In this document: piece after piece, positions 1 to 43,508 of the stretch
How the letters are laid out: each line of letters opens with the position of its first letter
Position numbering within the stretch: the stretch's first letter is position 1
Source of the DNA: Candidatus Rokuibacteriota bacterium
Lineage (GTDB): Bacteria > Methylomirabilota > Methylomirabilia > Rokubacteriales > CSP1-6
DNA length: 43,508 nucleotides
NCBI GenBank assembly: GCA_016209385.1
Contig: JACQWB010000185.1
Coordinates: 1-43,508 of the forward strand
Direction of reading: 5' to 3'
Position numbers and translations under genes: made by a program
Notes under the pieces: model-generated
Told to the model about the DNA's origin: nothing
Databases searched by the model: none
Seen by the model: only the letters and a program-made list of their open reading frames with translations

Positions 1-7
1 AAAACCG

Positions 8-583
8 GTGACACCGGTGACAGGTGGTGACGGAGCCGGCAGCTCCTCTTCCAGGAGGCCTCGACCGCGCGCCGGCGGAGCCGGAGCACCCGGCGCCGCT
101 GGCCGCCCACCCGGGCGACGACACTGGGCGCCCCGGGGGGGAAGGAACGATAAAAGCCCTCTCTCCCGCCCGTCCCGCCCCGACTCCGCGCCCGCGGCTG
201 CCGGCCAGCCCCCCCTCTCGGCGTCAGGCGCACCTCCAGGACCATGGCCGGCGCTCGCCATGCTTCTGTTCCTGCTTTCGCTGGGGGGGATCCCGTTCGT
301 GGCGGACTTCTGGGCCGAGCTCTACGTCTTCCGGGCGGCGGCTCAGGTGGGGCTCTACTGGCTCGTGGCGCTGGGGGCGGTGCTCACCGTGGCGGCGCTC
401 TTCTACTACCTGATCATCGCCCGGCGGATGTACATCGAGGGGCCGGCGCGCCCCGGGCCGATTCCCGTCGCCCCGGCTCTGGGCCTCTCAGTCCTCCTCT
501 GCGCCCTCGGCGTCGTGGCCCTGGGGGTCTACCCGAAGCCGCTGGTGCTAGCCGCCCTCCGCATCGCCTCGGGGCTCTGCTAA
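8..583 (+). CDS. nuoN: NADH-quinone oxidoreductase subunit N, C-terminal part (partial)
   Basis: The last ~110 residues, from about base 242, match the end of NuoN, a proton-pumping membrane subunit of respiratory complex I. They hold the conserved stretch LLFLLSLGGIPFVADFW followed by hydrophobic helices and a Y-L-I-I-A-R-R-M-Y segment. The first ~230 bases encode Arg/Pro/Gly-rich sequence unlike NuoN and begin with a short tandem repeat (accggtgac units), so the join to the real upstream gene is not seen here. The gene is either truncated by a rearrangement or spoiled by a poor contig end. No other nuo gene follows. Identity of the C-terminal part is fairly sure; the ORF start is not a credible NuoN start. 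Confidence 0.6.
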   Translation: MTPVTGGDGAGSSSSRRPRPRAGGAGAPGAAGRPPGRRHWAPRGGRNDKSPLSRPSRPDSAPAAAGQPPLSASGAPPGPWPALAMLLFLLSLGGIPFVADFWAELYVFRAAAQVGLYWLVALGAVLTVAALFYYLIIARRMYIEGPARPGPIPVAPALGLSVLLCALGVVALGVYPKPLVLAALRIASGLC

Positions 584-617
584 CAGTAGCTCCCCGGCAC
601 TGCGCGATAGTGTTCGC

Positions 618-1004
618 TCACGCAGAAGGTGAGAAGAACTGGAGGTCTCTCATCGGGTAGTGCCGTCGGTTCAGAGTCCACAGGGGAACTTCCTGAACCG
701 ATGCCGTCGCGGCAATCAGTGCATCGCCCAGCTCGACGCCATGAGACCGGGAATACAAATGCAGATAGTAGCCGGCTTTCTTCCCGATGTCCGCGGAGAC
801 GACAAGAGTCTCGAGCACCAGGAACAGATTGTCCAGCTGCCGTTCCTCTCCCTTTCTCGCGCCGGCAAAGATCTCGGCGACGGAAACCGGCGTCCAGCTC
901 AGGATATGCCCGTCTCCAAGGAGACCAGGGATGAGCCGGGCAATGGGAACGGTGCCGCGGAGCCAGGCGATGATGACGTCCGAGTCGAGAAGAATCTCAG
1001 CCAG
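618..1004 (-). CDS. vapC: VapC-type PIN-domain toxin (probable CTG start)
   Basis: A 128-residue PIN-domain ribonuclease, the toxin of a type II toxin-antitoxin pair that would cleave RNA when free of VapB. All expected acidic positions are visible: LLDSDVIIAW near the N-terminus, SVAEIFAGAR in the middle, GDALIAATA and the LTLN-type W-T-L-N motif near the end. In frame, a TAG lies just upstream and there is no ATG, GTG or TTG before the conserved L-A-E-I-L-L-D-S-D start, so CTG at 1004 is the best start. It overlaps the vapB stop by 8 bases, which suggests translational coupling. The first conventional in-frame start (GTG at 818) would delete half the domain, including the first catalytic Asp. 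Confidence 0.82.
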   Translation of the reverse strand: MAEILLDSDVIIAWLRGTVPIARLIPGLLGDGHILSWTPVSVAEIFAGARKGEERQLDNLFLVLETLVVSADIGKKAGYYLHLYSRSHGVELGDALIAATASVQEVPLWTLNRRHYPMRDLQFFSPSA

Positions 1005-1257
1005 GCCTGAGTCTCGCTAAGCGCGTGCCACGGCGTAACCGCCGGACGATTCCGCCGACCTCTTTGAGGTCTCTCCTGTGCGCCCAGATCCCCGACAGTT
1101 GCCGGGCCAGCGCGATCTTGTCGATCCCTTTTCTGGCCATGTATTTCTCCCGAACGCTCTCGCGCACGAGTTCTGACACCGTCTTGCCGCGCTGACGACT
1201 CAGGGCCGCGAGTGTGCGAGCCATCTCCTCGTCTAAGTACAACTGCGTTCGTTTCAC
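997..1257 (-). CDS. vapB: VapB-type antitoxin (ribbon-helix-helix)
   Basis: An 86-residue antitoxin. The N-terminus MKRTQLYLDEEMARTLAAL is a typical ribbon-helix-helix DNA-binding start, followed by the helix S-R-Q-R-G-K-T-V-S-E-L-V-R-E-S-V. The basic C-terminal tail would wrap around the VapC active site. It precedes and overlaps the toxin gene, the usual antitoxin-first order. A 21-bp palindrome lies 5 bp upstream of its ATG and is a likely autoregulatory operator. Family assignment is by motif and context; RHH antitoxins of this sort are annotated variously as VapB or CopG-like. Confidence 0.82.
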   Translation of the reverse strand: MKRTQLYLDEEMARTLAALSRQRGKTVSELVRESVREKYMARKGIDKIALARQLSGIWAHRRDLKEVGGIVRRLRRGTRLARLRPG

Positions 1258-1261
1258 GTTT

Positions 1262-1282
1262 ACGATGTATAGTATACATCGT
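1262..1282. promoter_or_regulatory. Palindromic operator upstream of vapBC
   Basis: A perfect inverted repeat with 10-bp arms, acgatgtata and tatacatcgt, around a single central G, directly upstream of the vapB start. On the minus strand the arm contains TATACT/TATACA, which could serve as a -10 hexamer, so repressor binding would cover the promoter. This fits the known autorepression of VapBC complexes; the binding itself is inferred. Confidence 0.65.
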
Positions 1283-1892
1283 TAGCGTCGGCAAGAGGTA
1301 TTCCATGCGTTGCAGGGAGATCGCTCGCTTCGAGGGGCGTCGGCGCGCGAGGAGCTCGCCGGGGCGGAGGAGATCCGATCAGGAGTGCCCAGTAAGGAAG
1401 CGCCCGCAAGCCTCGCTATTTGGGGCGTGGGCAGACCTCGTGCGGCGGGCCTTCGAGCTTCTCCGCGCCCGCGGAGCGTCACAGCCTGCCTACCCGGCCT
1501 GCTTGTGGGCGAACTCGATGATCCGCTCGATCGCCCGCCGGGAGGCGGACGAGCCCGGATTCTTGCGGATGAACGCCTGGCCCTCGCCCTCGAGCGCGTC
1601 ACCAACGCCGGGACGATTCGCCTGAAGAAGCGCCTGCTGTTCATTGCCAACTCGCTCAAGCAACACCCCGTCGGGCTCAGCGCCGCACCCTGCGTTGCGC
1701 GGCACCCAACAGGTCGTCCACCAACATTTCGTCGAGGTCCAGTCTCTCTCGGCGCCCGAATCGCGGGACCGGACACGCCCGTGGGTCAGGCCCTGGGCCA
1801 GCACGGCGTCAACCAGTCTCTCGGCGTCTGAATCGCGGGGCCGGCCACCGCCGTCTTCCGCCCGTCCGCCCCCTTCACGCTCGGTAGACTTC
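1283..1892. other. 610-bp stretch without an intact gene; possible coding remnants
   Basis: No intact gene is recognisable. Two hints of decay exist. On the plus strand around 1590-1670 a frame reads T-I-R-L-K-K-R-L-L-F-I-A-N-S-L, which resembles the end of some IS-family integrase-type transposases before it loses similarity. On the minus strand at 1490-1620 a frame ending S-R-R-A-I-E-R-I-I-E-F-A-H-K-Q-A-G has almost only G or C at third positions, as real genes here do, but its N-terminal side is not recognisable. The two readings are antisense and cannot both be coding. I do not assign a function. Confidence 0.3.
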
Positions 1893-1997
1893 TCAATTCG
1901 GGCCAAGCGCTGGAAGAAGGTAGACCACCCGCAGGCCGAAGAGAAGAAGGACCGCAAGTCCGAGCGTCAGTACGACCAGGACTGCGGTGCCCGGCAT
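1893..1997 (-). CDS. Putative 34-residue single-pass membrane peptide
   Basis: A short ORF starting MPGTAVLVVLTLGLAVLLL and ending R-V-V-Y-L-L-P-A-L-G-P-N. It has one continuous hydrophobic segment from residue 5 to about residue 30 with only two charged-side interruptions. A good ribosome-binding site (aggagg) lies about 11 bases before the ATG. It stands alone between gene-poor stretches. Small hydrophobic peptides of this kind often accompany membrane complexes (KdpF and CydX are examples of the size class), but there is no sequence match to claim. It could also be a fortuitous ORF. Confidence 0.4.
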   Translation of the reverse strand: MPGTAVLVVLTLGLAVLLLFGLRVVYLLPALGPN

Positions 1998-2264
1998 ATC
2001 CGCTGTATCCTCCTATGCCACATGAAGCTGCCGCTCAGCAGCCCGCGCACCCGGCCCGCTGGAGCGGCTGGCTTCGTAGACGCCGGCGAACATTCGCTCT
2101 CCCCGCAGGCTACCGTAGATCAGGATGGCCTTCCGCTGCGCTGCTGACCCGCCAACGGGCGCGGCAACGCCGGGAATCACCGGTTGACGAACTCATCGTT
2201 CGCGCCCTGGACCCAGGTGTATCCAAATGTTGACACCAAGGGGGCGGCATGACACCGTGGGAGC

Positions 2265-2741
2265 ATGCAGTCGGTCGCGCGTGTGGTCGCCGTGCTCCTT
2301 CTGCTCGGCGCGATGGCCTCGGCCTGGGCGGCGGAGCGCAGCGTGCTGGACGGTACGGTCGTCCGCGTAGTTGACGGCGACACGATCCACGTGAGGGTCG
2401 GCGACCGCGTTGAAAGGGTCCGCTATATCGGCGTCAACACCCCTGAACTGCATCACCCCACTAGAGGCGAGGAACCCGGAGGCCGGGAAGCTCTGGAGCT
2501 GAACCGACAGCTCGTCGCGGGCAAGCGCGTCCGCCTCGAGCTGGACATTCAAGAGCGCGACCGCTACGGCAGGCTCCTGGCCTACGTCTGGGTCGCCGAC
2601 CTCATGGCGAACGCGGAGCTGGTGCGGCGAGGATACGCCCAGGTTATGACTGTGCCTCCGAACGTGCGGTACCAGGCGCTTTTCCTGAAACTGCAGCGGG
2701 ACGCGCGCGAGGCCGGCCGCGGCCTGTGGCGCCGCGCATAG
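2265..2741 (+). CDS. Secreted thermonuclease-like (SNase) protein
   Basis: A 158-residue protein of the staphylococcal nuclease family, which cleaves DNA and RNA with Ca2+. A signal peptide is visible (residues 1 to about 22, hydrophobic core VVAVLLLLGAMASAWA), so it should act outside the cytoplasm. The SNase core follows: VVDGDTI holds the first metal-binding Asp, VRYIGVNTPE holds the active Arg and Glu (the usual Asp before T-P-E is Asn, a common variant), and DRYGRLLAYV holds the second catalytic Arg. The start ATG has a gggag ribosome-binding site about 3 bases upstream. It is a single-gene unit with no functionally linked neighbour. Confidence 0.85.
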   Translation: MQSVARVVAVLLLLGAMASAWAAERSVLDGTVVRVVDGDTIHVRVGDRVERVRYIGVNTPELHHPTRGEEPGGREALELNRQLVAGKRVRLELDIQERDRYGRLLAYVWVADLMANAELVRRGYAQVMTVPPNVRYQALFLKLQRDAREAGRGLWRRA

Positions 2742-2989
2742 TCCACGGATCGCCCGGCAGGGCAAAACGCGATAGCGCAGAGGTTCACCGAACCCGCCCG
2801 GGAGGCTGTGGGAGCCCACCAGGCCGTCACGAGCCTGATCGTGGACGCGAACTGGGCGCACGCGATCCACGTGTGCCTCGAGGTGAAGAGTCGAAGCGCG
2901 GACCCGCCGCAGGAACTCAGCTGCGCCCCGCTCCGCTGCCGGTTCCGTGTCCGGGACGTGGGACGGGATTGTCGAGAGGAGGCAGATCC

Positions 2990-3391
2990 ATGACGCTCGC
3001 GGGCCGGAAGGAAGAGATTCGGGTCCCTGGCATGCCGGAGCCGATCAGCCACTACACGCACGTGGTGAAGGTCGGGCCGCTGGTCTTCGTCTCGGGCTGC
3101 GTCGCCTCCGACGAGCAGGGACGGACCGTGGGCGGCAGCGACGTCGGTGCCCAGGCGCGCCAGGTCCACGAGAACCTGAAGCGGTGTCTGGCGGCGGCGG
3201 GCGCGACCTTCGCCGACGTCTGCAAGGTGAGCGTCTTCCTGAAGAACGTGGCCGATCGGGAGAAGGTGAACACGGTGAGGAAGGAGTACTTCGGCCCGAG
3301 CCGCCCGGCCAGTACCCTGGTGGAGATCTCGCGCCTGGTCCGCGACGACCTGCTCCTCGAGATCGAGGCCATCGCAGTCCTGCCGGGATAG
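2990..3391 (+). CDS. RidA/YjgF family protein lacking the canonical deaminase arginine
   Basis: A 133-residue Rid-fold protein. Family marks are VSGCVASDEQG near the start, H-E-N-L-K-R-C-L-A-A-A-G-A in the middle and LEIEAIAVLP at the end. True RidA enzymes hydrolyse reactive enamines/imines using an Arg in P-A-R-S-x-V-E-V. Here the same place reads R-P-A-S-T-L-V-E-I, so that Arg is a Ser and this probably belongs to the Rid groups without demonstrated imine deaminase activity. The ATG at 2990 is preceded by gaggagg with about 7-base spacing. The ~250 bases before it carry no recognisable gene. Confidence 0.85.
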   Translation: MTLAGRKEEIRVPGMPEPISHYTHVVKVGPLVFVSGCVASDEQGRTVGGSDVGAQARQVHENLKRCLAAAGATFADVCKVSVFLKNVADREKVNTVRKEYFGPSRPASTLVEISRLVRDDLLLEIEAIAVLPG

Positions 3392-3465
3392 CCGCGTCCG
3401 GCTCCCCTTCCGGGGTTGCTCGCCCGCCTGGTGTTGCCCGCCCTGGCGCCGCGTGCGCCGCGGGC

Positions 3466-3654
3466 TCAGAAGGTGAGCGCGGGGCCGTGGTGGAGCTGGT
3501 GAGACTGAGCCTCGCTCGCCGAAGGGAGCGCAGGCTCCATCACCTGCTCGGCGACGGGCGTGGCTCGCTGCCAGCCCCTGTGGGAGTCGAGCCAGAGGTC
3601 GAAGAGCGATAGCAGCAGCCCGACCGCGAGCACCCCGATCACGAGCGCCTTCAT
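3466..3654 (-). CDS. Small membrane-anchored protein, unknown function
   Basis: A 62-residue ORF. Residues 1-20 (MKALVIGVLAVGLLLSLFDL) form a membrane anchor or uncleaved signal; the rest is polar with a His-rich end (H-Q-L-H-H). A ggag ribosome-binding site precedes the ATG by about 9 bases. It follows the sigma-54 response regulator on the same strand after a ~105-base gap, so it may be co-transcribed or be a separate unit. I do not recognise the family. Confidence 0.4.
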   Translation of the reverse strand: MKALVIGVLAVGLLLSLFDLWLDSHRGWQRATPVAEQVMEPALPSASEAQSHQLHHGPALTF

Positions 3655-3761
3655 ACTTCGCTACTCCATCCACACAGAACAACCGCTGGTCTCCGGCGAT
3701 TTATTCCCGGCGCCGGCGTGTGAGGTGAGCGACACGCCAGAAGTGAAGCCGCCGGACAGGC

Positions 3762-5111
3762 CTACTTGTAGAGGTCTGGGGTGATCTTGTAGGAGAGGAT
3801 CTTGCGGTAGAGGGTCTTGGGGTCGATGCGCAGAAGGGCCGCAGCCTTCCCGCGATGGCCGCCGACCTGCCGGAGCGTGGCGATGATGTGCTGGCGCTCG
3901 ATTTCTTCCAGGCTCCCCGGCGAGGGCCCACGTCCCGGCTCCCCGCACCGGACCTCCGACGGCAGGTCGTCGGGCTGGATCTCGGCGCTCCTGGAGAGGA
4001 TGGTCGCGCGCTCGATGGCGTGCTGGAGCTCCCGCACGTTGCCGGGCCAGTCGTAGGCCTCCAGACACCCCAGGGCCTTTGCCGAGAGTCGTTTCACCCC
4101 GTAGCCCGCGTTCTGCTGGAGGAAGTGCTCGGCCAAGAGCGCGATGTCCTCATTCCGCTCCCGGAGGGGTGGCAGCCAGAGCGTGATCGTGTTGATCCGG
4201 TAGTAGAGGTCCTGCCTGAACTGACCGGCCCTCATGGCCTCGCTCAGATCCCGGTTCGTGGCCGTGACGACCCGGGCGTCCACGGCTCGGGTCCGCGTCC
4301 CCCCGACCCGGAAAAAGCTCCCCGTCTCAAGGACCCGGAGAAGCTTGACCTGGCTGTCCGGCTCGAGCTCGCCGATCTCGTCCAGGAACAGGGTCCCGCC
4401 GTCCGCCAGCTCGATCAGTCCGGGTTTGGTCTCGACCGCGCCGGTGAACGCTCCCTTCTCGTGGCCGAACAGCTCGGACTCGAGCACCTCGCGCGGGAGC
4501 GCCCCGCAGTGGATCGGCGCAAACGCTTCCCGGGCGCGCGGAGACCGCTCGTGGATCGCCCGCGCGACGAGCTCCTTCCCCGTCCCGCTCTCGCCGAGGA
4601 TCAGCACGGTCGAGTCCGTGGGCGCCACCCGCTCCACGAGCGCGAGCACATCCAGCATCTTCGGGCTCCGGGTCAGGATCCCGCCGAACCGCGCGCCCCC
4701 CGCCACGCGGGCGCGGAGCGCAATGTTCTCCCGGATCAGCCGGCCCTTCTCCGCAGCCTTTCGGATGAGGACGTCCAGCTCCTCGATCTTGGCGGGCTTC
4801 GTCAGGTAGTCGTAGGCACCCAGCTTCATCGCCTCGACGGCCGTGGAAACATCCTGAAACCCGGTCATCACGATGGCCTGGGGCGCTTCGGGGAAACGCT
4901 GCAGCTCCCGGAGCAGGTCGATCCCCTCCATCCGCGGCATCTTGATGTCGAGCAGGACCACGTCCGGGCTCGACTCCTTCAGCCGCTCCAGCGCCTCCAT
5001 GCCATCGGCAGCCCCTTCGACCTCATGCCCCTTGCGCGTGAGCTCGCGCAACAGCAGCTCGCGCAGGTTCTTCTCGTCGTCGGCCACCAGGACCCTGAGC
5101 TTGCGGCTCAC
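3762..5111 (-). CDS. Sigma-54-dependent NtrC-family response regulator
   Basis: A 449-residue transcription activator. The N-terminal receiver has acidic pocket D11/D12, phospho-acceptor Asp55 (VVLLDIKMP) and Lys in YLTKPA. The central AAA+ domain (about 143-370) has Walker A GESGTGKE, the sigma-54 contact loop GAFTGA and Walker B GTLFLDEIGE. The C-terminal Fis-type helix-turn-helix includes GHRGKAAALLRIDPKTLYRK. It should open sigma-54 promoters by ATP hydrolysis when phosphorylated. It overlaps the histidine kinase gene by 4 bases (ATGA), so they form a cognate pair. Position after the peptide transporter suggests control of nutrient uptake, but the target is unknown. Confidence 0.93.
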   Translation of the reverse strand: MSRKLRVLVADDEKNLRELLLRELTRKGHEVEGAADGMEALERLKESSPDVVLLDIKMPRMEGIDLLRELQRFPEAPQAIVMTGFQDVSTAVEAMKLGAYDYLTKPAKIEELDVLIRKAAEKGRLIRENIALRARVAGGARFGGILTRSPKMLDVLALVERVAPTDSTVLILGESGTGKELVARAIHERSPRAREAFAPIHCGALPREVLESELFGHEKGAFTGAVETKPGLIELADGGTLFLDEIGELEPDSQVKLLRVLETGSFFRVGGTRTRAVDARVVTATNRDLSEAMRAGQFRQDLYYRINTITLWLPPLRERNEDIALLAEHFLQQNAGYGVKRLSAKALGCLEAYDWPGNVRELQHAIERATILSRSAEIQPDDLPSEVRCGEPGRGPSPGSLEEIERQHIIATLRQVGGHRGKAAALLRIDPKTLYRKILSYKITPDLYK

Positions 5112-7297
5112 GGCTGGCTGCCCTCGGGCGCAAGGGGAAGAACCACACGGAACCGGGCGCCCTGCCCTGGCTGCGACGTGACCTCGATCCTGCCACCGTG
5201 ATCGGCCACGAGCCCCTGAGCGATGGTGAGCCCGAGCCCGGTCCCCTGACCGGGGGGCTTCGTGGTGAAGAACGGGTCGAAGATGCGCGGCAGAAGCTGG
5301 GGGGCGATTCCGGCTCCGCGATCCTCGAACTCCACCTCGACCTCGCCGCCGGTGAGGCGCCGAGTTCTGAGCGTAAGGACCCCCGTTCCCTCCATCGCCT
5401 CCAGGCCATTGGCACCCAGTGTCAGGAACACCTGGCGGAGCTGCCCCTCGTTGGCGAGTACCGGGGGCAGGTCCGGATCCAGCTCGGTGACGAACCGCGC
5501 CCCGGAAAAGCGGGGCTGGTGACCGAGGAGCTCCAGCGCCTTGCTCGCGACGGCGTTCAGGTTCGTGGACGCGCGCCCGCTCCCAGGCTCGCGCACGAGC
5601 TGGAGCAAACTCCCGGTGATCTCCTTGCAGCGGTAGGCCTCCTCTTCGACGAGCGCCAGGTAGGACGGGAAATCCTGGAACGCCGCCAGGCCGGCGAGCT
5701 CCGGAGCACGGGCCCGCTCCTTCAGGGCTTCGGCGCAGCCGGCGATGGTGGCCAGGGGGTTGTTGAGCTCGTGGGCCACCCCTGCGGCGAGGCGGCCGGC
5801 GGTGGTGAGTCGCTCGTTGAGGAGCATCTGCCGGGCCAGCCGTTTCTGGAGCGTGATGTCCTCGACGATGAGCACGATGTGGGTCGCGGTTGCGCCGCGG
5901 CCACCGAGCGGCGCGGCGGTGAGCCGGAGGGTTTTGTCCTGACCGTCTCCCCTCAGCTCCACCTCCTCCTGGCTCACCTTCTTGAACTTGAGCACCCCTT
6001 CCAGAAACGCCTGGAACTCCGGGCGCTGGTCCTCGGGCATGAGGGAGAGGAACGCGCGGCCGCGCGTGGGTTCGCAGGGGAGGACGCCCGTCCCCACCGG
6101 GTTGACGGTCACCACGCTGAGCCGATCGTCAAGGACGTACAGGCCCAGCGGAAGCGCTTCCAGCACGACCTCGACGAAGCGCTTCTGCTCGTTCAGCTCC
6201 CGGGTCCGCTTGGCCACCATCGACTCAAGCTGCTCGCTGTAAGTCTTGATCGAGCTGTAGAGACGGGCGTGCTCGAGGGCGATGGCGGCCTGGTCCGCGA
6301 AGGCCGAGAGCAGGCGCTCCTCGTCCCCGGTGAAGCGGTGGACATCCCGCCGGAGCACGCTGAGGGCTCCCGTGGCCCGCCCCCCGACGAGGAGCGGGAC
6401 CGTCAGCATCGAGCGGAGCCCATGCGCCCGCGGCAGGTCCGGGTAGCGCACGCGCGGATCGTTCCAGAGGTCCTCGCTCTGGACTGGCCCCCGTTCTTTC
6501 ACCGCCAGCCCGGTGATCCCCTCGCCCACCTTGAGACGGATCCGCTGGACGATCTCGTCCGGCAGGTCCAGGCTCGCGCCCGAGCGAAGCTCCTCCGTTT
6601 CGGGATCCAGCGTCATGAGGCTACAGGACGCCGCCCCGAGGACCTCCCGGGCCTGCTCCAGGATCACGCGGATGGTCTCCTTCACCTCCAGGCTCCGGCT
6701 CACGGCCCGGCCAGCCTCGAGGAGGGCCTGGGTCTCGCGCGCTCGCCGCATGCTCTGCTCGAGGAGCCGCTCGTTCTGTACGGCGATGGCCGCCTTGTCG
6801 CCCAGGACCTTGAGCATCTCGTGCTGCTGGTTGGCGACGGTGTTGAGCGCCTCGCGCTGATGACGCCAGATCAGCTCCAGCGCTGAGCCCAGCTTCTCGA
6901 AGAAGCCCGGCGGAAGGCCGTCGCGACGAAGTCCTCGCGCGCCGCCACGGCCGATCAGAGCGAGCTGCCCGACCCGCCGGCGCCTTCCTCCGAGCGGCGC
7001 CTCCAGGAGCAGCGGTCGCTCGCGGCCCCGCCAGCCCGACGGCAGCTCCCGAGCGATGGCGAGGCGTCCGACGCGCCGGGCCAGCCGGTCCCGAAGCCAC
7101 GCGTCGAGCGCCGGGGAGGCCCTGCGGCCTGCGGTGACCGTGCAGCGCGGGCCGTCCGCGGGGGAAAACACCACCCCCCCTGCCAGGGCACCGCTGAGGG
7201 TCACGAGGCGGCCGAGAACCCTGGTGATCCCGGCTTCCAGCGAGGGGGCGGCGATGAAGGTGGCCAGGAGCTCGGGAAAGAGGCTGCCATCCTTCAT
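5108..7297 (-). CDS. GAF/PAS-containing sensor histidine kinase
   Basis: A 729-residue kinase without evident transmembrane segments, hence probably cytoplasmic. The first ~150 residues look like a divergent GAF-type sensor. A second GAF domain spans about 205-350 (VGEGITGLAVKERGPVQSED region), then a short coiled coil, then a PAS domain about 375-490. The HisKA phospho-site is in AAGVAHELNNPLATIAG. The ATPase domain has its N box in the G-A-N-G-L-E-A-M-E segment, then GAGIAPQLLPRIFDPFFTT and GTGLGLTIAQGL. It would phosphorylate the overlapping NtrC-type regulator. It starts 15 bases after the ABC permease stop, so it is likely part of the transporter operon; what it senses cannot be read from sequence. 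Confidence 0.92.
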   Translation of the reverse strand: MKDGSLFPELLATFIAAPSLEAGITRVLGRLVTLSGALAGGVVFSPADGPRCTVTAGRRASPALDAWLRDRLARRVGRLAIARELPSGWRGRERPLLLEAPLGGRRRRVGQLALIGRGGARGLRRDGLPPGFFEKLGSALELIWRHQREALNTVANQQHEMLKVLGDKAAIAVQNERLLEQSMRRARETQALLEAGRAVSRSLEVKETIRVILEQAREVLGAASCSLMTLDPETEELRSGASLDLPDEIVQRIRLKVGEGITGLAVKERGPVQSEDLWNDPRVRYPDLPRAHGLRSMLTVPLLVGGRATGALSVLRRDVHRFTGDEERLLSAFADQAAIALEHARLYSSIKTYSEQLESMVAKRTRELNEQKRFVEVVLEALPLGLYVLDDRLSVVTVNPVGTGVLPCEPTRGRAFLSLMPEDQRPEFQAFLEGVLKFKKVSQEEVELRGDGQDKTLRLTAAPLGGRGATATHIVLIVEDITLQKRLARQMLLNERLTTAGRLAAGVAHELNNPLATIAGCAEALKERARAPELAGLAAFQDFPSYLALVEEEAYRCKEITGSLLQLVREPGSGRASTNLNAVASKALELLGHQPRFSGARFVTELDPDLPPVLANEGQLRQVFLTLGANGLEAMEGTGVLTLRTRRLTGGEVEVEFEDRGAGIAPQLLPRIFDPFFTTKPPGQGTGLGLTIAQGLVADHGGRIEVTSQPGQGARFRVVLPLAPEGSQP

Positions 7298-7312
7298 GGC
7301 GCTAATCTTATA

Positions 7313-8227
7313 TCACGTCTCGCGCACCCCGCCCTGGATACCCCTGAGCTTCGGGTCGAGGAGATCGCGGAGGCCGTCGCCGAAGAGGTTCAGCCCCAGA
7401 ATGGTCCCCATGATCGCCGCGCCGGGAAAGAGGGTCAGCCACGGCGCCTGCTGGAGGTAGAGCCGACCCTCGGCCAGGATGTTCCCCCAGGAGGGAATAT
7501 ACGGCGGCGCGCCGACGCCCAGGAAGGAGAGAGCCGCCTCGCCGAGGACCGCCGCCGCGAAGATGAAGGTCCCCTGGACGATGACGGGCGAGAGGCAGTT
7601 GGGCAGGATATGGCGCCAGAGAATCGTGAGGTCAGGGACGCCGAGGGCGCGGGCAGCCTCCACGTAGGGGGTCTCGCGAATCACGAGCACCGAGCCACGG
7701 ACGATCCGCGCCACGCGCGGCGTGTAGACGACGCCCAGGGCCACGATGACGTTCAGCACGCTCGGCCCGAGCGAGGCCATCAGCGCGATCGCGAGGATGA
7801 TGCCCGGGAAGGCCATCAGCCCGTCCATGATCCGCATGAGGACATCGTCCAGGGCGCGGTAGTAGCCGCCCAGGAGCCCGAACACGAGCCCCGCGGCAAA
7901 GGAGAGGATGACGACCGAGCCTCCCACGAGGATGGAGAGCCTCGCCCCGTACACCACCCGGCTCCAGACGTCCCGGCCGACGTCGTCGGTGCCGAACCAG
8001 TGGGCCGTGGTGGGCGCCGAGTGGCGGGCCTTCACGTCCAGGGCCATGGGGTCCCGGCGCGCCAGCGCCGGCGCCGAGAGGCCCGCGAACCCGACGATCA
8101 GCACCAGGAGGGCGCCCACCATGGCGATCTTCCGCCGGACCAGAAGCCTCAGCCGGAGCCAGCGCGGAGACCGCTCGGGCGCGGCGATCAACACGCGCTC
8201 GCGCACAATCTCGACCGTGGAATTCAT
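7313..8227 (-). CDS. Peptide/nickel-type ABC transporter permease (DppC-like)
   Basis: A 304-residue inner-membrane permease. It has the DppC-type N-terminal extension with a first transmembrane segment (VGALLVLIVGFAGLSAPAL), the family box HWFGTDDVGRDVWSR, several further helices, and the EAA loop that contacts the ATPase (VEAARALGVPDLTILWRHILPN). It pairs with the DppB-like permease upstream. The two are separated by a hairpin-rich repeat. No ATPase subunit (DppD/DppF) is encoded in the cluster, so it must borrow one from elsewhere. The substrate is probably a peptide or acylated amino acid given the adjoining deacylase and amidase; this is inference. Confidence 0.92.
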   Translation of the reverse strand: MNSTVEIVRERVLIAAPERSPRWLRLRLLVRRKIAMVGALLVLIVGFAGLSAPALARRDPMALDVKARHSAPTTAHWFGTDDVGRDVWSRVVYGARLSILVGGSVVILSFAAGLVFGLLGGYYRALDDVLMRIMDGLMAFPGIILAIALMASLGPSVLNVIVALGVVYTPRVARIVRGSVLVIRETPYVEAARALGVPDLTILWRHILPNCLSPVIVQGTFIFAAAVLGEAALSFLGVGAPPYIPSWGNILAEGRLYLQQAPWLTLFPGAAIMGTILGLNLFGDGLRDLLDPKLRGIQGGVRET

Positions 8228-8233
8228 TACCTC

Positions 8234-8305
8234 TCGGAGGGGGGCTCCGCCCCCCTTCCGAACCTCCCCCCGCAGGATTGCGCCGGCAAAGCCGCCGCTC
8301 GAAGG
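8234..8305 (+). repeat. Hairpin-rich intergenic repeat between the two permease genes
   Basis: It begins TCGGAG, then a 7-bp stem GGGGGGC-tcc-GCCCCCC at 8239-8255, then ttccgaacct and a C-run, and ends with an imperfect hairpin (gcgccggc-aaa-gccgccgc) followed by ctcgaagg. The same order of modules occurs at 23739-23895 and, inverted, at 32493-32646. The block cgccccccttccgaacct recurs exactly at 34274-34291. It fills nearly the whole gap between the permease genes, where it could affect mRNA stability or readthrough. Confidence 0.6.
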
Positions 8306-8306
8306 C

Positions 8307-9251
8307 TCATTGATAGCGGATCCTGGGGTCCAGGGCCAGGTAGGCCAGGTCCACCAGGAGGTTGATGAGCGTGTAGGCGACCGCGATCAGGAGGACCACA
8401 CCCTGGATCACCGGGTAGTCCCGGCGGAGGACGGCGGAGATGATGAGCCGCCCGAGGCCCGGGATGTTGAAGACGGTCTCGATGACCACCGCGCCCCCGA
8501 TCAGGATCGCGAACGTGATCCCAACCACGGTCAGGGTGGGGATGATGGCGTTCTTCAGCGCGTGCTTGTAGACGACCGCGCGCTCCGGCAGGCCCTTCGC
8601 GCGCCCGGCCAGGATGTAGTGCTCCCGGAGCACGTCGAGCATGCTGGAGCGGGTGATGCGGGCGATGAGCGCTGACTGGACGAGGCCGAGCGAGAGCGAG
8701 GGGAGGAGCAGCGAGCGCAGGTTGGCCCAGAGCCCAGACGCGAGCGGCACGTAGCCGGCCACCGGAAACCAGCCGAGCCAGACGCCGAAGACCAGGATCA
8801 GCAAGAGCCCGAGGAGGAAGTTCGGGACTGAGATGCCGAGGAGGGCCAGCAGCATGAACGACTGGTCCGCGACCGAGTTGTGGCGCCGCGCCGAGACGAT
8901 CCCGGTGGGAACGCCGATCAGGATGGCGATGAGCGTAGCGAAGGTCGTCAGCAGGAGCGTCGGCTCGAGCCTGTCGGCGATGGCTTCGAGAACCGGGCGC
9001 CGGAGGAAGATGGAGTCGCCGAGATCGCCCCGGAGGAGGCGGCCGTACCAGCGGAGGAGCTGGACGGGGAGCGGCTCGTCCAGGCCGAGCTGGTGGTGAA
9101 GCTTGGCGATGTCGTCCGCGGTGGCGTAGGGGCCGGCGATGACGCTGGCGGGGTCGCCCGGGGCCAGGTGGACGAGGACGAAAGCCACCGTAGCTACCAC
9201 CAGCATGACCGGGATGACCGCGAGGACCCGTCGGACCAGGTAGACTTTCAC
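8307..9251 (-). CDS. Peptide/nickel-type ABC transporter permease (DppB-like)
   Basis: A 314-residue permease with six predicted helices. Family marks: the N-terminal helix VRRVLAVIPVMLVVATVAFVL followed by HLAPGDPASV, the segment G-L-D-E-P-L-P-V-Q-L-L-R-W, the EAA loop YILAGRAKGLPERAVVYKHALKN and the C-terminal LVDLAYLALDPRIRY, which is diagnostic of DppB-type permeases. The start is GTG. It follows the substrate-binding protein gene after a gap containing a strong stem-loop and forms the translocation pore with the DppC-like protein. Confidence 0.93.
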   Translation of the reverse strand: MKVYLVRRVLAVIPVMLVVATVAFVLVHLAPGDPASVIAGPYATADDIAKLHHQLGLDEPLPVQLLRWYGRLLRGDLGDSIFLRRPVLEAIADRLEPTLLLTTFATLIAILIGVPTGIVSARRHNSVADQSFMLLALLGISVPNFLLGLLLILVFGVWLGWFPVAGYVPLASGLWANLRSLLLPSLSLGLVQSALIARITRSSMLDVLREHYILAGRAKGLPERAVVYKHALKNAIIPTLTVVGITFAILIGGAVVIETVFNIPGLGRLIISAVLRRDYPVIQGVVLLIAVAYTLINLLVDLAYLALDPRIRYQ

Positions 9252-9288
9252 GGCTCAGGTATCGTCTTGTCGCAGGCGCACCCGGGAG

Positions 9289-9308
9289 ACCCACGCGTTC
9301 GCGTGGGT
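9289..9308. repeat. Stem-loop between binding-protein and permease genes
   Basis: An inverted repeat with 9-bp arms acccacgcg and cgcgtgggt and a 2-base centre, followed by tacccggccc and ctccgagggg. It lies in the gap between the binding protein stop and the DppB start. A similar gtgggtacccggc block (reverse complement) is present in the repeat at 34265-34347. Stem-loops in this position in other ABC operons protect the binding-protein mRNA and lower permease expression; that role is inferred. Confidence 0.55.
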
Positions 9309-9330
9309 ACCCGGCCCCCCTCCGAGGGGA

Positions 9331-10872
9331 CTACCTGGCGAGCCACGCGTTCCAGAAGAACAGCTCGGGCGTCGAGAGGAAGCCCCTCAGCTCCTTCCGC
9401 GCCACGTCCAGCGAGAAGGAATCGCCGAACTTGATCCGCCCCACGTCCTCGTAGAAGAGCATCTGGATCCGCTCGATCAGCGCTTTCTTCTTCTTCGGAT
9501 CACTTTCCCTGACCGTTTCCGCGAGAAGCCGCTCCTTCTCTTCGTGGCACCACCATCCCGGCCAGTTGCACTGGATACTCGTGGCCAGCGCCGGGTCCGC
9601 CTGGAAGCTGAACCCGGTAGAAAAGACCTCGTACAGCTCCGGCTTGTTCCGGCGCTGGACCAGCGTCGCCCAGTCCACTACCTGGAGGTCGATCTTGAAG
9701 CCGGCCTCCTCCAGTTGTTGCTTCGCCACCAGGGCGTTCTTGTACATCCACTCGTACTCTTTGGTGGTGATCCAGCGAACGGGCTGGCCCGTGTAGGCGG
9801 CCTCCTTCAGGAGCTTCCGAGCCTTCTGCTTGTCCTTCTGGTTGTAGGCACTGACGGCCACCTGCGAATGCCAGACCGCCTGCTCGGGGTAGAAGAGGGC
9901 GCCGTCCAGCCGATAGAAGTCCTTATTGCCGACCCCGGCGACCATGATGGGCTCCATGTCCAGGGCGGCCTGGAAGGCCTGCCGGAGCTTCTTCGAGGTC
10001 ATCAAGCCCTGCTTGTGGTTGAGCACCGCCGTGGCCCAGAAGGAGGGCTTCACGATCCGGGGCTCGAGGGCGGCGAGGTTCTTGATGCGTTCGTACTGGT
10101 CCTGCTTGATCTGCTGGCCGTAGTGGTACTCTCCGGTCTCCACCCCGGCCAGGCGTACCGCGACATCCGGAACCGGGATGAACAAGATCTCGTCAACGTA
10201 GGCCGTTCGCTTGCCCCCGTACCCCTCCGGCGGCTCGGCACGGGCCACGTAGTCCTTGAAGCGGGCCAGGCGGATGTGACGATCGGGCTTGTGTTCGACG
10301 AAGCGGAAGGGACCTGTTCCGACGAACTCTTTGAGCTGGCCGTCTCCGGCGGCGTCGATGACCCCTTTGGGATAGATAGCGGCGCCGTTGTTCGGGCGTC
10401 CCAAGCCGTACAGGAGCGAGCCGGAGGGCGCCTTCAAGTGGATGACGACCGTGGACGGGTCCTTGGCCTCCAACGCCTCGACATCCTTCCAGAGCAACTT
10501 GCCTGGGGTGGCCATCTTGCCCCAGCGCTGGAGCGACGCGACGACATCGGCGGCGGTCATCTCCTTGCCGTTGTGGAACTTCACCCCTTTGCGAAGGGTG
10601 ATGGTGTAGCGTCGGCCGCCGTCGGCAATGGTGTGCCCCTCGGCGAGCATCGGGATCGGGTTGAAGTTCCGATCGTAGGTGTAGAGCCCCTCGTAGACGT
10701 GCCAGGTGATCTGCTGCGTGATGACCGCGGTGGTCCAGTGGAGGTCGAGCGACGGCGGCTCGCCGATCATGGCGGCCTTCAGCACGCCGCCGACCCGGGG
10801 TGTCTCCTGGGCCTGGCCTGGTACAGCGAGAAGAACGCTGAGGGCGAGTAGGACGAGCGCCTTCGTCTTCAT
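9331..10872 (-). CDS. ABC transporter substrate-binding protein, family 5 (DppA/OppA-like)
   Basis: A 513-residue periplasmic binding protein. Signal peptide MKTKALVLLALSVLLAVPGQA, with cleavage likely after G-Q-A. The mature part starts with the family pattern TPRVGGVLKAAMIGEPPSLDLHW and contains the YTITLRKGVKFHNGKEMTA box typical of extracellular solute-binding family 5. The ATG at 10872 is preferred over the one 27 bases upstream because aaggag lies 8 bases before it and a signal peptide follows directly. The gene comes right after the D-aminoacylase, so acylated amino acids, peptides or related amides are plausible cargo. Confidence 0.92.
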   Translation of the reverse strand: MKTKALVLLALSVLLAVPGQAQETPRVGGVLKAAMIGEPPSLDLHWTTAVITQQITWHVYEGLYTYDRNFNPIPMLAEGHTIADGGRRYTITLRKGVKFHNGKEMTAADVVASLQRWGKMATPGKLLWKDVEALEAKDPSTVVIHLKAPSGSLLYGLGRPNNGAAIYPKGVIDAAGDGQLKEFVGTGPFRFVEHKPDRHIRLARFKDYVARAEPPEGYGGKRTAYVDEILFIPVPDVAVRLAGVETGEYHYGQQIKQDQYERIKNLAALEPRIVKPSFWATAVLNHKQGLMTSKKLRQAFQAALDMEPIMVAGVGNKDFYRLDGALFYPEQAVWHSQVAVSAYNQKDKQKARKLLKEAAYTGQPVRWITTKEYEWMYKNALVAKQQLEEAGFKIDLQVVDWATLVQRRNKPELYEVFSTGFSFQADPALATSIQCNWPGWWCHEEKERLLAETVRESDPKKKKALIERIQMLFYEDVGRIKFGDSFSLDVARKELRGFLSTPELFFWNAWLAR

Positions 10873-10895
10873 CGCGTCGCTCCTTTCCGAGCCGC

Positions 10896-12494
10896 TCACG
10901 GGGGCGGCAGCACTCTGCCCGGGAGGCTCCCGGTGTGTTCGCCGCCTTTGACGACGATCCGGCCGTTGACCACGACGTGCTCGATCCCCGCGGGATACTG
11001 GTGGGGGGCCTCGTACGAGGCCCGATCGCTCACGCTGCGGTGGTCGAAAGCCACGAGGTCCGCCTTGGCTCCGACCCTAATCAGGCCTCGATCCGCGAGC
11101 CCGAGTTTTTTTGCGGGGAGCCCGGTCATCTTGTAGACCGCCTGCTCGAGCGTGAGCAGGCGCTCCTCCCGGGCGTAGCGCCCGAGGACCCGGGGGAACG
11201 TGCCGTAGCTCCGGGGATGCGGTTTCCCCTGAGCAAGGTCGCCGGAGGGCGCCAGCGCCGAGCCGTCGGAGCCGATCATCACGTGCGGGTGGGCGAGTAC
11301 CCTTCGCACGTCGGCCTCGTCGAGCTGGAAGAGGATCATGGACGCTTTTCCACGCTCGGCCTCGATCAGCTCGAGCGCTACCTCCGGCGGGGGGACCTTT
11401 CGGGCTTCGGCGATCTCGGAGAGGCGCTTTCCCTCCGCGTCACGCCGGCTCGGCGCGTAAGCGATCATGATGCCGTCCCAGCCCACGTTGACGGCAAAGT
11501 CCTCGCGGCCGCCGCCCCCCCGCTCGATCTCGGCAGCGATGCGGGCGCGGGTCGTGGGGTCGGCGAGCCGCTTCAGCATCGCGTCGACGCCGCCCTCGAG
11601 CGCCCAGTCCGGGAGGAGGGTCCGGAGCGTCGTGCTCGAGGCGGTGTAGGGATAGACGTCCGCCGTGACGTCGAGCCCTTCAGCCCTCGCAGCGTCGATC
11701 AACGCGATGGCTTGCGCCACCTTCCCCCAGTGGAGGCGCCCCGCCGCCTTCAGGTGGCTCACCTCCACCGGCAGCTCGCCCTCACGACCGATCCGGATCG
11801 CCTCGGCGATTGCGTTGAGCAAACTGCTCCCCTCACCGCGGATGTGGCTCGCGTAGACACCCCGATGCTGGCCGGCCACGCGCGCCAGCTCGACGATCTC
11901 GCCGGTCTCGGCGAAGCAGCCCGGTGCGTAGATCAGCCCGGTCGAGAGGCCCCACGCCCCACCCTCCATGCTTTCCCCGACGAGGCGCTTCATCGCCGTA
12001 AGCTCACCGTCCGTGGGCGGCCGCCTGGCGAACCCCATCGCCGCGATCCGGAGCGTGCCGTGGCCGACGAGCTGGATGACGTTGACGGCGCACCCGTCTC
12101 GTCCGAAGCGGTCCAGGTACTCGCCGACCGAGCTCCAGGCGAAGTCCATCCCCGCGGGAAGATAGAGGGCGAACCCCTTCAGGTCCTCCGCGAACGCCGG
12201 ATTCACCGGCGCCGGAGAAAACCCGCAGTTCCCGACCACCTCCGTGGTCACGCCCTGGCGGATCTTCGACTCGGCGCGCCGGTTCGCCCAGAGCCTCCAG
12301 TCGGAGTGGGAATGCATGTCGATGAAGCCCGGGGCCAGCGTGAGACCGTGGGCACGGAGCGTGAGGCCCGCGGGCTCACGCGAGAGGTCACCAACCGCGG
12401 CGATCGTCTCGTCCCGGACCCCGACGTCAGCCCTGAACCCGGGCGTCCCGGTTCCGTCGACGACGAACGCCCCTTCGAGCTTGAGGTCAAACAC
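10896..12494 (-). CDS. N-acyl-D-amino-acid deacylase family amidohydrolase
   Basis: A ~532-residue zinc amidohydrolase of the D-aminoacylase family. Motifs in order: LTLAPGFIDMHSHSDW (HxH metal site), EVVGNCGFSPAPV (the Cys ligand typical of this family), EVSHLKAAG, DVYPYTASSTTLRTLLPDWA, and MIGSDGSALAP with the Asp ligand. It removes the acyl group from N-acyl-D-amino acids, or acts on related dihydropyrimidine-like amides. GTG at 12494 begins V-F-D-L-K-L-E-G and overlaps the amidase stop by 8 bases; sequence further upstream in this frame is a shadow of the amidase. The binding protein gene follows 23 bases later. Confidence 0.88.
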   Translation of the reverse strand: MFDLKLEGAFVVDGTGTPGFRADVGVRDETIAAVGDLSREPAGLTLRAHGLTLAPGFIDMHSHSDWRLWANRRAESKIRQGVTTEVVGNCGFSPAPVNPAFAEDLKGFALYLPAGMDFAWSSVGEYLDRFGRDGCAVNVIQLVGHGTLRIAAMGFARRPPTDGELTAMKRLVGESMEGGAWGLSTGLIYAPGCFAETGEIVELARVAGQHRGVYASHIRGEGSSLLNAIAEAIRIGREGELPVEVSHLKAAGRLHWGKVAQAIALIDAARAEGLDVTADVYPYTASSTTLRTLLPDWALEGGVDAMLKRLADPTTRARIAAEIERGGGGREDFAVNVGWDGIMIAYAPSRRDAEGKRLSEIAEARKVPPPEVALELIEAERGKASMILFQLDEADVRRVLAHPHVMIGSDGSALAPSGDLAQGKPHPRSYGTFPRVLGRYAREERLLTLEQAVYKMTGLPAKKLGLADRGLIRVGAKADLVAFDHRSVSDRASYEAPHQYPAGIEHVVVNGRIVVKGGEHTGSLPGRVLPPP

Positions 12495-13857
12495 TCCTGC
12501 GCACCGTCTCCGGAGGCGCCGCGGTGAAGCCGAGCTGGGCCTCGCACCAGCGCGCGACGGCAAGGAGCCGCGGCTCGTCGAACGCCGCGGACACGAGCTG
12601 AACCGCCAGCGGAAGCCCGTCCATCGTGAGCCCGGAGGGAAGCGAGATCGCCGGGAGCCCCGCAAAGCTCCACGGCGCGCAGAACGCCGGGTCACCCGTG
12701 GAGTCGAGCCCCTTCGGCGCCGGCGCCCCCGCCACAGGCATCAGCAGCGCGTCAGCGCGCTCGAAGCTCGCGGCCATCTCGTCGCGGAAGCGCCGCCGGT
12801 GCTGCTGGGCGGCGACGTACTCCACGGCCGAGATCGTCGGCCCCGCCTCGATCAGCGCGCGGAGCTTCGGCCGGTACTGCGCGGCGTGGGTAGCGAACCG
12901 CGCCGCGTGGAACGCTGCCGCCTCCACCCGCACCACGCGCGCGCCGGCGTCGTGGATCCCCTCGAAGCTCGGCGGGAGCTTGATCTCCTCAACCGTGGCG
13001 CCGCCCCGGCCCAGGCTCTGGGCGACGCCTTCGAGGTGGGCGGCGACCTCCGGGCTGGCCCGCTCGAGGAAGAACTGGCGGGGAAGCGCGAGGCGAGGCG
13101 GCCGCTCGGCCCGCGAAAGCGCTCCGACGTAGTCCGCGAGGGACTCGCGCGAAGAGAACGGGTCACGCGGGTCGTGGCCGGCGAGGACCTGGAGGCCCAG
13201 CGCCGCGTCGGTCACGCTCCGGGAGAAGATCCCGACGTGGTCCAGGCTCCACGCGAGCGGGACCACGCCCCGGCAGCTGACCCTGCCGTGAGTCGGTTTG
13301 AGGCCGACCACTCCGCAGTACGCCGCCGGGCGAAGGGTGGAGCCGACCGTCTGCGAGCCGAGCGCGAGCGGGACCATACGCGCCGCGACGGCCGCCGCCG
13401 ACCCGCTCGACGAGCCGCCGGGCGTGTGCTCGGGGTTCCACGGGTTCCGCGTCTCCGCAGGGTCCAGGTACGCGAACTCGGTGGTCGCTGTCTTCCCCAG
13501 GACGACGGCCCCGGCCTGGCGGAGGCGGCCGACGGTCTCGGCGTCGTCAGCCGGGTGCTCGTGGGCGAAGGGACCCGCCCCGCACGTCGTGACCATCCCG
13601 GCCACGTGGTAGATGTCCTTCAGCCCGACGGGGAGGCCGTGGAGCGGGCCTCGCAGGCGGCCCGCCTGAGCCTCCCGATCGCGCTGACTCGCCGTCTCCA
13701 GCGCCCCGCCCCGGTCCACCGTGACCCAGGCCTTCACGTCGGGATCGAGGGCGTCGATCCTGGCCAGGAGTGCCTCGACCAGCGACACGGCGGAGAGCTG
13801 GCCGTTCCGGATCGCGGCGACGGCCTCCGTGGCGGTCAGAGCATGAAGCGGCGTCAT
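12487..13857 (-). CDS. Amidase (amidase signature family)
   Basis: A 456-residue amidase-signature hydrolase. The Ser-cisSer-Lys triad is visible: Lys in GLPVGLKDIYHVAG, cis-Ser in TPGGSSSGSAAAVAA, and the nucleophile Ser in the following ALGSQTVGS segment. The C-terminal half has the usual GDPAFCAPWSFAGLPAISLP box. ATG at 13857 has aggagg 6 bases upstream and starts MTPLHALTATEAVAAIR, the normal family start. It is the first gene of the deacylase/transporter group, 55 bases after the MTHFR gene. The substrate could be a small amide or the catalytic part of a GatA-like activity, but GatB/C are absent here. Confidence 0.88.
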   Translation of the reverse strand: MTPLHALTATEAVAAIRNGQLSAVSLVEALLARIDALDPDVKAWVTVDRGGALETASQRDREAQAGRLRGPLHGLPVGLKDIYHVAGMVTTCGAGPFAHEHPADDAETVGRLRQAGAVVLGKTATTEFAYLDPAETRNPWNPEHTPGGSSSGSAAAVAARMVPLALGSQTVGSTLRPAAYCGVVGLKPTHGRVSCRGVVPLAWSLDHVGIFSRSVTDAALGLQVLAGHDPRDPFSSRESLADYVGALSRAERPPRLALPRQFFLERASPEVAAHLEGVAQSLGRGGATVEEIKLPPSFEGIHDAGARVVRVEAAAFHAARFATHAAQYRPKLRALIEAGPTISAVEYVAAQQHRRRFRDEMAASFERADALLMPVAGAPAPKGLDSTGDPAFCAPWSFAGLPAISLPSGLTMDGLPLAVQLVSAAFDEPRLLAVARWCEAQLGFTAAPPETVRRSV

Positions 13858-13912
13858 CGGGAACCTCCTGGGCGACCGGCGCTGGCCCCGAAGCCCTGCG
13901 CGCGGCGCCCCG

Positions 13913-15754
13913 TCAGCGGAGGGCGTCGAGGACCTCGGCCGCCACCTCGAAGCGACCGAAGGAGGGAATGAGGTACGCGCCGGCGTAGCGCCGCCGCGCC
14001 TCGGCCAGAACCTCCTGCGCCATCGCGATCCCAACCTTGAGGGCTCCATCGCCCGCCGCCTTCATCCGGGCGCGGACCTCCTCGGGGATGCTCACGCCCG
14101 GCACCTCGTTGTGGAGAAACTCGGCGTGGCGGTAGGTGTGGAGCGGGAGGATGCCGACGACGATCGGGATGGGCGGACGCCCCAGCCGGGCCAGGAACTG
14201 CTCCAGCGCCTCGAGATCATAGACCGGCTGGGTCTGGGCCCAACGCGCCCCCGCCTCGACCTTCTGGAGCAGACGCGCCAGCTCCCGGTCCGGATCCACG
14301 GCCGACGGGTTCAGGCCCACCCCGACCGAAAAGCTCGTCGCCTCGCCGATCGGGTTGCCGGTCGCGTCGAGGCCACGGTTCATGCCCTCGACGATCCGGA
14401 TGAGTCCCACCGCGTTGACGTCGAAGATCGCCGTCGCGTTCACGTAGTCCCCGGCCCGGGGCGGATCCCCCTTGATGGCGAGGATATTCCGGATCCCCAG
14501 GGCGTGAGCGCCAAGCAGATCGGCCTGGATCCCCATCAGGTTCCGGTCGCGGCACGTGAAGTGCATGATGATGTCCAGCCCCGTCGCCTCGCGCACCAGG
14601 ACCGCTGTCGGCAGCACCGACATCCGAATGCGGCCCAGCGAGCCGTCGTTGATGTCGACGATCTCCACGCCCCGCTCCTTCAGGAGCTTGGCGCCCTGGA
14701 CCAGCTTCTCGATGTTGTGGCCGCGCGGGGGGTCCAGTTCCACCGTGACGAAGAACTCGTCGGCCTGGAGCTTGCGGGCGAGGAGCGTCGTGACGCCTTG
14801 AGGACTGACGAGCGGCGCCTCCTCGCGCCGGACCGGGACCACGGACGGTCGCCGGGCCGTGATGCTTACCGACCTGCGGCGGTCCACCACCTTTCGCATG
14901 GCCCTAATGTGCTCCGGGGTCGTGCCGCAGCAGCCGCCGACGATCCGCGCCCCGGCCTCGAGCATGCGGCCGGCGTACTCCGCCATGTACGCCGGCGAGG
15001 ACAGGTACATGAGCCGCTCCCCAACGCGGCTCGGGAGCCCCGCGTTGGGCTGGATCGAGAGGGGATGGCCATCGGCCTCCGGAAGCATCTGCTCCAGGAT
15101 GTCGAAGAGCACGCTCGAGCCCACCGAGCAGTTGGCCCCGATCACCTCGACGGGGAGCTGGCGGAGCGCGCGCACCACCTCGACCGGGCTGCGCCCCGTG
15201 AACGTGACGCCTTCCTCGGTGAAGGCCGTCTGCGCGATGATCGGCAGGTCGCACACCGCACGGACCGCCTCGACGGCGAGCCGAATCTCCTGGAGGTCCG
15301 AGAAGGTCTCCACGATGAAGGCATCGACGCCGCCGGCCCTGAGGCCTTCCGCCTGCTCCCGGAACGCGGCGCGCGCCTCCGCTTCGGTCACGCCGCCCAG
15401 CGGGGTCAGGTACTTGCCCAGCGGCCCCAACGAGCCCAGGACGAGGACGTCGCGCTCCATGCTCTCAGCGACCTCCCGGGCGAGCTGGGCGCCGCGCCGG
15501 TTGATCTCCCGCACGCGCTCCGCCAGGCCGTGCACGGCGAGCTTGAAGCGGTTGGCGCCGAACGTGTTGGTCTCGATCAGGTCCGCGCCGGCGGCCACGT
15601 ACTCGGCGTGGATCCCCCGCACCAGCTTCGGGTTGTTCTCGTTGAGCACGTCGAAGCAGGCGTCCAGGGAGACCCCCCGGGCGTACAGCATGGTGCCCAT
15701 CGCGCCGTCGCAGAGGAGCGGCCCTTCGGCAAGCCTCTCGAGCAGCGGATTCAT
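13913..15754 (-). CDS. Bifunctional homocysteine S-methyltransferase / methylenetetrahydrofolate reductase
   Basis: A 613-residue fusion. The N-terminal half (about 1-290) is a homocysteine methyltransferase barrel: LLCDGAMGTMLYARG, ADLIETNTFGANR, and the zinc cysteines in EVIGANCSVGSS and IVGGCCGTTPEH. The C-terminal half (about 320-613) is an FAD-dependent MTHFR: FFVTVELDPPRGHN, DINDGSLGRIRMS, IMHFTCRDRN, AIKGDPPRAGDY and WAQTQPVYD. Such fusions (the YitJ type) couple reduction of methylene-THF with methyl transfer to homocysteine. The ATG overlaps the aroK stop (ATGA). It sits in a run with a corrinoid protein, another homocysteine methyltransferase and a MetH-activation homologue. Confidence 0.93.
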   Translation of the reverse strand: MNPLLERLAEGPLLCDGAMGTMLYARGVSLDACFDVLNENNPKLVRGIHAEYVAAGADLIETNTFGANRFKLAVHGLAERVREINRRGAQLAREVAESMERDVLVLGSLGPLGKYLTPLGGVTEAEARAAFREQAEGLRAGGVDAFIVETFSDLQEIRLAVEAVRAVCDLPIIAQTAFTEEGVTFTGRSPVEVVRALRQLPVEVIGANCSVGSSVLFDILEQMLPEADGHPLSIQPNAGLPSRVGERLMYLSSPAYMAEYAGRMLEAGARIVGGCCGTTPEHIRAMRKVVDRRRSVSITARRPSVVPVRREEAPLVSPQGVTTLLARKLQADEFFVTVELDPPRGHNIEKLVQGAKLLKERGVEIVDINDGSLGRIRMSVLPTAVLVREATGLDIIMHFTCRDRNLMGIQADLLGAHALGIRNILAIKGDPPRAGDYVNATAIFDVNAVGLIRIVEGMNRGLDATGNPIGEATSFSVGVGLNPSAVDPDRELARLLQKVEAGARWAQTQPVYDLEALEQFLARLGRPPIPIVVGILPLHTYRHAEFLHNEVPGVSIPEEVRARMKAAGDGALKVGIAMAQEVLAEARRRYAGAYLIPSFGRFEVAAEVLDALR

Positions 15755-16278
15755 CGTGACGCAGGCTCCCGTCTCGCCAGGAGCGCGACGATCCGGGTCA
15801 CGACCTGATCCGGGCCAAGCCCCTCGGTGGACACGGTGAGGTGCGCCTGCCGGTAATAGGGGATCCGGCTCTCGTGGAGTGCTCTCACCTCGGTTTTCGG
15901 GCGGTCGTCCAGCATGGGACGCGCCCCGCCCGGCAGGGTAGCCCGCGCGTAGAGCGTGTCGAAGCCGCCGTCCAGCCAGATCACCGTCCCGAGCGCCTTG
16001 AGCGCCTCCATCCCTCCCTCGCGGCACGGGAGGCCGCCGCCGGTGGCGATCACGTCCCCGCGCTTGAGCTTGATGAGGTCCAGGGCCTCGGCCTCCCGCC
16101 CCCGGAAGTACGCCTCACCCCGCGCGGCGAAGATCTCGGCAATCGGGCGGCCCTCCTCCGCAGTGATCATGTCGTCGGTCTCCACGAAGCAGCGTCCCAG
16201 GCGCCTCGCGAGGAGCCGACCGACGACCGACTTCCCCGATCCCATGAACCCGACGAGGATGATGTTGTCTCCCGCCAT
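15751..16278 (-). CDS. aroK: Shikimate kinase
   Basis: A 175-residue kinase that makes shikimate 3-phosphate in aromatic amino-acid synthesis. Visible features: P-loop GFMGSGKSVVGRLLA, the shikimate-binding FVETDDMI motif with its Asp, the FRGREAEAL Arg region, the GGGLP Walker-B-like motif and the lid Arg in ARPMLDDRP. Length is normal. The ATG follows a 72-base gap after the MetH-activation-like gene, and its stop overlaps the next gene's start by 4 bases. No other aro gene is nearby, so its presence in a methionine-type run is only a co-transcription observation. Confidence 0.95.
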   Translation of the reverse strand: MAGDNIILVGFMGSGKSVVGRLLARRLGRCFVETDDMITAEEGRPIAEIFAARGEAYFRGREAEALDLIKLKRGDVIATGGGLPCREGGMEALKALGTVIWLDGGFDTLYARATLPGGARPMLDDRPKTEVRALHESRIPYYRQAHLTVSTEGLGPDQVVTRIVALLARREPASR

Positions 16279-16350
16279 CAGCGGCCATCCTAGCGCGGGG
16301 ATTCAGAAAAGTAAAGCAGCGCGCGCGCTTACGCGACGCACGGGGGAGGC

Positions 16351-17121
16351 TCAGCCACGGGCGCGGTGAACCGTCCGCTCCGCCGGGGCCCGACGGTAGG
16401 CGCAGTCCTGCATCCAGCAGCGACGGCACTGGGTGAAATAGTGATCGACCCGGGCCTCGGGACCGATCCCCACCAGGAAGGAGATGCTCTTGGCCGGGGT
16501 CATGACACAGGAGGCGTTGAGCGTCACCCCGATCGGATCGCCGGGGCAGAAGGCGAAGAGCCGGCCTTGCTCGGCGACGTCCCATCCCGCGTATCCGGGG
16601 CTCACCCGGTTAGTGACCTTGAGCGCCTCGGGGATCGCCACCTGGCAGAGCAGGTCGTTGACGTACTCCGCCAAGCTCTCGGCAGCGGCGGAGCCCACGC
16701 TGTCCAGCATCACCGCCAGAGGAAATTCGCGGGCATCGAACAGCTCCCGCACGCGCGACTCGATGGCGTCTCCGGCCGTGCAGATCGCCGCTCCCACGGC
16801 GACGAGCGGGCCCCAGAGGCGCTGGATCTCGGGGATGTGAAGCCTGGTGCCGCCGGCCAGGCGGATCTCACTCGGCCCCTGCCCCGCCACGGGCCCTGCT
16901 CGATACACCGCTCGGGGCTCGATCAGCTCTCCTCCGAGCCCCATCGCCGACTCCAGGATCTCGCGCACCTCTCTCGTCGGCTGATCGACCCCTTTCTTGT
17001 AGCCCTGGAACCGGAGCACCTCGTCCGGGTCGATCCGGAGGGGCACCTCGGCGAGCACGACCGCGCGGGAGGTCAGCACGGACTCGAGCGTCATAACCCG
17101 CAGCACACCCTCCGTGGTCAC
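16351..17121 (-). CDS. MetH activation-domain-like protein (reactivation of B12 methyltransferase)
   Basis: A 256-residue stand-alone protein resembling the C-terminal activation domain of cobalamin-dependent methionine synthase, which binds S-adenosylmethionine to rescue oxidised cobalamin. Key marks are VSPGYAGWDVAEQ, corresponding to the SAM-contacting R-x-x-P-G-Y motif, and the ASCVMTPAKSISFLVGIG segment. Unlike MetH it ends with a cysteine cluster, C-R-R-C-W-M-Q-D-C-A-Y-R-R, which might bind metal or an Fe-S cluster. The start is uncertain: GTG at 17121 or ATG at 17094 (MTLESVLTSRAV). Context with corrinoid and homocysteine methyltransferase genes supports the role. Confidence 0.8.
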   Translation of the reverse strand: MTTEGVLRVMTLESVLTSRAVVLAEVPLRIDPDEVLRFQGYKKGVDQPTREVREILESAMGLGGELIEPRAVYRAGPVAGQGPSEIRLAGGTRLHIPEIQRLWGPLVAVGAAICTAGDAIESRVRELFDAREFPLAVMLDSVGSAAAESLAEYVNDLLCQVAIPEALKVTNRVSPGYAGWDVAEQGRLFAFCPGDPIGVTLNASCVMTPAKSISFLVGIGPEARVDHYFTQCRRCWMQDCAYRRAPAERTVHRARG

Positions 17122-17132
17122 GAACGGCCCGA

Positions 17133-17813
17133 TCAGATTTCGCCTTTGCGGAACTTCTGCCAGATCTCTCGGGCCTCAGGTGGGGTCGCGGCCGCCAAAA
17201 ACCGGATCGCTTCGTCCAGCCACTCGAGCCGTTGCTCAATGGGCACCTGCAGATACTTCAGGATCTGCTCCTCGCCAACGACGTAGCCGAACCCGCGGTG
17301 CCCCGCCATCGCCGAGGCCGAGCCCCCGAACACCCGTTTTACCCGCTCCAGCGCGTCGACATCCGCCGCATCCTGCGCGCGAGGGGCGGCACGCTTCATC
17401 GTGATGAGATGGTTCAGGGATATCACCGGGATGCGGAGGCGGCCGGCGGTGAAGACCGTCTTCGCCCGATCCGCCTCTTCGAACGAGATCGGACTCTGGA
17501 GGACAAGGTCGACCTCCTGGAGGGGGCGCAGTGGGTGAAAGAACGTAAACGCCGGGAGCCCCCGCTGCTCCACCCACTCGCGGCGGCGGTCTGGATCGAG
17601 GAGCGCGATGGCCGCCACCGGGAGCCGCGGCGCATAGCCGAGCTCCTCGAGCGTCGAGAGAAGCGCGGCCAGATTCTCGGGGGACAGGTCGACCAGCAGG
17701 TCGAGATCGGCCGTCATGCGCGGAACGCCATACAGGTTCATTGCGACGGCACCGACGACGAGGAATCGGACTCGGGACTCCTGAAGTTTCGCCAGGACTT
17801 CTTCGTAGAACAA
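17133..17813 (-). CDS. Nucleotidyltransferase-fold protein (AbiEii/MNT-like), unknown role
   Basis: A ~226-residue protein with the nucleotidyltransferase core FLVVGAVAMNLYGVPRMT followed by ADLDLLVDLS, which supplies the D-x-D metal-binding pair. A later segment LITMKRAAPRAQDAADVDAL matches the K-x-x-R...D-x-x-D pattern of AbiEii-like domains. No ATG or GTG lies in frame near the start; TTG at 17813 is the best choice, 15 bases past the methyltransferase stop. There is no HEPN or antitoxin partner next to it. It sits inside a methyltransferase operon, so it may be a co-opted modifying enzyme or a solitary remnant of a toxin system. Confidence 0.75.
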   Translation of the reverse strand: MFYEEVLAKLQESRVRFLVVGAVAMNLYGVPRMTADLDLLVDLSPENLAALLSTLEELGYAPRLPVAAIALLDPDRRREWVEQRGLPAFTFFHPLRPLQEVDLVLQSPISFEEADRAKTVFTAGRLRIPVISLNHLITMKRAAPRAQDAADVDALERVKRVFGGSASAMAGHRGFGYVVGEEQILKYLQVPIEQRLEWLDEAIRFLAAATPPEAREIWQKFRKGEI

Positions 17814-17827
17814 CGGTGGAGATGTGG

Positions 17828-18745
17828 CTATCTCTGCGTGCGCGAGCGGACGACCTCGGCGATCCGGCGGATGTGCTCGGGAGTGGAGCCGCAGCAGGCA
17901 CCGACGATGTTGCAGCCCGAGTCGAGGAGCGCGGGATAGTGCTTGGCCATGGCGTCCGGCTCCAGCTCGTAGGTGACCCTGTCCCCCTTTGTGATGGGGA
18001 GCCCGGCGTTGGGGTACGCGATCAGCGGCGCCTCGGTGACACGCCGCATCTCGCGAATGATCACGATGGCGCGGTCGGGGCCGCGGCCGCAGTTCATCCC
18101 CACCACGTCGGCCCCGGCCTGAAGCAGATTCCTGGCGACGTCCGCGGGGCTCTCCCCCCACATGGTGCGGTCGCGGTCGTGCAGCTCCTCGTATTGGAAG
18201 AACATGGTGGCCATGACCGGCAGATCCGTCACGGCCTTGCACGCCCGGATGGCGGCCACGGCCTCCTGGGGGAACATCATGGTCTCCACGGCGAACAGGT
18301 CCACGCCGCCCTCGGCGAGCGCTTCCGCCTGCTCCTTGAACGTCTCGAGGTACTCCGCGTCCGTGGTGTCACCCAGCGGCTCGTACTCGGCGGGAAGCCG
18401 GCTCGTGGGACCGATCGAGCCCGCCACCCATTTGCCCGGAGAACAGACCGACCTGGCGAGCTGAGCACCCTTCACGTTCAGCTCGCGCGTGCGATCGCCG
18501 AGCTTGTACTCGTTCAGCTTGAGCCGGCTGCCGCCGAAGGTGTTGGTCTCCACGAAGTCGGAGCCAGCGTCGAAGTAGCCCTTGTGGATCCCGCGGACGA
18601 CCTCGGGGTGGGTGTCGTTCCAGAGCTCCGGGCAGGCCCCGTCCTTCAGCCCGGCGGCGAAGAGCATCGTCCCGTAGCCACCGTCGAAGAGCAGGATCTC
18701 TCCGGCCCGGACGTGCTCGATCAGCTCCCAGCCCCCCCGCGCCAT
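17828..18745 (-). CDS. Homocysteine S-methyltransferase family protein
   Basis: A 305-residue single-domain zinc methyltransferase equivalent to the first module of MetH. Motifs: ILLFDGGYGTMLFAAGL, DFVETNTFGGSRLKL, the zinc site Cys in VVGMNCGRGPD and the Cys pair in IVGACCGSTPEHIRR. It differs from the second homologue at 13913-15754 in lacking an MTHFR half. A ggggggcggg ribosome-binding site precedes the ATG. It starts 10 bases after the corrinoid protein gene, which strongly suggests the two act together, the corrinoid protein carrying the methyl group. The methyl acceptor is presumed to be homocysteine; the donor-side protein is not present here. Confidence 0.9.
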   Translation of the reverse strand: MARGGWELIEHVRAGEILLFDGGYGTMLFAAGLKDGACPELWNDTHPEVVRGIHKGYFDAGSDFVETNTFGGSRLKLNEYKLGDRTRELNVKGAQLARSVCSPGKWVAGSIGPTSRLPAEYEPLGDTTDAEYLETFKEQAEALAEGGVDLFAVETMMFPQEAVAAIRACKAVTDLPVMATMFFQYEELHDRDRTMWGESPADVARNLLQAGADVVGMNCGRGPDRAIVIIREMRRVTEAPLIAYPNAGLPITKGDRVTYELEPDAMAKHYPALLDSGCNIVGACCGSTPEHIRRIAEVVRSRTQR

Positions 18746-18755
18746 CCCGCCCCCC

Positions 18756-19448
18756 TTACCTCTTCGCGGCCTGCGCCGCTTCCGCGGGGACGCCGCGGAG
18801 GGCTTTGGCCTTCAGCACCGCGAGGGTCGAGTCCTTCGCGTAGCCGTCCGCCCCGATCTCGTCGGCGTAGGCCTGGGAGACCGGCGCGCCGCCGACCATG
18901 ACTTTGACCCGCTCGCGCAGGCCGGCCTTGACCAGGGCGTCGATCGTCCGCTTCATGGCGGGCATGGTGGTCGTCATCAGGGCCGAGACCCCGACGATGT
19001 CGGCGTTGTGCTCCTGAACCGCCGCCACGAATGCCTCGGGAGCAACGTCACGCCCCAGGTTGTGAACCTTGAAGCCCGCGCCCTCGAGCATCATCGCGAC
19101 GAGGTTCTTGCCGATGTCGTGGAGGTCTCCTTGGGCCGTCCCGATGACCACGGTGCCGACGTATTCGCTCGTCGCCGACGCCGTGATCAGCGGCTTCAGG
19201 AGGTCGAGGCCCGCGTACATCGCACGGGCGGAGAGGAGGACCTGGGGCACGTAGTACTCGTTACGCCTGAACTTCTCCCCCACCACGTCCATACCGGGGA
19301 TGAGACCCTTGAAGATGAGGTCCTTCGGCTCCATCCGGAGGTCGAGGCCCTCCTGCGTCTTCCGGGCGACGGTCTCCCTTTCGCCCAGGATCAGGGCCCG
19401 CGCCATCGTCGGGTAGTCGAAGTTGTCGTCGCCCGACTGCGTCGCCAT
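18756..19448 (-). CDS. Corrinoid (B12-binding) methyltransferase protein
   Basis: A 230-residue two-domain corrinoid protein of the MtaC/MtmC/MetH type. An N-terminal helical cap (about 1-95; GLIPGMDVVGEKFRRNEYYVPQ) precedes a Rossmann B12 domain. The lower axial His is in TAQGDLHDIGKNLV (the D-x-H-x-x-G motif), with GVSALMTTTMPAM and MVGGAPVSQAYADEIGADGY completing the site. It would shuttle a methyl group on cob(I)alamin between a donor methyltransferase and the adjacent homocysteine methyltransferase. The ATG lies 13 bases after the persulfide dioxygenase gene. No methanol, methylamine or pterin methyltransferase is in the window, so the donor is unknown. Confidence 0.92.
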   Translation of the reverse strand: MATQSGDDNFDYPTMARALILGERETVARKTQEGLDLRMEPKDLIFKGLIPGMDVVGEKFRRNEYYVPQVLLSARAMYAGLDLLKPLITASATSEYVGTVVIGTAQGDLHDIGKNLVAMMLEGAGFKVHNLGRDVAPEAFVAAVQEHNADIVGVSALMTTTMPAMKRTIDALVKAGLRERVKVMVGGAPVSQAYADEIGADGYAKDSTLAVLKAKALRGVPAEAAQAAKR

Positions 19449-19461
19449 CGATTCGCGTGCG

Positions 19462-20835
19462 TCAGGGCCTCGCCACAGGGTAGCCGGCCTTGAGCCAGGC
19501 CGTCATCCCGCCGCTCACGTTGTACCAGCCCTGGAGCCCGTGCCGCTTGAGCGTGCTGATGACCGTACTCGACCGGAGCCCGCCGGCGCAGAGGACCGCC
19601 TTCGGGCGTTCCGGCGGAAGCTCGCCCCGCCGCTCCACCGCCTCCCGCATGGGCAGGTGGAGCGCCCCCTGGATGTGCCCGTCCAGCCACTCGAAGGGCT
19701 CGCGGACGTCGATCACCACGACGTCGGGGCGCTCCTCGAGCCAGCTCGCGAGGTCGTACACCGTGATCTGGGGCACCGTCTCCGTCGGTAGTCCCTCGCT
19801 CCGCCACTCGATCATTCCCCACTGGAGGAAGCCGATCACCTCGTCGATTCCGACGCGCGCGAGCCCTTGGACGGCCCGCTCGAGATCGGACGGCCCCTGG
19901 GCCATGAGGAGGACCGGTACGCCGCTCGGGACGAACCAGCCCACGCGGTCGCCGAACTGCGGGCTTTCGATCCTCACGTTGAGGGCGCCGAGCACGTGCC
20001 CTTCGCCGTAGGTGGCCGGGTCGCGCACGTCCACGACACAGGCGCCCCGGGCGATCGCCTCCCACGCTTCCCGGGCGGTGTAGGGCCGCGGCTTGGCGGC
20101 CTCCAACGGGATCAGTCCTCGATTCTTCCCCACGATCTTCTCGAAGGAGGGCGGTTTCGGCGGGAGGCCGGCCATGAGCCGCTCGACGAACTCGGCCTTG
20201 CTCTTGACCTGGAGCGCGGGGTTGAAGCGCCGCTCGAACCCGATGGTGGACCCCGACTTGGCCGACATGACGCGTCCGCACAGCGAGCCGGAGCCGTGCG
20301 CCGGGTAGACCTCCACGCTGTCGCTGAGGGGGAGCAGGACCCGGCAGAGGCTCTCGTAGATCTCCTCAGCGGCCCGCGCGCCGCCGAGATCGGGGCGGCC
20401 CACGTCACCGACGAAGAGCGTGTCACCGGTGAGCACGAACCAGGGATCGTTCCCGCGCGAGCGGTCGGTCACGAGGATGCAGATGCTGTCGGGCGTGTGG
20501 CCCGGCGAGTGCAGCACCTTGAGGAGCACGTTCCCGATGCGGATCTCGTCGCCATCGCGCACGGCGAGGTGGTCGAAGACGGCCTTGGCGGCCTGATGGA
20601 GGACGATCGGGGCTTCGGTCACGGCGGCCAGGTCACGGTTCCCCGAGATGTGATCGGCGTGGGTATGGGTCTCGACGATGTGCGTGATCCGGAGTCCCCT
20701 CTTTCGAGCCAGCCGGAGGTAGTCGTCGGCCCGGTCCCGTCCGGGGTCCACGACAACCGCCTCGCCGGCCTCACCACAGGCGACCAAGTAGGAGAGACAC
20801 CCGGCTTCCTCATTGAGGAACTGCTGGAAGATCAT
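19462..20835 (-). CDS. Persulfide dioxygenase-like MBL protein fused to two rhodanese domains
   Basis: A 457-residue fusion. Residues 1 to about 210 are an ETHE1-type metallo-beta-lactamase: HIVETHTHADHISG for the metal site, VLHSPGHTPDSIC and VLTGDTLFVGDVGRPDLGG. The central rhodanese (about 255-345) lacks its active Cys (loop reads V-L-L-M-A-Q-G-P-S-D). The C-terminal rhodanese (about 355-457) has it in VLCAGGLRSS. The enzyme should oxidise glutathione-type persulfide to sulfite while the active rhodanese moves sulfane sulfur. A ggaggg site 6 bases before the ATG fixes the start. It is the first gene of the long minus-strand run and is divergent from the cNMP module. Confidence 0.9.
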   Translation of the reverse strand: MIFQQFLNEEAGCLSYLVACGEAGEAVVVDPGRDRADDYLRLARKRGLRITHIVETHTHADHISGNRDLAAVTEAPIVLHQAAKAVFDHLAVRDGDEIRIGNVLLKVLHSPGHTPDSICILVTDRSRGNDPWFVLTGDTLFVGDVGRPDLGGARAAEEIYESLCRVLLPLSDSVEVYPAHGSGSLCGRVMSAKSGSTIGFERRFNPALQVKSKAEFVERLMAGLPPKPPSFEKIVGKNRGLIPLEAAKPRPYTAREAWEAIARGACVVDVRDPATYGEGHVLGALNVRIESPQFGDRVGWFVPSGVPVLLMAQGPSDLERAVQGLARVGIDEVIGFLQWGMIEWRSEGLPTETVPQITVYDLASWLEERPDVVVIDVREPFEWLDGHIQGALHLPMREAVERRGELPPERPKAVLCAGGLRSSTVISTLKRHGLQGWYNVSGGMTAWLKAGYPVARP

Positions 20836-20999
20836 CGAGCACCCTCCGCTCCCACGCGCCCGGTCACACCGGGTCCAGACCGCCTGTCCATTCTTTTACC
20901 ACTCTTTTACCACACGACTATCACACTCACCTAGGGTTAGCAAGCGCGGGACCTGGCTGCAGCGGCACGCACTTCTCATCGATTCCCACAAACCTGGGA
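20836..20999. other. Divergent intergenic region, left half, with tandem 11-mers
   Basis: The 316-base gap between the rhodanese fusion and the cNMP module contains no gene. At 20892-20902 and 20903-20913 the 11-mer tcttttaccac occurs twice in perfect tandem, i.e. on one face of the helix, about 55-80 bases upstream of the minus-strand start. This arrangement suits a regulator binding as adjacent protomers, or a promoter element for the minus-strand operon. I see no convincing -35/-10 pair for that direction. Confidence 0.4.
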
Positions 21000-21028
21000 T
21001 TGACCGGCCCCGCCTGATAGACTAATAT
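21000..21028 (+). promoter_or_regulatory. Sigma-70-type promoter of the cNMP module
   Basis: TTGACC at 21000-21005 and TAATAT at 21023-21028 are separated by exactly 17 bases, one mismatch from consensus in each hexamer. Transcription would start near 21035 and give a leader of about 115 bases before the ATG at 21152, which contains the 18-bp repeats at 21109-21150. Confidence 0.65.
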
Positions 21029-21108
21029 CTCGGGGCGATTCGCCGAAGTCAGGGTTTCCCGATTGAGGACAGCCGAGTGAAGGGAACTGTCTGCGGGCGG
21101 GAACGCGT

Positions 21109-21150
21109 GGAATAGGGTGTAACCCCCAAGGCGGAATAGGGTCTAATCCC
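21109..21150 (+). repeat. Two 18-bp direct repeats just before the MBL/cNMP-binding gene
   Basis: Copy 1 at 21109-21126 and copy 2 at 21133-21150 (ggaatagggtctaatccc) differ at 2 of 18 positions and are spaced 24 bases apart. Copy 2 ends one base before the start codon and covers the place of the ribosome-binding site. They could be a repressor site or a translational control element in the leader; the role is inferred from position. Confidence 0.5.
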
Positions 21151-21151
21151 G

Positions 21152-22972
21152 ATGGTGATACGGTTTTGGGGCACGCGGGGATCTGTTCCCGCGCCGGGCC
21201 GCCGGACGGCGTTCTTCGGGGGCAACACGAACTGTGTTGAGCTGCGCGCCGAAGACGGCCAGGTCTTTATCTTCGACTGCGGCACCGGGGCCCGACCGCT
21301 GGGCCTCGACATTCTCAGCCGCGGGAGCACGCTCCCGCCGATTCACATCTTGGTGACGCACACCCACTGGGACCATATTCAGGGCTTCCCCTTCTTCGTG
21401 CCCGCCTACGTCCCGGGCGGCCGCCTCAGGGTCTACGGCGCACGGGGTCTGGACCGAACCCTGGAAGGTTCCCTCTCCGGCCAGATGCAGCACACGTACT
21501 TTCCCGTCCAGCTCGAGAATCTCCGCGCGGACATCGACTTCGTCGAGCTGAGCGAAGAGCGGTTCAACGTGGGACCCTACCGGGTCATCACGCAATTCCT
21601 GAACCACACCGCCCCGACGATGGGCTACCGCGTTGAGGCCGGTGACATGAAAGTAGTCTACTGCACCGATCACGAACCGTTCTGGTGGACGCCCTCGCGT
21701 CCTGGCTCGCCCAACCGCTTCGAGCATCCGGGTGAGCGGCGCCATCTCGAGTTTGTCGCCGGCGCGGAGCTCCTGATTCACGACGCTCAGTACAGCGACG
21801 AGGAGTATCCGGCCAAACGCGGCTGGGGTCACAGCACGATCGAGTACGTGACCGACCTGGCCATTCGCGCCGGTGTGAAACGGCTCGCGCTCTTCCACCA
21901 CGACCCGCTGCACACCGACGCGTGGGTGCGGCAGCAGACGGAGCGCGCGCGGCGGCGTGCCCGGATCCAGGGGTCCAACGTGGAAGTCTTCGCTGCGGCG
22001 GAGGGGTTGGAAATCGCCCTCCCCGAGCCAATCTCCCGGGACGGCCGGGATCGAAGCCGGCAGGCCACCCGGCTAACTCCGACCGGTCATATCCTCGTGG
22101 CTGGCTCCGACCCGACCGCGGTCAAGGAAGTCCGAGCAGCGCTCGAGCCGGATGGCTACCGGCTGACCGCCACTCACACTGCGGACCCGACGACGCCCGC
22201 GGCGAAGCTCCGGCCCGACCTGATCGCGCTCGTCGGCCCGGGCAGCGAAGCCATGCTGCTCGACCTGGCCGAGCGGATCCGCGCGCAGAAGTGGGGCGCG
22301 CAGCTGCCTATCCTCCTCCTGACAGCCGCCGAGGGCCCCGGGGCCGCCGGGCGCCTGGTCGACGGCACCACCGATGTCCTCTCGCGCCCCTTCAACCCGG
22401 CCATGCTCCGGGCGCGCGTGCGCGCCTGGCTGAGCCATGCAGGAAGGCTCGTCCAAAGCAAGCCTGCCCCGAGCCCGCCGCGACCGTCGCGCGGGGCCAT
22501 CCTCTCCGGAACCAGCCTGCTGAAGGGGCTGCCCTTCAACGAGCGAGCTGCACTCCTCTCCGGCGCGCTGACGTGTCGCTTCCGCAAGGGCGAGGTCCTG
22601 TTCCGGCAGGGGGATCGCGCGGGGGGCGTCTACTTACTCCGGAGCGGCCGGGTGCAGGTCAGCATCCAGCTCCCGGACGGCGGGACCCTGGAGGTGGCGG
22701 TGGCCAAGGCCGGTGACACGGTCGGCGAGCTGGCGGCGCTGGACGGCGGACCGCGGACGGCGACGGCGAGGGCTCTGGAGGCGACCGTCGCCGACTACGT
22801 CCCGCCGGAGATGTTTCAGTCCGGGCTTTCCGGCGCGCCCGGAGCGGGAATGCGCCTCCTCCGCCTCATGGCCGGGCGCCTCCGGGAGACGGACCATCTG
22901 GTCGGCGAGCTGGCCGGGGCGACTCACCGCGAGGAGACGCTCCGCCGCGGCAGTCGGCGCCAGACACGATGA
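21152..22972 (+). CDS. Metallo-beta-lactamase / pseudo-receiver / cyclic-nucleotide-binding fusion protein
   Basis: A 606-residue three-part protein. (1) Residues 1 to about 295 form a phosphodiesterase-like MBL fold: RFWGTRGSVPAPG, THTHWDHIQGFPFF, and conserved His/Asp in VVYCTDHEP and LLIHDAQYSDEEY. (2) About 310-430 is a receiver-like domain that keeps L-R-P-D-L-I-A-L-V-G where a phospho-acceptor Asp is expected and R-P-F for the usual K-P-F, so it probably cannot be phosphorylated. (3) About 455-580 is a CRP-type cNMP-binding domain with GEVLFRQGDRAGGVYLL and the cassette VGELAALDGGPRTATA. It overlaps the next gene, a class II phosphodiesterase, by 4 bases. This looks like a ligand-controlled hydrolase. 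Confidence 0.85.
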   Translation: MVIRFWGTRGSVPAPGRRTAFFGGNTNCVELRAEDGQVFIFDCGTGARPLGLDILSRGSTLPPIHILVTHTHWDHIQGFPFFVPAYVPGGRLRVYGARGLDRTLEGSLSGQMQHTYFPVQLENLRADIDFVELSEERFNVGPYRVITQFLNHTAPTMGYRVEAGDMKVVYCTDHEPFWWTPSRPGSPNRFEHPGERRHLEFVAGAELLIHDAQYSDEEYPAKRGWGHSTIEYVTDLAIRAGVKRLALFHHDPLHTDAWVRQQTERARRRARIQGSNVEVFAAAEGLEIALPEPISRDGRDRSRQATRLTPTGHILVAGSDPTAVKEVRAALEPDGYRLTATHTADPTTPAAKLRPDLIALVGPGSEAMLLDLAERIRAQKWGAQLPILLLTAAEGPGAAGRLVDGTTDVLSRPFNPAMLRARVRAWLSHAGRLVQSKPAPSPPRPSRGAILSGTSLLKGLPFNERAALLSGALTCRFRKGEVLFRQGDRAGGVYLLRSGRVQVSIQLPDGGTLEVAVAKAGDTVGELAALDGGPRTATARALEATVADYVPPEMFQSGLSGAPGAGMRLLRLMAGRLRETDHLVGELAGATHREETLRRGSRRQTR

Positions 22973-23733
22973 AAATCCGCGTCCTCGGGTCATTCGGCGG
23001 CGAGGGGCAGGGACAGCGCCCCTCGTCGTTCCTGGTCAACGACCACGTCCTGGTCGACGCCGGGGCCGTCGCCGGCGCGCTCTCGGCCCCGGAGCAGGGG
23101 AAGATCGACTACGCGCTGCTCTCCCACGCCCACCTGGATCACATCGTGGGGCTGGCCTTCCTGACCGACACCCTGGCCATCACCGAAGCCAAGACGCCGG
23201 TGATCGCCACCGGGATTGCGCCGGTGATCGACGCGCTCCGGACTCACGGCTTCAACAACTCCCTCTGGCCCGACTTCTCCGCGATCCCCTCGGCCGAGGC
23301 CCCGGTCCTCCGGTTCAGGACGCTTCCCGAGGACACCGAGTCGCGGGTGGGCGAGCTCTGGGTCAGGCCCGTGCCCGTGGACCACACGGTTCCGACGACC
23401 GGCTTCATCATCCACGACGGAGACACCGGTTTCGTGTACTCGGGGGACACCGGGCCCACCGAGAGGATTTGGGCCGCCGCCCGGGGGCTCCGCGGGCTCC
23501 GGGCCGTGGTCGTCGAGACCGCCTTCCCCAACCGCCTCGACGCGATGGCCACCGCGTCCAAGCACCTCACGCCCGCCAAGCTCCTCCGCGAGATGGACAA
23601 GATACCGCCGGACCTGCCCCTCTGGATCTACCACATCAAACCCCAGTTCCTGGAGGAAACCGTCGAGGAGCTGATGAAAGTCGGCTCCTCGAGGATCCAC
23701 ATCCTCGAGCAGGGAAAGACCTACACCCTTTAG
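22969..23733 (+). CDS. Class II cyclic-nucleotide phosphodiesterase-like MBL hydrolase
   Basis: A 254-residue metallo-beta-lactamase-fold protein. The metal motif SHAHLDHIVGLAF fits the class II 3',5'-cyclic-nucleotide phosphodiesterase signature H-x-H-L-D-H-x-x-G. The fold continues with VPVDHTVPTTGFII, GFVYSGDTGPTERIW, VVVETAFPN and YHIKPQFLEE. It would hydrolyse cAMP or cGMP in the cytoplasm; no signal peptide is seen. Its ATG overlaps the stop of the cNMP-binding fusion, so the two are translated together and may work as sensor and degrader of one nucleotide. A hairpin repeat begins 5 bases after its stop. Confidence 0.87.
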   Translation: MKIRVLGSFGGEGQGQRPSSFLVNDHVLVDAGAVAGALSAPEQGKIDYALLSHAHLDHIVGLAFLTDTLAITEAKTPVIATGIAPVIDALRTHGFNNSLWPDFSAIPSAEAPVLRFRTLPEDTESRVGELWVRPVPVDHTVPTTGFIIHDGDTGFVYSGDTGPTERIWAAARGLRGLRAVVVETAFPNRLDAMATASKHLTPAKLLREMDKIPPDLPLWIYHIKPQFLEETVEELMKVGSSRIHILEQGKTYTL

Positions 23734-23738
23734 GACAA

Positions 23739-23895
23739 TCGGAGGGGGGCCTCGACGGCCTCCTCCGAGGCCTCCCCCAGGAACACTGTAGTTCGAGCGT
23801 GGCGGGTTCGGCCATGCCGTGAGGCAGGCCACCCGCCGCGCGAGTCCCGAGTTGATTGCGCGGGCGCAGCCCGCGCTCCAAGGGTATTACTCCGA
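23739..23895 (+). repeat. Composite hairpin repeat, copy after the phosphodiesterase gene
   Basis: A 157-base element starting TCGGAG and ending CTCCGA. Module 1 is a hairpin GGGGGGCCTCG...CGAGGCCTCCCCC (23744-23778). A variable middle contains gttcgagcgtggcgggttc. Module 2 is GCGCGGGC-gca-GCCCGCGC followed by tattactccga. It is closely similar over both modules to the inverted copy at 32493-32646. In both cases module 1 directly follows a gene's stop codon on the coding strand, so it may serve as a terminator or mRNA end. The 12-mer acaccctttagg flanks it at 23723-23734 and 23895-23906. Confidence 0.75.
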
Positions 23896-23936
23896 CACCC
23901 TTTAGGCACGCGGCGCCTGGCGGCCGCGCGGCCTCA

Positions 23937-25118
23937 TCACGAACGCTGGTCGCTCTCAGCGCGAAGGCGCCTGACCAGGGGCAGGCACGCGAGCCCCAGG
24001 CACGCGAGGGCCACGTACACGATCCCGGGCGCGAACCACGACAGGAGCGTCGTCGTGACCACCGGGCCCAGGAACGCCGCCCCGATGCGCGAGGAGTTGA
24101 CGAACCCGATTGCTTGGCCGTCCGCGCGCTGGGCGATGCGCGCCACCGCAAGCGGGAAGATCAAGGCGACGGAAAGCACCTGGAGGAACCGGAGGCCGCC
24201 GAAGAGCCACGCGTTCGGGGCGGTGGCCAGCAGACCCAGGAGAACCGAGGATGCCGTCAGCGAGGACATGATCACCGTACGCTCTCCCAGGAGATCCGCC
24301 AGCCGGGGCGCCGCGACCGACCCGAGTGCCGCGGCGGCGCCGGAGGCGAAGATGAGGAGGCCGCCGACCTCGAGCGTGGCGGCCGGCGCCACCCCGAGGG
24401 GCGGGAGGATCTGGGGAAGCACGGCCGTGAGGAAAAAGATCTGGGTGGAGCCGGCCAGCACCAGCAGGCACACCACCCCGACCTCGCGCCACGCCGCGCG
24501 TCCCGGCACGGGCTCGACGGGCGGCGGGGCGTCGGGCAGCGGGACACCCCAGCGGACTAATCCCGAGCACCCCCACAGGATGGCACCGCCAAGAAGGAAC
24601 GAGGCCGTGAAACCGAGGCGCGCCGCGGCGATCGCGCCCGCGAGCGGACCGAGCACCTGTCCGACGGTCATGGCCGACTGGATCGCCGAGACCTGTCGTC
24701 GCACGTCCTCGCCCCGGGAGCGCCCGGCGATGATGAAGGCGAAGGTGGACGCCGCGCCCATGATCCCGAGGAGGAGCCGGGCCAGGAAAAGCTCGGGAAG
24801 CGTCCGGGCCAGCGCCATCAGGAAGAAGCCAACCCCCTGGAGGAGCTCGACCACGACGTAGAAGGTTTTCGGGTTGCCGTAGCCCGCCAGCCGTCCCCAG
24901 ACCGGCGCCGTGACCACCGTCGTGAGCGGCGAGATGCCCAGGATCCAGCCCGTCCACCGCAGCGTCGCGATCGGATCCCCCGGACCGAGGCGCTGGATGT
25001 AGAATGGCAGGCTCACGTAGACGAAGGACCACGCGAAGGCGCCGAAGAACATCGCGACCGGAAGGACGACGACGCTGCGGGCGCGGGACGAGGCGGCGAT
25101 CACGCGAGCCGTCGCCAC
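23937..25118 (-). CDS. Major facilitator superfamily transporter
   Basis: A 393-residue polytopic membrane protein with about 12 hydrophobic helices. The MFS loop motif between helices 2 and 3 reads A-P-V-W-G-R-L-A-G-Y-G-N-P-K, and helix 5 has the antiporter-like VGQVLGPLAGAIAAARLG, which suggests a drug- or metabolite-efflux type. The substrate is unknown. GTG at 25118 is taken as the start because the first helix (VVLPVAMFFGAFAWSFVYV) begins near residue 17. It lies 16 bases after the probable selenoprotein gene and is likely in its operon. Confidence 0.88.
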   Translation of the reverse strand: MATARVIAASSRARSVVVLPVAMFFGAFAWSFVYVSLPFYIQRLGPGDPIATLRWTGWILGISPLTTVVTAPVWGRLAGYGNPKTFYVVVELLQGVGFFLMALARTLPELFLARLLLGIMGAASTFAFIIAGRSRGEDVRRQVSAIQSAMTVGQVLGPLAGAIAAARLGFTASFLLGGAILWGCSGLVRWGVPLPDAPPPVEPVPGRAAWREVGVVCLLVLAGSTQIFFLTAVLPQILPPLGVAPAATLEVGGLLIFASGAAAALGSVAAPRLADLLGERTVIMSSLTASSVLLGLLATAPNAWLFGGLRFLQVLSVALIFPLAVARIAQRADGQAIGFVNSSRIGAAFLGPVVTTTLLSWFAPGIVYVALACLGLACLPLVRRLRAESDQRS

Positions 25119-25134
25119 GGATCTGGACGTGAGA

Positions 25135-25704
25135 CTACCGGGGGAGCGCGGGCGAGGACATGCCGGGGACGACGCAGAAGCCCTGGGCCTCGATCCCCAG
25201 CGCCACGTTGAACTTGCTCCTGAAGTTCTCCAGGGCGACCGCGGCGGCCAGCTCCACGACCTGTGCTTCGGAAAAGTGCGCCCGCGCCCGGGCGAACAGC
25301 TCGTCGCTGACCCGCTCGCCGGTGAGCGTCATCTTCTCGGCAAACTCCAGCGCCACCCGCTCCGTCTCGTCGAAGCGCCGGCTCTCCCTGAACCGGGCCA
25401 CGTCCTGGATCTTCTCGATCGACACGCCGTATCGCATCCCCCGGGATGCGTTGATATCGATTCAGAAGGGGCAGCCGTTCAGGAGCGCCACCCGGAGGTA
25501 CACCAGGCTGCGGAGCTGGGGGTCCAGGAGTCCCGACCGCTCCAGCGCGGCGGACAGCTGCCTCGCCGCCTGGAGAATGGGCGGGCAGTGGGCGTAGACC
25601 TTGGTGGTGTTGAGGAGTGTACCGACCGCCTCGCGCTCCTTCGCGAAGATCTCCTGGAGAACAGGGTCACCACCGTCGGTCTCGATCTCTCTTACCCTCG
25701 GCAT
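25135..25704 (-). CDS. Probable selenoprotein: AhpD/carboxymuconolactone-decarboxylase family, CPFU motif
   Basis: Read through an in-frame TGA at 25464-25462, this gives 189 residues of a complete AhpD-like (CMD family) protein. The TGA falls exactly at the second redox position of the family CxxC: L-L-N-G-C-P-F-[TGA]-I-D-I-N, i.e. Cys78-Pro-Phe-Sec81, where relatives have Cys. Frame is kept on both sides, and downstream sequence (ALEFAEKMTLTGERVSDE and AAAVALENFRSKFNVALGIE) is conserved family sequence. A hairpin fitting a bacterial SECIS follows the TGA. A strong ribosome-binding site (gagggggag) precedes the ATG. Expected role: thiol/selenol peroxidase-type reduction. Naive calling would report two genes (25462-25704 and 25135-25437). 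A nonsense mutation is the alternative. Confidence 0.82.
25418..25461 (-). promoter_or_regulatory. SECIS-like stem-loop just after the in-frame TGA
   Basis: On the minus strand, GCATCC-CGGG-GGATGC (25449-25434) forms a 6-7 bp stem with a short G-containing apical loop. The loop begins about 18 bases after the TGA, within the spacing known for bacterial SECIS elements that bind SelB. The flanks atcga (from 25461) and tcgat (to 25418) can pair to extend the stem, with an internal loop. The bases are also coding, as usual in bacteria. Confidence 0.65.
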
Positions 25705-25740
25705 CGCTCGCTCCCCCTCATGGTTCTCGATTGCACGTTA

Positions 25741-25870
25741 TTGACTCGGGCCTCGCCTCGTGGCGGGCCTGCCTCCGGCATGGCCGACGCCCCTCGGCTC
25801 GAACCGCCACGCCTGCGGCTCCTCCGAACTCCCTCGGCTCGAAAATCTACTCGGCTCGAACTGCCATCGT
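25741..25870. repeat. Partial copies of the intergenic repeat upstream of the selenoprotein gene
   Basis: This gap holds cctcgcctcgtggcgggc, ggcatggccgac and three occurrences of ctcggctcgaa. The first part aligns with the reverse complement of the middle of the 23739-23895 element (ggcatggccgaacccgcc), and cctcgcctcgtgg...cccctcggctcgaacc is shared with 32541-32600. It appears to be a rearranged or partial member of the same repeat family. No gene is evident. Confidence 0.5.
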
Positions 25871-25871
25871 C

Positions 25872-26792
25872 TCACCGGCCGGGCCGTCCCGACCCGCGAG
25901 CGAGCCAGGTCTCCAGCGCGGGGAGGGCATCGAGCAGGACCTCGCCCACGACCTTCAGGCTCTCGGGGGAGAGCTTGTCCAGCGTGTCCTCGGGCGTGTG
26001 CCAGTAGGGCCCGTAATCGAAATCGATCACAAGCGTCGCCGGAATTCCCGCGCGCAGGAACGGGGTGTGGTCGTCCTCGACTGCCAGGGTCTCGTCGAGA
26101 AAGTGCGCCTGGTAGCCGAGCCGCCGCGCGCTCCCCCAAATAAGATCGGTCAGCCAGCGCGTGGAGGCCGATTCGCGCCGGATGTTCAAGGCCTTGTCGC
26201 CGATCATGTCCACGACCACGACGGCCTTGAGCCGGGCCAGGTCGCCGCTGCGCCGGAGCTCGGACACCATGTGGCGGGAGCCGTAGATCCCGTCGGTGGC
26301 GCTCCACTCGCGCCAGGCCTCCTCACCGTCGAAGAAAACGACCCAGTACGTGAACTCGTGGGGCGCACGCGCCAGGCTTCGGGCCAGCTCGATCAGGAGC
26401 GCCGCGCTCGAGCCACCATCGTTGGCCCCGACGAAGCGGAAGTCGGCAAAGTACTTGGTGTCGTAGTGGCCACCCAGGAGGATGGCCTCGCGCCGCCTAC
26501 CCGAGAGTTCGCCGATCACATTCACCATCCGGACCGAGCCGTCGGGGGTCTGGGCCGTGAATGCCTGCACCCGCGCCGGGATGCCCGCTCGCTTCAGCTC
26601 CCCGAGGATGTATTCACGGGCACGGGCGAGAGCAGCCGATCCCGCCGGGCGGGGCCCGAACGCCACGAGCCGCTCCACATGACTCCAGGCGGCGGCGGAG
26701 TCGAAGGCCGAGCCGCCGGTGACCACCGGGACCGACAGGCCCAGGGAGAGGACGGCCAGCAGAAGCAGCGAGCCGGGAGGCCGGAGGGACAC
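25872..26792 (-). CDS. Animal-type glutaminyl-peptide cyclotransferase-like (M28-fold) protein
   Basis: A 306-residue zinc enzyme of the M28 fold that fits glutaminyl cyclases, which turn N-terminal Gln or Glu into pyroglutamate. Residues resembling the animal QC: GGHYDTKYFADFRFVGAND (zinc Asp), VVFFDGEEAWREWS (zinc Glu and catalytic Glu), GIYGSRHMV, VVVDMIGD, VEDDHTPFLRAGIP and GPYWHTPEDTLDKLS (zinc His after Trp). An N-terminal hydrophobic segment (LLLLAVLSLGLSVPVV) indicates export. The start is GTG, 4 bases after the HAD gene stop. A general M28 aminopeptidase is the alternative, but the F-D-G-E-E-A-x-x-x-W and E-D-D-H-x-P-F-L patterns favour QC. Confidence 0.82.
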   Translation of the reverse strand: MSLRPPGSLLLLAVLSLGLSVPVVTGGSAFDSAAAWSHVERLVAFGPRPAGSAALARAREYILGELKRAGIPARVQAFTAQTPDGSVRMVNVIGELSGRRREAILLGGHYDTKYFADFRFVGANDGGSSAALLIELARSLARAPHEFTYWVVFFDGEEAWREWSATDGIYGSRHMVSELRRSGDLARLKAVVVVDMIGDKALNIRRESASTRWLTDLIWGSARRLGYQAHFLDETLAVEDDHTPFLRAGIPATLVIDFDYGPYWHTPEDTLDKLSPESLKVVGEVLLDALPALETWLARGSGRPGR

Positions 26793-26796
26793 CTCG

Positions 26797-27609
26797 TCAC
26801 TCCGGCCGGAAGTGCTCGGGACAAAGCTCGGCCAGGACCGCGGCGAGCCCCCCCGACGCCGGCGGCGGGGCCACGCGGGATGCGGCGGCGCGGACGTGGG
26901 GCGGGGAATGGGACATCGCGATGCCGACGCCCGCAGCCTGGATCATCTCGATGTCGTTCTCCTGGTCGCCTGCCGCGATCACCCGCCCGAGGGGGATGCC
27001 CAGGTGTTGGGCGAGGACCCTGAGCGCCGCGCCCTTGGACGCGCCGGCGGGAAGCAGCTCGAGGTAGTCCGGCCGGCTCAGGACCAGCCGGGCGGTCCCC
27101 AGGGCGGGGCTGAGCCTCTCCCTGAGGCGTGGAAGCTCCGCCGGGTCGCCGATGAGGAGCGCCTTGACGAAGAAACCTTCCCGGAGAAAGGTCTCGCGGT
27201 CGGCGATCTCCACGGCCTCGAGCGCCTCTTCTTCGCAGTAGGTGAGAATCGGGCGAGTCTTCTCCAGGCAGTAGATGGTATCGCCCCGGTAGAAGAGCGG
27301 ATCCACGGGCGCACCGGCAAAGACCGGGTAGAGGTCGCCGAGAAGGCCGGGCGGGAGCCAGCGGGCATAGAGCACGCCGCCGTTGCGGGGATCGCGGACC
27401 AGGGCGCCGTTGTAGAGGATCACGGGCGTGGAGATCTCGAAGCGCTCCCAGTACGGCCGCGTTGCTTGAGGCATCCGCCCCGTCGCCAGCGTCACCCTGA
27501 GCCCGCGGGCCATCGCCCGGCGGAGCCCGGTCTCGAGCGCCGGATCGATGCGCATGGCGTGGTCCAGGACGACCCCGTCCAGGTCGAGAACGAGGAGCTC
27601 GAAGGACAT
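26797..27609 (-). CDS. HAD-superfamily (Cof-type) phosphatase
   Basis: A 270-residue HAD phosphatase of the Cof/YbiV type with a C2 cap. Motif I is LLVLDLDGVVL with both Asp residues, motif II ATGR in VTLATGRMPQAT, motif III Lys in PAGASKGAALRVL, and motif IV is VIAAGDQENDIEMIQAAG. It probably dephosphorylates sugar phosphates or nucleotide-type cofactors, without a specific assignment. It is followed 4 bases later by the glutaminyl cyclase-like gene and preceded by a small membrane protein gene. Confidence 0.9.
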   Translation of the reverse strand: MSFELLVLDLDGVVLDHAMRIDPALETGLRRAMARGLRVTLATGRMPQATRPYWERFEISTPVILYNGALVRDPRNGGVLYARWLPPGLLGDLYPVFAGAPVDPLFYRGDTIYCLEKTRPILTYCEEEALEAVEIADRETFLREGFFVKALLIGDPAELPRLRERLSPALGTARLVLSRPDYLELLPAGASKGAALRVLAQHLGIPLGRVIAAGDQENDIEMIQAAGVGIAMSHSPPHVRAAASRVAPPPASGGLAAVLAELCPEHFRPE

Positions 27610-27668
27610 CGGCTACGCGTGCGAGGTCCCGGGATCGAGGAGGCGGACGGCACCGGCTTGGCCGAGCC

Positions 27669-27938
27669 TCATCCGCGTCCCGCGGCGTCGAAGCGGGCCG
27701 CGCACTCGGGGCCGCAGAAGTACCGCGTGTCCCCGCCGGCGCCGCGCGTCACGGCCCGCGAGCGCAGGACATAGGTCTGGCAGACCGGATCTTTTACCAG
27801 CTCGTCTCTCAGCGCTCGAGGCCGGGGGCGGGCACTCGCGCCGGCATGCGGCAGGCGCTGGCGGAGCGCCCACTTGAGGAGCGGCCAGAGGAGGAACGCA
27901 AAAACAAGAATCCAGCCGAGCAGGACGAGGCCGCGCAT
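27669..27938 (-). CDS. Small membrane-anchored metal-binding (PP0621-like) protein
   Basis: An 89-residue protein. One N-terminal transmembrane helix (LVLLGWILVFAFLLWPLLKWAL) is followed by a basic linker and a cysteine domain: VKDPVCQTYVL then TRYFCGPECAARFD. This D-P-V-C ... Y-F-C-x-x-x-C arrangement is typical of short TRASH/YHS-type metal-binding segments in PP0621-family proteins. The function is not known; metal or redox sensing at the membrane is plausible. It lies between the small hypothetical gene (5 bases away) and the HAD gene. Confidence 0.7.
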   Translation of the reverse strand: MRGLVLLGWILVFAFLLWPLLKWALRQRLPHAGASARPRPRALRDELVKDPVCQTYVLRSRAVTRGAGGDTRYFCGPECAARFDAAGRG

Positions 27939-27943
27939 CGAGA

Positions 27944-28180
27944 TCAGCGGTCCGCGGGACGGATCGCCAGGGCGCTGAGGAACTTCCGGTCCTGCGGGGT
28001 GAGCGTAGCTGTCGGGCTCTCGCTGTCGTCCAGCAGGAGACTCCCGGTGCCCGCGCCGCGCTTCAGGAGTTCCGCGACGAGGGCACGCGCAGCGTCGCCG
28101 GCGGCCAGCGAAACCTTGATCGCCCGGATCAGGTCGACCATCAGCGCCTGGACGTGGGGATCGCGCGACACCGGCAGCAT
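27944..28180 (-). CDS. Hypothetical protein, 78 residues
   Basis: A short, mostly helical protein: MLPVSRDPHVQALMVDLIRA then amphipathic helices and a C-terminal L-T-P-Q-D-R-K-F-L-S-A-L-A. The frame stays open further upstream, but that part is Arg/Gly-rich and unlike a real N-terminus, so ATG 28180 is preferred. No recognised domain. Its stop is 5 bases before the PP0621-like gene, so the two are probably co-transcribed. The ~160 bases before it, up to the methyltransferase remnant, hold no gene. Confidence 0.5.
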   Translation of the reverse strand: MLPVSRDPHVQALMVDLIRAIKVSLAAGDAARALVAELLKRGAGTGSLLLDDSESPTATLTPQDRKFLSALAIRPADR

Positions 28181-28339
28181 CAGTTCGAGGGTACCATACC
28201 GGCCGGAGCGTGTCCTGTCAACTTCGCCGCCCGCCCAGCGCGCTCCGCTGGCAGGATCGCGCCGCCGACGCTCACGACCCCCCTGCGAGGTGACCATGCC
28301 CAGGGTGGCGCTCCTCGCCGCTGCGCTTAAGCTCGGGGC

Positions 28340-29356
28340 TTAGCCCTTCGGCAGGGTGACCAATACTTCTTCCCCCAGCATGTCGATGACCTTGACAGCA
28401 AGCGTCCCTTCGCCACGGCCTGCCGGGATCTCGTAGCGCCCTGCCACCAGGTCGGTCTTCCGTTCCGGCACGTCTGAGAGACCGATCCGGAACACCTTGC
28501 TATCATAATCGGGGTCGATCAACACGCAGTCCACCATGGCCCGCCAGTCGTCGATTTTAGGTTTCATGAGCCCCGCCTGCTCCTGGAGGCGCTCGATGAT
28601 GCTAGGCGAGATAAAGTCCTCTATCTCGACGATCAGCGTATCGTTCTTCGGTACCGCTTTCACCCTGGCCCGGGCTGGCTGGTGCTGGAAGAACTTGCCG
28701 TACTTAGGGTCTGTCCGCAGCTCGATGACCTCGATCCGGTTCACCGCCGCCTTCCCTCTGCGCAGCCGGTTCCAGTCTTCGATCCACGCGTCCGCGGCCG
28801 GCTCCTTGCCCAGGCAGACAAGCACAATCGCCCGGTCCTCCCCCGGCCGAGCCTCCAGCTCGCGCTTGAGTTCCTCAAGATCAAGCAGCGTGAGCGGATG
28901 GTTGAAGGGAATGACTTTCACTAGCTTCTTGCCGAGCGTTCCGTCGAAGTAGCGGTCGGTCCTGGTCCGCGTCACCCCGATGTGCTCGCAGGCGAGGCTC
29001 ACCGCCTCCTCGTGCTGAATCGCCAGATCGTAATCGTTGACGCGGTACACCGCAAAAGAGAGCTGGGCTGGCCCGGGCGCCTGTTCTTCCTCCGCGGTCA
29101 CACCGGCCAGGGAGACCTGCTGCGCCGTTTGCGCTTGCTCGATCTGCTCCTGAATAATCGTCTGGAGGGGCTTGCTTGTGGTCTGGATCGCTCCTTTGTT
29201 CATGTCGCAGCCAATCCACCGTCTCCCCAGTTTCTGCGCTACTGCCGCCGTCGTGCCAGAACCAATGAAGCAATCAAGGACCAGATCGCCAGGGTTAGAA
29301 CAGCACGAGATTATCCGCCTCAAGAGGTCTTCGGGCTTTTGAGTGGGATAACATGA
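28340..29356 (-). pseudogene. Type III R-M methyltransferase (Mod), C-terminal fragment
   Basis: The frame is open from a TAA at 29357-29359 and begins C-Y-P-T-Q-K-P-E-D-L-L-R-R, the conserved block before motif I of beta-class DNA methyltransferases. Then comes motif I, LVLDCFIGSGTTAAVAQ, and W-I-G-C-D-M-N, followed by the long C-terminal region of Mod proteins. The catalytic D-P-P-Y motif, which should lie upstream in this class, is absent. Another piece of the same protein lies upstream in a different frame (29295-29492). Only a TTG at 29323 could start it, so it would not be an active enzyme. Confidence 0.8.
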
Positions 29357-29492
29357 TTACGTCATGGTTTGCTGGGTACCGATGAGCTCTAGCCTTACTG
29401 CTTCCTGCAAAGGGTGAGCGCTTCCAGCAGATGGAGTTCTGGAAATTATCTTGTCCGAACAATTCGTCCATTAGGCACTGAATGTGGTGTGC
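29295..29492 (-). pseudogene. Mod methyltransferase, internal fragment in another frame
   Basis: The frame reads A-H-H-I-Q-C then LMDELFGQDNFQNSICWKR and A-N-H-D-V-I-M-L-S-H-S. This matches the part of type III Mod proteins between the D-P-P-Y motif and the target-recognition region (typical wording L-x-D-E-x-F-G-x-x-N-F-x-N-E-I-x-W-K-R). It runs into the Y-P-T-Q-K-P block of the downstream fragment in a different frame, so a central portion has been deleted. Its N-terminal side abuts a truncated HEPN sequence near 29490. Confidence 0.7.
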
Positions 29493-29650
29493 CCTCCGAG
29501 TATCAACGTGAATTTCTCAGCGGCTTGCTGCGCGTGGAAGCTTACGAGCCGATACGATGGCATGGACCCATTGAGTATCAGATCGGCTGCCAAGAGATCC
29601 TCCTCTGCTGTCGCGAGCCACAGCTTAACCCAGTCCCACTGGATTTGCTC
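29471..29650 (-). pseudogene. Truncated HEPN-domain protein
   Basis: A 59-codon frame reading W-V-K-L-W-L-A-T-A-E-E-D-L-L-A-A-D then Y-R-L-V-S-F-H-A-Q-Q-A-A-E-K-F. This is the first helix pair of the small HEPN domains that pair with MNT nucleotidyltransferases. It starts overlapping the stop of the MNT part, with no ATG, GTG or TTG, and breaks off after A-A-E-K into the Mod fragment, losing the second half that normally carries the R-x4-6-H RNase motif. It is therefore a remnant. Confidence 0.7.
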
Positions 29651-30494
29651 AGGGGTTCTCGTAGAGCAGCACCCCTTCTTTCCAGGCCGGATAGGCGAGG
29701 CCGCCGATGACCGTCTTGGTCTCCTCGAACTCCTCCTCGCCCATCACCCAGGGTTCCGCAACGACGCCAGCGCCCTCAAATACCCGATAGAGGGCGAGCA
29801 GGTTTGCCCGCTTCTCCTCTGGCGTCATGTGGCGGAAGACCACGAGCAGGTCGAAGTCGCTGTCCGGTCGCGCATCGCCCCGGGCTCGCGACCCGAACAG
29901 GATGATCCGCCGGACGCGGCTGCCGTCCGCCTGGAGGATCAGGTCTTTTAAATCAGTCTTGCCCGGGTCGGTCAGGCCACCGATGAAACAGATATCCTCC
30001 ACCTCGGCCGGATGGAGATTGAGTTCCCTGAGCATCTGCCGGAAGAAGTCCATCTCTGGCGTGGAATCGAAGTTGTACGGATCATAGTGGAAGCCGAAGC
30101 TAGCAGGATTTTCTGTGAGCACCGTGCCGGCGCGGAGCAGGAGGCGCTCGCGGTCTTTCGGGTAGGTGATCTCGGCGGTATAGACCTCCACGCCCTCGCC
30201 CTCGGTCTTTCTGCTGAATCCTTCAGGCTTCACGAGCGCCAGCGCCCACTCGACCTTCTCCTCCCTAACCTCATAGCCCCGGGTCTGTTCGGTGATTTGT
30301 GCTGCCAGCTCCTCAAGGTGAGCCACGGGGACATCTTCGTCATCGCCGTAAAGCCGTCTCAATTCATCGTAGAGGGGCCACAGATCAAGGCGGAAGGCGG
30401 CGGCGAGGCTGACGGCGGCTTCGTAGCGGTCCATCGTGTCGGGCACAGCTTCTATTTGGATTGTCCCGCCGACCTGTTGGAGCAGCCTCCTCAC
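29649..30494 (-). CDS. Type III Res C-terminal segment fused to an MNT nucleotidyltransferase
   Basis: A 281-residue frame in two parts. Residues 1 to about 181 continue the type III helicase-nuclease Res: VRRLLQQVGGTIQIEA, LTENPASFGFHYDPYNFDS, MDFFRQMLRELNLHP and EDICFIGGLTDPGKTD. At that point Res proteins should enter their PD-(D/E)xK nuclease; instead the sequence becomes a minimal nucleotidyltransferase (about 182-281) with IILFGSRARGDARPDSDFDLLVV, including the G-S and D-x-D motifs. It is in a different frame from the upstream helicase part, which it overlaps at 30491-30494. It may be expressed as a chimera from the GTG, or be debris of the locus. Confidence 0.7.
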   Translation of the reverse strand: MRRLLQQVGGTIQIEAVPDTMDRYEAAVSLAAAFRLDLWPLYDELRRLYGDDEDVPVAHLEELAAQITEQTRGYEVREEKVEWALALVKPEGFSRKTEGEGVEVYTAEITYPKDRERLLLRAGTVLTENPASFGFHYDPYNFDSTPEMDFFRQMLRELNLHPAEVEDICFIGGLTDPGKTDLKDLILQADGSRVRRIILFGSRARGDARPDSDFDLLVVFRHMTPEEKRANLLALYRVFEGAGVVAEPWVMGEEEFEETKTVIGGLAYPAWKEGVLLYENP

Positions 30495-32287
30495 GCCCTG
30501 CTGCGGGACGATGTCAAGACCGCCTTTGTGAGAACCGTCCTCTCCGAGTCGATCTTGGGCCGTTCGAGCCGGAGCGTGCGGCTGCCCACCCCGGCGGGAA
30601 CGACGGTTCGGACGAGGCGCGTCAGGGTGACTGGGGGCAAGTCGCGCTTTCGCAGAATCAAGCGGGCGGACCCGGTTTCCCGCGTGGCACGGTCAAGGTC
30701 GGCGATGGTCTCGCCATATGTCTCCTGAAGCTGGCGGTCCAGGATCGAGCGGTTATCACGTGAGAGATAGATCCGCGCCTTCCTGTCGTTGCCAGGCACC
30801 TGGCGCAGGCACCGGGTCGCCGCCTGGAGAACGAAGTTGTTGCTGGTCCTGAGCCGGCGCGCCAGAGCGCAGGCAAAAAGGCTCAGGCAGTTCCAGCCTT
30901 CGGTGCCCTTGTTGACGAGCAGGATCACGCGGTGGGGCGCCTCCGGGTCGTTGAGCCGGTTGAAGGCGTCCACCTCCTCCTTTGGAGACTCCGAGGTGTT
31001 CCGCAAACACGCGGCAGGGGACTGACCGACCTTCACCAGCGCAGCATCAATGACCGGGCGCAGCTCCTCGAGATCGTCAGTCTGTGGAAAGTAGATCGCC
31101 AGTCTCGCTGGCGCGCCGTTCAGGAGCTGCAACTTCCCGTAGTCTTTGAAGAAGTCCTCGATGACATGGCTCACGTAGGCTCCTGTGCTCTCCTCGAAAT
31201 CAAACGCCTGGATGTTGCCAGAGACATCTTTAAGTATGTTGTCTCGGATCCCTTCGGAGAGCCCGTACCAGATCACGACGTCCTTTAGGGGCTGACGCCG
31301 AAAATACGGGGTCCCGGTGGTGTTGACGACGCACACGACCTTCGTATTCGCCGCCAGGTAGTCCACCGTCCTTCGAACTTTCTTCAACTCCGCTTGCAGT
31401 GACTGGCCGTAGGTATGATGGGCTTCGTCCGAAAAGACAGCGAGTTGGGGCAACGACGCGATCGCCCGGAGCCGTAGGTTCGCCACTTCGGCCCGCGCTT
31501 CGTCCTCCCGCCCTCGAGTCAGGAGGTCGCCCAGATCGCTCCGCCGAATCGTTTCCTTCTGGATTCGGATCTTCTCAGTATTCGTCACGACGACGTTGTA
31601 AAGGCTCCCCCTGACCACGGGAATGTCCTTCTCCCCGTCTCGGGTGAACGTGAGCTTGATCGAGGCCGAAAACCACCTATAGAGCCGCGGCGGCAGGATT
31701 CTCTCGTAGGGGACAGCGGCTAACTCTTTAAGCGACTCGATAATTGTCTTCCCGGGCGCGAAGACAAGGGCATTCTGGACGAACGGGCCATCCGGATACT
31801 CCAGCGCCATCGCGAACTCGGTGGCAAAGATGGCGCCGATGAGGATGGTCTTCCCCGCCCCCATTGCCAGCGCCAGAATGTAGCTCGGATAGTCCAGCGT
31901 CAGTGTCTCTCGGACGCTCTCCAGGCGAAACTCTCGCAGGAAGCGGTCGTCGGTCTTGATCCGCTGCCACAGGGAATCGAGCGGCTGACCGGCCACGAGC
32001 TTCATGATCTGGGGAGCAATGAGGCCGAGGGCCTCGAGGAGCTCCGCCGGGTTGGGGAAAAGCTTCTGATACAGCGCGAAGATATGCGGAGTATCTTCGA
32101 CCAGTCGTAAGTACCAGTACGTTTCGAGCGCCCGGAGTTGCGGCTTTCTGAGAAATCTTAGGGCGCCCGTTTCCGGGTCACTAGCCCATTCGAAGATCTC
32201 TGCAATTGCAGAGTAGTCGGGCGAGGGGTAACCATCCGCGCGCCACTGGTCCACTTTCCGGCTGAGGACCTGATGCAGGTGGCTCAT
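30491..32287 (-). pseudogene. Type III restriction enzyme Res helicase part, frameshifted
   Basis: A 598-codon frame covering the superfamily 2 helicase of a type III-like restriction enzyme. Walker A YILALAMGAGKTILIGA, DEAH in VFSDEAHHTYG, motif III NTTGTPYF and motif VI ATRCLRQVPG are intact. Near 30520 the frame is lost: the expected continuation G-G-L-D-I-V-P-Q-Q-G-V-R-R-L-L lies in the next frame, consistent with loss of one base around cacaaaggcgg. The rest of Res is at 29649-30494. The ATG at 32287 starts MSHLHQVLSRKVDQW. The region is AT-richer than its surroundings, suggesting transfer. A sequencing error could also explain the single shift. Confidence 0.8.
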
Positions 32288-32492
32288 CTCGTGAGAATTT
32301 TACATGAATCGCCCGCCGTCGTGACCACTAATTGCGGGAGAAGACACTCGTGGGAGCTGCTCGGCGGCGGGGCGCTGGTGGGCGAGTTGCTAGAGACCCC
32401 CGGCCCAGTGCGAGCCCACCCCCTCCGTGAGCCCGCCGCCCCGGGCGGACTGCGGACGCTTCGGCGGCGGGTTCGGGCGAGATAGGAGCGTG

Positions 32493-32646
32493 TCGGAGTA
32501 ATACCTTTCGAGCGCGGGCTTCGCCCGCGCAACCAACTCGGTCCTCGCCTCGTGGCTCTCCTCGCCTGCGGCTCGTCGGCAGCCCCTCGGCTCGAACCAC
32601 CATTCCTGGGGGAGGCCTCGGAGGGGGCCGTCGAGGCCCCCTCCGA
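32493..32646 (-). repeat. Composite hairpin repeat, inverted copy after the site-2 protease gene
   Basis: A 154-base element bounded by TCGGAG and CTCCGA. Read on the minus strand it starts TCGGAGGGGGCCTCG-acggccccctc-CGAGGCCTCCCCC, continues through ggttcgagccgaggggc, and ends with GCGCGGGC-gaa-GCCCGCGC and tattactccga. It matches 23739-23895 closely in the two end modules. Module 1 starts 6 bases after the stop of the M50 gene, the same placement as the other copy relative to its upstream gene. The bases 32288-32492, upstream of the Res start, hold no gene. Confidence 0.75.
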
Positions 32647-32651
32647 CTGAG

Positions 32652-33782
32652 TTATTGGACCTGGATCGGGATGGGCGGGATCAGCAGGACGAGGAGGAAG
32701 AGGCAGAAGCCGCCCACGACGCGACGCCCCGGCGAGAGCGGCGTGAGATCGTCCAGCGGAGGGGTATGGTCGAAGCCGATGAGGAAGAAGAGGAGCGCGG
32801 CCCACACGAACCAGTTCACCGACCGCGTGACGACGCCGAGCACGAGGAGCGCGGCGAACGTCGCCCGGTAGACTTTCCGGTGGTGCGCCCCGAAGAGCGC
32901 ATAGGCGATGCGGCCGCCGTCGAGCTGGCCCACGGGGAAGAGGTTCAGGGCGGTCACGAAGAGACCCAGCCAGCCGGCGAGCCCCACCGGGTGGATCAGG
33001 ACGTCTGTCCCTTCGGGGATCGAGCCGAAGGTCAGGTAGACCAGAAAGCGCATCAGGAGCGAGTCGCCGAAGACGAGCCCGCCGAAGTCCGGCGGGATCG
33101 CGACGATTCGCGACCAGGAGAGTCCCAGGAGCAGCACCGGCACGGCGACAACGAGCCCCGCCAGCGGCCCCGCCGCTGCGATATCGAACAGGGAGTTCCG
33201 GTCACGGGCCGGTGACTTCAGCTTGATGATGGCCCCGAGCGTGCCGAAGAAGAACGGCGGCGGGGCGGGAATGAAGTACGGGAGGCTCACCGCCGCGCCG
33301 TAATACCGCGCCGTGAAGTAGTGGCCGAACTCGTGGGTGCCGAGCATCGAGAGGAGGGCGAAGGCGAAGCTCACCCCCTGCCAGAGCCGTTCCGGATCCC
33401 CGAGCGGGTTGAACGTCCCGGATCCCGCCCAGACCGTCGACACGCAGGTCGCCAGGAACAGAACCAGGTTGACCATCGGGTTCCCGGCCTCGGTCACCGC
33501 GGCGAGCGGCAGCGCGTGGATCCAGACCTTGCCCCCCTCTGCCCTCAGAAACGGGGTGTAGCCGAACGGTTTGAAGCGGAGCTCCAGGAGGTTCAGGGCG
33601 CGCGCCGGCGTCATCAGCAGCACGCCGCCGAAAATCACCATGGGACCCCGGACGTGCTGCTCCTGCACGCTGAAAACGTCCTCGACATTCCTGCGGAGGA
33701 CGTCCTGGAAGACCGCGAGCTCCGGGACGGGGGCGATCGGAGACCGGACGCGACGCGCACGCGAGAACGGCCAGAGGCGCAT
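32652..33782 (-). CDS. Site-2 protease family (M50) membrane metalloprotease
   Basis: A 376-residue intramembrane protease. The zinc motif H-E-x-x-H is in MLGTHEFGHYFTARYYG, and the third ligand Asp is in ALNLFPVGQLDGGRIAY (N-x-x-P-x-x-x-x-D-G). Multiple helices surround both. The cytoplasmic N-terminal ~90 residues form a soluble domain with a predicted mixed fold, as in SREBP/EGY1-like S2P homologues of this length; no PDZ domain is visible. It cleaves transmembrane segments of regulatory proteins. It follows the RNase III-like gene by 9 bases at the end of the fab operon. Confidence 0.92.
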   Translation of the reverse strand: MRLWPFSRARRVRSPIAPVPELAVFQDVLRRNVEDVFSVQEQHVRGPMVIFGGVLLMTPARALNLLELRFKPFGYTPFLRAEGGKVWIHALPLAAVTEAGNPMVNLVLFLATCVSTVWAGSGTFNPLGDPERLWQGVSFAFALLSMLGTHEFGHYFTARYYGAAVSLPYFIPAPPPFFFGTLGAIIKLKSPARDRNSLFDIAAAGPLAGLVVAVPVLLLGLSWSRIVAIPPDFGGLVFGDSLLMRFLVYLTFGSIPEGTDVLIHPVGLAGWLGLFVTALNLFPVGQLDGGRIAYALFGAHHRKVYRATFAALLVLGVVTRSVNWFVWAALLFFLIGFDHTPPLDDLTPLSPGRRVVGGFCLFLLVLLIPPIPIQVQ

Positions 33783-33791
33783 GGATTGAGG

Positions 33792-34274
33792 TTACCACAC
33801 CGCGAGGCGCGCAACTATCGCCCGGGCGGCGGCCAGCCCGCCGTCCAGGTAGACGGCGCCCAGGACAGCCTCGAACGCGCTTGCCAGCATCGATTCCTTT
33901 TCGCTCCCGCCGCTCAGCAGCTCACCCCGCCCGAGCCGGAGGAGCGGCCCCAGCTCGAGGTCCACCGCCCAGCGCGCGAGCGTCGGCCCTGCCACCAGCT
34001 CGGCACGCCGGGAGGTCAGGGGGCCGACCGACTCCTCGGGCAGCGCCGTGAAGAGCCGCTCCGTCACCACGAGCGCCAGCACCGCGTCGCCGAGCCACGC
34101 GAGCTGCGCGTTGTCGGGCTCGGGCGGGTGCTCGTGGGCATACGACGCGTGGGTGAGCGCGCAGAGCACCAGCGCGCGATCCCGGAACTCGTAGCCCAGG
34201 CGCTGCTCCAGCGCCCCGAGCGCGTCAAGGAGGTCTGCGTCGGAAGCCAAGGTCTGAGAGAAACTCGGAGCCAC
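33792..34274 (-). CDS. RNase III-fold protein without dsRBD and with catalytic residues lost
   Basis: About 160 residues. It matches the RNase III nuclease domain: LEQRLGYEFRDRALVLCALTHASYA, W-L-G-D-A-V-L-A-L, LGPLLRLGRGELLSGG and AFEAVLGAVYLDGG. But the catalytic signature N-E-R-L-E-F-L-G-D reads N-A-Q-L-A-W-L-G-D, so both Glu are Ala while the Asp stays; the later A-D-x-x-E-A reads A-S-A-F-E-A, losing the Asp. The protein ends before any dsRNA-binding domain. It occupies the usual rnc place after acpP-fabF. The start is uncertain: GTG 34274 (with a G-rich site inside a repeat) or TTG 34250. It may be a pseudoenzyme or a decaying gene. Confidence 0.72.
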   Translation of the reverse strand: MAPSFSQTLASDADLLDALGALEQRLGYEFRDRALVLCALTHASYAHEHPPEPDNAQLAWLGDAVLALVVTERLFTALPEESVGPLTSRRAELVAGPTLARWAVDLELGPLLRLGRGELLSGGSEKESMLASAFEAVLGAVYLDGGLAAARAIVARLAVW

Positions 34275-34347
34275 GCCCCCCTTCCGAACCTCGCCCCTCG
34301 ATCGCGCGAGCCGGGTACCCACGGCGGGGCCACGGGTGCGCACCCGA
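34265..34347. repeat. Intergenic repeat fragment between fabF and the RNase III-like gene
   Basis: It contains tcggag, the 18-mer cgccccccttccgaacct (34274-34291) identical to 8248-8265, the block ccgggtacccac (the reverse complement of sequence at 9303-9314) and the 14-bp palindrome cgggtgcgcacccg. It belongs to the same family of hairpin-forming intergenic sequences. Its edge supplies the possible GTG start and G-rich ribosome-binding site of the downstream gene. Confidence 0.5.
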
Positions 34348-34355
34348 ACGAGAGG

Positions 34356-35600
34356 CTACGGTTGGTACCGCCGAAAGACGAGCGTGGCGTTGGTCCCGCC
34401 GAAGCCGAAGGCGTTGGACACCGCCACCTCCACCTCCTGTTTGCGGGCCTGGTTCGGCACGTAGTCCAAGTCGCACTCGGGGTCCGGCGTCTCGTAGTTG
34501 ATCGTCGGGGGGAGCAGGCCGTGGTAGATGGCCAGGATCGTCGCGATGGCCTCGACCCCGCCCGCGGCGCCGAGAAGGTGACCGATCATCGACTTGGTCG
34601 ATGAGACGGCCAGCTCGTTGGCGTGCGTTCCGAACACCCGCCGGATCGCCATCGTCTCGAACTTGTCGTTGTACGGCGTGGACGTGCCGTGGGCGTTGAT
34701 GTAGCCGACGACCGTAACCGGGAGGCCGGCGTCCTTGAGGGCGCTCGCCATCGCGCGGGACGCGCCGTCCCCCTCGGGATCGGGCGCGGTCATGTGGTAG
34801 GCGTCCGAGCTCATGCCGTAGCCGACGATCTCGGCGTAGATGCGCGCGTCCCGCCTCGCGGCATGCTCGAGCGATTCGACCACCAGGAGCCCGCCCCCTT
34901 CCCCGCACACGAAACCGTCGCGGTTGGCATCGAAGGGGCGCGAGGCCTTCGTCGGCTCGTCGTTTCGCGTGGACATCGCCTTCATCTGACAGAACCCGGC
35001 GATGGTGAGGGGACAGATGATCGCTTCGGCGCCGCCCGCGATCATGACGTCCGCGTCGCCGCGCTGGATGATCTTGAACGCGTCGCCGATCGCGTGGTTG
35101 CCGGTCGCGCACGCCGTGACCACGGCGGAGTTGGGCCCCTTCGCTCCGTACCGCATGGAGATCAGACCGGACGCCATGTTGATGATCAGCATCGGGATGA
35201 AGAACGGCGAGACCCGATCGGGCCCTTTCGCGTTCAGCGTGTCGTGGGAATCGAGAAGCGTCTGGATCCCGCCGATCCCGGATCCGACCAGGACGCCGAA
35301 GCGCGTCCCGTCCACCTTCGAGACGTCGAGCCCGGCGTCCTCCACGGCCATGCTGGCGCACGCGATCGCGTACTGGAGGTACGGATCGAGCCGGCGTGCC
35401 TCCTTCTTGTCCACCCACTTCAGCGGATCGAAGTCCTTGACTTCCCCGGCGATGCGTGTCGTGTAGCCGCTCGGGTCGAACCGGGTGATCGGTCCGATGC
35501 CGGAGCGCCCTTGGGTGATGGCCGCCCAGAACTCTTCGGCGGAGTTTCCGACCGGCGTCACCGCCCCCATCCCGGTGATGACGACTCGCCGCGTGTTCAC
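34356..35600 (-). CDS. fabF: 3-oxoacyl-ACP synthase II
   Basis: A 414-residue condensing enzyme that extends acyl chains in type II fatty-acid synthesis. The active Cys is in [15 protein letters not shown], and the two His are in [13 protein letters not shown] and [13 protein letters not shown]; the C-terminal [14 protein letters not shown] is typical. GTG at 35600 has gaggtg about 7 bases upstream and starts [16 protein letters not shown]. It follows acpP by 25 bases, the standard order. Length is normal for FabF. Confidence 0.97.
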
Positions 35601-35625
35601 GGAATCACCTCGCCCGCCGCGACGC

Positions 35626-35862
<237 letters not shown>

Positions 35863-35907
35863 GACGGCCTCCTGAACTGGGAAATATATTTTCTGGCAGA
35901 GACAGCC

Positions 35908-36669
35908 CTACATGTAGAGCCCGCCGTCCACGTGGATCACCTGCCCCGTCACGTAGCTGGCACCGTCCTGGGCCAGGAAGCGAACCACCTGCGCCACGTC
36001 GTGAGCGAGCCCGATCCGCTTCAGGGGCACCTGGGCCAGAAGCGCCTCCCGCGCCTCGGCGGGGATCGCCGCGGTCATGTCCGTGTCGATGAGCCCCGGA
36101 GCTACCGCGTTCACCAGGATACCCCAGTGCGCGAGCTCGCGGGCCGCCGCCTTCGTGAGCCCGATGAGCCCCGCTTTGGCGGCCGTATAGTTCACCTGTC
36201 CCGCGTTCCCCATGACCCCCGCGACGGACGCGATGTTGATGATCCGCCCGCCCTTCTGACGCATCATGACCTTGGACACCGCACGCGTCATCAGGAACGC
36301 GCCGCGGAGGTTCACGTTCAGCACCTCGTCCCAGTCCTCGTCCTTCATCCGCACCAGAAGCGCGTCCCGGGTGATCCCGGCGTTGTTCACCAGGATGTCG
36401 ATGCGGCCGAACCGGTCCCGCGTCTGCGCGACGATCCGGTCCACGTCCTCGCGGCGCGCGATGTCCCCGGGCGCCGCGAGGACGGGCGCGCCGCACGCCT
36501 CGAGCTCTTTGGCGGCGACGTCCAAGCGCGTCGCGTCGCGTCCCGACACTATCACGGAGGCCCCGTCCTGCGCCAGGCATGCGGCCACCGCCCGCCCGAT
36601 GCCGCGGCTCGCACCGGTGACGATGGCGACACGCCCCTCGAGCCCTTTGCCGTCGCCCGGCACGACCAC
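35908..36669 (-). CDS. fabG: 3-oxoacyl-ACP reductase
   Basis: A 253-residue short-chain dehydrogenase using NADPH to reduce 3-oxoacyl-ACP. NADP-binding TGASRGIGRAVAA, N-N-A-G in LVNNAGITRDALL, catalytic Ser in NIASVAGVMG and Y-x-x-x-K in VNYTAAKAG. The FabG-type C-terminus YVTGQVIHVDGGLYM completes it. GTG at 36669 shares one base with the fabD stop (TAGTG); a second GTG at 36663 is an alternative. The open frame further upstream is a shadow of fabD. Confidence 0.95.
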   Translation of the reverse strand: MVVPGDGKGLEGRVAIVTGASRGIGRAVAACLAQDGASVIVSGRDATRLDVAAKELEACGAPVLAAPGDIARREDVDRIVAQTRDRFGRIDILVNNAGITRDALLVRMKDEDWDEVLNVNLRGAFLMTRAVSKVMMRQKGGRIINIASVAGVMGNAGQVNYTAAKAGLIGLTKAAARELAHWGILVNAVAPGLIDTDMTAAIPAEAREALLAQVPLKRIGLAHDVAQVVRFLAQDGASYVTGQVIHVDGGLYM

Positions 36670-37604
36670 TACCCGCCGAGGTCCGCTAGGGCCTTCTCCA
36701 GGCTCGGCGGATCTTCGACCGCGTACCCTTTGACGCCGTCGGCGATCCGCTTCAGGAGAGCCGTGAGCACGCGTCCTGGCCCTACCTCGAGAAAGAGGGT
36801 CGCGCCCTCTTCGACCATCCGGGTCACGCAGGCAGCCCACCGGACCGGGCTCGCCACCTGGCGAACGAGGAAGGGAATCACGTCGTCGGCTGTGGTCGTG
36901 AGGCCGGCGTCCACGTTCCGGACGACGGGGACGTTCGGCGGCGAGACGACGACGCGCTCCAGCTCCCGTGCGAGTCGCTCGGCTGCCGGCTGCATCAGCG
37001 GGCAGTGGAACGGCGCGCTCACCGGAAGGAGCACGCTCCGGCGCCCACCGCGCTCGGCGGCCAGCGCGACTGCACGCTCGACGGCGACCCTGTGACCCGC
37101 GACGACGATCTGGGTCGCCGCGTTGATGTTGGCGACCGTCACGATCTCGGAGGGGCGCGTCGCCTCCCGGCAGAGCGCCTCCACCGCCAGCAGCTCTATG
37201 CCCAGGATGGCGGCCATGGCGCCGACCCCCACCGGGACCGCCTCCTGCATGAACTCGCCCCGCTTCCGGACGACTCGCACGGCGTCGCCGAACGACATCG
37301 CGCCCCCGACGACCAGGGCCGCGTACTCCCCGAGGCTGTGGCCCGCCGCCAGCGCGGGGGCGATCCCGCGTTCCGCCAGCACGTGAGCGGCGGCCACGCT
37401 CGCCGTCAGGATCGCCGGCTGGGTGTTCGCCGTCAGCTGGAGCTCGGCCTCGGGCCCGTCGAAGCAGAGCCTGGCCAGGTCCAGACCGAGAGCGTCACTC
37501 GCCTCAGCGTAGAGCGCGCGCACGCCGGCGGAGGCATCGTAGAAGCCCCTGCCCATCCCGACCGCCTGCGAGCCCTGCCCGGGGAAGAGGAAGGCGAGCT
37601 TCAT
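36669..37604 (-). CDS. fabD: Malonyl-CoA:ACP transacylase
   Basis: A 311-residue transacylase that loads malonyl groups onto ACP. LAFLFPGQGSQAVGMG start, nucleophile Ser90 in AAGHSLGEYAAL, the Arg-containing VRKRGEFMQEA, and the catalytic His in VSAPFHCPLM. The C-terminal FLEVGPGRVLTALLKR is standard. The ATG at 37604 overlaps the fabH stop by one base (TGATG), so translation is coupled. Confidence 0.96.
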   Translation of the reverse strand: MKLAFLFPGQGSQAVGMGRGFYDASAGVRALYAEASDALGLDLARLCFDGPEAELQLTANTQPAILTASVAAAHVLAERGIAPALAAGHSLGEYAALVVGGAMSFGDAVRVVRKRGEFMQEAVPVGVGAMAAILGIELLAVEALCREATRPSEIVTVANINAATQIVVAGHRVAVERAVALAAERGGRRSVLLPVSAPFHCPLMQPAAERLARELERVVVSPPNVPVVRNVDAGLTTTADDVIPFLVRQVASPVRWAACVTRMVEEGATLFLEVGPGRVLTALLKRIADGVKGYAVEDPPSLEKALADLGG

Positions 37605-38584
37605 CACCAGCGGAGGAGGGCCGAACCCCACGCGAAGCCGCCGCCGAAGGCCGCGAGGAGCACGAGGTCGCCGCGCTTGATTCGCCCGCCGGTCACCGCC
37701 TCCTCGAGCGCGACGTAGACGGAAGCGGCACCGGTGTTGCCGTAGCGGTCCACGTTGACGAAGACCCGCTCCATGGGCAATCCGACCCGCTTCGCTGCCG
37801 CCTCGATGATCCGGAGGTTGGCTTGATGGGGGATGAAGAGGTCCACGTCGGCGGCGGCCAGCCCGTGACGGGCGAGCAGGCCCGACGTGGAATCGACGAA
37901 CATGCGGACGGCGACCTTGAAGACCTCGTTGCCCTTCATCTTCGCGTAGTGCATCCGCGCGTCCACGGTCTCGCGCGTCGCCGGATGCCGGGAGCCCCCG
38001 CCGGGCATGTACAGCAGATCCCAGTACTGGCCGTCGGAGTAAAGTTCGGCGTCGAGCAGCCCACTGCCATCGTCGCTAGGCTCGAGCACCGCTGCCCCGG
38101 CCGCATCCGCCAGCAGCACGCAGGTCCCGCGATCCGTCCAGTCGGTGATCCGCGAGAGCGTCTCGGCGCCGATGCAGAGCACCCGCCGGTACTTCCCGGT
38201 CTGGATGAACTGGGCGCCGATCGTCATGCTGTAGACCGATGCCGCGCACGCCGCGAGCACGTCGACCGAGCCCACGCGCCGGCAGCCGAGCCGCTGCTGG
38301 ACCAGGTTCCCGACGGAGGGAAAGAACATGTCGGGTGTCGTGGTGCCGACCACGATGAAGTCGATGTCCTCGGGCCCGAGGCCGGCCCGCTCGAGCGCCT
38401 GCTGGGCGGCGCGCACGGCGAGGTCTGACGTCGCCTCGCCGTCGTCGACGATGCGGCGCTCCCGGATGCCGCTGCGCTGCACGATCCACTCGTCGCTCGT
38501 CTCGATCATCTTCTCGAGGTCCGCGTTCGTCAGGATGCGCTTGGGTGCATAGGACCCGACGCCGGTGATCTTCGCGCGCGTCAT
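37604..38584 (-). CDS. fabH: 3-oxoacyl-ACP synthase III
   Basis: A 326-residue initiating condensing enzyme. Catalytic Cys113 in VDVLAACAASVYSM, His in LFIPHQANLRII and Asn in VDRYGNTGAASVY form the triad. It condenses acetyl-CoA (or a branched primer) with malonyl-ACP. ATG at 38584 (MTRAKITGVGSYAPKR) overlaps the plsX stop by 4 bases; the frame upstream is a plsX shadow. Primer specificity cannot be told by eye. Confidence 0.96.
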   Translation of the reverse strand: MTRAKITGVGSYAPKRILTNADLEKMIETSDEWIVQRSGIRERRIVDDGEATSDLAVRAAQQALERAGLGPEDIDFIVVGTTTPDMFFPSVGNLVQQRLGCRRVGSVDVLAACAASVYSMTIGAQFIQTGKYRRVLCIGAETLSRITDWTDRGTCVLLADAAGAAVLEPSDDGSGLLDAELYSDGQYWDLLYMPGGGSRHPATRETVDARMHYAKMKGNEVFKVAVRMFVDSTSGLLARHGLAAADVDLFIPHQANLRIIEAAAKRVGLPMERVFVNVDRYGNTGAASVYVALEEAVTGGRIKRGDLVLLAAFGGGFAWGSALLRW

Positions 38585-39642
38585 TCGCGGCCTCCGTCCC
38601 GGCCGTCCCCGGCCAGCGTGGCCTCCTCCTCCAGGGCGGCCTTGATGTGCTCGTTGACGTTCTGCTGCACCCACTCGGCGGCGACACGGACCGCATTCTT
38701 GACCGCCTTCGGCGGCGAGTTCCCGTGGCAGATGATGGCCGCGCCGTTGATACCGATGAGCGGCGCGCCGCCCATTTCGGTGTAGTCCACGCGCTTCTTG
38801 AAGCGCGCGAAGGCGGGCCCGGACAAGAGGGCACCCACCCGGGACCGGACGTCGCGCCCGAGCTCCTCCTTGATCATGGCCCCGATCATCTCGGCGAGGC
38901 TCTCCGAGATCTTGAGCGCCACGTTGCCCGTGAACCCGTCGGTCACGACGACATCGCAGTTCCCGTTGTACATGTCACGGCCTTCCACGTTGCCGACGAA
39001 GTTGAGCGACGAGAGCTTGAGCTCCTCGAAGGCTTCCTTGGTCAGCTCGTTCCCCTTCCCCTCCTCCTCCCCGACCGAGAGGAGCCCGACCCGAGGCCTG
39101 CCCTTGTCCAGGATGTCCTTGGCGTAGCAGTGGCCCATGACCGCGAACTGCACGAGGTGACGCGGCTTGGGATCCACGATGGCGCCCGCGTCGATGAGGA
39201 CGGTGTAGCCGGTGAGGCTCGGAAGCAGCACCGCGATGGCCGGTCGGTCGACGCCGGGGAGCACGCCCAGCACGAACATCGCCGTGGCCATCGCGGCTCC
39301 CGTGTTGCCCGCGGACACGAAGGCGCCAGCCTCCCCTTCCTTGATCAGGTCGGCCGAAACCCGGAGCGAGGAATCGCGTTTCCGTCGCAGCGCCTGGGAC
39401 GGCGGCTCCGCCATCCCGACCACCTGCGAGGCGTGGCGGACACGGACCGGCAGGTTCCCGACGCAGTGGCGGGCGAGCTCGCGCTCGATCGCACCCTGAT
39501 CCCCGACGAGGATGACCGGAAGCCCGTGTTCACGCGCCGCCGCCACGGCGCCTTCGACGACCACGGTCGGGCCGTAGTCGCCTCCCATGGCGTCCACCGC
39601 GATGTTCAAGGACTTAGCCAACGAACGACCGTGGCCTTGCAC
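38581..39642 (-). CDS. plsX: Phosphate acyltransferase PlsX
   Basis: Makes acyl-phosphate from acyl-ACP for phospholipid synthesis. N-terminal signature NIAVDAMGGDYGPTVVVEGA, then SAGNTGAAMATAMFVLG, DAGAIVDPKPRHLVQFA and VVTDGFTGNVALKISE, all PlsX hallmarks. The start is not firm: GTG 39642 gives 353 residues with an 11-residue extension, while TTG 39609 would start exactly at the conserved L-N-I-A-V-D-A-M-G-G-D. Neither has a clear ribosome-binding site. It lies 45 bases after rpmF, a widely conserved neighbourhood. Confidence 0.93.
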   Translation of the reverse strand: MQGHGRSLAKSLNIAVDAMGGDYGPTVVVEGAVAAAREHGLPVILVGDQGAIERELARHCVGNLPVRVRHASQVVGMAEPPSQALRRKRDSSLRVSADLIKEGEAGAFVSAGNTGAAMATAMFVLGVLPGVDRPAIAVLLPSLTGYTVLIDAGAIVDPKPRHLVQFAVMGHCYAKDILDKGRPRVGLLSVGEEEGKGNELTKEAFEELKLSSLNFVGNVEGRDMYNGNCDVVVTDGFTGNVALKISESLAEMIGAMIKEELGRDVRSRVGALLSGPAFARFKKRVDYTEMGGAPLIGINGAAIICHGNSPPKAVKNAVRVAAEWVQQNVNEHIKAALEEEATLAGDGRDGGRE

Positions 39643-39687
39643 CGGAGAGGGCTCCGCGTCGCCGGCCCCGGTCTCCCCCGGCAGCGA

Positions 39688-39870
39688 TCAGGCCTCTTCG
39701 ACGGAGAGAACCTCCCGCCCCCGGTAGTAGCCGCAATGCGGGCAGACGCGGTGCGGCAGCTTCGTTTCCCGGCACTGCGGGCAGACGGAGAGCGTGGGAA
39801 GGGCGAGCTTGTAGTGGGTCCGGCGCTTCCGGCCACGAGTTTTCGAGTGACGCCGTTTGGGGAGGGCCAT
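39688..39870 (-). CDS. rpmF: 50S ribosomal protein L32
   Basis: A 60-residue ribosomal protein: [19 protein letters not shown] at the start and a zinc-ribbon C-P-Q-C ... C-P-H-C-G-Y-Y at positions about 30-47, i.e. the zinc-binding form. It is placed between the DUF177 gene and plsX as in many bacteria. The ATG lies 13 bases after the DUF177 stop. Confidence 0.97.
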
Positions 39871-39883
39871 CGTGGATTCGCTC

Positions 39884-40402
39884 CTATCGTGACGACATTC
39901 GCTCCGCGAGGGTTTTGAGCACGGCCAGCCGCGGATCGGGACGCCGCGCCTCGCAGTCGCAGGGCGTGACGTTGCGGTTGCCGCCGCAAACGGGGCAGAG
40001 CCCCCGGCATCCTTCGCGGCAGAGGGGCTTCATCGGAAGCCCCAGCATCGCTTCGGTCTGGATCAACCGATCCAGATCCAGGAGATCCTGGTCGTAGAAG
40101 TCCAGCTCCAGGTCGTCGGCCGTCAACTCCACCTGCTCGTCCCGCCGCCACAGGGGGCGGGGCGCGAACCGGGTGTCCATTTCCGCTGCGATGCGGGAGA
40201 CGAACGCTTCGAGGCACCGCCCGCAGAGCTGGGGCACGCGGGCCGCCAGCCGCCCGCGCACCAGCACATCATCGCCATCCTTTTCGACGAACAGGGAGAG
40301 ATCCTCCAAGAGCCAGGACGAGTCCGTGAAGGGCCGAGGAAATGCTTTCACGCCCTCTACCCGAAGCCCCTCTTCCGGAATTTCGGACACCCGGATGACC
40401 AT
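39884..40402 (-). CDS. yceD: DUF177 (YceD) family protein
   Basis: A 172-residue protein of the DUF177 family, associated with rpmF and large-subunit rRNA accumulation in other bacteria. The start [17 protein letters not shown] is the usual N-terminus, so ATG 40402 is chosen over the upstream TTG at 40447. Middle C-x-x-C in [12 protein letters not shown] and a C-terminal cysteine cluster [12 protein letters not shown] ... C-D-C suggest zinc binding. It is the first gene of the rpmF-plsX-fab operon, about 50 bases from its promoter. Confidence 0.9.
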
Positions 40403-40454
40403 GTCAGGTCCCGTGTAACCTTCTATGAATAAAGGAGTTTTCCACAATCGGCTC

Positions 40455-40484
40455 AGTATAAACTTCGCTAAATCCCCTTGTCAA
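40455..40484 (-). promoter_or_regulatory. Promoter of the yceD-rpmF-plsX-fab operon
   Basis: On the minus strand, TTGACA (40484-40479) is a perfect -35 and TATACT (40460-40455) a near-perfect -10, with an 18-base spacer. It sits about 50 bases before the yceD start and back to back with the htpX promoter. No operator palindrome was evident. Confidence 0.8.
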
Positions 40485-40521
40485 GGGAAATCCCCAGTCC
40501 GAGGCACGAAATGTCGTAGGC

Positions 40522-40550
40522 TTGACTAGCTCAAACCGGATTGCTAGTAT
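40522..40550 (+). promoter_or_regulatory. Promoter of htpX
   Basis: TTGACT (40522-40527) and TAGTAT (40545-40550) with an optimal 17-base spacer, about 87 bases before the htpX ATG. This is a sigma-70-type promoter rather than an obvious heat-shock sigma-32 or CIRCE element; I looked for a TTAGCACTC-type inverted repeat and saw none. Confidence 0.75.
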
Positions 40551-40636
40551 TCAAACGAGTTCGACGATACCCTCTTAGGTGTTTCTCCGGCGAAGCAGAG
40601 CTAAGGGGTAGAGACAGTGATAAAGGGAGGGATCGT

Positions 40637-41485
40637 ATGTCCAGCGTTTTCAAGACCGGCATCCTCCTCGCAGCCCTGACTGCGCTCCTCGTCTTGATCG
40701 GCGGCGCGCTCGGCGGCCAGCAGGGCATGGTTGTGGCCTTTCTGTTCGCCCTGGTCATGAACCTGGCGAGTTACTGGTTCTCCGACAAGATCGTCCTCGC
40801 CATGTACGGCGCGAAACCCATCGAAGAGGCCGAAGCGCCCGCGCTCTACCGGATCGTCCGCACGCTCGCCACGCGAGCCGGCATCCCCATGCCGCGGGTC
40901 CACCTGATCCCGAGCGAGGCCCCGAACGCCTTCGCCACCGGCCGGAACCCCCAGCACGCGGCGGTAGCGGTCACCGAAGGGATCATGCGGCTGCTCGACG
41001 AACACGAGCTCGAGGGCGTGCTGGCCCACGAACTGGCCCACGTCAAGAACCGCGACGTCCTGATCTCCACCGTCGCGGCCACGCTGGCCGGCGCGATCAC
41101 CTACCTCGCGCATATGGCCCAGTGGGCCGCGATCTTCGGCGGTGGCCGGCGCGACGACGAGGAGGAAGGTGGCAGCGCCTTCGGCGCTATCCTCATGGCG
41201 ATCCTGGCGCCCGTCGCGGCGATGCTGATCCAGCTCGCCGTCTCCCGCGCCCGCGAGTATCAGGCCGACGCCACAGGCGCCCGGCTGGCAGGGCAGCCCT
41301 GGGGCCTCGGCAAGGCGCTCGAGAAGCTCCACACGGCCTCCCAGCTCGTCCCGATGGATGCGAGCCCGGCGACGGCCCACCTGTTCATCGTGAACCCGCT
41401 CACCGGCGGGTCCTGGGTGACCCTGTTCTCCACGCACCCGCCCATCGAAGAGCGCATCGCGCGTCTCCGCGCGATGCGCTTCTAG
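40637..41485 (+). CDS. htpX: Membrane zinc protease HtpX
   Basis: A 282-residue M48 protease of membrane protein quality control. Two N-terminal helices ([21 protein letters not shown] and the next), then the zinc motif H-E-x-x-H in [14 protein letters not shown], two more helices, and the third ligand Glu in [17 protein letters not shown]. The C-terminus [17 protein letters not shown] is typical. ATG 40637 has gggaggg 5 bases upstream; the frame upstream is not conserved. A clear promoter and terminator frame it as a single-gene unit. Confidence 0.95.
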
Positions 41486-41503
41486 CGAGAGCAGACGGCC
41501 GAC

Positions 41504-41532
41504 GGGGAAGACCGCGTGGTCTTCCCCTTTTT
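41504..41532 (+). terminator. Intrinsic terminator after htpX
   Basis: A perfect 10-bp stem, ggggaagacc and ggtcttcccc, with a gcgt tetraloop, followed by five T residues, 18 bases after the htpX stop. It is a textbook Rho-independent terminator, and the only clear one in the window. Confidence 0.92.
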
Positions 41533-41611
41533 CGTTTCCGCGTGCACCTTGACCCTTCTCCGGCCCATGAGGGACAATACCTTCGAGGCGTGGACCCACT
41601 TGCCAACCTCC

Positions 41612-42316
41612 ATGGTGACCGTTACCGGGCTCAGGAAATCGTTCGGGGCCGCCGTCGTGCTGGAGGATGTGCGCTTTGAGCTCCGCGAGCGCGAATGCCT
41701 GGCGCTTCTCGGCGCCAACGGCGCCGGGAAAACGACGCTGCTCAAGATTCTGGCGACGCTCCTGCGCCCGTCGAGAGGCTCGGTGACGGTGAACGGCCAG
41801 GACGCCGTGCGCGACCCCGAGACGGTGCGGGCGTCGCTCGGATTCCTGGGTCACAGCACGTACCTCTACGAGGACCTGACGGCGGTCGAGAACCTCCGCT
41901 TCTGGGCGACGCTGCGCGGACTCGAGGCCGGACCGGTGCGGCTCCAGGAGGCACTGGCCCACGTCGAGCTAGACAGCGTGGCGGGCGAGCGCGTGCGGAC
42001 CTTTTCGAGCGGGATGAAGCGGCGGCTCGCGCTGGCGCGCGTGCTCCTGAGCACGCCGCGCCTCCTGCTCCTCGACGAGCCGTTCGCCGGACTGGACCAG
42101 CGGGGCAAGAAGTGGCTGGAAGGGGTCCTGGTCGGCTTCAAAGAACGCGGCGGCGCCGTGCTGATGACGACGCACAGTTTCGGTCGCGGGCTCTCCATCG
42201 CCGACCGGGTGGCGATCCTGGCCGGTGGCCGGATCATCCTCGACCGGCCGCGCACCGACCTGTCGCTGGAAGAGCTTCGCCGGCTCTATGCCCTCCACAC
42301 CGAGGAAGCCGGATGA
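41612..42316 (+). CDS. ccmA: Cytochrome c maturation ABC ATPase
   Basis: A 234-residue ATPase that releases holo-CcmE during system I cytochrome c biogenesis. Walker A LLGANGAGKTTLLK, signature loop TFSSGMKRRLALAR, Walker B LLLLDEPFAGLD and the H-loop MTTHS. It could equally be a generic CcmA-like ATPase, but ccmB and ccmC follow. The ATG at 41612 (MVTVTGLRKSFG) is the usual family start; an ATG at 41567 would add 15 residues and neither has a strong ribosome-binding site. Its stop overlaps the ccmB start. Confidence 0.9.
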   Translation: MVTVTGLRKSFGAAVVLEDVRFELRERECLALLGANGAGKTTLLKILATLLRPSRGSVTVNGQDAVRDPETVRASLGFLGHSTYLYEDLTAVENLRFWATLRGLEAGPVRLQEALAHVELDSVAGERVRTFSSGMKRRLALARVLLSTPRLLLLDEPFAGLDQRGKKWLEGVLVGFKERGGAVLMTTHSFGRGLSIADRVAILAGGRIILDRPRTDLSLEELRRLYALHTEEAG

Positions 42317-42990
42317 CCTACGCCCGGCGGGCGTGGATCGTGCTCTGGAAGGACCTGCTCACCGAGGGGCGCTCCAAGGAGAGCCTCAACGCGCTCGCCT
42401 TCTTCTGCCTGGTGCTCCTCCTGCTCTTCGAGTTCGCGCTCGGCGCGGATCGCGAGCGCCTAGCCGCGGCCCTCCCCGGCCTGCTCTGGCTCGGGTTCAT
42501 CCTGGCAGGGCTCCTCGGGTTGGGGCGGACCGTTCTCGCCGAGCGGGAGAACGACTGCTGGGAAGGGCTCCTCCTCACCCCGGGGGACAAGTCGGCCATC
42601 TACCTCGGCAAGCTGGCCGGCAACTTCCTCCTGATGGTCACGGTCGAGGCCATCCTGCTGGCCCTCTTGTCGATCTTCTACAACTTGGACGTCTGGCGCG
42701 CACTCGGCCCCCTCGCCGTGGTCAGCGTCTTCGGCACGATCGGGCTCGCGGCGATCGGCACCCTCTTCGCGGCCATCACGGCCCAGGTTCGCGCGCGGGA
42801 GCTCCTCTTCCCGCTCCTGCTCCTGCCGGTCCAGGTTCCGGTGCTGCTCGCGACGGTCAAGGCGACGGAGGCGGTGCTCACCGGTCAAGCGCTGGGTGAG
42901 GTCAGCCACTGGCTCCACCTCCTCGCCGCGGCCGACGTCATCTACCTGGTCGTGGGCCTCTTGACCTTCGAGTTTATATTGGAGGCGTGA
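42313..42990 (+). CDS. ccmB: Heme exporter protein CcmB
   Basis: A 225-residue membrane protein with six hydrophobic segments. Typical CcmB start A-W-I-V-L-W-K-D-L-L-T-E-G-R-S-K-E, the segment LLLTPGDKSAIYLGKLAGN and FPLLLLPVQVPVLLATVKA. It forms a membrane complex with CcmA and CcmC. ATG overlaps the ccmA stop by 4 bases. Its 3' end supplies the ggagg site for ccmC. Confidence 0.94.
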   Translation: MTYARRAWIVLWKDLLTEGRSKESLNALAFFCLVLLLLFEFALGADRERLAAALPGLLWLGFILAGLLGLGRTVLAERENDCWEGLLLTPGDKSAIYLGKLAGNFLLMVTVEAILLALLSIFYNLDVWRALGPLAVVSVFGTIGLAAIGTLFAAITAQVRARELLFPLLLLPVQVPVLLATVKATEAVLTGQALGEVSHWLHLLAAADVIYLVVGLLTFEFILEA

Positions 42991-42993
42991 TTC

Positions 42994-43508
42994 GTGACAC
43001 GCATCCTCGGCTGGTTGGCCGCCCTCGCGATCGTCCTGGGGCTCGTCCTCGGCTTCGGCTACGCCCCGCGCGAGGCCACACAGGGGAATGTCCAGCGGAT
43101 CATGTACCTCCACGTGCCGGCCATCTTCGTCGCCTACCTGGCGTTCACCGTCGTTCTCGTTGCCTCCGTCGTCTACCTCTGGAAGCGCCGCGACGCTGCG
43201 GACCGGCTCGCCCACGCCTCTGCGGAGATTGGCGTGCTCTTCACAGCGATCAACATCGTCACCGGTTCCATCTGGGGAAAGCCCACTTGGGGAACCTGGT
43301 GGACGTGGGACGCTCGGCTCACCAGCGTGACGATCATGTTCGTCATCTACGTCGGCTACCTCTTGCTGCGGCGCATGGTGGAGGAGCCGGAGCGTGCCGC
43401 GCGGTACGCGGCGGTGCTGGGGATCATCGGCTTCCTCGACATCCCGATCGTGCACTTCTCGGTCAAGTGGTGGCGGACGCTGCATCAGCCATCCACCCTC
43501 CTGGGCCC
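42994..43508 (+). CDS. ccmC: Heme-handling protein CcmC (partial, runs off the end)
   Basis: The first ~171 residues of CcmC, which presents heme to CcmE. The tryptophan-rich heme-binding WWD motif is complete: WGKPTWGTWWTWDARLTS. Flanking His residues are in IMYLHVPAIF and IVHFSVKWWRTLHQP. GTG 42994 has ggagg 8 bases upstream. The gene continues past 43508. Its 3' end and the rest of the ccm cluster are outside the window. Confidence 0.93.
   Translation, partial: MTRILGWLAALAIVLGLVLGFGYAPREATQGNVQRIMYLHVPAIFVAYLAFTVVLVASVVYLWKRRDAADRLAHASAEIGVLFTAINIVTGSIWGKPTWGTWWTWDARLTSVTIMFVIYVGYLLLRRMVEEPERAARYAAVLGIIGFLDIPIVHFSVKWWRTLHQPSTLLG

Follow-up and report, generated by a model that had tools for sequence, protein, structure and literature searches.

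In Dictyostelium, the class IIb phosphodiesterases (PDEs) GbpA and GbpB (PdeD and PdeE) have an MBL catalytic domain followed by cyclic-nucleotide-binding (CNB) domains, which activate the hydrolase when they bind nucleotide (PMC11988041). In bacteria, a CRP-type cAMP-binding domain is known to gate the phosphodiesterase Bd1971 of Bdellovibrio, a CNB-EAL protein (PMC6717892). The atypical class-II PDEs, defined by a PF12706 MBL domain with the motif [T/S]HxHxDH (PMC9293780), include Rv1339, CpdA of Corynebacterium, YhfI of Bacillus and phage Apyc1. They are stand-alone enzymes, and YhfI prefers cAMP and cGMP as substrates (PMC9117128). The typical class-II PDEs (PF02112) include yeast PDE1 and CpdP.

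Our results concern two overlapping genes in the window, that is, the whole stretch of 43,508 nucleotides that was analysed, from a soil or groundwater bacterium of the Rokubacteria lineage. Gene 1 (P0001) is an ORF of 606 aa at 21152-22972 and gene 2 (P0002) an ORF of 254 aa at 22969-23733, both on the + strand. Both ORFs are real genes; GC3 is high for the two alike, they are kept across related genomes, and third codon positions take most of the substitutions within the conserved domains. The features of the locus are as follows.

21152..22972, + strand: gene 1, a fusion of MBL, degenerate receiver and cyclic-nucleotide-binding domains without GGDEF (Pfam, AlphaFold)
21152..22027, + strand: MBL domain (PF12706, atypical class-II-PDE-like or RNase Z-like), aa 1-292 (Pfam, fold matches)
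21359..21376, + strand: metal motif H70-T-H72-W-D74-H75, part of [T/S]HxHxDH (conserved across relatives)
21605..21607, + strand: metal ligand His152, in LNHTAPT (alignment)
21668..21670, + strand: bridging metal ligand Asp173, in YCTDHEPF (alignment)
21896..21898, + strand: metal ligand His249, in LFHHDP, aligned to the final His in RNase Z (alignment)
22085..22441, + strand: degenerate receiver, aa 312-430 (Pfam, NCBIfam, PleD matches, AlphaFold)
22232..22234, + strand: phospho-acceptor position, here Val361 in PDLIALV (relatives with Asp read PDLAIID, two-domain relatives LILLDW)
22505..22921, + strand: CRP/GlxR-type cyclic-nucleotide-binding domain with C-helix, aa 452-590 (Pfam, fold and sequence matches)
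22721..22777, + strand: phosphate-binding cassette VGELAALDGGPRTATARAL, with Glu526 and Arg535 (alignment)
22969..22972, + strand: ATGA stop/start overlap of 4 bp, also present in the genus-mate G001 (L064)
22969..23733, + strand: gene 2, predicted typical class-II cyclic-nucleotide phosphodiesterase (PF02112, yeast PDE1 profile)
23125..23142, + strand: metal motif HAHLDH of gene 2, aa 53-58 (15 orthologues)

The sequence-only reading had proposed for gene 1 an MBL domain, a receiver-like domain without its phosphorylatable Asp and a CRP-type ligand domain. This anatomy proved right throughout according to Pfam, NCBIfam and the AlphaFold model, in which the protein has three folded domains with a mean pLDDT of 84.5. 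The overlap of the genes and the identification of the second one as a likely cNMP phosphodiesterase were likewise borne out, the latter by PF02112, the metal ligands and cyclase neighbours. In the domain searches that it had suggested, Lactamase_B_2, cNMP_binding and PDEase_II (PF02112) scored above their cut-offs and Response_reg fell below. The absence of a cyclase or DNA-binding domain holds for the gene 1 protein, yet its commonest relatives end in GGDEF.

Compared by description only, gene 1 has the domain order of GbpA and GbpB, an MBL-type domain followed by a CRP-type CNB; the Dictyostelium proteins are eukaryotic and have two CNB domains with no receiver between, whereas gene 1 has one CNB and a degenerate receiver between the two parts. 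Bd1971 differs in its catalytic domain, an EAL acting on c-di-GMP, and in the N-terminal position of its CNB. The functional idea of a CNB-gated phosphodiesterase has precedents, but the architecture appears to be undescribed for bacteria: a search of the open literature, with most subscription papers outside its scope, found no description of MBL-REC-CNB or MBL-REC-CNB-GGDEF proteins.

The MBL domain of gene 1 matches Lactamase_B_2 (PF12706) over aa 40-250 (E=7e-16; 58.8 bits against a Pfam cut-off of 27) and reads THTHWDH, like the atypical class-II PDEs, to which gene 1 adds a receiver and a CNB. The columns of H70, H72, D74, H75, H152, D173 and H249 are invariant or nearly so in 40 diverse relatives, and no other domain is as well conserved as the MBL, at 70-79% identity as compared to 57-73% for the CNB and 59-66% for the receiver. 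Both observations argue against a catalytically silent or structural MBL that would leave the protein a mere cAMP sink or a scaffold for gene 2. We consider such a role highly improbable, even though the decayed receiver illustrates that parts of the gene 1 protein lose activity and gene 2 could provide phosphodiesterase activity alone.

Among solved structures, RNase Z is the nearest relative of the MBL domain (Z 28.3), the cAMP/cGMP phosphodiesterase YhfI comes second (Z 26.5), and yeast PDE1 also matches (Z 22.4). RNase Z is the best match by sequence as well (E 9e-16). That YhfI and PDE1 are somewhat more distant, in sequence and fold, counts against a cyclic-nucleotide substrate. Membership of the RNase Z family itself was ruled out, although RNase Z remains the nearest fold: gene 1 misses the cut-off of the RNase Z equivalog TIGR02651 (83.8 bits against 292.95), four other genes of the same genome outscore it, and the flexible arm (exosite) between motifs III and IV, where RNase Z structures are about 30 residues longer with respect to the family profile, is absent. 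Nor is gene 1 an orthologue of the enzyme described by the NCBI equivalog NF041851, a cyclic nucleotide-degrading PDE, since it scores 23.7 bits against a cut-off of 400. Fold and context suggest that the MBL may hydrolyse cyclic nucleotides.

In the receiver, Response_reg aligns to aa 315-424 at E=0.012, under the Pfam cut-off, NCBIfam PhoB-type models match the same stretch with a best value of 2.6e-7, and PleD structures match it at 4e-8. Besides the change of the Asp to Val361, the acidic pair DD has become GS and the Lys has become Arg. This decay is graded among the relatives: two-domain MBL-REC proteins have a canonical receiver, in four-domain relatives the acidic pair is gone and the Asp mostly kept, and the three-domain clade lacks Asp, acidic pair and Lys altogether.

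In the CNB domain, the cNMP_binding model matches aa 476-556 at E=7e-21, over the Pfam cut-off, and the intact phosphate-binding cassette GELAALDGGPRTATARA with E526 and R535 is retained by all full-length relatives. The best solved relatives are cAMP-bound GlxR and MtbCRP (Z about 21, E 8e-14 to 5e-13), and Thr580 in the C-helix aligns with the Thr of CRP and GlxR. In CRP proteins, the corresponding three residues (Glu, Arg, Thr) make contacts with cAMP. Gene 1 probably encodes a cAMP/cGMP sensor, with nucleotide binding through this domain.

Because of the PF12706 motif, the YhfI-like fold, the lack of an RNase Z arm and score, and the precedent of GbpA and GbpB (with Bd1971 for an EAL enzyme), we favour as the most likely reading, at evenly balanced confidence, that gene 1 is a CNB-gated cNMP phosphodiesterase of the atypical class-II type, paired with gene 2 in a genus-specific operon for cAMP/cGMP breakdown. 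In such an enzyme, cAMP would bind the C-terminal CRP-like domain, and the degenerate receiver, retained as a structural or dimer linker, would relay the signal to the N-terminal MBL active site. Binding would most likely switch on the phosphodiesterase, whose substrate would be the same class of nucleotide, giving a feedback as in GbpA and GbpB. Gene 2 would be the typical class-II cNMP phosphodiesterase of the same operon. A second phosphodiesterase in the operon would partly duplicate the first, and the operon is known from two genomes of one genus; both points weigh against this reading.

Relatives of gene 1 were searched in 95 genomes of the phylum. The three-domain form occurs in four of them: the window's genome, its genus-mate G001, where the end of a contig cuts gene 1, G012 (70% identity) and G008 (62%). 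The commonest full-length relatives are proteins of 740-766 aa, about 40% identical to gene 1, that have an additional GGDEF domain at the C-terminal end (Pfam E 1e-28 to 1e-37). This Rokubacterial MBL-REC-CNB-GGDEF family is found in at least 20 genomes, and its GGDEF motif is mostly intact, of the GG(D/E)EF type, with GSDEF or GADEF in some. One copy, L101 from Candidatus Rokuibacteriota, is separated by zero branch length from that of G022, which belongs to the same family as the window, and this places the window in the Rokubacteria lineage. In a tree built from the MBL-REC part that both forms have in common, the three-domain clade and the four-domain clade each have a support of 100/100 and are sisters at a weak 81/63, and G012 carries both forms together. 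Gain and loss of the GGDEF are therefore indistinguishable, and a simple loss from the four-domain family was not established; gene 1 is a GGDEF-less relative within a Rokubacterial MBL-REC-CNB(-GGDEF) family. The four-domain genes are often flanked by opposite-strand genes for a Liv-like branched-chain amino-acid ABC transporter and enoyl-CoA hydratase (L065-L072, L077-L079, L098-L103, L106).

Since a mostly intact GGDEF follows the same MBL and CNB in the four-domain relatives, c-di-GMP or another nucleotide could be the substrate of the MBL. More generally, gene 1 may be a cAMP-responsive effector whose MBL acts on something other than a cNMP (c-di-GMP or pGpG, another phosphodiester, RNA or a PhnP-type metabolite), while gene 2 turns over the signal. 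We regard this as the next most likely reading, possible but somewhat doubtful. RNase Z as the closest sequence is in line with it; gene 1, however, lacks the RNase Z arm of about 30 residues, and YhfI and PDE1 are strong fold matches too.

The genomic surroundings of the wider MBL clade bear on the same choice. Outside the phylum, more than 560 MBL relatives are among the matches listed, in the forms MBL alone, MBL-REC, REC-MBL and MBL-REC-GAF (Methylobacterium, Sphingomonas, Dankookia and others). Receivers are fused C-terminally to the MBL at 30 of 80 clade loci and N-terminally at 11, and are encoded by an adjacent gene at 10. The clade is thus widespread and tied to receiver domains, and several of its operons include histidine kinases and class III cyclases; this tie to signal transduction speaks for a cNMP phosphodiesterase. 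In G086 (L076:2590-12565), a class III cyclase, an MBL-REC with a canonical receiver, a dCache histidine kinase and a second class III cyclase follow one another on one strand with gaps of at most 15 bp, which looks like a complete two-component system for making and breaking cyclic nucleotides. MBL-REC genes adjoin hybrid kinases in at least five further genomes of the family. Outside the family, a REC-GAF-cyclase directly follows the MBL at L166 and a cyclase follows an MBL-REC-GAF at L146, in both cases on the same strand. These directly adjoining class III cyclases speak against a non-cNMP substrate; most receiver-linked MBLs nevertheless have no cyclase neighbour. A cyclase lies within 6 kb of the MBL at 5/80 clade loci, a count that has no proper background, and near 3 of about 23 MBL-REC loci of the family, and for this reason the MBL could have a substrate that is not a cNMP.

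Two arrangements in the clade are noted in their own right. Cultured Alphaproteobacteria (Methylobacterium, Dankookia, Sphingomonas) have MBL-REC-GAF proteins whose receivers are degenerate and whose length is about 600 aa (L127, L130, L133, L146 and others), a practical choice for biochemical work. At L081:522-4272 in G059, one strand carries a stand-alone MBL of the clade, then an ORF for a multihaem-like cytochrome and two individual genes with CNB domains; MBL and CNB thus also exist as neighbours encoded by different genes.

Gene 2 matches PDEase_II (PF02112) at E=5e-14 (52.6 bits against a gathering score of 23.7), with its best stretch covering only positions 85-144 of the 340 in the profile, and it matches the profile of yeast PDE1 at E=4e-11. 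It has the HxHLDH motif and all the metal ligands of the typical class-II PDEs, H139, D160 and H222 being likewise invariant in 15 orthologues, but it is shorter than yeast PDE1 (254 vs 369 aa). Relatives were found in 82 of the 95 phylum genomes, counting any match, some of them weak, and most are clear single-copy orthologues; a scan of viral contigs found none. From its family, its ligands and its cyclase neighbours, gene 2 is probably a cNMP phosphodiesterase.

Gene order around gene 2 was compared at 50 loci of the window's family. A CHASE2 class III cyclase, identified by Pfam, divergently adjoins gene 2 at 23/50, which supports the phosphodiesterase assignment. At 17/50 the closest gene that was recognised encodes a corrinoid protein, at 6/50 a persulfide dioxygenase, and 2/50 are located at the end of a contig. 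Gene 1 fills the slot at the remaining two, in the window and in G001, both genomes of the genus. The order is otherwise shared: methyltransferase, corrinoid protein, persulfide dioxygenase, the slot, gene 2 and an MFS transporter. In the window, 19462-20835 on the - strand encodes a persulfide dioxygenase-like MBL fused to a rhodanese, beside the corrinoid protein and methyltransferases, in the order conserved around gene 2 family-wide. About 20 class III cyclase domains are encoded in the window's genome, likewise a point in favour of a cNMP substrate, and its own CHASE2 cyclase, on a different contig (C239), shares 56% identity with the cyclase that adjoins gene 2 in G089. As the slot that holds a CHASE2 adenylate/guanylate cyclase in sister genera holds gene 1 in the window and in G001, gene 1 either took over the place of a cyclase or was put into it. 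Elsewhere in the window, ORFs at 28343-32287 on the - strand have a third-position GC below their surroundings, and one of them, 28343-29323, is DNA methyltransferase-like (DCFIGSGTT); this stretch is possibly a recently acquired restriction-modification-like island.

The cyclic-nucleotide theme of the sequence-only reading therefore finds support in a PF02112 gene 2 that stands beside a CHASE2 cyclase at 23 of the 50 loci and in a CRP/GlxR-like CNB with intact ligand residues. Its idea of a self-contained two-gene unit did not stand: a survey of neighbourhoods for the same pair found it in the two genomes of the window's genus only, gene 2 being conserved alone in most of the phylum, and a conserved module was rejected in favour of a genus-level rearrangement. 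It may even be that gene 1 was inserted by chance at a permissive position next to a housekeeping phosphodiesterase, with no functional link, which would be compatible with either a cNMP or another substrate for its MBL. The restriction to one genus, the usual state of gene 2, unpaired or beside a cyclase, persulfide dioxygenase or corrinoid protein, and the location of the nearest gene 1 relatives (62-70% identity, in G012 and G008) elsewhere and without gene 2 are all in line with chance. We nevertheless think it unlikely, given that the ATGA overlap is the same in both genomes of the genus despite the divergence of the proteins (63% identity for gene 1, 81% for gene 2), that each gene independently indicates cNMPs, and that the slot taken is that of a cyclase.

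The shut-off of cAMP signals in bacteria is far less known than their synthesis, above all in lineages rich in class III cyclases. We put forward tentatively that cyclic-nucleotide-gated MBL phosphodiesterases exist as a class in bacteria, with gene 1 as a representative, and that the MBL-REC family is a widespread, undescribed output of two-component systems that degrades cyclic nucleotides. A receiver-linked MBL family present in many phyla, together with a CNB-gated version, would supply a regulated cAMP breakdown capable of feedback. If this is true, the sensing and destruction of cAMP and the synthesis of c-di-GMP would be united in one protein in the four-domain MBL-REC-CNB-GGDEF relatives; these are possible cross-talk proteins from cAMP to c-di-GMP, and the link at which their GGDEF hints is testable within one polypeptide. 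Should the substrate of the MBL be a different one, the family would still be a widespread and uncharacterised enzymatic output of two-component systems.

Follow-up and report, generated by a model that had tools for sequence, protein, structure and literature searches.

Positions 25135–25704 of the window (the whole stretch of DNA that we analysed, 43,508 nucleotides) almost certainly encode, on the minus strand, a genuine selenoprotein, although we infer Sec insertion itself from the sequence. The first-pass annotation had proposed a selenoprotein of the AhpD/CMD family at this place, and three lines of evidence agree with it: a CMD-domain match that runs across an in-frame TGA, conservation of that codon among relatives, and Sec machinery genes in the same genome. 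The reading is strengthened by a SECIS-like hairpin directly 3′ of the UGA, a feature absent from the first-pass annotation.

In-frame TGA at the second redox position of a CMD-family gene

The coordinates originally given for the gene were correct, and we could add its strand, which had been left unstated. The features of the coding region are as follows.

25135..25704, minus strand: putative CMD/AhpD-like selenoprotein gene, from ATG at 25704 to TAG at 25137–25135, 189 aa (read-through translation, Pfam CMD, AlphaFold2)
25462..25464, minus strand: predicted Sec codon (TGA) for residue 81, the second redox residue of the CxxC-type motif, here C78-P-F-U81 (TGA in relatives)
25174..25176, minus strand: codon for Cys177 (QGFC), the third Cys (coordinate computed as 25704-3*176; alignment)

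When we translated 25704..25135 on the minus strand with TGA read as U, we obtained 189 residues containing a single U, at residue 81 within the motif NGCPFUIDIN, the read-through product running in the order MPRVREIETDGG...LLNGCPF-U-IDINASRGM...ALENFRSKFNVALGIEAQGFC.... Standard ORF calling yielded two ORFs, one of 80 aa (25462..25704) and one of 100 aa (25135..25437), just as had been predicted for standard annotation. The Pfam CMD model matched the read-through protein over residues 42–123 (E=1.5e-15; 57.4 bits, with a cut-off of 23), and in an alignment of this protein U81 stood opposite the second CxxC Cys of PA0269. With the TGA inside the CMD match and matching sequence on both sides of it, the claim that the TGA takes exactly the place of the second redox Cys was borne out. 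A search of the window for further selenoproteins returned 32 TGA frames near Cys, Ser or Thr, which by eye were GC-rich non-coding sequence or ordinary gene ends, the only exception being 25135..25704.

Conservation of the Sec codon across phyla

TGA occupied the residue-81 codon in all 30 orthologues that we fetched from within the phylum. We also scanned 84,980 species genomes with two peptides that leave out the Sec codon, ALENFRSK and IDINASRG, and recovered 80 relatives of about 41–81% identity. Residue 81 was encoded by TGA in every one of these loci (80/80) and by a Cys codon in none (0/80), which answers the question, raised by the first-pass annotation, of whether relatives have Cys or Sec at this residue. 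Because the same codon is TGA in 30/30 orthologues and 80/80 scanned loci (overlapping sets, many of whose members are the same MAGs), a chance TGA is excluded, in keeping with the original argument that a random nonsense mutation would be too precise a coincidence. The 80 loci came from Rokubacteria, Alphaproteobacteria, Betaproteobacteria, Nitrospinota, Deltaproteobacteria/Binatia and Chloroflexi/Dehalococcoidia, the Alphaproteobacterial carriers including Reyranella, Vineibacter and Enhydrobacter aerosaccus ATCC 27094. Judged by these relatives, the subfamily of the gene seems to be exclusively Sec, unlike the known AhpD-like kinds, which have Cys homologues.

Two observations concern individual carriers. 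The TGA gene is found together with selB in three Alphaproteobacteria that are in culture, namely Enhydrobacter aerosaccus ATCC 27094, Reyranella sp. CPCC 100927 and Vineibacter terrae (L184, L167 and L170). In addition, a MAG contig titled Klebsiella pneumoniae (L188) carries a gene closest to the Betaproteobacterial ones, and the name of this contig is probably wrong.

A SECIS-like hairpin directly 3′ of the UGA

25433..25450, minus strand: SECIS-like hairpin, 7-bp stem CGCAUCC/GGAUGCG, loop CGGG (stem test against synonymous shuffles)

The hairpin spans 11–29 nt past the UGA, with the stem starting after 11 nt and the loop 18 nt after the UGA; as in a bSECIS, it lies immediately 3′ of the UGA and has a G within its apical loop (CGGG). 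Among the 30 orthologues the stem codons were fixed at synonymous sites and the loop codon was variable. The Ala at U+5 was encoded by GCA in 29 of the 30 (the remaining one having Ser), whereas GCA made up 21 of the 743 Ala codons in the rest of the gene, and the Ser at U+6 was encoded by TCC in all 30. When we extended the comparison to the wider family (95 non-redundant Sec genes), 94% had a perfect stem of 6 bp or more at the hairpin position, compared with 21% of synonymous shuffles, and the mean stem of the 95 genes was reached by none of 300 shuffled sets. The same positioned-stem test on 24 Cys homologues revealed no excess (17% versus 13%, with 121 of 300 sets reaching the observed value). 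The stem sequence differed by clade, with pairing kept at the same place (GCAUCC/GGAUGC, GCAUCA/UGAUGC, UCCGUC/GACGGA and GCUGCC/GGCAGC). These patterns of codon use and pairing indicate that the hairpin is selected at the RNA level. Plain minimum free energy, calculated over 48 nt for the gene's own subfamily, was unremarkable (mean z -0.33, control -0.31), and the signal emerged in the positioned-stem test alone.

Sec machinery and other Sec genes of the host

The first-pass annotation had implied a selenocysteine-using organism, and the host assembly (4.57 Mb in 310 contigs, 95% complete) indeed encodes all four components of the Sec machinery, with selA, selB and tRNA-Sec together on one contig (C51) and selD on contig C175 of the same genome.

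C51:3628-4716: selA, 496 bits
C51:1670-3553: selB, 388 bits
C51:6343-6436: tRNA-Sec, anticodon TCA (UCA in RNA), 72.7 bits
G000:C175:5104-6039: selD (L014), 353 bits

The selD gene holds one in-frame TGA, so the SelD of this genome is probably itself a selenoprotein. Beyond the host, selB exceeded its curated cut-off in most genomes: 84 of 95 in the phylum, and 18 of 21 among carriers from other phyla. At E<=1e-50 we did not find selB in a few carrier genomes, such as G087 (listed as 100% complete) and G061, probably because of gaps in the MAG assemblies.

TGA stands in frame at the redox motif of 10 of the 12 CMD-domain genes in the host genome (contigs C185, C73, C295, C8, C43, C161, C28, C269, C103 and C215), the ten motifs being CPFU, CFDU, CTSU, CHYU, CHYU, CMYU, CHYU, NTHU, CEYU and SPYU. 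Sec is thereby unusually concentrated in a single superfamily. For comparison, PMC13188914 cites a MAG from Methylomirabilota in which 63 selenoproteins were predicted.

Fold and active site

An AlphaFold2 model built on a 27-sequence alignment (A3) had a pLDDT of 92.8 and an all-helical, AhpD-like fold, and Foldseek matches in the PDB with E<=0.001 were to AhpD/CMD-family proteins only, among them AhpD-like peroxidase-related proteins. In the model U81 begins a helix and lies next to C78. The closest solved structure was that of PA0269 from Pseudomonas aeruginosa (PDB 2O4D, 2IJC; TM 0.90 on target over 139 columns, 29% identity), in which Cys is accompanied by the relay residues Glu36 and His55 (PMC3141380), whereas the 189-aa protein has Sec together with S66 at the relay-Glu position (12 before the first Cys) and N85 at the relay-His position (4 after the second). 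The activity of PA0269 and of M. tuberculosis AhpD has been ascribed to the relay Glu, the two Cys, a Tyr/His and a His, and PA0269 reduces H2O2 weakly, an activity blocked by thiol-alkylating reagents (PMC3141380). Compared with the canonical five-residue AhpD relay, our protein has the pair, as CxxU, and lacks the Glu and His. Its relatives are alike in this respect: among the 80, the relay Glu was absent in 79, usually replaced by Ala, Pro or His, and the relay His was absent in 78, with Asn at that position.

Because the relay Glu and His are missing, AhpD-type peroxidase chemistry is not simply transferable to this protein. The earlier description of a peroxidase-type enzyme is thus unproven. 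No peroxiredoxin was noticed among the recurrent neighbour genes. A third Cys, Cys177, was invariant across the 27-sequence alignment and is missing from the SxxU paralogues, which lost the first Cys.

These paralogues belong to a Rokubacterial CMD clade with SxxU, AxxU or TxxU motifs, in which the relay-His position holds Arg or, in one case, Gln; the clade comprises L082 (G000:C215:7695-8216), L066, L067, L069, L070, L072, L074, L076, L078, L085, L087–L089 and L095. From their motifs, its members appear to have a Sec-only active site from which the partner Cys has been lost. In the one member of this clade that we scanned, the NCBIfam match was to NF053654, at only 105 bits.

Neither relay residue was present in 116 of 153 Sec proteins, a tally that lay behind the idea that Sec had made the Glu/His relay dispensable. 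We rejected this idea, because the closest Cys homologues (L222, L223 and L224; 38–43% identity) likewise have Asn and lack the Glu, and because a tree-based independent-pairs test of Sec against relay loss detected no association (6 pairs, with the relay trait differing in ~0.5). The three Cys homologues keep both Cys177 and Asn85, and their genomes (Betaproteobacterium, Enhydrobacter) also hold Sec copies; they may be Sec-to-Cys reversions.

Relation to known selenoprotein families

AhpD-like selenoproteins were already known from other bacteria, as the first-pass annotation had recognised: CxxU cases have been reported since 2005, when they were described from the Sargasso Sea metagenome (PMC1088965), and AhpD-like selenoproteins are among the commonest in GOS, where AhpD-like 1 alone comprises 299 Sec and 902 Cys proteins (PMC2398784). 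The Sargasso and GOS AhpD-like proteins (COG2128, TIGR01926) share with ours the superfamily, the CxxU motif and a downstream bSECIS (PMC1088965, PMC2398784). The GOS families, which we compared by description only, have many Cys homologues, whereas the subfamily of our gene has 0 Cys in 80.

The nearest NCBIfam model, NF053654 ('GroundWater_YciW', YciW-related (seleno)protein), represents, together with the Cys proteins L222–L224, the sister clade in the tree (support 85–90). This clade likewise has CxxUxxxN (CEFUQDIN) and lacks the relay Glu, and all 27 members of the A3 alignment match its model (best E 5.5e-52). However, the 189-aa protein scored 159.5 bits, far below the 310-bit cut-off, whereas a member of the NF053654 clade, L063, passed it with 336.6 bits. 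Position 177 also separates the two groups, being Trp or another residue in the NF053654 sister clade and Cys in the subfamily of our gene. By these comparisons the protein appears to be a well-supported new member, with a subfamily of its own, of the already known CxxU AhpD-like selenoproteins, and the traits that would distinguish this subfamily are exclusive use of Sec, absence of the Glu/His relay and the extra invariant Cys177.

Gene neighbourhood

23937..25118, minus strand: MFS transporter gene, 16 nt downstream (Pfam MFS_1)
25872..26792, minus strand: M28-family peptidase, upstream neighbour (Pfam Peptidase_M28, E=2.9e-37)

The first-pass annotation had suggested co-transcription with an MFS exporter. 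The adjacency is real (16 nt), and an MFS gene lies 24 nt downstream in a relative of the same genus, but the link is weak, since only 4 of the 34 loci from Rokubacteria have an MFS gene no more than 400 nt away. The pairing with MFS is thus for the most part a local one, and the conserved neighbour is the M28 peptidase, found directly upstream in 24 of the 34 loci. Outside Rokubacteria the neighbours differ; those recognised by eye include an SDR, which immediately follows the gene in three contigs of Alphaproteobacteria, and a tripartite-transporter binding protein. With so few MFS-linked loci and different neighbours in other phyla, we set aside the MFS gene as a guide to function.

Proposed mechanism and alternative readings

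The whole is very probably best explained by hairpin-driven Sec insertion that supplies U81 as the nucleophile of an AhpD-like redox enzyme. Support is strong for the insertion mechanism, in which the 3′ hairpin would recruit SelB with Sec-tRNA(UCA) to a ribosome at the UGA of codon 81, Sec would be inserted, and translation would continue to the TAG. For the chemistry, we infer the nucleophile role of U81, the resolver role of C78 and the substrate. Since selenols lose their proton at neutral pH, U81 would be the attacking nucleophile, its selenolate reacting with a substrate that is oxidised or electrophilic; the likeliest are a hydroperoxide, a disulfide or a quinone-type oxidant. C78 would then resolve the selenenylated intermediate as an Se–S bond, and a cellular thiol would re-reduce the enzyme, possibly through Cys177 near the C terminus. 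That the reaction is that of a peroxidase or thiol-oxidoreductase has, in our estimate, about an even chance.

A different chemistry is suggested by Bmp8, the tribromopyrrole debrominase (PDB 6OHI, 6OHJ), which was among the best profile and structure matches (E=7.9e-19; TM about 0.78, the fold being shared along most of the chain). Like our protein, Bmp8 lacks the relay Glu and His, having W and F at those positions in a HMMER alignment; it has Cys where the 189-aa protein has Sec. A Bmp8-like selenoprotein would use its selenolate to attack an organohalide or aromatic halogen and release halide by reductive dehalogenation, as is done with Sec by deiodinases (PMC7144113). However, identity to Bmp8 is only about 21–22%, loss of the relay is unspecific for dehalogenation in that Cys members without it exist (L222–L224), and no halogen-related gene was seen in the examined neighbourhoods of relatives, so we regard this reading as unlikely. 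We likewise give a small chance to the broader analogy of an obligate-Sec, relay-free selenolate enzyme that carries out, for example, the reductive removal of halogen from halogenated aromatics or pyrroles. If it were true, the reaction would be impossible with Cys, which would account for no Cys orthologue being found, and one relay-free chemistry would be common to soil, groundwater and marine bacteria.

Returning to Sec insertion, two other readings of the TGA are exceedingly improbable. A change in the genetic code or a nonsense suppressor might have the TGA decoded as some other amino acid, and the open frame by itself is silent on which residue enters. Yet the genome encodes SelA, SelB and a tRNA-Sec with anticodon UCA, its selA, selB and MFS genes are open without in-frame TGA, the TGA of our gene sits at a Cys/Sec redox site, and the hairpin accompanies TGA genes and not Cys homologues. 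That the TGA is a real stop, in a pseudogene, through a sequencing error or between two separate short proteins, would suit the two ORFs of standard calling but has hardly any likelihood given the same TGA in 80 loci of several phyla, a protein conserved on both sides of it, synonymous codons frozen in the hairpin and a complete encoded Sec machinery.

The gene adds a well-supported selenoprotein subfamily that the nearest NCBI model scores far under its cut-off and that standard calling cuts in two, and the analysis documents heavy use of Sec in Rokubacteria. The cultured carriers are possible experimental hosts in which the need for Sec is testable at the bench. Because the subfamily appears to keep Sec across several phyla with no Cys orthologue, it would make a good test case for reactions that truly need selenium.
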